Shown here one piece after another: positions 1 to 30,425 of a stretch of 30,425 nucleotides of DNA. Within the stretch, counting starts at the first letter, position 1. Each line of letters begins with the position of its first letter. The notes under the pieces are model-generated. The model was not told the DNA's origin. It did no database searches and was given only the letters and a program-made list of their open reading frames with translations. The translations under genes were made by a program, and so were the position numbers. The DNA lies in IMG/VR virus record IMGVR_UViG_3300010885_023949, positions 1 through 30,425 of that record; one strand, given 5' to 3'. Source of the DNA: a virus.

Positions 1-624
1 ATAATCAGGTTCACTATAACCATCTTGAGCCATAGGAATCTCTGTAACAGACTCTCCTTCATAAGTATAGTCTTGCCCAGGTTGCATCATTTGCGTGTCT
101 CCTATGTCACTTATGCCTAGTACATTGTAAGGCACTCCCTGCATAGTTATTTCATTGGAGTTTATTTTTGTTATTTCTCCTGGATATTTTAATTGTCCTC
201 TATCATCTTCTATTACAGATCCATCATTACTAATATTCTTTGGTTTCCAATCTAGTCCTTCTTGATAGAATTTCATCTCTTGTCCATTCTGTGCAGAAGC
301 TTTTGTCTTCTTAGCATAAGGACCATTACTAGGAGCAGGGTCTTGTGTACGTGCGTATGTGAATCCTACAGAACCAGGAAGACTTCCTCCCATTGCCATT
401 GTTCCTCCCCATGCACCATTGTAATCAAAGCCTTGGTCTGTCAGACCTGCCATAGTTCCTTCTATGCCATTCTCTGCTTCAGAAGTGTTGTTGTATTTAC
501 TTAACCATCCACCATTCTTCATTGTATTATCTTTACCACAATTATGACAGACGTACATATCCTTCTTACTGGAATCTGATTTATTCCAGGACCACCCACA
601 CGTACATGTAACTTTACTAGCCAT
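1..624 (-). CDS. Zinc-ribbon virion/cargo-type protein (3' end outside window)
   Basis: Open frame of 208 codons that begins at 624 and runs off the left edge, so only the N-terminus is visible. Residues 7-40 form a zinc ribbon: C7-x-C9-G-W-S-W, then MYVCHNCG with a CxxC pair. Behind it comes low-complexity sequence with recurring glycine motifs (NGGWLSKY, MAMGGSLPG, SAQNGQEM, MAQDGY). This head and these motifs resemble long proteins that follow the tail genes in crAss-like phages, where such proteins are packaged in the virion and ejected on infection; assignment to that class is inference. The ATG overlaps the previous gene's stop by one base (TAATG), suggesting translational coupling. Confidence 0.6.
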   Translation of the reverse strand, partial: MASKVTCTCGWSWNKSDSSKKDMYVCHNCGKDNTMKNGGWLSKYNNTSEAENGIEGTMAGLTDQGFDYNGAWGGTMAMGGSLPGSVGFTYARTQDPAPSNGPYAKKTKASAQNGQEMKFYQEGLDWKPKNISNDGSVIEDDRGQLKYPGEITKINSNEITMQGVPYNVLGISDIGDTQMMQPGQDYTYEGESVTEIPMAQDGYSEPDY

Positions 625-1493
625 TATTTGAAAGAGATTTGAGATGGAACAACAATAAATTGACTCACTATATGTATCTCAGAATTGTTATCTAAGATGT
701 GTCTTATTTTTAAATCTTTAGCCCTAAATGTATCTTTCTTGAATGATAGGGTTGTGTAATTCATATTAGCTTGATTTATAATTTTATCTATAGATAAAGA
801 CTCACAACTTCTTAAAAACAAAGGAACACTCTTATCTTTAACCAAAGACCAGAATGTATTGTATTGATAGAAGTTATCACTCTTAGTATATGTAATAGTT
901 TTACTATCTGTGTTATATATTGGATATTTTAAATAAGCACTTAAGTTATTAATTGGTTTAGGAACTAATTCTAAAATACCAGAACTCTGTTGTCCATTAT
1001 AAACAATAGCTTTATTAAACCAATAGTTATCTATCTCCACTTTATCACATTCGTCAGAAACAAAATCTATATCACGAAGATATCTATACACTTTGGAATA
1101 ATCTTTTACATTTTGTAATATCTCATCTTGATATTGATATGCAAAAGGGTATTCAATAATATAAGGTTCTATGTTATTATAGAAATAATTATATATAACA
1201 GGATTTTTTAAATGTCTCCAGATACATGCATTACTACTAGGAACAAATTTTGTACTAGCAATTTCACTTGGGTAAACAGTACCAACAGGGAAGTTGCGTT
1301 TGTTCTTACATTTTCCTAAAGATTCAATAGATATAATAGTTACATCATCTGCTACCAAATATCCCATACCTGCTATCAATTCATTCTTACTGACAAGAGC
1401 ATCTATGACATCTCCATTCTGAGCATTAGTCACTTTGAATGGACCTGCTTGAATAGAGCTTGATTTCAATTTTATATATATAGTCTTTGACAT
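624..1493 (-). CDS. Tail-associated protein with a fibre-type N-terminal module
   Basis: 289 aa, unrecognised overall. It lies 16 bases after the muzzle gene and is coupled to the next gene, so it is probably a tail component. Its first ~65 residues match, position for position, the start of the 170-aa protein at 9895-10407: GPF at 17-19, V34, K36, LIAG at 39-42, a run of alternating hydrophobic residues and Cys62-x-Asn. The rest is rich in Tyr, Ile and Asn with no signal peptide or membrane segment. The shared module suggests a common attachment or beta-sandwich domain used by several virion proteins; the C-terminal two thirds would then be specific to this protein. Confidence 0.6.
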   Translation of the reverse strand: MSKTIYIKLKSSSIQAGPFKVTNAQNGDVIDALVSKNELIAGMGYLVADDVTIISIESLGKCKNKRNFPVGTVYPSEIASTKFVPSSNACIWRHLKNPVIYNYFYNNIEPYIIEYPFAYQYQDEILQNVKDYSKVYRYLRDIDFVSDECDKVEIDNYWFNKAIVYNGQQSSGILELVPKPINNLSAYLKYPIYNTDSKTITYTKSDNFYQYNTFWSLVKDKSVPLFLRSCESLSIDKIINQANMNYTTLSFKKDTFRAKDLKIRHILDNNSEIHIVSQFIVVPSQISFK

Positions 1494-1509
1494 CTTATTC
1501 TATATTAGA

Positions 1510-4500
1510 TTACAATTCTTGTGCAACACCACCTAAATCACAATATAACACTGTTGTAGTGGTGGTTGTTGTTACAGGTATTACAGGTTCTGCTATTCCT
1601 TCTAATTCACAATTATAAGCAAACGCTATTCCTTCTAAATTACAATCTAAAACAGTAGTGGTGGTTGTAGTGGTGGAAGGTTGTGGAATCAATTCACCTA
1701 CAATAGCATCAATCTCACTACAGCAATCATTAAGTCCTGAATAGAAGAAGTTATTCTCAGCTACATACCAATTAGGTAAATAACTATGGAATGAAATCCA
1801 ACTCTTTGTATTAAGGTTAAATGAAACTGACCAAGACTTATTACAGAAATAATCAAGATCTGTAAGATACACTTGTGTTAATATCTCTACGTCATTCACT
1901 ATTTCTTTTATATAATATTCTTTTGTAATTGAATCATATATAATATTATTTGTTTTTGGAATATAGTCAAGCTTTGTAATAATTATTCTATCATACTTAC
2001 TATCAAATACACCATGTAATCCTACACCAGTGAAATGATTATCTGTATCTACTAATGGGAAGTATTTTATAATCTCAAAAGCTAAATGATCTGTAAACCA
2101 TCTATTCATACCAGAACCAAAACCTGTTAAATCTGTAGCTTGGTTACCAGCAATTAAGAACACTTGTCCCCTCTTAGCATCTATTGTTATTTGACCTTGT
2201 GGGATCTTTAATAACATTTTGTTTTGAGAGCCTACATATCCAAGATCTGTTTCTGCAAAATCAATTGGAGGAGAACTTCTGAATAATGAATCATTACCCA
2301 TGTAAGCAGCTTGTGGATTGCTTGTATTGATTGTTAATAAAGTGTTGTATAATAAACTCTTATTATCAAATCTAGCAAGAATAGCTTTATTCTCAATACC
2401 ATCTAATGATGTAAGACTGCCATAGTTCTGTGGAAAATCAAAATAAGCAATAGCTCTATAAATTAACCAATTGTTCACTATGGTAGTGACATCATTTATT
2501 TGAGGATCAGAATAAATTGCTCTAAATGGAAACACTGTTTTACATAGTTCAGGAGTCCAGTTAATAGGAAGATGACTGAAAAAGTTTTCTGTGTTTTGTT
2601 TAGAGAATGTAGTGTTGTAGTAATATGTATTATCTTGAGCAATTGTTACATTGCTTTCTTGTACCCAATCATCAGGTATATCTGTACTAACATGAGGCCA
2701 GAAATCTCCTTCTCTGTTATTAAAGGCTTGTCTTAAGTCTACATTATATCCTGATTCACAATAGAAATAAGGGATACCATAAGCAAACAAATACATCTTA
2801 CCATCATAGAAAGTTCTTCCTGGATTACTTTCAGGAGTTTGACTATTAGGACAATCTAGATTGTGAGCTTTAATTGATATAAAGTTTCTTAGATTTATAC
2901 CATCTACAGAAACATTACTAAGAACAGATCTTGCTGAAAACCAATATTCAGGATAGGCAACATTTCCTATCTCATCATAGTATATATCAGAATCATCAGG
3001 AGCTCCCACTCTATTATCTATAAAGAAAGGGAGTTTAGTTTTAAAAGCAAACTTACTAATAAACGTATCACCACCAAACACTGTATCATACACTGGTGCA
3101 AGAATAGGTGTAATATCTCTTTGGAATCCAGTATCTATTGTATCATATGAATAAATTTGTCCCCATTGATTTATAAATTGATTCTTTAATGAAGCATAAT
3201 AAGAAACAACAGAAGTGGAAGACACCTCTTCAGGTTTGCTACAATCTTTTTCAGATAGAACAAATCTTGAATCATCTGTAACTATAGGCACTCCACTAGG
3301 AGCTATAGATGGTGTTTTATCTGGAAATGGTAATGGTGGTTTATCAGCATCAGTTTTTAAATAAACTGAAGATTCTCTTTGCCAGTTGTTTATATTTTTA
3401 TTATCACCAACACTCTGTACACCAGGAATTAAATATTGAGCAATATCAAGAGTTCTTTGTTTAATACCTAATACACCATCTGAACTAGTAGCTGCATTGT
3501 TAATATAATCACTATAGTCATAACTACCTATTGAGTTAAATGAATAGGCATAGTTACGTCTAGTGATACCATTAATGTAAATAGTTAAATAAGCTTGGTA
3601 TGCTGCAAATAAAACAGAAGCGTCTAATGGTGCTGTTATAGAAGCAATGGCAGTGGAGCTCTTTAATGCATCTTCTTGAGCTTCCTTACTAATTAGTTTA
3701 TAAAGAGCATTCTTTCTCACTTGAACAAAATGAGCTCTACCAGCTCCAAACATTACATTTTCAAGTTTAAGAATATCTCCTAAGAATGGTTGACCAAAAG
3801 AAGTTTCTGGAGAGTTGAATACATGTCTATATTTAGAACCATCTGCATTAAATCCATCTAAGTTCTTAGGAACACAAATATCGTATCCTACAGATCCCAC
3901 CTTTGTAATATCATAATCGTTATCTCCTGATACCCATTCAGGAATAATTAATGAATTAAATGTAGATGTACCAATTACTTCTAATAGAGTTTTATTTGGA
4001 GGCTGGGTACAACATGCATTTGCTGGATTGTTTGCACAATAATCACAAATAGAAGTGTAAGGTGCAGGACTTCCACAAGCTCCTATAGCATCTACAGTGG
4101 GAAAATAAAAATTAAAAAATCCAGAAAATGATCCATCTCTAGGAGTGATTGTATATATATTATATGTGTTAGATTGAAAACATCCTTTACCACTAATAAT
4201 TCTTGGAGAAGGAAAATCAAGACAGCAAAAGTTTAAAATTTCTCCTACAGACGTAGCTTGTTTTGTAACAATTGTATTTGTATAGCAATCTATATATTCA
4301 ACTGTGAATATACCACCACTGAGTTCTGTAACAGTTACGCTAAAGTTTCTACATGTAGCATTACCACCATCTTTTGCATTTGCTGTATAAGCGTTATTCT
4401 GAGCTAGTAAGAATGGATCTATAGAAAGATCATTATAAGGATAGTTAGGATAGTAATATTCTGTTCCTTCTCTATCATACTTACCAACATTTCTAAGAAT

Positions 4501-6258
4501 ACCTTTAGCAACAATAGATCTATTTGTATTTCTATTACCTCTTACAATCTTAAATCCTTCTATATTATCTTTCTCAGTTTGTGAAAGACCTGATGAACCA
4601 ATTAACACTGCTATCTGTGATAAGTCTACACTTACACCAATAGGATATATAGCATCCTTTTGTACAGTCATTGCTCCTGGAGAGGAGAATATAGCTGACT
4701 CATAAATAGGACTTACAAGAGCATCTGGAAACTTATGATGTCTAATTGGTTGGTTTGATAAGTCTCCCCAAACTAATTCATTACATGGATAGGTTTCTGT
4801 TGATTCCCAATAAGCAAATTCACCATATTGATAATTACCTTTATAGCTAGTTGAATTATTATACTCTGGAGAAAATCCTGTTACAGTGGCACTATTATAT
4901 ATCTTCCACCAAGGACTAGTTCCTGTAAGAGGATCTGGTTCTCCTATAAAATCATTATTAGTAGGAGAAACAGGATATAGATCATTACCATTTGCACTTC
5001 TCCCTGGGATATGAAAGCCATCAGTTTGTTTACCATTTTTTAATAAGAATACAATTTCAAATGCATACACCTCATCACGCATGTATCCACGAAGGTTAGT
5101 TGCGTTAAGTCCATCAGCATAAGTTTCTGTGTTAGGAATTCTATATGATTGCCATTGAAGAGTTATTTGATTTGCTATTCTTTGGTAATTAACTTTATCT
5201 ATAGATGTTAATTGATCCCATACAAGAATATCTCTTACCATTGTAACATCTTGAGCTATTTCATAATATGGAAACTTCTCAAAAATGTCTTGAAGAGTTA
5301 GTCTTATTTGTTCTTGATTTTGTCCAGTGTAAGTTATTATTGTTGAAACTTCATCAATAAAATATGTACCAATTAATTCTACAGATGTAATTGCATTAAT
5401 GGTCTTTATAACAGCTAAGTTATAATATTGCCATTGTCCTGTTACATCTAGATTAGATATAGTGAGGTCAATAGATCTACCTACTGGATAATTAAAATTA
5501 GGAGTGGTGAGTTGTGGATCAGAAATAGGTGTGGGATTGGTTACTGAATAATAAGAAGAATAACCAAATCCTATAGCATCTGAATATTGAATAGAAAATT
5601 GATATGTACCAGCAATTAAATCTCCACCAGTATTGATGTCAGTCACCTCTAACTGAGGAATAGAAAAATTAGGTTGAAGTAATAATTGATTACAGTCAAG
5701 TTCTTCAGTAAATTGTGGATCACATAAATCTGAAAAATAAGTTTGAATATAAGGGATCTTATCTATATCTAGATATCTTCTAGGATTTAATCCATCAGTC
5801 CAATAAATTTCTGTAGTACAATTTGTTATCTTATGTACTGATTTATGAATAGGATTGTCAATGTTAAAGTTTAAACATTTAGCATTAACAAGAGTGTGAT
5901 ATAAACAATCATTGTTATCCATATATCCTATTTCAGAATCTCCTGTTTCAGGATTTACAATAAAGAATATATGTTTATTTTTTTCAAATATAGAATGAGT
6001 ACCAATCAGTTGATATCCTTCAGGAAAATCAAAACAAAGTTCATTCCCTGGTTCATTTTGATAATTGACAGAATTTGCATCAAAGTTTTCTACAGCAGCA
6101 TTTAAAGCATACGTAAGAGTGCCTTTACTAATCTGATTAATAGATTGATCTAAATTTAATCCAACAGTGGCACTGTTATATTCTTGATTAACAGCACTAC
6201 TATCAGGACTAACTAAATTCTTTATTTTGCTAACTATATTATTGTTATCTTCTGCCAT
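1510..6258 (-). CDS. Large tail (muzzle/stabilization-type) protein with poly-Thr tail
   Basis: 1582 aa, the largest protein in the window and in the place held in crAss-like phages by the muzzle protein (often annotated stabilization protein or P22 gp10-like tail hub), just after the ring proteins. The sequence is beta-rich, with many Tyr/Asn/Ser residues and aromatic motifs such as KSWSVSFNLNTKSWISFH near residue 1490, and has no transmembrane segment. The C-terminus is unusual: seven threonines at 1529-1535, a short Cys-containing stretch, seven more at 1563-1569, and three copies of a CxLxGxA motif (CNLEGIA, CELEGIA, CDLGGVA). These look like exchangeable surface tags added to a conserved body. 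Eight bases separate it from the upstream ring gene. Confidence 0.75.
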   Translation of the reverse strand: MAEDNNNIVSKIKNLVSPDSSAVNQEYNSATVGLNLDQSINQISKGTLTYALNAAVENFDANSVNYQNEPGNELCFDFPEGYQLIGTHSIFEKNKHIFFIVNPETGDSEIGYMDNNDCLYHTLVNAKCLNFNIDNPIHKSVHKITNCTTEIYWTDGLNPRRYLDIDKIPYIQTYFSDLCDPQFTEELDCNQLLLQPNFSIPQLEVTDINTGGDLIAGTYQFSIQYSDAIGFGYSSYYSVTNPTPISDPQLTTPNFNYPVGRSIDLTISNLDVTGQWQYYNLAVIKTINAITSVELIGTYFIDEVSTIITYTGQNQEQIRLTLQDIFEKFPYYEIAQDVTMVRDILVWDQLTSIDKVNYQRIANQITLQWQSYRIPNTETYADGLNATNLRGYMRDEVYAFEIVFLLKNGKQTDGFHIPGRSANGNDLYPVSPTNNDFIGEPDPLTGTSPWWKIYNSATVTGFSPEYNNSTSYKGNYQYGEFAYWESTETYPCNELVWGDLSNQPIRHHKFPDALVSPIYESAIFSSPGAMTVQKDAIYPIGVSVDLSQIAVLIGSSGLSQTEKDNIEGFKIVRGNRNTNRSIVAKGILRNVGKYDREGTEYYYPNYPYNDLSIDPFLLAQNNAYTANAKDGGNATCRNFSVTVTELSGGIFTVEYIDCYTNTIVTKQATSVGEILNFCCLDFPSPRIISGKGCFQSNTYNIYTITPRDGSFSGFFNFYFPTVDAIGACGSPAPYTSICDYCANNPANACCTQPPNKTLLEVIGTSTFNSLIIPEWVSGDNDYDITKVGSVGYDICVPKNLDGFNADGSKYRHVFNSPETSFGQPFLGDILKLENVMFGAGRAHFVQVRKNALYKLISKEAQEDALKSSTAIASITAPLDASVLFAAYQAYLTIYINGITRRNYAYSFNSIGSYDYSDYINNAATSSDGVLGIKQRTLDIAQYLIPGVQSVGDNKNINNWQRESSVYLKTDADKPPLPFPDKTPSIAPSGVPIVTDDSRFVLSEKDCSKPEEVSSTSVVSYYASLKNQFINQWGQIYSYDTIDTGFQRDITPILAPVYDTVFGGDTFISKFAFKTKLPFFIDNRVGAPDDSDIYYDEIGNVAYPEYWFSARSVLSNVSVDGINLRNFISIKAHNLDCPNSQTPESNPGRTFYDGKMYLFAYGIPYFYCESGYNVDLRQAFNNREGDFWPHVSTDIPDDWVQESNVTIAQDNTYYYNTTFSKQNTENFFSHLPINWTPELCKTVFPFRAIYSDPQINDVTTIVNNWLIYRAIAYFDFPQNYGSLTSLDGIENKAILARFDNKSLLYNTLLTINTSNPQAAYMGNDSLFRSSPPIDFAETDLGYVGSQNKMLLKIPQGQITIDAKRGQVFLIAGNQATDLTGFGSGMNRWFTDHLAFEIIKYFPLVDTDNHFTGVGLHGVFDSKYDRIIITKLDYIPKTNNIIYDSITKEYYIKEIVNDVEILTQVYLTDLDYFCNKSWSVSFNLNTKSWISFHSYLPNWYVAENNFFYSGLNDCCSEIDAIVGELIPQPSTTTTTTTVLDCNLEGIAFAYNCELEGIAEPVIPVTTTTTTTVLYCDLGGVAQEL
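1552..1572 (-). repeat. Poly-Thr tract, copy 1 (muzzle C-terminus)
   Basis: Seven threonine codons (mixed ACA, ACC, ACT), followed by VLYC. It contains the 16-base string GTAGTGGTGGTTGTTG (plus strand, 1556-1571), also present at 10435-10450. Confidence 0.8.
1654..1674 (-). repeat. Poly-Thr tract, copy 2 (muzzle C-terminus)
   Basis: Seven threonine codons after Pro-Ser, followed by VLDC. It shares the 13-base core GTAGTGGTGGTTG (plus strand) with the tracts at 1552 and 10428. Confidence 0.8.
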
Positions 6259-6266
6259 GGTTAATT

Positions 6267-7241
6267 TTAGTTATTTCTTCTTCCAAATCTATTAGTTCTA
6301 TTAGGAAGTTCATACATATTAAACCTATTCAGATCATTTTTAATTCTTCTCTGTTTAGTCCAAGCATCTTGTTTCTTTATTTCAATATCAGCCATTATGA
6401 ATGCTTCATCACAAAGTTGTTTATAATAAAGCATCTTTTGCTGTATCTGATTAAATGTTTCATCATTAATTTGATTAGATAAAGTTTCAAACACTTTATA
6501 TTTAAGAAATGCTTCAACAAATTCTCTAATACGATAGTTATCAGGAATCATTTGATTACCTCCACCATCATATTCTACAGCATACATAATTAAATGTACA
6601 ATACCACTTCTAAAATTAGTTACAAACTTATTATCTCTAACATCAAATGAATCATAACTAGAAGATCCTGGAGTAAAGTTTCTATTATTAGTAGATGTAT
6701 TTTCTGTATATGACCAAGCATTTGTATACTCTAAACTACAATTTTGTCTTGCAGAAATATTACCTGGTTTTAATAAATATTGTCTTTGATAAGATCTTGG
6801 AGTAGAACTATTTGTTTTGTAAACAGCTTGAATAAGTTCAGGCATACAAGTGCCATCACACTCAGGATTACGACATGAGGGACTGTTACAAGGTGTACCT
6901 CCTATAGTTAGAGGAGCCACTTGAATAGTGGTGAGTGAAGCAGCTTGAGAATAAAATGAACTAGCATCTTGATATGGTCTCATAGAGATTTCAGCACACA
7001 TCCAAGCTTCTCTAACAGCAAAAAAGTTATCTGGTAGTCTAGCTTCAAAATCTTCAATCACTAAAGCTTGCTCACTTATAACATAAGTGGCTCTTCCTAG
7101 TTTTCTAAGACACTTATCAAGATAGGTGGGAAACATTAAGTCATCCACAGCACCTGTATCAAAGTAGCTTTTTAATTCTTCCTTTACAGTTGAGTAAACA
7201 GGTTCAGGAGAAACAAAATTATATTTATAATAGTAACTCAT
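6267..7241 (-). CDS. Ring/adaptor protein of the portal-tail junction
   Basis: 324 aa, immediately before the muzzle gene, the place of a conserved ring (P22 gp4-like adaptor) protein in crAss-like phages. The N-terminal ~90 residues are helical with a DDLMFPTYLDKCLRKLG segment. A cysteine-rich insert around residues 115-135 (CNSPSCRNPECDGTC) could bind a metal or form disulfides. The C-terminal third is helical (FVEAFLKYKVFETL, then QKMLYYKQLCDEAF) and ends in a basic, Arg/Asn-rich tail. The fold assignment rests on position and general look, so the exact ring number is uncertain. Spacing to its neighbours is 8-9 bases, as in one operon. Confidence 0.65.
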   Translation of the reverse strand: MSYYYKYNFVSPEPVYSTVKEELKSYFDTGAVDDLMFPTYLDKCLRKLGRATYVISEQALVIEDFEARLPDNFFAVREAWMCAEISMRPYQDASSFYSQAASLTTIQVAPLTIGGTPCNSPSCRNPECDGTCMPELIQAVYKTNSSTPRSYQRQYLLKPGNISARQNCSLEYTNAWSYTENTSTNNRNFTPGSSSYDSFDVRDNKFVTNFRSGIVHLIMYAVEYDGGGNQMIPDNYRIREFVEAFLKYKVFETLSNQINDETFNQIQQKMLYYKQLCDEAFIMADIEIKKQDAWTKQRRIKNDLNRFNMYELPNRTNRFGRRNN

Positions 7242-7250
7242 AATATTAAA

Positions 7251-7727
7251 TTATTTTTTCCACTCTTGATAGAGATATTGATATTTATCCTCAATTTTAA
7301 GGAAATGTGATAGTAGTCTTGATGTAGCTCTTGAAGGTTTAAAGTACCATAGTTCTAGATGTTTGAATCTAGCTGTATCTTTAAACCACATCCATCCAAA
7401 GAAGTAGCCTTCTGTATGGTAGTTGAAGTTATAAATTACTTTACCCTTCTCTTTAGTTTTTTGCCAATCTATAGGAAGATTGACAAACTCTTTGCCATTT
7501 ATTCCTTTTGTTTTTCTTCTCTTCTTTTTGTTGATTGAGAACTCTCCAAAACCAAAAGGAAGTTTTGCTCTCTCACCAGTTTCTAGAATGTATTCTTTGT
7601 AAGACTCATTAAATGCATACACTATAATTTTCCATTCATCGAATGATATCTTTATAGAATTATGTTTCTTACAGAAGTTGTTATAATTATCTTTACTAGA
7701 ACTTCTCCAATCAACTTTGGTACGCAT
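7251..7727 (-). CDS. Conserved tail/ring-region protein with HU/IHF-like signature
   Basis: 158 aa, basic. Residues 57-71 read LPFGFGEFSI followed by KKKRR, which resembles the glycine-phenylalanine turn that starts the DNA-binding arm of HU/IHF proteins; a helical segment precedes it (FDEWKIIVYAFNESYKEYIL). The second half is aromatic-rich (GYFFGWMWFKD, LELWYFKP). A protein of this kind sits between the ring genes in crAss-like tail modules, so it is probably structural and not a nucleoid protein; the HU resemblance may reflect a reused fold. It is five bases from the 242-aa gene and nine from the adaptor. Confidence 0.6.
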   Translation of the reverse strand: MRTKVDWRSSSKDNYNNFCKKHNSIKISFDEWKIIVYAFNESYKEYILETGERAKLPFGFGEFSINKKKRRKTKGINGKEFVNLPIDWQKTKEKGKVIYNFNYHTEGYFFGWMWFKDTARFKHLELWYFKPSRATSRLLSHFLKIEDKYQYLYQEWKK

Positions 7728-7732
7728 GTATG

Positions 7733-8461
7733 TTATCTTGTTGGTGGTATATTAGGAGCCTGACCATCTAGATTATCTGGTGAAACATCAGTTTTTAATT
7801 GGAAGAAGGTAGATAGAAGTTTTTGTGATGTTAAATCTAACACTTGTTTCTCTAGATATCCTGGAAGAGAAAATGGTTTATCTAATGGATTCATACACCA
7901 ATCTTCATCAGTTGGTCCACAACCCCCACATCCAGATTCAGGATACATCACTTCGTTAGGCACTTCTTGTTCAAAACAAGCAGCAAGTCTAACTGCTTGA
8001 AGCAGTGGATTATTTACATATAGATAATCATTTAATATCCAATAGTATTCTTCATTCTTTATAATTGGAAGCTTTATTAGATTTGTATATCTGTTGATAG
8101 TTATCTCTTTAAATTTAGTTCCTGTGCCTCCCATAGCATTAATAGAATACACGCCTTGAATAAGATATTGATAGTTTCCTTCAGATATACGAGGAATTTT
8201 ATATCTAGTTCTAGAAACATTGCAGGGATCTTGATAATCACAACATTCAGAAATAGGAACTTGAATCATTTCAAGACATGGAATAGTAGTGAATAAAGTG
8301 CTGGTGGCCCAAAGTTTTCTAAGGTTAGTCTCTCTCTTAATCAATAAGATACTATTATTTCTAACCTCAGAAGCAATAGCTCTATCTGTAATCAAACTAT
8401 CTGTTGATAGGATTTTATGCATAGAACGTATGTCTGAAACTAACTTTCTTAATGTTGCCAT
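7733..8461 (-). CDS. Conserved crAss-like neck/ring structural protein
   Basis: 242 aa. The N-terminal pattern (TLRKLVSDIRSMHKILSTD, then ITDRAIASEVRNNS and RETNLRKLW), the central RISEGNYQYLIQGVYSINAMG and the C-terminal PFSLPGYLEKQVLDLTSQKL are familiar from tail-module proteins of crAss-like phages, including environmental ones. Six cysteines cluster in two patches (CLEMIQVPISECCDYQDPC and CGGCG near 175). No membrane segment or enzyme motif is visible. I infer a ring or connector component from family resemblance and from its place between the phosphoesterase and the two other ring-type genes. The exact subunit cannot be assigned. Confidence 0.7.
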   Translation of the reverse strand: MATLRKLVSDIRSMHKILSTDSLITDRAIASEVRNNSILLIKRETNLRKLWATSTLFTTIPCLEMIQVPISECCDYQDPCNVSRTRYKIPRISEGNYQYLIQGVYSINAMGGTGTKFKEITINRYTNLIKLPIIKNEEYYWILNDYLYVNNPLLQAVRLAACFEQEVPNEVMYPESGCGGCGPTDEDWCMNPLDKPFSLPGYLEKQVLDLTSQKLLSTFFQLKTDVSPDNLDGQAPNIPPTR

Positions 8462-8464
8462 TAT

Positions 8465-9673
8465 TTACAATCTAAATTCGAATTCACTTATTTTACCTAA
8501 ATCTTTATCATAAACTAAAGCAAGAGCTGCTCTAATACTATGAACAAAATTATTATCTAAATGCCATCTATCTGTTCCAGATAAACTAGGCATCTGTTGT
8601 ATTCTCACTCCTTTAATTTCTTTAGCCATGTAGTGATGCTTATCTCCTGTATGCACTTCTCTATAAGTAGCATTACCAAATGCTTGACTATATTCAGGAT
8701 GTGTTGCAAACAATAAAGGAAGCTCTTCTATCTTACAGTTACCATGATGATAACCAATAAATGTATTACCTAATACAACAGCTTTCACTACACTATGATC
8801 TCTATCAAAATAAATATTAGTATCTTTATCAAAATAAACTTGTAATGCATGTGCTAAATAATATGATTTAGTCTTATCATGATTACCTTGTACTAATACA
8901 ACAATCACTTTATTACAAACTTTTTTTATCATAGTGATAGTCTCTACAAGTAGAGAGAATCCTACTTCATACTCATTAGCATAATCAATAATAGTATCTT
9001 GTGGTGTACCATTAGTTGTTTGATTTTGATAATTGTCTGTATGAAAAAAATCATTTGATATTGGAAATATAATTGTATCAATATCATAAACTGATTTTAC
9101 ATCATATATTAATGATGTAGCTGCTTTAAAATATCTTTCACATCTTCTTGTAATAGAATTATCTCCATCCACATGACTTTTAGCTAAATGAAAATCAGAT
9201 ATGGATATTTCAACATCAACTGTTCTATTAGTAAAATTAAGTTCAGGTTGTTTTTGTTCCTTATAATTAGATTTATATTTTTCTAAAAACTTTGCAAAAT
9301 CTTCAGCAGTGTAATCGTTTGGTTTTTTAAGTTTGGAAAATACTGAAGATGTAAATTTTCCATTGGGAAGTAGTTTAGACCAGTAGTTTGTAATGATATA
9401 TTTATCTAAATTAATCTTATGTAATCTAGCTAACTCAATATCATTTTTAGGTTCATAGCTTAGTATTAATACACTTTCTATTGTTCCTGTTTCATTATTC
9501 ACTTTACGACTTGATTCAGTGTGTTGATTACTTATATTATTGTTTTTCAATTGATTAAGTAACTCGTTCACTTCATATTCACTAATGTTAAGTCTTTTAG
9601 CATAAAAACTTTTACTTTCTTTTTGTTTCAGTAATTTTTTCAGCTGATATAGAAGATCTTGGTTTTCAGACAT
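8465..9673 (-). CDS. Calcineurin-like metallophosphoesterase with N-terminal HTH
   Basis: 402 aa. Residues 20-43 look like a helix-turn-helix (SFYAKRLNISEYEVNELL). The catalytic half carries the usual metallophosphoesterase motifs in order: D160-x-H162 (SDFH), N207-D208 (SNDFFHTD), G263-N-H-D266, H309-H310 (GYHHG) and H341-TGDKHH, so the two-metal site looks complete. Family members hydrolyse phosphodiesters, and phage versions are mostly presumed nucleases; the substrate here is unknown. It begins the ring/muzzle unit, behind its own candidate promoter (9702-9734) and just past a double hairpin terminator, so it may be expressed separately from the upstream head genes. Three bases separate it from the 242-aa gene. 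Confidence 0.85.
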   Translation of the reverse strand: MSENQDLLYQLKKLLKQKESKSFYAKRLNISEYEVNELLNQLKNNNISNQHTESSRKVNNETGTIESVLILSYEPKNDIELARLHKINLDKYIITNYWSKLLPNGKFTSSVFSKLKKPNDYTAEDFAKFLEKYKSNYKEQKQPELNFTNRTVDVEISISDFHLAKSHVDGDNSITRRCERYFKAATSLIYDVKSVYDIDTIIFPISNDFFHTDNYQNQTTNGTPQDTIIDYANEYEVGFSLLVETITMIKKVCNKVIVVLVQGNHDKTKSYYLAHALQVYFDKDTNIYFDRDHSVVKAVVLGNTFIGYHHGNCKIEELPLLFATHPEYSQAFGNATYREVHTGDKHHYMAKEIKGVRIQQMPSLSGTDRWHLDNNFVHSIRAALALVYDKDLGKISEFEFRL

Positions 9674-9701
9674 ATGTAATCAAATTTAGATAAAATTTTA
9701 G

Positions 9702-9734
9702 TAAAGATACTAAATAGTTTTTTAAAATACCAAA
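9702..9734 (-). promoter_or_regulatory. Candidate Bacteroidota-type promoter for the phosphoesterase/tail unit
   Basis: On the minus strand TTTG (9731-9734), 21 bases, then TATCTTTA (9702-9709), close to the known -33 TTTG / -7 TAnnTTTG pattern with the last base changed. The start codon lies 29 bases downstream. Confidence 0.45.
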
Positions 9735-9782
9735 TAATTTAAACCAACTACGTTATTGTCTATAATCAATTTAGTTATAAAT

Positions 9783-9813
9783 AAAAAAACTCCTGAGAAA
9801 TTAATCTCAGGAG
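9783..9813 (-). terminator. Intrinsic terminator after the fibre genes
   Basis: Perfect 9-bp stem CTCCTGAGA / TCTCAGGAG with a six-base loop (9790-9813), followed on the minus strand by seven T. It ends leftward transcription after the 170-aa gene, before the phosphoesterase promoter. Confidence 0.8.
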
Positions 9814-9841
9814 AATCCTGTAAAACCAACAAAACAGGATT
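9814..9841. terminator. Second hairpin of the double terminator
   Basis: Perfect 8-bp stem AATCCTGT / ACAGGATT with a 12-base loop, directly abutting the first hairpin. On the plus strand it runs into TTTTT, so it could also stop rightward (antisense) transcripts. Confidence 0.6.
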
Positions 9842-9894
9842 TTTGTATCTTATTATATAAAATCAGTTTGTCTTGATATTACTAAATGATATAT

Positions 9895-10407
9895 TTATCC
9901 AGCACCACAAGCACTGCAATCACCTTCACTACTACAAGGAGGAGTTTCAGGAACACCAGGGCAATAAGTCACTGTAATTCCTGCAGGAGGTGGAGCTTCA
10001 ACTGAACCTGTCACTACACATTCTGTTACTACACTATTTGCTGGTACGAGTTGAGATACTTCACTTCCACCACAAGGTGTAATTAGTATATATAAATCAC
10101 CTTCTGTTGTATTTTCTAATCTAACACACTCACATGGATATGTAGTGGTGGTGGTTGTTGTAGTAGATGTACTAGTGGTAGTGGTAGTAGCACCAATGAT
10201 TAAATCAATGTAATTAGTACATACAGAATCAGATGTCACTCTTATCAATACAGCTCCATCTGGAACTAAAGAAGAAGTGTAGCCTGCTATTAAAGAAGCT
10301 TTAGGCACATTGGTTTCAAAAGGAACTACAAACCCATCTACATCTGAATACAAATCAAATGGTCCTGTATCAGAACCTGCTATTGTTAATGTTATTAATA
10401 CTGTCAT
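9895..10407 (-). CDS. Modular virion surface/fibre protein with poly-Thr linker
   Basis: 170 aa in three parts. Residues 1-72 are a beta-type module (GPF at 15-17, V34, K36, LIAG at 39-42, C63-x-N) also found at the start of the 289-aa protein (624-1493). Residues 74-89 are a Thr/Ser linker (TTTTTSTS then eight Thr). Residues 90-170 are a second module with Cys pairs (CECVRL, TPCGGSEV, TECVVTGSV) and a Cys-rich end (CSSEGDCSACGAG). No signal peptide or membrane segment. The domain-linker-domain design fits a decoration or receptor-contacting protein on the virion; the role is inferred. It is the last gene before the double terminator. Confidence 0.65.
   Translation of the reverse strand: MTVLITLTIAGSDTGPFDLYSDVDGFVVPFETNVPKASLIAGYTSSLVPDGAVLIRVTSDSVCTNYIDLIIGATTTTTSTSTTTTTTTTYPCECVRLENTTEGDLYILITPCGGSEVSQLVPANSVVTECVVTGSVEAPPPAGITVTYCPGVPETPPCSSEGDCSACGAG
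10141..10188 (-). repeat. Poly-Thr/Ser tract, copy 3
   Basis: Sixteen Thr/Ser codons linking the two modules of the 170-aa protein. It shares the CAACAACCACCAC core (minus strand) with the other tracts. Confidence 0.8.
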
Positions 10408-10418
10408 ATCTTATTGGT

Positions 10419-10727
10419 TTATAAACTTGTTGTAGTAGTGGTGGTTGTTGCAGGACATGTATTTACCAATTGGCAAAAGTATGCCTGAAGAAGAGGAGTG
10501 TTTTCAATTGTAGATATAATGTGTGATATAAATTCATCAGAACACATTCTATTATCTATCTTCTGTAACGCCACCTCTAGATTATCTTTTGATTGAATTC
10601 CTGTACAAGGTAAATTTGGACCATTGTATATAATTTGAAAACTAGATATACAAGGATCATTACATGCAAATGGAAATGCAATTCTATAAGCTTCACTGTA
10701 ACAAGGCATTCCTGGTAAACAAGACAT
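10419..10727 (-). CDS. Small fibre-type protein ending in poly-Thr
   Basis: 102 aa. Residues 33-57 contain the pattern YNGPNLPCTGIQSKDNLEVA, matching the N-terminal pattern of the tail-collar protein next to it (YTGIDVPVLGIQTGDSLS). Eight cysteines are spread through the chain, and it ends ATTTTTTTSL, that is, seven threonines and two residues before the stop. It looks like an N-terminal anchoring module whose C-terminal adhesin part has been lost, or that joins other proteins non-covalently. Separated by 9 bases from the collar gene upstream and 11 from the 170-aa gene downstream. Confidence 0.6.
   Translation of the reverse strand: MSCLPGMPCYSEAYRIAFPFACNDPCISSFQIIYNGPNLPCTGIQSKDNLEVALQKIDNRMCSDEFISHIISTIENTPLLQAYFCQLVNTCPATTTTTTTSL
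10428..10448 (-). repeat. Poly-Thr tract, copy 4
   Basis: Seven Thr codons just before the stop of the 102-aa gene. The 16-base string at 10435-10450 is identical to 1556-1571 in the muzzle gene. Confidence 0.8.
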
Positions 10728-10736
10728 AATTTAAAA

Positions 10737-11867
10737 TTAAGGAATGTATATAATATAATTTGTTGCCAAAGCTGGCTGATAATTTGGATGTGATAAACCA
10801 CCTCCTGCATTATTAACAGTGACATTTGCACTTATAGAAGTAGAACTAGTAATACCTAAAGTTGGTAATGTTGAACTACCCATAATCTCATAGTTTAAAG
10901 CTTGACTGCCATTAGATCTTGCTCTTGTTACATAAGTAGAAGCAGTTATTTGAGGGGTTCCAGTAGTATTTACATCTGTGTTATACATAAAGTGTGTATG
11001 TGCAACAGGTATAGGTGTTGTAGTATGTGTATGTGCAGGAATTTGTGTTGTAGTTAAAAGTACATTGTTTGTGCCATTTACTGAGTTTAATGTGTATGTA
11101 GGATTACCAGCAATTGCTGGATCCACTGCAGCAGCCATTGCTCCTCCAGGAACACCTGTTGTTACACCTACACCCACTCTACCCCTTTTATCAGGAGTAC
11201 CATTAGATCCATTACATATATAAATCTTATCCCATCCTAAGCCTGCAATACCTGCTCCAGAACCATCAAAATTACTTAGAGTACCATAGTATTCCACTGC
11301 AGTGAATGGAACCATCTTAACATACTCTTGTGCAATAGGAGCTATTGAATTTAAATAGGCTTGTATTAATGCATCTAGATCAGCAAGTTTAACATAGTTT
11401 GTATCTACGTCTACAGCAAGAGCTACTAATGCAGCATCTACATCACAAAGTTTTATGATTACAGCTTGTAAGATATCATGTGTACCACTTGATGCAACAA
11501 CACCTGTTAAACAATCAATAGCATAATCACTTTCAAGAGATGCAAGTTCTGCAACAATTACATCTACTTGAGCCTGTAAATCACAAGCTGCTTCAATCAA
11601 TGCTGTGAAAAGGTTTAATGCATTTAAGTCTTCACAATCAGGAAGATATTGATTAACTACCTCACAAATAATTGCAGGATCTATAGTTAGTTTAATTCCT
11701 GTACCATCTAATGTAGATGTAAGAAATGTAATTATACATTGTTCTACAAAAGATAGAGAGTCACCTGTTTGTATTCCCAAAACAGGAACATCTATTCCTG
11801 TATATCTAACACACTTATCTGAGACAATCTCAGTGCATCCATTATAGCAATTTGAACAAATACTCAT
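10737..11867 (-). CDS. Tail fibre protein with tail-collar domain
   Basis: 376 aa. Residues 1-45 are a Cys-containing module with YTGIDVPVLGIQTGDSL, shared with the 102-aa protein. Residues ~50-190 are helical and Leu/Ala/Asp-rich, as in a trimeric shaft. From ~205 there is a phage tail-collar type domain: GWDKIYICNG, PDKRGRVGVG, then TTTQIPAHTHT and PVAHTHF, ending HPNYQPALATNYIIYIP. The two HTH triplets are the HxH type that bind metal in fibre tips of other phages. It probably contacts the host surface. It starts directly after the 88-aa gene's stop (TAAATG). Confidence 0.8.
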   Translation of the reverse strand: MSICSNCYNGCTEIVSDKCVRYTGIDVPVLGIQTGDSLSFVEQCIITFLTSTLDGTGIKLTIDPAIICEVVNQYLPDCEDLNALNLFTALIEAACDLQAQVDVIVAELASLESDYAIDCLTGVVASSGTHDILQAVIIKLCDVDAALVALAVDVDTNYVKLADLDALIQAYLNSIAPIAQEYVKMVPFTAVEYYGTLSNFDGSGAGIAGLGWDKIYICNGSNGTPDKRGRVGVGVTTGVPGGAMAAAVDPAIAGNPTYTLNSVNGTNNVLLTTTQIPAHTHTTTPIPVAHTHFMYNTDVNTTGTPQITASTYVTRARSNGSQALNYEIMGSSTLPTLGITSSTSISANVTVNNAGGGLSHPNYQPALATNYIIYIP

Positions 11868-12134
11868 TTATTTATATTTTAAAAGTTTTACCCTACTAGC
11901 AATCATTTCTACAGTGAAACATGGAGCATAATCTGAATTACAAAATTTATACGTTAGTATTCTTTTATAATTCAAAAGATCCATCATAGCTTCTGCTGGT
12001 ATAGGTTGGTTTAATGAATAGATAATATTATTATATAAAGTGCTTGCTAATTCTGTTAGTCTGCAATCTATATCAATTAAAAGTGCTGTCACTGTAGCAC
12101 AGGCTGGATAAGTGGTGAGTCTAGGAGTTAACAT
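11868..12134 (-). CDS. Small conserved unknown in fibre cluster
   Basis: 88 aa, not recognised. The N-terminal half is helical with two conserved-looking Cys (C12, C24), and the C-terminal half has a basic region (ASRVKLLKYK at the end). No membrane segment. It is tightly packed: the start overlaps the 41-aa zinc protein by 14 bases, and its stop abuts the tail-collar gene's start. It is probably a chaperone or minor component for the fibre genes it precedes; that is inference from position alone. Confidence 0.6.
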   Translation of the reverse strand: MLTPRLTTYPACATVTALLIDIDCRLTELASTLYNNIIYSLNQPIPAEAMMDLLNYKRILTYKFCNSDYAPCFTVEMIASRVKLLKYK

Positions 12135-12246
12135 ATTTTATAACTTGTTTAAACTTTGTAGCAGCTGCACGACATATTGCACAAAGACCATTAACTAATT
12201 GACACCCACATCCAAAATTTGCTTTACATCCTCTACAAGTAGCCAT
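12121..12246 (-). CDS. 41-aa six-cysteine zinc-binding miniprotein
   Basis: ATG at 12246, TAG at 12121-12123. Six cysteines in a tight pattern: C4-x2-C7, C13-x-C15, C22-x2-C25 (TCRGCKANFGCGCQL then LCAICR), followed by a basic helix with KFKQVIKY. The spacing fits one or two zinc sites. It starts one base after the stop of the 188-aa gene (TGA-T-ATG) and overlaps the 88-aa gene by 14 bases, so it lies in the translated chain of the operon and is unlikely to be a chance frame. Function unknown; similar miniproteins recur in crAss-like tail regions as far as I recall. Confidence 0.75.
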   Translation of the reverse strand: MATCRGCKANFGCGCQLVNGLCAICRAAATKFKQVIKYVNS

Positions 12247-12247
12247 A

Positions 12248-12814
12248 TCATCCAAAGTTTACAACATAATTAGTACCAGAGCAATAACAGTTATTTTTAA
12301 TAAAATTATCTAACATACTGTTTGCTTGAGTATATAATTTATTAGATTCAATTATTGCACAATTATTTGCAGCAGCTATAGATCCTTGAATAAAGAAATA
12401 TATACTTGTAAGATTAACTTTCTGTTGAGTCTTTATAGCTCTATCGCATTCCATCATGTCAAGTTTCATAAATGCTCCATCAAACTTTTCTTGTATTTTA
12501 TCCACTCTCATAATGCTTTTTTCAACAAAGTTTTCATATGCTGGTTCAACAGTGTATTTAAGTGTGTATATTCCATCAGGAAGAGGTATTAAAGGTTGCC
12601 CCAAAATACTTAGTCCTAGTGAAGCAGATGTAAATATATTAAAATCATTAGGTGTAAAAGGAAGAATTACAAGTCCTAATGAAGGAACATTTATTTCAAT
12701 TGTAGGAGATACTACAATGGGAGGAGTGGTGGGATATGTTGATGCATCAGCCACACCTAATGTTAACGTACTATACGTAGGTACTACTATTATATCTAGA
12801 TTTAAAGCTGGCAT
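12248..12814 (-). CDS. Conserved crAss-like structural protein
   Basis: 188 aa. The first ~85 residues are Pro/Thr/Ile-rich, likely beta. Then comes GIYTLKYTVEPAYENFVEKS and a helical part (RVDKIQEKFDGAFMKLDMME, then CDRAIKTQQKVNLTSIYFFI) with an Ala/Asn-rich helix and a Cys-containing end. The helical part strongly resembles a protein common in the virion gene block of crAss-like phages. No enzyme motif. I infer a minor head or neck protein. Its leader contains the hairpin at 12833-12868, and its stop is one base from the zinc miniprotein. Confidence 0.65.
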   Translation of the reverse strand: MPALNLDIIVVPTYSTLTLGVADASTYPTTPPIVVSPTIEINVPSLGLVILPFTPNDFNIFTSASLGLSILGQPLIPLPDGIYTLKYTVEPAYENFVEKSIMRVDKIQEKFDGAFMKLDMMECDRAIKTQQKVNLTSIYFFIQGSIAAANNCAIIESNKLYTQANSMLDNFIKNNCYCSGTNYVVNFG

Positions 12815-12832
12815 AATTAGTTTAAATAAATA

Positions 12833-12868
12833 TGCCAGAGGATCTGAGAAATCCTCTCACCTCTGGCA
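12833..12868 (-). terminator. Hairpin between capsid-associated and 188-aa genes
   Basis: TGCCAGAGG / CCTCTGGCA, perfect 9 bp, with an alternative inner stem AGAGGAT / ATCCTCT using part of the same arm. Minus-strand continuation is TATTTATTT, a weak U tract, so partial termination or RNA processing is possible. Confidence 0.5.
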
Positions 12869-12902
12869 CAGGTTATGTGATATTTAATTTACAACTACCC
12901 AA

Positions 12903-14078
12903 TTATGGAATTAAAGTGGAAGTGGTTGTAGTGGTAGGCCAAATTGTAGTGGTGGTAGAAGTGGTTGTAACACAAGTGTTATCATTAACCACAGTACCAA
13001 GAGCAGCTTCCAATACAGTTTCAATAGCAGCAGCAATTCCACTTACATCTGAATTAGGAGCAGCAATGATCACCATAGAGTCTTCCATGATATAATCACC
13101 ATACTGATAAGCAGATTTGTTATACTCATTAAACTTAATGTAATAAGTATCATAAGTCACTCCTGAAGATACCCAAGACTCAAAGTTCTCATTGTATCCA
13201 GCCATTCTGTAAAGATGCTTTAAGTATCCTGCTTGGTAGCTGTAGAAATTTTTCTCTAGTTGAGCAATTTCAGCAGATTGACCTGAAGCATAAGAAGAAC
13301 GTTGAATGATGATTGGATCAGCAACAACATCACAATTGTCAGCAACAATAAAGTCAGCAGTTGTAGCAGGACCATTGAAAACAAATGTTCTAAAGTACAT
13401 TCTGTCATATTCAAAAGGGAATGCAGCAACATCACATGGTTGACCATATACAGTTAGAGGCTTTCCAGTAATACGAAGAATGGCAGAAGCGTCATTACCT
13501 ATACGTTGGAATGTGTAGAATGTATTGAAGCTAATGTTATCAGGATTTGTACCAGGAGCTTGTTGCTCTAGTTTAGCAATAACACTATCAATAAATTCAG
13601 GAATATCAACTTGATCACAAGGATTAGCATCACAAGCACAACAAGGAGCTTGAACAGTTACTGAACGAGTGAAACCATTGAAATACAAAGTGTCAATGTA
13701 AGAAGAATGAGCACGAAGAGTTAATGTAACTACATCACTACATTGTACATTCCAATTAGTTACATCAGTAACTTGTGTAGCTGCTGTTGGGCAACCAGTT
13801 ACTGTGTACCATTCAGTTACATTAGAATTGCAACCAGAACCTGATGGACATCCTTTAATCTTATCAGAACGTTTAGATCCTTGTAGATAAGTGTTTGTTC
13901 TACCTTGAGCTATGTAAAAATAAGGAGAAGCAGCAATATTACCAGCTGTTGCTAGAGAATAATCACTTCTAAAAATACCCACTTGACCTGCAGTGAGGTC
14001 TTGGGTTGAACCAGAGCTAGGAAGAGAAGTCTGTCCTACTGGAACCACGAATAACGTGGTTAATGAAAAATCAGCCAT
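12903..14078 (-). CDS. Probable auxiliary capsid/decoration protein with poly-Thr tail
   Basis: 391 aa. The start (ADFSLTTLFVVPVGQTSLP) and TAGNIAASPYFYIAQGR resemble a capsid-region protein common in crAss-like phages. Residues ~70-160 have many Cys (GCPSGSGC, TGCP, QAPCCACDANPC) in a beta-rich domain. Residues ~270-345 hold the Tyr-rich segment KNFYSYQAGYLKHLYRMAGY. The last 21 residues are a Thr/Ser tail (371-378 and 382-388) split by IWP and ending LIP. Position downstream of the capsid genes and the lack of membrane or enzyme motifs suggest a head-surface protein whose tail is displayed outward. Its identity with the auxiliary capsid protein of characterised crAss phages is a guess. Confidence 0.6.
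   Translation of the reverse strand: MADFSLTTLFVVPVGQTSLPSSGSTQDLTAGQVGIFRSDYSLATAGNIAASPYFYIAQGRTNTYLQGSKRSDKIKGCPSGSGCNSNVTEWYTVTGCPTAATQVTDVTNWNVQCSDVVTLTLRAHSSYIDTLYFNGFTRSVTVQAPCCACDANPCDQVDIPEFIDSVIAKLEQQAPGTNPDNISFNTFYTFQRIGNDASAILRITGKPLTVYGQPCDVAAFPFEYDRMYFRTFVFNGPATTADFIVADNCDVVADPIIIQRSSYASGQSAEIAQLEKNFYSYQAGYLKHLYRMAGYNENFESWVSSGVTYDTYYIKFNEYNKSAYQYGDYIMEDSMVIIAAPNSDVSGIAAAIETVLEAALGTVVNDNTCVTTTSTTTTIWPTTTTTSTLIP
12915..12968 (-). repeat. Poly-Thr/Ser tract, copy 5
   Basis: Eighteen codons, mostly Thr, interrupted by Ile-Trp-Pro, at the C-terminus of the 391-aa capsid-region protein. Confidence 0.75.
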
Positions 14079-14107
14079 TTTTTATATTAATTTAATTGTT
14101 TAAAAAT

Positions 14108-14839
14108 TTATTCATTTGTTTGTATTCTGTATGCTGCACTTTGTACAGCAGATTGATTCTCAGTATACATTGCAAGATTTTGAACTGTAAGATCTAGAAG
14201 TTCATCTTCAAGATATAATTCAAGTTCACAATTTCTGTCTACTGATGGATTTCCATCAAATCCAACATATCCTGTTTTATCGATGTATACAGGATATCGC
14301 ATATACATTATATTAATAGATGTTGGTGTAAACGTACCATCTGTAAATATACTCATATCATCAGTGGCAAGATAATTGAATGTTTCTTGATATTCAAATG
14401 ATGGTTTGTAATGATCATTATTTAAAAGAAACTGTAAATCACCATGTTTAGTTAAATCATTGTTTATCCAAATCTTTCTATCCTTACATCTACCCTTATC
14501 TGCTAATACATAACAATCTAAGTAGAACATGTACTTTGGTAATAGAGTGGTTACATCTGCTTTCCATTGATTTAATTGTTCATCTTCTAATGTCAAAGGA
14601 AGTGGTTGATGATTATAATCTTCAACTAAACTTTGTAAATCTTCATAACGTTTCTTGAAAGAATCAAGTCCCATTCCACTAGATGTACTAAACCCATCAA
14701 CCTTTTGCTTAATTAACTTAATCTGAGCTTCATTTAAAGCTAAGATTTTGTCTTCAAGATTAATTTGCTGATGTTCGTTTGAGGATAGCTTATTTAGTTT
14801 TTGATCTATTTTATATAATAAACTATCTACTGGTATCAT
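14108..14839 (-). CDS. Neck/connector structural protein
   Basis: 243 aa. Residues 1-75 are strongly helical and probably coiled coil (LLYKIDQKLNKLSSNEHQQI, then LNEAQIKLIKQKVDGF). The middle holds YMFYLDCYVLADKGRCKDRK, and the C-terminal half is mixed alpha/beta with INIMYMRYPVYIDKTGYVGF and a helix carrying ELYLEDELLDLTVQNLAMYT. This is a pattern of crAss-like head-completion proteins, though I cannot name the subunit. It overlaps the upstream 322-aa gene by four bases (ATGA), so the two are translated together. Confidence 0.6.
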   Translation of the reverse strand: MIPVDSLLYKIDQKLNKLSSNEHQQINLEDKILALNEAQIKLIKQKVDGFSTSSGMGLDSFKKRYEDLQSLVEDYNHQPLPLTLEDEQLNQWKADVTTLLPKYMFYLDCYVLADKGRCKDRKIWINNDLTKHGDLQFLLNNDHYKPSFEYQETFNYLATDDMSIFTDGTFTPTSINIMYMRYPVYIDKTGYVGFDGNPSVDRNCELELYLEDELLDLTVQNLAMYTENQSAVQSAAYRIQTNE

Positions 14840-15804
14840 ACAGATGCTAATTTTTTAGATTTAACTTTTTGTTCTAGAGTGATTAACTCATCTTGGTTAT
14901 CATCATCAGCAAGGAATTTGATTAAATCTTCTTCATCCTTTGCTATTTCAAACTCCCCTTCATAAACTTTACCATTAGCTTTTGATCTATAAACAGAATG
15001 GGTAATTGCTTGTTTTACAAGATCTTTAATATGGAGCAAGTTTTCTTTCATGTCAGCAAATCTGCCAAACACTTCAACAGGATTCAATCCTTGGAATTTA
15101 CCATTAACAAACTCTGTTTGTTTAAGAACATTATCTACTAAGTTATATACCACTTCTTCTTTAGTCTCATCTGTAACAGGTAATCCTAATAATCGTGCCA
15201 CTTTTCTTTTCTTCTCAGGACTCATTGAATCAAATTTGACAATAGCCTTATTGATCAATTGTTTCTTCTTATAGATGACAGCATTTTCTATTTCATCATC
15301 AGCTACATAAAATTGTGTGTCAGCTGAATATTCTCCACGTTCCCAAGCTTGGTAACTAGAAGCAATTGTTGGATGAACACGTAACCAAGAAAAAGCTAAT
15401 TCCTGAAAGGGATTACTTAAATCAAAATAGTTATCACCATCTAGTAACTTAACAGATTGTACATGAAGTACATCATCTGCAGAACTTGATAAACCATAGT
15501 TCCAAAAAGAAGAACGTGGTCCTAAATCAACACTACCTAACGCTTCTTCAAGTTTTACTTTAAGAGCTTTAACACGTTCAGTTTCTAATTCTTTTTCTAG
15601 TGGATCTTGAATTCTGCGAATGTAAGCAGCATTAACATCAAGTCCTGTTCTGTATTGACCATCCAATTCCTTATAAGGATATTTGAATACGCCTGTACCA
15701 GGAATTCTTGTCAAACCTTGTGCAGAAAGTCCTCCTTGCATTGTTTGTAATTGAGAGTTATTATAATCTCTTTTAAGTGTGGCGATTTTTCCTATCTTGC
15801 CCAT
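14836..15804 (-). CDS. Conserved head protein encoded after the capsid gene
   Basis: 322 aa from the ATG at 15804 (MGKIGKIATLKRDYNNSQLQ). A longer frame to 15891 exists, but its extra 29 codons run back through the inter-gene leader and lack sequence character, so I chose the internal ATG with an A-rich leader. Visible parts: GLTRIPGTGVFKYPYKELDG, an acidic/basic helix (EKELETERVKALKVKLEEAL), WLRVHPTIASSYQAWERGEY, then a helical region with SPEKKRKVARLLGLPV. The end is acidic then basic. It occupies the slot just after the capsid gene in crAss-like phages, and is probably a minor virion protein. Four-base overlap with the 243-aa gene. Confidence 0.65.
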   Translation of the reverse strand: MGKIGKIATLKRDYNNSQLQTMQGGLSAQGLTRIPGTGVFKYPYKELDGQYRTGLDVNAAYIRRIQDPLEKELETERVKALKVKLEEALGSVDLGPRSSFWNYGLSSSADDVLHVQSVKLLDGDNYFDLSNPFQELAFSWLRVHPTIASSYQAWERGEYSADTQFYVADDEIENAVIYKKKQLINKAIVKFDSMSPEKKRKVARLLGLPVTDETKEEVVYNLVDNVLKQTEFVNGKFQGLNPVEVFGRFADMKENLLHIKDLVKQAITHSVYRSKANGKVYEGEFEIAKDEEDLIKFLADDDNQDELITLEQKVKSKKLASV

Positions 15805-15905
15805 AATGTAGTTTAATTTATTTTTGGTTTTATTATTGCAGAGTGTTTCTATCGAAAGAAATGCAAAGAGACATGTAATCTCAGTCATCACTCTGAAAAG
15901 AGAAT

Positions 15906-15942
15906 ATAGGCTCCTACAGGTGGGAGGATGTAAGGAGCCTAT
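15906..15942 (-). terminator. Second hairpin after capsid gene
   Basis: ATAGGCTCCT / AGGAGCCTAT, perfect 10 bp, extended past a bulged T by GAGAA / TTCTC. No long U tract follows on the minus strand, so it may protect or process the mRNA end. Confidence 0.55.
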
Positions 15943-15951
15943 TTCTCAGAG

Positions 15952-15998
15952 AAAAAATCTAGTATAAGCGACCAGTTCTTATGGGATGGCTACTAGAT
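15952..15998 (-). terminator. Terminator after major capsid gene
   Basis: Stem ATCTAGTA / TACTAGAT (8 bp) at 15957-15998 with an inner ATAAG / CTTAT pair, followed on the minus strand by six T. It starts 12 bases after the capsid stop codon. Confidence 0.7.
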
Positions 15999-16009
15999 AT
16001 ATTCTATTA

Positions 16010-17563
16010 TTAGAATTGAGGAATTTCTTCAATCAATACTGTACGAGATAAATCTTCAATAAAGATATCACAACGATCCTTCATCCAGATTTCATATCCT
16101 GGGAATTTGTTAGCAGAGCTCATACCTTGAGATTTTGCAAATCCTAAGTGATGACGAGTTCCATCAATATATCCCCAAGTCATAGAAGGTGCACCCTTCA
16201 TTCTCACTTCACGCATATTGTTAATCATAGAACCATCAGACATTGGAGATACATCAAATACCATAAATACTGGTGTGCTCTTTTTATTCTGACCAAATTC
16301 TAGATTTGATTGTGGTAAATCTAATTCTTTCAAGTGAATAAGTTCAACACGACCAGTCTCACGAGTTACCATTGCATCGAATGCAAAGTTGTAAGTGATG
16401 TGTTGTCCTTCTCCTTGCATGTATCTGTTTCCAGAATCAGCCATGAAAGTAAGACCTGAATTTAAAGCATCAGCCTTAAGTGCTTGTTGGAATACGTCAA
16501 ATCCAGCTTCGTTAGTGTACATTTTTACACGTCTGTCTTTAACATCAACACGTCTGTAGAAAAGATCTCCAAATACTGAACGAATCAAGTTAGCAGAAAA
16601 TTCTCCACGATTGTATTGTACCAAGTTACCATTGTTACGCATTCTGTGGTATACACCTGCAGAGGTACGCTTAAGTTCTTGTCTAGAACCATTGCTCTTC
16701 ACTGTGCCTGGCTTAGACCAAATCATACGCTTCACCTTAAGTTCAAGCATAGACTTACGCATCCAGAATTCAATGAATGGCTCCCACTTAACATCATTAC
16801 GTGTAAGAGGAAGTTGATTACGTCTCTGTGGAGCATATACTAGAATATCTAGAGCTTTACCAGAAGCATCCACCATCATTTTATCATCAGCCCATTCAGT
16901 AATCATGTGCTCATAACCATATGCAGAACCTAAAGATTCAAACATAGTGATCTTCTCACCTAAGCGAGGCAGTCCTAATAAGTCTTGATCAAATTCACCA
17001 ATAGCAGCATCAACTAATTCTAGTTCAATACCAGTCTTTAGGAAAGTGGAACTTACGAAATCCACTGTTGGGTTATCAGTCACTAATGTGAAAGAATACA
17101 AATATCCCATATTCCAAGGCACAGGATCTTTGATCACGTAGAAACGTGGACCATACTGACGAGATCCTACAGAGATGATAGCATTCTTAGAGAATTCGTT
17201 AGTATCTATTACTAATGAAAACTCTTGACCATCAATACCTGGTTTGGTCAACTCTAACGTTGATGCAGGAATGTCAATGATTTTAGGGAATTTGTAAGGA
17301 ACTTGAACTTCCCATTTCCAAGCATCACTATTATTATCAATATAATAAGGTGTGCTCTTGTTGATCATGTCCAAGAAATCATTACTGTACAATGAACTCT
17401 GGGTGTAAAGACTGATGATTTTTTTATCATAATCTGCAGGTTCAGTTGAGTGAAAAGACTCTAAGTGATTAGAATCAGTGAGCTTACCAACAGCACGTTT
17501 GTCCATTGAAGCCACTCTCGCATAAGTAAAACCAGTTAAACCTGGGATTGTTTGAATTGCCAT
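16010..17563 (-). CDS. Major capsid protein
   Basis: 517 aa, a typical length for the HK97-fold capsid protein of crAss-like phages. The start AIQTIPGLTGFTYARVASMD and segments such as IISLYTQSSLYSNDFLDM, VGSRQYGPRFYVIKDPVPWN, MITEWADDKMMVDASGKALD and VIYAPQRRNQLPLTRN-like text around residue 250 are characteristic of that family as I know it. No protease domain or obvious processing site is seen. It lies between the scaffold candidate (30 bases upstream) and strong hairpins downstream. The hairpins and isolated position would let it be the most abundant transcript of the block. Confidence 0.88.
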   Translation of the reverse strand: MAIQTIPGLTGFTYARVASMDKRAVGKLTDSNHLESFHSTEPADYDKKIISLYTQSSLYSNDFLDMINKSTPYYIDNNSDAWKWEVQVPYKFPKIIDIPASTLELTKPGIDGQEFSLVIDTNEFSKNAIISVGSRQYGPRFYVIKDPVPWNMGYLYSFTLVTDNPTVDFVSSTFLKTGIELELVDAAIGEFDQDLLGLPRLGEKITMFESLGSAYGYEHMITEWADDKMMVDASGKALDILVYAPQRRNQLPLTRNDVKWEPFIEFWMRKSMLELKVKRMIWSKPGTVKSNGSRQELKRTSAGVYHRMRNNGNLVQYNRGEFSANLIRSVFGDLFYRRVDVKDRRVKMYTNEAGFDVFQQALKADALNSGLTFMADSGNRYMQGEGQHITYNFAFDAMVTRETGRVELIHLKELDLPQSNLEFGQNKKSTPVFMVFDVSPMSDGSMINNMREVRMKGAPSMTWGYIDGTRHHLGFAKSQGMSSANKFPGYEIWMKDRCDIFIEDLSRTVLIEEIPQF

Positions 17564-17593
17564 TTTTTGTTATTTTAAATTATTATTGATATA

Positions 17594-18838
17594 TTATAAA
17601 AACCATGAATCTGATTTTTCTGATTTATTCCCTTTTACTACACCTTTCTGTACTTGTCTTGCCACTTCACCAAATAAGTCATTTGACTTTTTAGTAATGC
17701 CTGTTTTTTGTATAGTTGATAATGTAGGATCTTTTTCTAGAATCTTTAACAACAATGCCACCTTCACTTTCATTTGGTGATTTTCAGGTCTTTTCATTTC
17801 TAGAATAGTACGATCAAAATCAGTAAGTGTTTCACCAGATGTTGTCTTATACTTATCTACCAATAAGAAATCCTGTAGTTCACTTGCTAGTTTAGGGTTT
17901 AATGGAATACCATCAAACTCCTTTGTTTTTAATTTATCTTGAAGAATCGTTTGAACGTTAGTTATATACTGATTCTTTACAGTTGCTTTTTGTTGTAATT
18001 CTCTTTCTGAGTTTTGCTCTAGTTGTTGAAGTTTTTGTCCTTCTTTTTTAACTAACACTTTGTGGTGTTTAGTAGCAACACTTTCAAGATCACCATAATT
18101 TTGTAATCTTTCCACTTCAGTTTCTACATCTTCTGGTTCAAATCCTTGATCAGTTAATGCTTGTTTAATCACTGCTATCTGATTCTTTTCCTGTGAAAGG
18201 TCCATATCAGAAAAATTAGCTATAGTATTAAATGTATCGAAATACTCTTTAGGATTAACTCCTTTAACAAATATGGCATCAAATGCTTGTTGGTAATCTT
18301 CACCAAATTGGCTAATAAAATTATTAACCACTTCAATAGCCCCTTTCTTTTTCTCTACTTGAAACTTTTCTAAGAATTCTTCAGGAGTGTTTATTTCTAC
18401 ATCATCTTCATCTTCTTCTTTAGTGAATACACCTAGTTTAAATAAATCATTAGCAAGAGCACCAAATCTAGTTATTTCTGGTTCTGCTTCTTCTTCATCA
18501 TCAGTTTCTGATATTTTCTTTGCAACAGGAGCTTTAGTTTCCTCTTCTTCTTCATCATCATCTCCTTGTGACAAGAAATCACTTATACTAGCTTTAGTAT
18601 CTTCTTCTTTATCTTCAGTAGCTATAACATCATCTCCTATAGTTTTTACAGGAGCAGGTTTAGTTTTTGCAGGAGCAGGATCTTCCACTTCTTTTACAAT
18701 TCTTTCAAGACCATCAGGACTACTTGTAGAAGTTTCTGGTTCGAATAAATCACTTAGTAATTCAGAGTTTCCCATGCCCATTTCCATAGTGTTTTCAATA
18801 CTAAATTCGAAAGAAGGGCTATTTAAATTATCAGCCAT
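17594..18838 (-). CDS. Acidic scaffold-type protein
   Basis: 414 aa, placed between portal and capsid genes where tailed phages usually encode the scaffold. Residues 1-140 are disordered and very acidic (GDDDEEEEETK near 91-101, more Asp/Glu runs to ~150). Residues ~150-330 are helical with coiled-coil character (VERLQNYGDLESVATKHHKV, then KLQQLEQNSERELQQKATVK), and the C-terminus is Lys-rich, as expected for binding the capsid protein. No protease motif. It has its own candidate promoter at 18872-18902. Assignment is from position and composition. Confidence 0.65.
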   Translation of the reverse strand: MADNLNSPSFEFSIENTMEMGMGNSELLSDLFEPETSTSSPDGLERIVKEVEDPAPAKTKPAPVKTIGDDVIATEDKEEDTKASISDFLSQGDDDEEEEETKAPVAKKISETDDEEEAEPEITRFGALANDLFKLGVFTKEEDEDDVEINTPEEFLEKFQVEKKKGAIEVVNNFISQFGEDYQQAFDAIFVKGVNPKEYFDTFNTIANFSDMDLSQEKNQIAVIKQALTDQGFEPEDVETEVERLQNYGDLESVATKHHKVLVKKEGQKLQQLEQNSERELQQKATVKNQYITNVQTILQDKLKTKEFDGIPLNPKLASELQDFLLVDKYKTTSGETLTDFDRTILEMKRPENHQMKVKVALLLKILEKDPTLSTIQKTGITKKSNDLFGEVARQVQKGVVKGNKSEKSDSWFL

Positions 18839-18871
18839 ATGTAGTTTTTTATTATGTTTGGTTTATTGACG

Positions 18872-18902
18872 TAAAATTATACAACATCTATGAAAATACA
18901 AA
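18872..18902 (-). promoter_or_regulatory. Candidate promoter for scaffold/capsid genes
   Basis: Minus strand TTTG (18899-18902), 19 bases, TAATTTTA (18872-18879), similar to the -33/-7 pattern of Bacteroidota and to the candidate at 9702-9734. It lies in a 138-base gap between portal and scaffold genes; the start codon is 34 bases downstream. Confidence 0.45.
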
Positions 18903-18976
18903 GACTTATATTACTATATACCAACTTATTCAGGTTAATATAGCATTAAAGTTTTTGTATTTCTAATCAAAAATGT

Positions 18977-21556
18977 TTAATTTTTCTTTGCTCTTCCTTT
19001 TGCATTCTCTTTAGCCACTGCTAAATCGTTTGCTTGGTTCTCTCTAGCCACTTGTAGTTTCTCTCTTTCAATTTGTAATTTCTGAGAAGCTTGTTGGTTT
19101 TGAGAATTGATTTGAGCCATTTTCATTTCGTAATCCTTTAGTGCTTTAGTTTGGTCATTAGCAAGTTTACCAATCTCTAATACATCTGGAACACCACTAA
19201 CATCTACATCAGATAGTGGTCCAGATTTAGATTCAGCTGCAATCAAGGCAATCTCTTTCTTATTAATTCTATCTAATTCATTTTGATAGTCTTCATGAGC
19301 TTGTTCTTGATCTTTCATTTGCTGTGCTTGAGCAATTTGAGCTTGAGCAATTTGTCCTTGTTGTTCCACCTTCTGTTGTTCAAGTTGTTGCTGTTGTTGT
19401 TGCATTGCTTCTTGTTTATCTTTAAGTGTCTTAAACACCTTCTTCATCTGTCTTACAGATTTAGTAGAATACAATTCAATAACATCATATAAAGATCCAC
19501 CATTCTGCATTAATGGTTGAGCTAGTCCACGAAGCTCTTCAAACATTTTATTATCTTCAGGACGATTAGTTAAGAACACCTTTAAGTCTCTGAATTTCAA
19601 ATCAGATCCATTCACCTGTACAAATGCTGATTCTCCTTCAGATGTAACATATGATAATGTACTCTGTGGTTTAGCACTTTCAATATAAAGAGCTGCATCA
19701 ATAATAGATTGATACACTTGACCCATCACATACTCATGAGCAACGAATAGAGGCTCTGTCTGCGAATAACTTTGTTGTATGGCAGCGTTAGTACCTGTAG
19801 CAGATTCAGAGGCTGAGACAGACCCCATACGCTGTCTAGACATACCTACAAGTTCCCAACACTCATTCTTAATTTGTTGAGCTAATGTATATCGTGCTTG
19901 TATCTCTTGTGTACGTGTTAAATCAAGAGATGTAAATTGATTGAATGAACTAGGACTCTTTAAGTTTTCAGGAGAGTCATCTATAAACACCACTCCTCTG
20001 TTACGAGCTTCCATTTCCCAGATGTCAAGAGCATCCTGTGCATCTCCATCTTTAGGAATAGGAATGTGTCTAATAGACATAAGTTGCACCTTACCCACTT
20101 CTTTTTCAAGGAGCTTATATAATTGGTTCATACAAACATTATATATCACTTGGAAAGGCTTCATCAAATCCACTAATGATTTTGATTCAGTATTCTTAAC
20201 TTCATAGGTGATTCCTATAATAGGACAATAACTAAGTAGCTTGTAAGGTTTTATGTGATAAATGTCTGGACCAATTTTAGTTCCTTGATACCATTGATTA
20301 ATCCATCCCCATTCTAAAGAGATTTGTGTAGGGATGGTTCCACTCTTATAGTTTTCATCAACAAGTGTAGATTGTTCATTACCCATTTCATCTGTATAGA
20401 TGAGCTTACCAATCTTTTTCTTAGATATCCAATAACATCTCACTACAACATATTTATAACCAAATGAAGATACGTTAGATGTAAGTCCTAAGAAGTCTTT
20501 TAGTCCATCGTTATTTTCTTTCATCTCACTCTCAACCATCATTCTTGTTTGTAACACTAATGGATCGTATGTGTCATATGTAACAGAATCAATACCAGGA
20601 GTGACACTAGGATTACCTAGATTAGAGTCTCTAACATTTATTAGTCCATAATCTTGCAATGAACTACGTAAGTGATCTATTTCTTCTTTAGTTAAATCTG
20701 GAACAGATTCAATTATCTCAGATAGTTCCATCACTTGCACTGTACCTGCAGCATATGCTCCTTGTGCTCTTCCTGTAGGATCTGATATGTATTTTCTATC
20801 TGGTGTAGTGAGGAACCAAGTGTTCTTTGGATTAGACACTTCTATATTAAAACCAAGCTTGCTATTATCTTCGTATATATGATAGAACTCTCTACCAGAA
20901 ATAAGCATGTCTCTAAAGGCATCCTCACTCTTTTCTTTCATATTAAACTCAGCCTTCTGACATGTAAGAATGTGATTAGCCCATTTCTCTGCAACAGATG
21001 TATAACTATCCAGCTCATCCTTCACTTCATTCATTGTCATTTGCTGAAGTTGCTCTTCATCAATCTCTTCTCCTTCTAGAGCCACCTTTTCAAGAATTTG
21101 TTTCTTAGCTTCCTGCAATACATATTCTTGAAGAATGCCTGTTTTGAATTCAAGTTCTTCTGATTTAGAATCATCATCAAATGCTTTCACCCTAAATGTA
21201 TCAGGACGTTTTGATATCTCTCCCACTAGTTCATTCACTGGCGTAGTGATGATGGAATACATCTTTACATAAGCTGGTAAACCAAGATCTGCTGTTAGCA
21301 TATCTGTAAAGCTCTTCACTTGTTCTTCTTGATAGAAATCTTCCATACGAAGAATTCCTTTCATCAAATCATAATTCTTAACAAATGTATCTCTATTCTT
21401 TATATACTCAGAATATGCTTTGTTTGCAAAATAATCCATTGTATTCTTGATCCAACTCTCATCCTGCTTTTCTTTGTCAGTTTTGAATTGATCAGGAAAT
21501 ATGTTTAAATATGCATACCTTATGGTAGCATCTTTAGTATATCTTATTATTGCCAT
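18977..21556 (-). CDS. Portal protein
   Basis: 859 aa. N-terminal helical wing region (residues 1-130), then a central portal core with KNTWFLTTPDRKYISDPTGR near 245, IGKLIYTDEMGNEQ, LVDLMKPFQVIYNVCMNQLY near 465 and CWELVGMSRQRMGSVSASES near 575, a pattern recognised in crAss-like portals. From ~717 a long Gln/Glu-rich coiled coil (AMQQQQQQLEQQKVEQQ) forms the likely C-terminal barrel, ending in a basic tail. The portal ring is the DNA entry point and docks terminase and ring proteins. The start overlaps the terminase stop by one base (TAATG). Confidence 0.85.
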   Translation of the reverse strand: MAIIRYTKDATIRYAYLNIFPDQFKTDKEKQDESWIKNTMDYFANKAYSEYIKNRDTFVKNYDLMKGILRMEDFYQEEQVKSFTDMLTADLGLPAYVKMYSIITTPVNELVGEISKRPDTFRVKAFDDDSKSEELEFKTGILQEYVLQEAKKQILEKVALEGEEIDEEQLQQMTMNEVKDELDSYTSVAEKWANHILTCQKAEFNMKEKSEDAFRDMLISGREFYHIYEDNSKLGFNIEVSNPKNTWFLTTPDRKYISDPTGRAQGAYAAGTVQVMELSEIIESVPDLTKEEIDHLRSSLQDYGLINVRDSNLGNPSVTPGIDSVTYDTYDPLVLQTRMMVESEMKENNDGLKDFLGLTSNVSSFGYKYVVVRCYWISKKKIGKLIYTDEMGNEQSTLVDENYKSGTIPTQISLEWGWINQWYQGTKIGPDIYHIKPYKLLSYCPIIGITYEVKNTESKSLVDLMKPFQVIYNVCMNQLYKLLEKEVGKVQLMSIRHIPIPKDGDAQDALDIWEMEARNRGVVFIDDSPENLKSPSSFNQFTSLDLTRTQEIQARYTLAQQIKNECWELVGMSRQRMGSVSASESATGTNAAIQQSYSQTEPLFVAHEYVMGQVYQSIIDAALYIESAKPQSTLSYVTSEGESAFVQVNGSDLKFRDLKVFLTNRPEDNKMFEELRGLAQPLMQNGGSLYDVIELYSTKSVRQMKKVFKTLKDKQEAMQQQQQQLEQQKVEQQGQIAQAQIAQAQQMKDQEQAHEDYQNELDRINKKEIALIAAESKSGPLSDVDVSGVPDVLEIGKLANDQTKALKDYEMKMAQINSQNQQASQKLQIEREKLQVARENQANDLAVAKENAKGRAKKN

Positions 21557-23580
21557 TATATAAAAAGTTTATTTTTTCGTTTAGGAAACATTCCTCTACT
21601 CTCTGTGAATAATCTATTCTTTTGTTTTGTGTTAAACATTGATTGAATTCTACCATCCCCTGCTGATCCAATTTTTCCCATAATAGGATCCATTTTCATA
21701 GCTAATGCTACAGCTAATTCTGCAGCAATGATTCTATCAAAGTTACCCATTTCATTATATTGTATCATTTCTTCTAATAGAACAGGATCAAATATCTTCA
21801 CCATACCCTTTGTTTCAGAAATGATATTACCATCATCATCTTTCTCAACATGTAATACATCTTCTGTGTATTTCTTTAAACATCCATGCAGAAAACTTCT
21901 AATCTTATCAGCAGATCTATGTATACCATAATCACGTCTCACTGTTGTATTAGGTACTATTTCTTTTAACCAATCTGGTTGACGTTCTAGATAATGAGCA
22001 TCTCCTTTAGCTATCATATAATCTATAAAAGATATTTCATCATTTTCACATAGAGCCCTTGCATTGTAATACTTAATAAGGAGTCTAGCTTGTTCTTCCC
22101 AGGTTTCTTTCTTATCTGGTCTAGCTGTATAAGATGCTACAAACATATCTTGATACTTCTCACCAGATATAGCATGCATACGTTTATATATGTATACACT
22201 TCCTAATGAACTTGAGTATGCAGACTTACCTTGTCTATATGGATCCACTCCTGCAACATATAGTCCATAAGGAGGGGCTTCCATAGGAAACTCATATATA
22301 ACTACAGGAGCATCTTTCTCATCTGAATTTTTTAAAGGAAAGTTAGATATAGGAAGTTTATCTGTAAACTCGTGTTTGATATTTCCATCATCACTAAATA
22401 ATACAACAGGTGTTCCTGTTCTTTCATTTTGTAATAGTCTGGTTTTTTGTCTTTTAGCAGCCTCTATATCAAATATATTTGTATCTTCATTCAAGAATAT
22501 ATCATCCACTTCAATTGGATAATACATTTTTTCTTTTAGATAGGCCATCCTATCTCCTGCTTTCTTTAGTCTTTCTAAATTAGATGTAACAATTTCTGTA
22601 GCTTTTTCTTCATTGGAAACAAGCATAGTTACATTGTGTAAATCACTTTTAGCATTAACATTTAAATACTCACCTAATGAAGAATCTTCTTTGGCTTCCA
22701 TTCTATATTTATTAGAAATGAATAAGCCATGTATTCTTGTTGAGTCTTTATCGTTATTATATTCTAAGAAGTTGAAATTGTTTACATCAAACATTAAACT
22801 CTTGGCATCCATGAATTTCTTCATATCACCTCCTGTACCTGTAAGAATAGGACTACATCCCCAACCAAATGGTGTTGTAAATCCTGGAGTGGCAGCTTGT
22901 AGTCCTCTTAAGAAACTCCCCTTACCTATCTCATCAATGATGAGCTTCCTAGGTTTTGTACCTGCAATAGCTTCCTCATTGTTTCCCTCATCTAAGTTAC
23001 GTATAATGATTTGTGAGAAAGGAATTCTCTCTCCTCCTCTGGTCTTGATACCAAGTGTCACTTGATTCTTCCAGTTATCTTCAATTCTTTGCCATCTCCA
23101 TGCTTCAGGGATGAAGTTGAGTCCTTTATCTATCTTATCTGTAATAAGCTTTATATCTGGAGCATTCAGTCCAGCAATAATGTTCTGTGAGTTCTCATCA
23201 AATGTAGCACCCCAAGCAATATAGGAGCTTTCAATAACAGACTTAGCTAAACGTCTAATTCCTAGAATAACTAGTCCTTTCTTTTCATTTTGAGCTCTAT
23301 CTATTTCATTAGTTATCACCCATTCATTATCTCTAAGAAGAGGATTGGCATATTTCTGAGAGATTCTTCCTCTATCATCTATAATATCCACCTCTGTGTG
23401 CCATATATTTAAATGCCAATAGAGAAATGGGTTTATATAAACACCATCCATCATACATCCATTCAGACATATTTCTTTATGAAATTCATAGAAAGCATTA
23501 TACTCTTGACTAGTTTTATCAGGAAGTCTTTTCTGATTTATAAACCAGTCATGATAATCAATGCTAATTAAATCTGTCAT
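21556..23580 (-). CDS. terL: Terminase large subunit
   Basis: 674 aa ATPase-nuclease that drives DNA into the head. ATPase motifs: Walker A-like GIRRLAKS at 107-114, Walker B LIIDE at 213-217, motif III LTGTGG at 246-251. Nuclease: GVDPYRQGKS with the first catalytic Asp at 446, CENDEISFIDYMI supplying an acidic residue, and a final Asp-rich region near IFDPVLLEEMIQYNEMGNFD. The Walker A has Ala where the canonical loop has Gly before Lys. Length matches crAss-like terminases. It overlaps the preceding 110-aa gene by four bases and the portal by one. Confidence 0.92.
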   Translation of the reverse strand: MTDLISIDYHDWFINQKRLPDKTSQEYNAFYEFHKEICLNGCMMDGVYINPFLYWHLNIWHTEVDIIDDRGRISQKYANPLLRDNEWVITNEIDRAQNEKKGLVILGIRRLAKSVIESSYIAWGATFDENSQNIIAGLNAPDIKLITDKIDKGLNFIPEAWRWQRIEDNWKNQVTLGIKTRGGERIPFSQIIIRNLDEGNNEEAIAGTKPRKLIIDEIGKGSFLRGLQAATPGFTTPFGWGCSPILTGTGGDMKKFMDAKSLMFDVNNFNFLEYNNDKDSTRIHGLFISNKYRMEAKEDSSLGEYLNVNAKSDLHNVTMLVSNEEKATEIVTSNLERLKKAGDRMAYLKEKMYYPIEVDDIFLNEDTNIFDIEAAKRQKTRLLQNERTGTPVVLFSDDGNIKHEFTDKLPISNFPLKNSDEKDAPVVIYEFPMEAPPYGLYVAGVDPYRQGKSAYSSSLGSVYIYKRMHAISGEKYQDMFVASYTARPDKKETWEEQARLLIKYYNARALCENDEISFIDYMIAKGDAHYLERQPDWLKEIVPNTTVRRDYGIHRSADKIRSFLHGCLKKYTEDVLHVEKDDDGNIISETKGMVKIFDPVLLEEMIQYNEMGNFDRIIAAELAVALAMKMDPIMGKIGSAGDGRIQSMFNTKQKNRLFTESRGMFPKRKNKLFI

Positions 23581-23909
23581 TTTCTATTCTTTAACCAATT
23601 TTCAGCCATTGTAGACATCTCACCATTCCCTCTCACTTCCACTTTGGCTTCTTCCACTTTACGTAGTTTATCTACCACTTCTAATAAGGCTAGATAATTT
23701 TTCATGGTTTCTTGAATAAATTTTCCTTGAGCTTCAATGGAAGCAATCACCATAGGCATTGTTCCACCTCTAGCTGTAGGCTTCCACTCAATCCTATCTT
23801 TAATAAGATTTAGAGGATTAGCATCAACATAAGCTTTCCATGAACTAAGCTGTTCTTCAGCCCAATCAAGCTCTGTATTAATATATGTAGTTTTAGTAGC
23901 TTTCGCCAT
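23577..23909 (-). CDS. Possible small terminase subunit
   Basis: 110 aa, directly before terL with an ATGA overlap. Mostly helical: LDWAEEQLSSWKAYVDANPL at the start, then a basic linker (IKDRIEWKPTARGG) and a coiled coil (SIEAQGKFIQETMKNYLALL, VVDKLRKVEEAKVEV). Small terminase proteins are short, helical, oligomeric and placed just upstream of terL, which fits, but no clear DNA-binding helix-turn-helix can be seen. It could equally be another packaging accessory. It overlaps the 94-aa gene by 17 bases. Confidence 0.5.
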   Translation of the reverse strand: MAKATKTTYINTELDWAEEQLSSWKAYVDANPLNLIKDRIEWKPTARGGTMPMVIASIEAQGKFIQETMKNYLALLEVVDKLRKVEEAKVEVRGNGEMSTMAENWLKNRK

Positions 23910-24177
23910 TATCTTCTTCTTCTAGTAAGATGTCATTTAAATTCATTCCATCTCTAATAATATCATCAATATCATTAGAATGTTGCACATCTAGTTCTAA
24001 TTCAGTTTTGTATTTTGTAAGAATATATAACAATTCTTTATCTGATATTCCCCATGCATCTCCTTCTCCATCAAGTGCTGTTGACAAATGCTTTCCTAAA
24101 TTATATGTAGGAAAACTATTGTGTAACTCATTGAGCAAATCTATTATCTGTACGTAATAGTTTATTTTAGCTCTCAT
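23893..24177 (-). CDS. Small acidic protein of packaging operon
   Basis: 94 aa, not recognised. Segments: KINYYVQIIDLLNELHNSFP, LGKHLSTALDGEGDAWGISD, KELLYILTKYKTELELD, and an acidic end (NDILLEEEDNGESY). Soluble, with helices separated by a Gly/Asp loop. It sits seven bases after the 79-aa gene and overlaps the possible small terminase by 17, so it is co-translated with the packaging genes. Confidence 0.6.
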   Translation of the reverse strand: MRAKINYYVQIIDLLNELHNSFPTYNLGKHLSTALDGEGDAWGISDKELLYILTKYKTELELDVQHSNDIDDIIRDGMNLNDILLEEEDNGESY

Positions 24178-24184
24178 TTTATAT

Positions 24185-24424
24185 TTATATTAATTGGTTT
24201 AAATCATCATCAGATAAATCGCCATTGTATTCCTCATCATATTCCTCGTCTTCATTCATATATTCTTCACGAACAAAAATAGAAATTACATCTTGATCCT
24301 CATTAGGCATTCCTGAAATATCTACATAATCAGCTCCCTCATTATACAACTCACTTAATATTTCCATTAAGTTTTTTATTGGAATTTTCTGAAGCGTTAT
24401 TATTTTGTTGTTCTTCTTTTCCAT
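24185..24424 (-). CDS. Small acidic protein, unknown
   Basis: 79 aa. A basic first 15 residues, then an alpha/beta stretch (IKNLMEILSELYNEGADYVD, ISGMPNEDQDVISIFVREEY) and a strongly acidic C-terminus with Asp/Glu runs. The start lies inside the end of the 117-aa zinc protein gene (74-base overlap, different frame), a larger overlap than elsewhere in the operon. Function not assigned. Confidence 0.6.
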   Translation of the reverse strand: MEKKNNKIITLQKIPIKNLMEILSELYNEGADYVDISGMPNEDQDVISIFVREEYMNEDEEYDEEYNGDLSDDDLNQLI

Positions 24425-24704
24425 ATCCTTTAAGCATCTTTTGTTCTTCTTTTAAACTAACCAAACCCATCCATTTACCTTTTGGACAATCACAAGATAG
24501 GCATTTTGTCTTAGCATCTAAATTACATCCACAATCTGTACAATGATCATCTGGTCTTATTGGTGTATTGTGATGTCTTGAATGTAAAGGACATTCATTA
24601 CATATCAATATTCTCTCCAGAGATGTTTTTTGTATCAATTCTCTCAGGGATGCTGGTGGAAGAAGCTTGTTCCTCCATCCCTCGTAAATCTGACTCATTT
24701 TCAT
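24351..24704 (-). CDS. Zinc-binding small protein
   Basis: 117 aa. Cys/His core at residues 35-73: CNECPLHSRHH, then CTDCGC (55-60) and CLSCDC (68-73), giving several CxxC pairs and enough ligands for two zinc ions. An N-terminal helix (SLRELIQKTSLERILI) and a Lys/Asn-rich tail flank it. Proteins with this RILICNECPLHS / DDHCTDCGC / KTKCLSCDCP layout are widespread in phages of Bacteroidota, usually unnamed. It overlaps the HU-like gene upstream by 107 bases and the 79-aa gene by 74. ATG at 24704 or 24698 is possible. Confidence 0.7.
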   Translation of the reverse strand: MKMSQIYEGWRNKLLPPASLRELIQKTSLERILICNECPLHSRHHNTPIRPDDHCTDCGCNLDAKTKCLSCDCPKGKWMGLVSLKEEQKMLKGYGKEEQQNNNASENSNKKLNGNIK

Positions 24705-25053
24705 TGTTGGTGTCTATTTTTGGTTTTAATACACTTATGTTCAATGTAACACTTTCATATTTCAGTCTTGCATTGTTACGTCTTTGTTCAGACAAAGAAT
24801 CATCGTTCATTAGTTTTTCAAACAATGCTTTTTGTGAAAGAAGCTTTTCCATCTTCTTAACAGCCTTCTTATCATTAAATACAAACTTACCAAATCCAGA
24901 AATCTCTACACTTTTGGTATTGAGCATTGCTTGGGTGGCAGATTGAAACTGATGCGAAACAATAGCATCTAATGTAAACTCAGGAATCAACATCCTTACA
25001 GACATTTTCCTAATAAGGAAGTCTTTAATTGTTAAACTCTTAGGCCTCTCCAT
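24598..25053 (-). CDS. HU/IHF-like DNA-binding protein
   Basis: 151 aa. Residues ~8-65 match the HU/IHF plan: helical start (LTIKDFLIRKMSVRMLIPEF), helix TLDAIVSHQFQSATQAML, then VEISGFGKFVF (49-59), the strand-turn that precedes the DNA-binding arm, followed by a basic stretch KKAVKKMEKLL. The C-terminal half is an extra helical and disordered extension absent from host HU. IHF-like genes are reported as a conserved feature of crAss-like phages. Likely to bend DNA, in packaging or transcription. 14-base overlap with the winged-helix gene upstream. Confidence 0.7.
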   Translation of the reverse strand: MERPKSLTIKDFLIRKMSVRMLIPEFTLDAIVSHQFQSATQAMLNTKSVEISGFGKFVFNDKKAVKKMEKLLSQKALFEKLMNDDSLSEQRRNNARLKYESVTLNISVLKPKIDTNNENESDLRGMEEQASSTSIPERIDTKNISGENIDM

Positions 25054-25405
25054 GAAACAGCTTAACTTCTAACATAATATTATTACTAAAATCTAAAAGA
25101 ATAACAGGATTCACTTTAATCTTAGATCCATTCTTCACTAACACACCCATCCTCTTCAATTTAGAAATAATGTTATTAATCGTAGCACTTGTTGTATCAT
25201 GCTTCTTGCAAAACTCTTCTCGTATATGCTTATAAGACATATTACCACTAATAGCTGTAAAAGCTATCAATTGTATTTCTCTTTGTGTAAACTTTAAATT
25301 GTTAATAGCTGAAAGAATAGCATAATATTTCTCTGCTAACAGGAAACTATCATCCTTTGTTATTCTAAGCTTTTGAACAATTGTTTTTTTAATTAGATTT
25401 TCCAT
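25040..25405 (-). CDS. Winged-helix regulator
   Basis: 121 aa. Residues ~38-95 look like a winged helix-turn-helix: FTQREIQLIAFTAI, then SYKHIREEFCKKHD, a recognition-type helix TSATINNIISKLKRMGVL and a wing (VKNGSKIKVNP). The N-terminus is basic. It heads the HU-like, zinc and packaging genes, and a cluster of CATAAT/ATTATG half-sites covers its promoter region, so autoregulation and control of the early-to-late switch are plausible. A RepL-type replication role is the main alternative. Confidence 0.65.
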   Translation of the reverse strand: MENLIKKTIVQKLRITKDDSFLLAEKYYAILSAINNLKFTQREIQLIAFTAISGNMSYKHIREEFCKKHDTTSATINNIISKLKRMGVLVKNGSKIKVNPVILLDFSNNIMLEVKLFHGEA

Positions 25406-25479
25406 TATGTAATTAATACAAATATGAGAACATTATGTAGCATAATCAAATACATAATTTGCTCAATAGCTATATTATG
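25404..25479. promoter_or_regulatory. Candidate operator: five CATAAT/ATTATG half-sites
   Basis: ATTATG at 25404-25409, 25432-25437 and 25474-25479; CATAAT at 25441-25446 and 25453-25458. The middle pair forms ATTATG-TAG-CATAAT, a perfect palindrome. It lies between a minus-strand TTTG (25447-25450 region) and TATTTG just upstream of the winged-helix start codon, so binding there would block a promoter. Confidence 0.5.
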
Positions 25480-25723
25480 CATTAATATCTTTATGAAACA
25501 ATACATTAAAATTCACTAACACCAATCCAATTGTCAATCTATCTATACATTGATATCCATCTTCATATGTTCTATCGTAAGAAACACCTAGATTATAATA
25601 AGGACTATCTAACATATTAATCTCCACTAATATCTCCACCTTAATATTCCCATACATTCCATAATATATAGATGATACAATCAATATAAGCATTACACCC
25701 AGTAACATTATTATTCCATTCAT
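25475..25723 (-). CDS. Small membrane-anchored protein
   Basis: 82 aa from ATG 25723 (MNGIIMLLGVMLILIVSSIY), preceded by the A-rich leader CACAAACAAAC; an in-frame non-ATG extension to 25765 is unlikely. Residues 3-20 form one membrane segment; the rest has a Tyr-rich part (NMLDSPYYNLGVSYDRTYED) that would be outside or in the periplasm, and an end with hydrophobic strand character. First gene of the leftward block, served by the promoter at 25791-25822. A lysis or exclusion role is possible but not shown. Confidence 0.55.
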   Translation of the reverse strand: MNGIIMLLGVMLILIVSSIYYGMYGNIKVEILVEINMLDSPYYNLGVSYDRTYEDGYQCIDRLTIGLVLVNFNVLFHKDINA

Positions 25724-25790
25724 GTTTGTTTGTGAGTTTATAGTGTACCCACCCTCCACCCTCAAAGGTGAGGAAGATAAAGCATATAAA

Positions 25791-25822
25791 CAAATTTATT
25801 TTTTAAAAATAATTTTTTCAAA
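25791..25822 (-). promoter_or_regulatory. Leftward promoter at the divergence point
   Basis: Minus strand TTTG (25819-25822), 20 bases, TAAATTTG (25791-25798), an exact match to TTTG / TAnnTTTG. It points into the leftward block; the start codon of the 82-aa gene is about 68 bases downstream, behind a G-rich leader. Confidence 0.65.
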
Positions 25823-25890
25823 ATATAGGGGGCCCTATGTTGGGGAGAGAGTTGACCAATCCCAATTACTACCCCACCCATAATTTGGCA

Positions 25891-25911
25891 GGTTGGGGAT
25901 AGTCCCCAGCC
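25891..25911 (+). promoter_or_regulatory. Very stable three-base-loop hairpin in leader of first rightward gene
   Basis: GGTTGGGGA-TAG-TCCCCAGCC: nine pairs with one G-T, loop of three, ending 23 bases before the ATG at 25935. No U tract follows, so it is not a terminator. It could stabilise the mRNA or, by analogy with N4-type virion polymerase promoters, mark an early promoter. Confidence 0.5.
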
Positions 25912-25934
25912 ATAAAACCACAAATAAAACAATT

Positions 25935-26318
25935 ATGACTACAGAAGAATTATTATCGACAATGACATTTACTGATGCTACTGCTAATGATGCACAGTCT
26001 CCAGGAACATTACAAGAACTCTTTACAGGATTTGATTTACTACCTGTAAAGAATAGTAAGAGTGGTGCAAAGCGTGCCAGCATCATGGCTCGTAAGGACA
26101 ATAAGGTTTATACTATTGTTTGTAGTCCTGCTGTTACTGAATTGTTTCGTGCTGATTTGATTAGCATGGAGCACATTGTAGGCTTTCCAATCTTACGTGG
26201 TAACAATGGTGGCACTTACGTTACACTGCCAAGTAATGGTTGGACTGCAATTAAGGATATAGTTAGAAAAGACTTTGTTCCTGCTCCAGTAGCACATAAT
26301 GATTTAATAGCCTTATAG
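25935..26318 (+). CDS. First rightward (early) gene, unknown function
   Basis: 127 aa from ATG 25935, behind leader AAATAAAACAATT. A TTG 42 bases upstream would lie inside the leader hairpin, so the ATG is preferred. Residues 1-25 acidic/Thr-rich; then FDLLPVKNSKSGAKRASIMA (basic), KVYTIVCSPAVTELF, HIVGFPILRGNNGGTYVTLP and a hydrophobic end. Soluble. Codons such as CGT and GCT are more frequent than in the following AT-rich genes, which with the structured leader suggests high expression. The stop lies inside the hairpin at 26302-26328. Family not recognised. Confidence 0.7.
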   Translation: MTTEELLSTMTFTDATANDAQSPGTLQELFTGFDLLPVKNSKSGAKRASIMARKDNKVYTIVCSPAVTELFRADLISMEHIVGFPILRGNNGGTYVTLPSNGWTAIKDIVRKDFVPAPVAHNDLIAL

Positions 26319-26328
26319 GCTATTAAAT
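26302..26328 (+). terminator. Hairpin over the stop codon of the first rightward gene
   Basis: 12 perfect pairs (ATTTAATAGCCT / AGGCTATTAAAT) around a three-base loop. It is followed by TATTGTAT, not a clean U tract, so it may be a weak terminator or an mRNA 3' stabiliser. Confidence 0.5.
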
Positions 26329-26341
26329 TATTGTATGTATA

Positions 26342-26372
26342 GGGGTGGGTGGACCAGTTCACAATGGGTGGG
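26342..26372 (+). other. G-tract cluster with quadruplex potential
   Basis: GGGG-T-GGG then, after 16 bases, GGG-T-GGG. Four runs of three or more G in an AT-rich genome. A related minus-strand cluster (GGGTGGAGGGTGGG) lies at 25748-25761 on the other side of the divergence point. Confidence 0.4.
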
Positions 26373-26396
26373 ATATTAAATCCTACTCATTAAATC

Positions 26397-26479
26397 CTTT
26401 ATTTATTACATAATTAACTATTAGTTAAATAAATAAAGTTCTGTCTTGGACAAAAGTAACTTTTATTAACTATTAGTTA
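26397..26479. repeat. Duplicated palindrome in 287-base gene-free gap
   Basis: The gap 26319-26605 holds no gene. ATTAACTATTAGTTA occurs at 26413-26427 and 26465-26479, 52 bases apart; copy 1 is the palindrome TTAACTA-T-TAGTTAA flanked by CTTTATTTAT / ATAAATAAAG arms (26397-26438). AAAAGT-A-ACTTTT lies between the copies. Could be operators or an origin. Confidence 0.55.
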
Positions 26480-26605
26480 TTTATTTATGTGTCTTTAGGT
26501 GTTAAAGAGATGATGTGTCACCCCTTCATACATGTATATTCCTCTTCTCAATAGCTACAAATCAATACACTAATTAACATACATATAGCTTTAAACTTAA
26601 CTATT

Positions 26606-26839
26606 ATGAAAAAGATGTCTACACAAGATTCTACTAATACATCTAATAAGAATAATCATTCTCCATATGTAATTGTATATGTTGGTCATAACATTGGTGA
26701 TACAGCTGATTCATTTAAACTTGCTTATGAAGGAGGTTTTCTTACACACATTAGTGATGGGTATTATCAATGTAAAAGAATTGTAGCTAGTGATTTCTCT
26801 TTAGTTATAATGTCTAATTTTCCTTTACCTAATAAATAG
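26606..26839 (+). CDS. Small early protein, unknown
   Basis: 77 aa. Hydrophilic Ser/Thr/Asn-rich start (residues 1-19), then VIVYVGHNIGDTADSFKLAY, EGGFLTHISDGYYQCKRIVA and a short hydrophobic strand SLVIMSN. Soluble, probably a small alpha/beta domain. A second ATG three codons in is possible. Codon use is AT-rich like the following genes. It follows the palindrome region, and a TTTA microsatellite (about 26846-26864) separates it from the next gene. Confidence 0.6.
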   Translation: MKKMSTQDSTNTSNKNNHSPYVIVYVGHNIGDTADSFKLAYEGGFLTHISDGYYQCKRIVASDFSLVIMSNFPLPNK

Positions 26840-26878
26840 ATTTCTTTTATTTATTTATTTATTTAAACAAAGAAAGCA

Positions 26879-27157
26879 ATGGAAACAATAACAATTAAAA
26901 TGTTAAAGGAAGATGTTATTCCTATAATAGAAATGTATATGTTTAATATATTTGATCTTAAAGAGAGACAAATATTTAGTGATGAGTATCTAGATATATC
27001 AGCACCATTAGAATTATATAACCAAGAGCTCAATAAGCTTAAGCCTGTTCTTGAAGAATTAGATTATGTTAATTATGTATTTTATGATCTTTGTGAATGG
27101 GATTATGAGAAACATAGAGATTATAATAGTTCTTTAGGTTTTGATATGGAAGGATGA
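26879..27157 (+). CDS. Small early acidic protein (tandem pair, member 1)
   Basis: 92 aa, leader AAACAAAGAAAGCA. Acidic and helical, with YM at 20-21, NIFDLKERQIFSDEY, a conserved-looking YNQELNKLKPVLEELD (47-62), and DLCEWDYEK. The same order of motifs occurs in the next gene (YM, then L.E, then QLENIKPIVRD, then ADWKYDE), suggesting an old duplication. Function unknown; small acidic early phage proteins often bind host enzymes, but nothing here shows a target. Confidence 0.65.
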   Translation: METITIKMLKEDVIPIIEMYMFNIFDLKERQIFSDEYLDISAPLELYNQELNKLKPVLEELDYVNYVFYDLCEWDYEKHRDYNSSLGFDMEG

Positions 27158-27194
27158 TGATGATAAACAATAGATATTTAAAAGATTAGAAACA

Positions 27195-27464
27195 ATGAAA
27201 CAAGAACCAATACAAATAAACATTCTACCATCAGAGTCATATGCTATTGCTTGTCTATATATGAGAGAGATTAAATGTTTGGAAGAGATGTGTGAAGAAG
27301 AGTTATATTATTATGGAGAGACAGAATATTATTATGGTTTATTATATAATTTAGCTTTTTATAAAGAACAACTTGAGAACATTAAGCCTATTGTTAGAGA
27401 CACTAATTTATGTAATGATTTAGAAAAAGCTGATTGGAAGTATGATGAAAATTTATTTATGTAA
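27195..27464 (+). CDS. Small early acidic protein (tandem pair, member 2)
   Basis: 89 aa, leader ATTAGAAACA. Very acidic and Tyr-rich: CLEEMCEEELYYYGETEYYY, then NLAFYKEQLENIKPIVRD and KADWKYDEN. Three cysteines (20, 28, 33) are absent from member 1. Similarity to the preceding gene is weak but collinear. It is the last gene before the 467-base gene-free segment. Function unknown. Confidence 0.65.
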   Translation: MKQEPIQINILPSESYAIACLYMREIKCLEEMCEEELYYYGETEYYYGLLYNLAFYKEQLENIKPIVRDTNLCNDLEKADWKYDENLFM

Positions 27465-27931
27465 ATAAAAACTTATTTCCTTTTGCACACCATTCTCATG
27501 TGGATGTACATTTCTTGTCGTTACCCAGCTTTGTGGGTCAAGATGATGTAAAACCACACTAATTAATAATTGTATTTGGCAATAAGTCCATCATGTGTAT
27601 TAATTAGTCTTCCAAGGATGAGCAGTTGTAATACACATATAGACTCAGTTGAAACCTGGAGAGGCTAACAAGATAGCATTTTTAGAATGCAGGCCCAATC
27701 AATATCTCCTAAATACTGTTTAAGATGGTGTATGCAACACGTACTGTGATGGCTGTCTAGTAATAGAGAGATATGAATATCAGCGTATGTATTACAACTG
27801 AGTGTGTAGAAGGAATGCTTTAGCATAAGAGGTGATGAAACAATGCAGATTAGATGTTGACTAACAAATATCCATATAGACATGAATGGAGGTCTTGATT
27901 TATTACACACAATTTAAACACAGAAATCATT
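27465..27931 (+). ncRNA. Candidate structured non-coding RNA region
   Basis: 467 bases with no plausible gene, GC about ten points above the neighbouring genes in sampled lines. Self-complementary parts: ACCCA/TGGGT (27523/27534), ACTAATTAATA/TATTAATTAGT (27558/27598, 11 bp), GCATT/AATGC (27676/27686), ATATCTC/GAGATAT (27702/27768), CAGTTGTAATACA/TGTATTACAACTG (27623/27788, 13 bp), ACTCAGTTG/CAACTGAGT (27643/27795, 9 bp, exclusive with the previous), ATGC/GCAT (27815/27823), GTGTGTA/TACACAC (27802/27904). Size and structure recall large phage RNAs such as GOLLD or ROOL, but I do not recognise it as either. Strand is assumed from the flanking genes. Confidence 0.5.
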
Positions 27932-28237
27932 ATGAGCAAAATTAGAATATATGGATTTAAGTCCATATCAGTGAATGATTTATTAATTCACACTATTAAT
28001 GTCTCTGTTAGAAATACAGAGATGAATAAGAAAATATTATTAAATAATGATATTTGTTTTAGTGAAAAACAAATTATAAACAGAAGGACTAGTAGACATT
28101 CTTTTCTTTTAGAGATAGTTTATACCACCACTGATTCTAATTCTATATTTTCATTATATACTAGAGTGGGCAACGCATTAAAAAGTATTGCTCAAAATAA
28201 TTTAGATGAAAAATATTATTGGGTTCCTACAACGTAA
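27932..28237 (+). CDS. Small early protein, unknown
   Basis: 101 aa. Segments: KIRIYGFKSISVNDLLIHTI, NDICFSEKQIINRRTSRHSF, then LLEIVYTTTDSNSIFSLYTR and GNALKSIAQNN. Basic middle, beta-rich, soluble. First gene after the putative RNA; the leader TTAAACACAGAAATCATT resembles that of the next gene (TTTAGAAATC), which hints at a shared translation signal. No family recognised. Confidence 0.6.
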   Translation: MSKIRIYGFKSISVNDLLIHTINVSVRNTEMNKKILLNNDICFSEKQIINRRTSRHSFLLEIVYTTTDSNSIFSLYTRVGNALKSIAQNNLDEKYYWVPTT

Positions 28238-28254
28238 ACAAACATTTAGAAATC

Positions 28255-28476
28255 ATGAAATCATTATTATTATTAGCAATATACATTGCTTCATTTATTA
28301 TTATTTTCTTTATTACATCCCTTCCTGGATATGTATTTATTGGTTCTTATAAAGCTGTAATTTATTGTACAGCTTGGCAAGTGATGTATTCATTCTTTAT
28401 TGGATGGTGGATGGCAATATTGCCAGCAAGAGAGTATTATTTTTTAAACAAAGAGTATTTTGATAAAATATTTTAA
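28255..28476 (+). CDS. Two-pass small membrane protein
   Basis: 73 aa from ATG 28255 (MKSLLLLAIYIASFIIIFFI); an upstream TTG start is unlikely because it overlaps the previous gene's end. Two hydrophobic segments (about 2-22 and 32-52, the second with WWMAILP), and a charged C-terminus (AREYYFLNKEYFDKIF). One base separates its stop from the next ATG. Inner-membrane early protein of unknown role; superinfection exclusion is a common job for such genes. Confidence 0.6.
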   Translation: MKSLLLLAIYIASFIIIFFITSLPGYVFIGSYKAVIYCTAWQVMYSFFIGWWMAILPAREYYFLNKEYFDKIF

Positions 28477-28477
28477 T

Positions 28478-28660
28478 ATGAAAGCTAAATATGTTTTAAT
28501 TCTCATCATACTATGTATGGTGGGAATTGCAGGTGTATATTTTAGTATAGCTGAATATGAGGAAAAGATATTATTTATAGCTTATTTTGCTATAATGATT
28601 ATATTCTTTCTTTCAATGCTATCAATTAAATGGATTAAATTCTTATTTCAAATTAGATAA
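28478..28660 (+). CDS. Second small membrane protein
   Basis: 60 aa from ATG 28478 (TAA-T-ATG after the previous gene). Two membrane segments, KYVLILIILCMVGIAGVYF and LFIAYFAIMIIFFLSMLS, linked by a short acidic loop (AEYEEK), with a basic end. It was probably made together with the preceding membrane protein and may act with it. Confidence 0.6.
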   Translation: MKAKYVLILIILCMVGIAGVYFSIAEYEEKILFIAYFAIMIIFFLSMLSIKWIKFLFQIR

Positions 28661-28666
28661 AAAAAA

Positions 28667-28768
28667 ATGGAAAAGACAAAACAATTATTCATTATAGATG
28701 GATACAGAATATGGGCATTTACATATGAGGATGCTCTTCAGAATTATTATGTTATTAGAGATTTATAA
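28667..28768 (+). CDS. 33-aa early miniprotein
   Basis: ATG 28667 behind eight A, TAA at 28766. MEKTKQLFIIDGYRIWAFTY followed by EDALQNYYVIRDL: a beta strand pair then helix, similar in feel to the 54-aa protein at 29211. Short, but the A-rich leader, the close packing and the terminator 6 bases downstream support it. Confidence 0.45.
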   Translation: MEKTKQLFIIDGYRIWAFTYEDALQNYYVIRDL

Positions 28769-28773
28769 ATTAT

Positions 28774-28808
28774 AAAAACAAACAGTGTTTCAAATTCTGT
28801 TTGTTTTT
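28774..28808 (+). terminator. Rho-independent terminator
   Basis: AAAAACAAACAG / CTGTTTGTTTTT, perfect 12 bp with an 11-base loop, the 3' arm itself ending in five T and followed by ATTATTATT. Ends the membrane-protein transcript; the next gene starts 16 bases on. Confidence 0.75.
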
Positions 28809-28823
28809 ATTATTATTGTTGAT

Positions 28824-29024
28824 ATGAAGAAGTTTATAACATTCACTATTAAATGGATAGCTAATAATCTATCTATTCCTTTTTGGACAATAGGACATGT
28901 GCATTTAAGTTTAAATGTATATAATGATATTATAGAAATCATTTCTTCATTAGGTATGAATATAATTGTAGCTTTAGGATTCTGGATAGAATATAAAAAT
29001 CACATAAAAGAAATAAAACTATGA
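28824..29024 (+). CDS. Small membrane-associated protein
   Basis: 66 aa from ATG 28824; an upstream GTG lies within the terminator stem, so is rejected. Amphipathic basic start (KKFITFTIKWIANN), then two hydrophobic stretches (IPFWTIGHVHLSL, MNIIVALGFWIEY) and a basic end. Stop overlaps the next ATG (ATGA). Unknown role. Confidence 0.55.
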   Translation: MKKFITFTIKWIANNLSIPFWTIGHVHLSLNVYNDIIEIISSLGMNIIVALGFWIEYKNHIKEIKL

Positions 29025-29218
29025 ACTCAAAAGAAAAATTAAGAAAGAAAGAAATTTGCTATTGTGACAAATGTGCTTCACCAATGAATAAGAACAGTGG
29101 ATATTTAATTAAAGAGATATATGCTAGACAAATCATTGATGTATTAGTTTGCAGTGATTGTAACAATGAGCATCAAGCTGAATTAAACTGGTCAATTAAT
29201 CATCAATTACATGGATAA
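29021..29218 (+). CDS. Small zinc-ribbon protein
   Basis: 65 aa. C13-Y-C15-D-K-C18 and C44-S-D-C47 are spaced as a four-ligand zinc ribbon, with a basic N-terminus (KEKLRKKEI) and a His-containing tail. Such small ribbons often bind nucleic acid or a polymerase; here that is only a possibility. It overlaps the previous gene by four bases and the next by eight. Confidence 0.65.
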   Translation: MNSKEKLRKKEICYCDKCASPMNKNSGYLIKEIYARQIIDVLVCSDCNNEHQAELNWSINHQLHG

Positions 29219-29375
29219 GCTATATACACACACAATAGTATTTGCTGATGGTGAACTATTGTTATACTCTAATAACTTAAACACAGCAGAAGAGTATTTG
29301 AAATTTTGTCTAGAACATAACATTGTACCAATTAAACATGAACAATTAATTAGAACTATAAATCATGAAGAATAA
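29211..29375 (+). CDS. 54-aa early protein
   Basis: ATG 29211 inside the end of the zinc-ribbon gene (8-base overlap), TAA at 29373. Sequence begins MDKLYTHTIVFADGELLLYS, then NTAEEYLKFCLEHNIVPIK and LIRTINHEE: a beta hairpin and two helices. Unrecognised, but coupled on both sides. Confidence 0.6.
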   Translation: MDKLYTHTIVFADGELLLYSNNLNTAEEYLKFCLEHNIVPIKHEQLIRTINHEE

Positions 29376-29469
29376 TATATTAGATGCAGCAGTGTACCTT
29401 ATAGGAATCATTGTTTTTAGTTGTATTATTATAGGAATCATTAATTTAATAGTAATGGTATGGAAATAG
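29365..29469 (+). CDS. 34-aa single-pass membrane peptide
   Basis: ATG 29365 within the end of the previous gene, TAG at 29467. After MKNNILDAA comes one membrane segment (VYLIGIIVFSCIIIGIINLI) and a short VMVWK end. It overlaps its neighbours by 11 and 10 bases, arguing for translation as part of the chain. Unknown function. Confidence 0.5.
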   Translation: MKNNILDAAVYLIGIIVFSCIIIGIINLIVMVWK

Positions 29470-29825
29470 AAGTGTCAAATGGAGAGATGGTGGATAAGTA
29501 CACCATTCTTCTTATTAAAGCTGAAACGATTAAAGATGAAGATAAGCTGGTTAATATAAAAAAAGAATTATGCCATCTTGATGAGATGGTGTTTAAACTT
29601 GGTCTTAAAAAAGAACATGAAGAACAATTGATAAAGGTGAATCATTCTTTATGGATGGTAGAAGATGAATTAAGAGAATGTGAATCTGCTCAAAGGTTTG
29701 ATGAATATTTTATAGCATTAGCTAGACAAGTGTACACTCTTAATGATGAACGTGCTGCTATAAAGAAACAAATTAACATTGAAACAAAATCAAACTTCAT
29801 AGAAGAAAAATCATACAACAAATGA
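29460..29825 (+). CDS. DUF6165-like helical protein
   Basis: 121 aa. The start (MEIEVSNGEMVDKYTILLIK) matches, as I recall it, the VSNGE-DK-TIL-IK signature of the DUF6165 family found in bacteria near glycan genes and in phages. The rest is helical with coiled-coil character (KLVNIKKELCHLDEMVFKLG, SLWMVEDELRECE, LNDERAAIKKQIN). Soluble. Function of the family is unknown to me. ATG overlaps the membrane peptide by 10 bases and the stop overlaps the next ATG by three. Confidence 0.6.
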   Translation: MEIEVSNGEMVDKYTILLIKAETIKDEDKLVNIKKELCHLDEMVFKLGLKKEHEEQLIKVNHSLWMVEDELRECESAQRFDEYFIALARQVYTLNDERAAIKKQINIETKSNFIEEKSYNK

Positions 29826-29968
29826 AAACAATAACATTAACTCCACATGAATTCTATCAGTTCAAGGAACTGGCACAGAAATTCAAAATTATGTTCTCAT
29901 GCACAGTGATAATGGGAATGATACATGTTGAAGCTGATATTAATATATTAGAAAAATTAGGATATTGA
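29822..29968 (+). CDS. 48-aa early protein
   Basis: ATG 29822 overlapping the upstream stop (ATGA), TGA at 29966. MKTITLTPHEFYQFKELAQK then FKIMFSCTVIMGMIHVEADI and LEKLGY: helix, beta strand and helix. Unrecognised; the start and tight spacing (next ATG one base away) support it. Confidence 0.55.
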   Translation: MKTITLTPHEFYQFKELAQKFKIMFSCTVIMGMIHVEADINILEKLGY

Positions 29969-29969
29969 C

Positions 29970-30419
29970 ATGTATATAGATGCAGAACTAGTGTTAAAGA
30001 GCTATAAGCCCCTTGAGCTAGAAGAAGGTATGTTTTTTGTTAATAAAATAGCAAGAACAGATGCTATTGAACTATTTATTCTAAAAGAACTACCTGATGA
30101 TGAAGAAAAATTTGTAGTGACACATGGTTATCCAATAGAATTATATATTATTCAGCATGAATTAATAAATAATATAGAAACACCTATTCTTCTTGCTACA
30201 CCAGAAGAAATTGGTTGGTGGGATAAAGAAGGTTCAGATGAGTTTACAGAAATTACAATAGAAGAGATTAATAATATCATTAGTCAATTCACTGGATTGT
30301 TGGAAATATACATTGATGACGAAACAGATGCTCCATTATTAATAGAAAATAAAGTGGTGCTTAAGTATCTTACAGATGATGAAGAAGAGTGGGAAGATGA
30401 AGAAGAGAATGAAGACTAG
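29970..30419 (+). CDS. Acidic early protein, unknown
   Basis: 149 aa, complete, TAG at 30417. Alpha/beta N-terminal part (YIDAELVLKSYKPLELEEGM, FVVTHGYPIELYIIQHELIN), a middle with ATPEEIGWWDKEG, and a strongly acidic tail (DDEEEWEDEEENED). It could mimic nucleic acid or bind a basic host protein, as acidic early phage proteins do, but no family is recognised. Confidence 0.6.
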   Translation: MYIDAELVLKSYKPLELEEGMFFVNKIARTDAIELFILKELPDDEEKFVVTHGYPIELYIIQHELINNIETPILLATPEEIGWWDKEGSDEFTEITIEEINNIISQFTGLLEIYIDDETDAPLLIENKVVLKYLTDDEEEWEDEEENED

Positions 30420-30425
30420 TGTGTG

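What the first reader, a model, noticed from the sequence alone, without database searches (positions are those of the whole stretch)
27465..27931. Large structured RNA candidate with mutually exclusive helices
A 467-base gene-free segment between early genes has at least eight complementary pairs, including 11-bp and 13-bp perfect helices. Two upstream arms, 27623-27635 and 27643-27651, both pair with the same downstream strand (27788-27803) and share CAGTTG, so only one can form at a time. That is a switch-like design. One sampled 60-base line has 22 G/C against 16 in a coding line just upstream. No ribozyme or tRNA consensus was recognised.
Basis: partly seen in the sequence, partly recalled or inferred. 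Interest (0 to 1): 0.75.

Follow-up and report, generated by a model that had tools for sequence, protein, structure and literature searches.

The report
Twister-like RNA in crAss-like phages
Between two early genes of an environmental crAss-like phage lies a real, conserved folded RNA: its front half has the architecture of the twister self-cutting ribozyme (more than 110 relatives found in phage contigs, missed by the standard RNA database), its back half is an undescribed knotted RNA, and this particular copy has lost the cutting site while keeping the fold.

Summary
The gap 27465-27931 contains a conserved structured RNA on the + strand, but not the proposed switch. It has two modules. (1) 27477-27815 is a diverged member of an RNA family laid out P1-UAA-P2-P4(loop UUCCCAAGG)-P5-P2'-GAGGG-P1': the stems, internal loop and T1 pseudoknot of the twister ribozyme. 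At least 111 distinct copies were found in IMG/VR phage contigs. All five helices carry compensatory changes, and P1 pairs in exactly the twister register (z about 8-9). Rfam's twister models do not detect these copies, and the canonical GC/GC T2 is absent. The window copy belongs to a subclass with an extra domain (P6, P7) inside P4. It has lost the U-A cleavage site (UAA to UUU) and P1, yet kept P2, P4, P5, P6, P7 and T1 by compensatory changes, so it is probably a non-cleaving derivative. (2) 27816-27896 is a new pseudoknot plus two hairpins, covarying in 23 distinct sequences and shared by phages whose terminases are 25-98% identical. No Rfam family matches it. The 9-bp arm behind the switch idea occurs in only 2 of 111 copies and is chance-level. 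Self-cleavage is predicted, not shown.

The parts
27477..27815 (+). Module 1: diverged twister-like RNA domain (P6/P7 subclass)
   Evidence: homology to L025/L095/L085 and >110 copies; helices below
27481..27483 (+). Position of the twister cleavage motif UAA, here UUU (lost; also lost in L025)
   Evidence: comparison with 92 parsed copies, all AA and 89/92 U at this place
27484..27490 (+). P2 5' strand UGCACAC (pairs with 27802-27808 GUGUGUA); two base pairs longer than the family's 5-bp P2
   Evidence: P2 covaries in relatives: UGCAC/GUGCA, UGCAU/AUGCA, UGCGU/ACGCA, UGUAC/GUACA, UGUAU/AUACA, UGUGU/ACACA
27495..27499 (+). P4 5' strand CUCAU (pairs with 27618-27622 AUGAG)
   Evidence: 16 different P4 stem sequences in 92 copies, all complementary; covaries also across the P6/P7 insert
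27500..27557 (+). P6 domain inserted in P4: GUGG/CCAC with inner stems UCUUG/CAAGA and ACCCA/UGGGU
   Evidence: shared by >15 relatives, GUGG/CCAC versus GUAG/CUAC (L132, L151, L184)
27558..27608 (+). P7 hairpin, 11 bp (27558-27568 / 27598-27608)
   Evidence: CUGAUU/AAUCAG in relatives versus CUAAUU/AAUUAG here; several compensatory variants
27609..27617 (+). L4 loop CUUCCAAGG; UCC (27611-27613) can form pseudoknot T1 with GGA (27812-27814)
   Evidence: relatives CCC/GGG (88) and CCA/UGG (4); here UCC/GGA, a third matching variant
27623..27800 (+). P5-like long hairpin: 27623-27635 / 27788-27800 (13 bp), variable tip 27636-27787
   Evidence: conserved CAGUUGUA stem, 7 of 9 counted pairs with two-sided changes
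27643..27651 (+).
   Evidence: 2 of 111 copies
27802..27814 (+). P2 3' strand, then GAAGGA, equivalent of the GAGGG of the family (general-base G and T1)
27816..27896 (+). Module 2: 3' pseudoknot module, found by covariance model R1 at 68 bits
   Evidence: 23 distinct sequences in A2; model R1; E 1.7e-12 in the window (the window is in the training set), independent hits L064, L128, L220 at 42-47 bits
27817..27833 (+). S1 helix GCUU (27817-27820) / AGGU (27830-27833) of the H-type pseudoknot
   Evidence: 99% of cells paired, 3-4 of 4 pairs with two-sided changes
27823..27846 (+). S2 helix GCAU (27823-27826) / AUGC (27843-27846); loop GAUGAAACA
   Evidence: invariant by the search pattern, so untested by covariation
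27853..27872 (+). Hairpin GAUGUU..AAUAUC
   Evidence: a hairpin here in all 23 sequences examined, with compensatory changes
27878..27895 (+). Terminal hairpin AGAC..GUCU
   Evidence: AGG/CCU, AGAC/GUCU, UACAU/AUGUA, CAACAC/GUGUUG in relatives

Best explanation
The segment encodes a structured RNA transcribed with the early genes (+ strand). Shown by sequence comparison: its 5' module belongs to a family with the stems, internal loop and T1 pseudoknot of a type-P1 twister ribozyme that has P5 but no P3, here with an extra P6/P7 domain in P4; and it is followed by a second conserved pseudoknotted module. Inferred: in intact relatives the 5' module folds as the transcript is made and cuts it between U and A of UAAUGC. 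That cut would free the 3' end of whatever lies upstream and leave a compact 5'-OH folded end on the RNA below, which would process and stabilise pieces of the early transcript. In the window copy the cut site is gone (UUU), P1 is lost and P2 is 2 bp longer, while P2, P4, P5, P6, P7 and T1 are kept by compensatory changes. It most likely no longer cuts, and its fold has been kept as a 5' cap or landing structure for the pseudoknot module and the gene behind it.
For: At least 111 distinct copies. Pair counts over 27 pairs: 93.9% paired against 79.5% shuffled; 21 pairs with two-sided changes against 13.1; covariation score 0.453 against 0.173, 0 of 500 shuffles; slid versions collapse. P1 pairs only in the twister register: 33 full 4-bp helices against 7.0 expected, z 8-9. 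L4/L1 pseudoknot CCC/GGG 88 times, CCA/UGG 4 times, no mixtures. L1 spacing and letters equal Rfam's twister-P1 consensus (UAA / GAGGG), and the loop shares UCCCAAG. Model R2, built only from the phage copies, also picks up Rfam's twister-P1 match in L177 at the same coordinates, 854-924 (17.6 bits, E 0.11). Copies are intergenic: 6 of 72 overlapped by an ORF over 100 aa, next ORF downstream on the same strand in 60 of 71. Hatchet, pistol and a GOLLD RNA occur in the same contigs, several near copies; ribozymes are reported to lie near other ribozymes (PMC10085705). Module 2: S1 99% paired with changes on both sides.
Against: Rfam's twister-P1 and twister-P5 models do not score the copies. The two-base T2 pseudoknot (GC/GC) of twister is missing; at best one invariant C-G could replace it. 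P2 is 5 bp rather than 4, and the review reports that changing P2 may disturb the active site. P1 cells are paired only 67.6% of the time. No cleavage or transcript data exist. The P5 stem is unusually conserved in sequence, which plain twister function would not need and which partly reflects the search pattern. Model R2 does not recover the window copy itself; its membership rests on L095, L085, L122, L224 and others of the P6/P7 subclass.
Confidence: 0.66

Rival explanations
1. A non-catalytic structured leader: the family uses the twister-like fold as a protein-binding or stability element (5' cap of early mRNAs, or landing site for a phage protein), and no member cuts.
For: The lower P5 stem CAGUUGUA/UACAACUG is strongly conserved in sequence; window, L025 and the GAGAG variants (L138, L217) lack the U-A site or T1 but keep the other helices.
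Against: UAA (U in 89/92), the whole of L1, and T1 including its double change are kept in typical copies, which the active site would demand and a plain scaffold would not.
Confidence: 0.22
2. A switch-like RNA with two mutually exclusive arms.
For: The 9-bp competitor exists in the window. In the window the 14-bp outer helix 27477-27490 / 27802-27815 and T1 compete for 27812-27814.
Against: The competitor occurs in 2 of 111 copies and is chance-level; the outer-helix alternative was seen only in the two derived copies, window and L025.
Confidence: 0.04
3. A DNA-level element (inverted repeats bound by a recombinase or replication protein, or a mobile repeat) rather than an RNA.
For: P5 is a long inverted repeat; the family is multi-copy, with tandem copies in some contigs (L154, L202, L224).
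Against: G-U pairs, a covarying loop-loop pseudoknot, strand asymmetry of the conserved loops and same-strand bias with neighbouring genes point to RNA.
Confidence: 0.05
4. A GOLLD- or ROOL-like large ornate RNA forming oligomeric cages.
For: Same kind of phages; a GOLLD match ends 10 nt before a copy in L154.
Against: No Rfam GOLLD or ROOL match in the window; different, smaller architecture.
Confidence: 0.03

Closest known systems
Twister ribozyme, type P1 (Rfam RF03160)
   Same: Order P1-UAA-P2-P4-P2'-GAGGG-P1', 3-nt and 5-nt sides of L1, conserved C-G inside P2, P4 loop UCCCAAG, T1 loop pseudoknot, optional P5 at the right place
   Different: No GC/GC T2, P2 of 5 bp, no P3, 9-nt loop UUCCCAAGG, conserved P5 sequence, P6/P7 insert in a subclass; not scored by Rfam models; window copy lacks the U-A site
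Twister type P5 (RF02684) and type P3
   Same: Same core; P5 known as an optional stem
   Different: Not circularly permuted here; no match to the P5 model
GOLLD RNA (RF02032)
   Same: Large phage ncRNA of lake phages, often beside tRNAs; one lies next to a family copy in L154
   Different: No sequence or structure match to the window; different fold
Hatchet and pistol ribozymes
   Same: Occur in the same phage contigs, presumably similar use in transcript processing
   Different: Different folds; pistol also has a pseudoknot but no match to module 2

Membership tests
Twister ribozyme (family copies) | Essential stems P1, P2, P4 in order | tested here: met
   P2 99.4% and P4 100% paired with two-sided changes; P1 pairs in the exact register, z 8-9, though only 67.6% of cells
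Twister ribozyme (family copies) | L1: scissile U-A followed by A; 3' side GAGGG | tested here: met
   U in 89/92, AA in 92/92 (AA partly set by the search), GAGGG 88 and GAUGG 4
Twister ribozyme (family copies) | Pseudoknot T1 between L4 and L1 | tested here: met
   CCC/GGG and CCA/UGG only
Twister ribozyme (family copies) | Pseudoknot T2: conserved GC in L2 with two bulged nucleotides of L4 | tested here: not met
   J2/4 is CAUU, CAUAA and the like; L4 ends AAGG; at most one invariant C-G (definition from PMC5408937). So I call it a twister-like variant, not a plain member
Twister ribozyme (family copies) | Scores above Rfam cut-off | tested here: not met
   No match in canonical copies; only L177:855-923 at 48.5 bits, cut-off 67.2
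Twister ribozyme (family copies) | Self-cleavage at U-A | not testable with these tools
   needs in vitro transcription
Twister ribozyme (window copy) | Intact cleavage site and P1 | tested here: not met
   UUU at 27481-27483, no P1 in register, P2 7 bp
Twister-like family of this report (window copy) | P4 enclosing P6/P7, P5, P2 and T1 | tested here: met
GOLLD / ROOL / group I intron / tRNA / tmRNA | Match to the Rfam or ARAGORN model | tested here: not met
RNA switch with exclusive arms | Both alternative helices conserved | tested here: not met
   2 of 111 copies

The most novel reading that the evidence does not exclude
A new RNA class of crAss-like phages: a twister fold rebuilt with its own P6/P7 domain and an altered T2, coupled to an undescribed pseudoknot module, in which some lineages, including this one, have turned a self-cleaving ribozyme into a non-cleaving regulatory or protective RNA.
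Probability: 0.35. Interest if true: 0.85.

Novelty: new variant of a known kind. Interest (0 to 1): 0.72.

Why it matters
If right, at least a hundred ribozymes in an abundant phage group have been invisible to the standard models, and they offer natural variants of twister with an altered T2 and an inserted domain: a direct test of what the active site needs. Lineages that keep the fold after losing the cut site would be a natural case of a ribozyme becoming a structural RNA. The second module is a conserved pseudoknot, shared by phages with terminases as little as 25% identical, with no known function.

Tried and rejected
Rfam scans at gathering and relaxed thresholds: only chance snoRNA-type hits on the window. 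DNA similarity to named phages: none, except a 30-nt match in Roseobacter phages CRP-13 and CRP-6 within a 46-nt gene gap, judged chance. 'Switch' arms: not conserved. Pistol, hammerhead, group I or tRNA reading of module 2: no match; comparison partly from memory. A second DNA pattern for module 2 found nothing because the spacing varies. Both patterns were absent from 84,980 bacterial and archaeal genomes, and R2 finds nothing in four named phages (Leptolyngbya phage Lbo-JY46, phi17:2, cr130_1, csAssE-Sib). In L075 module 2 appears to overlap an ORF; not resolved. The S2 pair counts on A2 (helix 2) were made with the columns off by one and are meaningless; S2 is invariant by search design anyway.

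Full report
WHAT THE WINDOW IS. The window is a 30,425-base virus record. It carries a crAss-like phage block: portal (P22-like), a large-terminase relative and structural genes on the - strand up to about 25.4 kb, then small early genes on the + strand. The terminase is 80-98% identical to the best 80 IMG/VR loci and 39% identical to Leptolyngbya phage Lbo-JY46.

THE OBSERVATION. The gap is exactly 27465-27931, between a TAA and an ATG, with no plausible gene. Its GC is 34.7% against 26-27% around it. Its 13-bp and 11-bp perfect helices exceed chance (1/400 shuffles for the first, 0/400 for both together), while the 9-bp 'competitor' does not. Folding is better than shuffles on the + strand only (z -2.0 against -0.4).

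MODULE 2 (27816-27896). nhmmer of the gap against the terminase loci found L025 (E 2e-10) and a short conserved 3' element in L078, L075 and L064. Scanning IMG/VR for AGCATAAGNGNNNATGAAACAATGC gave 29 stretches. The letters on either side that the pattern left largely free pair in 99% of cells in one register and not in others. This defines an H-type pseudoknot (S1 free and covarying, S2 GCAU/AUGC fixed by the pattern), followed by two hairpins whose stems change in a matched way in 23 distinct sequences. Of the 29 contigs, 21 carry a relative of the window's terminase, 25-98% identical, and 17 a relative of its 517-aa structural protein. Model R1 also found L064, L048, L128 and L220 without the pattern. 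No Rfam family matches.

MODULE 1 (27477-27815). About 15 of the 23 distinct module-2 loci have, usually within 10-60 nt upstream, a second conserved part (counted by eye). None occur in 84,980 GTDB genomes with two exact patterns. Parsing 92 copies: U(89/92)-AA-P2(5 bp)-J-P4(5 bp)-UUCC(C/A)AAGG-P4'-P5-A-P2'-GA(G/U)GG. P2 occurs in six matched versions, P4 in sixteen, and the loop-to-GAGGG pseudoknot as CCC/GGG (88) or CCA/UGG (4). Over 27 pairs on A4: 93.9% paired, 21 pairs with two-sided changes, 0 of 500 shuffles as high; sliding destroys the signal. A4 was made from spliced rows: the tip of P5 was replaced by GAAA in every row, and P5 was cut to at most 9 bp. P5 was also partly selected by the pattern, and P4 of at least 4 bp was required by the parser, so those two counts are the least independent. 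P1 was free of both, and the P4 sequence variety was not selected.

TWISTER ARCHITECTURE. Rfam's twister-P1 consensus reads ..UAA-P2-..-UCCCAAG loop-..-P2'-GAGGG.. (seen in the L177 match). The spacing (3 nt and 5 nt of L1), the letters and the T1 pseudoknot agree. A further prediction, that the bases just before UAA pair with those just after GAGGG (P1), was tested and met: 33 full 4-bp helices against 7.0 with shuffled partners, z 8-9, and nothing in other registers. R2, trained only on phage copies, also finds the Rfam twister in L177 at the same place. Not met: the GC/GC T2 of twister and the Rfam score (T2 definition from PMC5408937). I therefore call it a twister-like variant. Cleavage is inferred, not shown.

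THE WINDOW COPY. It belongs to a subclass in which P4 encloses an extra domain: GUGGAUAUAAAGACUUCUUAG..CUAAGAUGUGAAACCAC (P6) and CUGAUUAA..UUAAUCAG (P7). P4 pairs across this domain in matched variants, P6 changes GUGG/CCAC to GUAG/CUAC, and P7 varies with pairing kept. In the window UAA is UUU and P1 is gone; P2 has grown by two matched base pairs, T1 would be UCC/GGA, and P7 shows a G-C to A-U change. The bases 27809-27815 could instead extend P2 into a 14-bp helix with 27477-27483, as in L025 (coordinates; L025 sequence). L085 and L095, close relatives (97% and 91% terminase), keep UAA. So the fold appears to have outlived the cut site.

LOCATION AND USE. Copies are intergenic and mostly co-directional with the next gene (60/71). 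A homologue of the window's small membrane-protein gene (28219-28476) lies downstream of the element in L085, L095 and L083, though immediate neighbours differ. Contigs of 100 kb or more hold 0-2 R2 matches, an undercount because R2 lacks P6/P7. Hatchet, pistol, freshwater-1, tRNAs and one GOLLD lie in the same contigs; in L154 the predicted cut site is about 10 nt after the GOLLD 3' end. A processing role - cutting early transcripts and leaving a compact 5' end - fits best, and is inference.

THE SWITCH. The second arm is present in 2 of 111 copies. I see no support for two exclusive states as described.

LITERATURE. No paper in the held library joins twister, ribozymes and Crassvirales; the Crassvirales-plus-ribozyme hits do not appear to describe this (titles and abstracts only). 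Weinberg's group searched for further twister permutations and reported no promising candidates (PMC10085705); this variant is not a permutation, so there is no conflict. Subscription papers and preprints are largely outside the library.

LIMITS. Retrieval used exact patterns, so conservation of S2, of GCAGAGGG and of the lower P5 is overstated. Host and transcription are unknown. All functional statements are predictions.

Noticed in passing
L154:4367-4761: GOLLD RNA match (100.8 bits, below the curated cut-off of 150) ending about 10 nt before a twister-like copy; the predicted cut would define its 3' end.
   Followed up: partly
L120:6387-6553, L114:5635-5767, L117:2975-3112, contig of L217: Hatchet ribozymes above cut-off in contigs with the element, about 1 kb upstream of copies in L114 and L120.
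   Followed up: partly
L109:2664-2725; L102:1793-1854; L109:668-729; L196 just after its copy: Pistol ribozyme, freshwater-1 RNAs, and a hammerhead-like stretch (by eye) in the same phage group.
   Followed up: no
L106:5575-5815: Three-tRNA array (anticodons tca, gca, cat) right after the element in the window's closest relative; tca could be a UGA suppressor.
   Followed up: no
L106 about 4233-4632 and 4960-5342: Two tandem diverged copies of the whole two-module RNA.
   Followed up: partly
just 5' of copies in L085, L088, L094, L116, L150, L176, L186, L206, L215: Another hairpin module CCUAAGCAnGUGnnUAAACUGCUUA whose stem changes in a matched way.
   Followed up: no
L087 and L089, right after module 2: tRNA-like fold with acceptor-like stem UGGUCAAG/CUUGACCA and a T-arm but no D-arm; terminator-like short version in L086, L092, L119, L180.
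   Followed up: no
L138 and L217 upstream region: Relatives with GAGAG instead of GAGGG and no CCC loop (CACUAACC..AAGGUGAACAG): a further subclass without T1.
   Followed up: no
L091:2049-2452 (-): tmRNA gene in a phage contig carrying module 2.
   Followed up: no
L075:5420-5496 (-): Module 2 overlaps an ORF reading ..SISGDETMQSLYT..; coding and RNA roles not separated.
   Followed up: no
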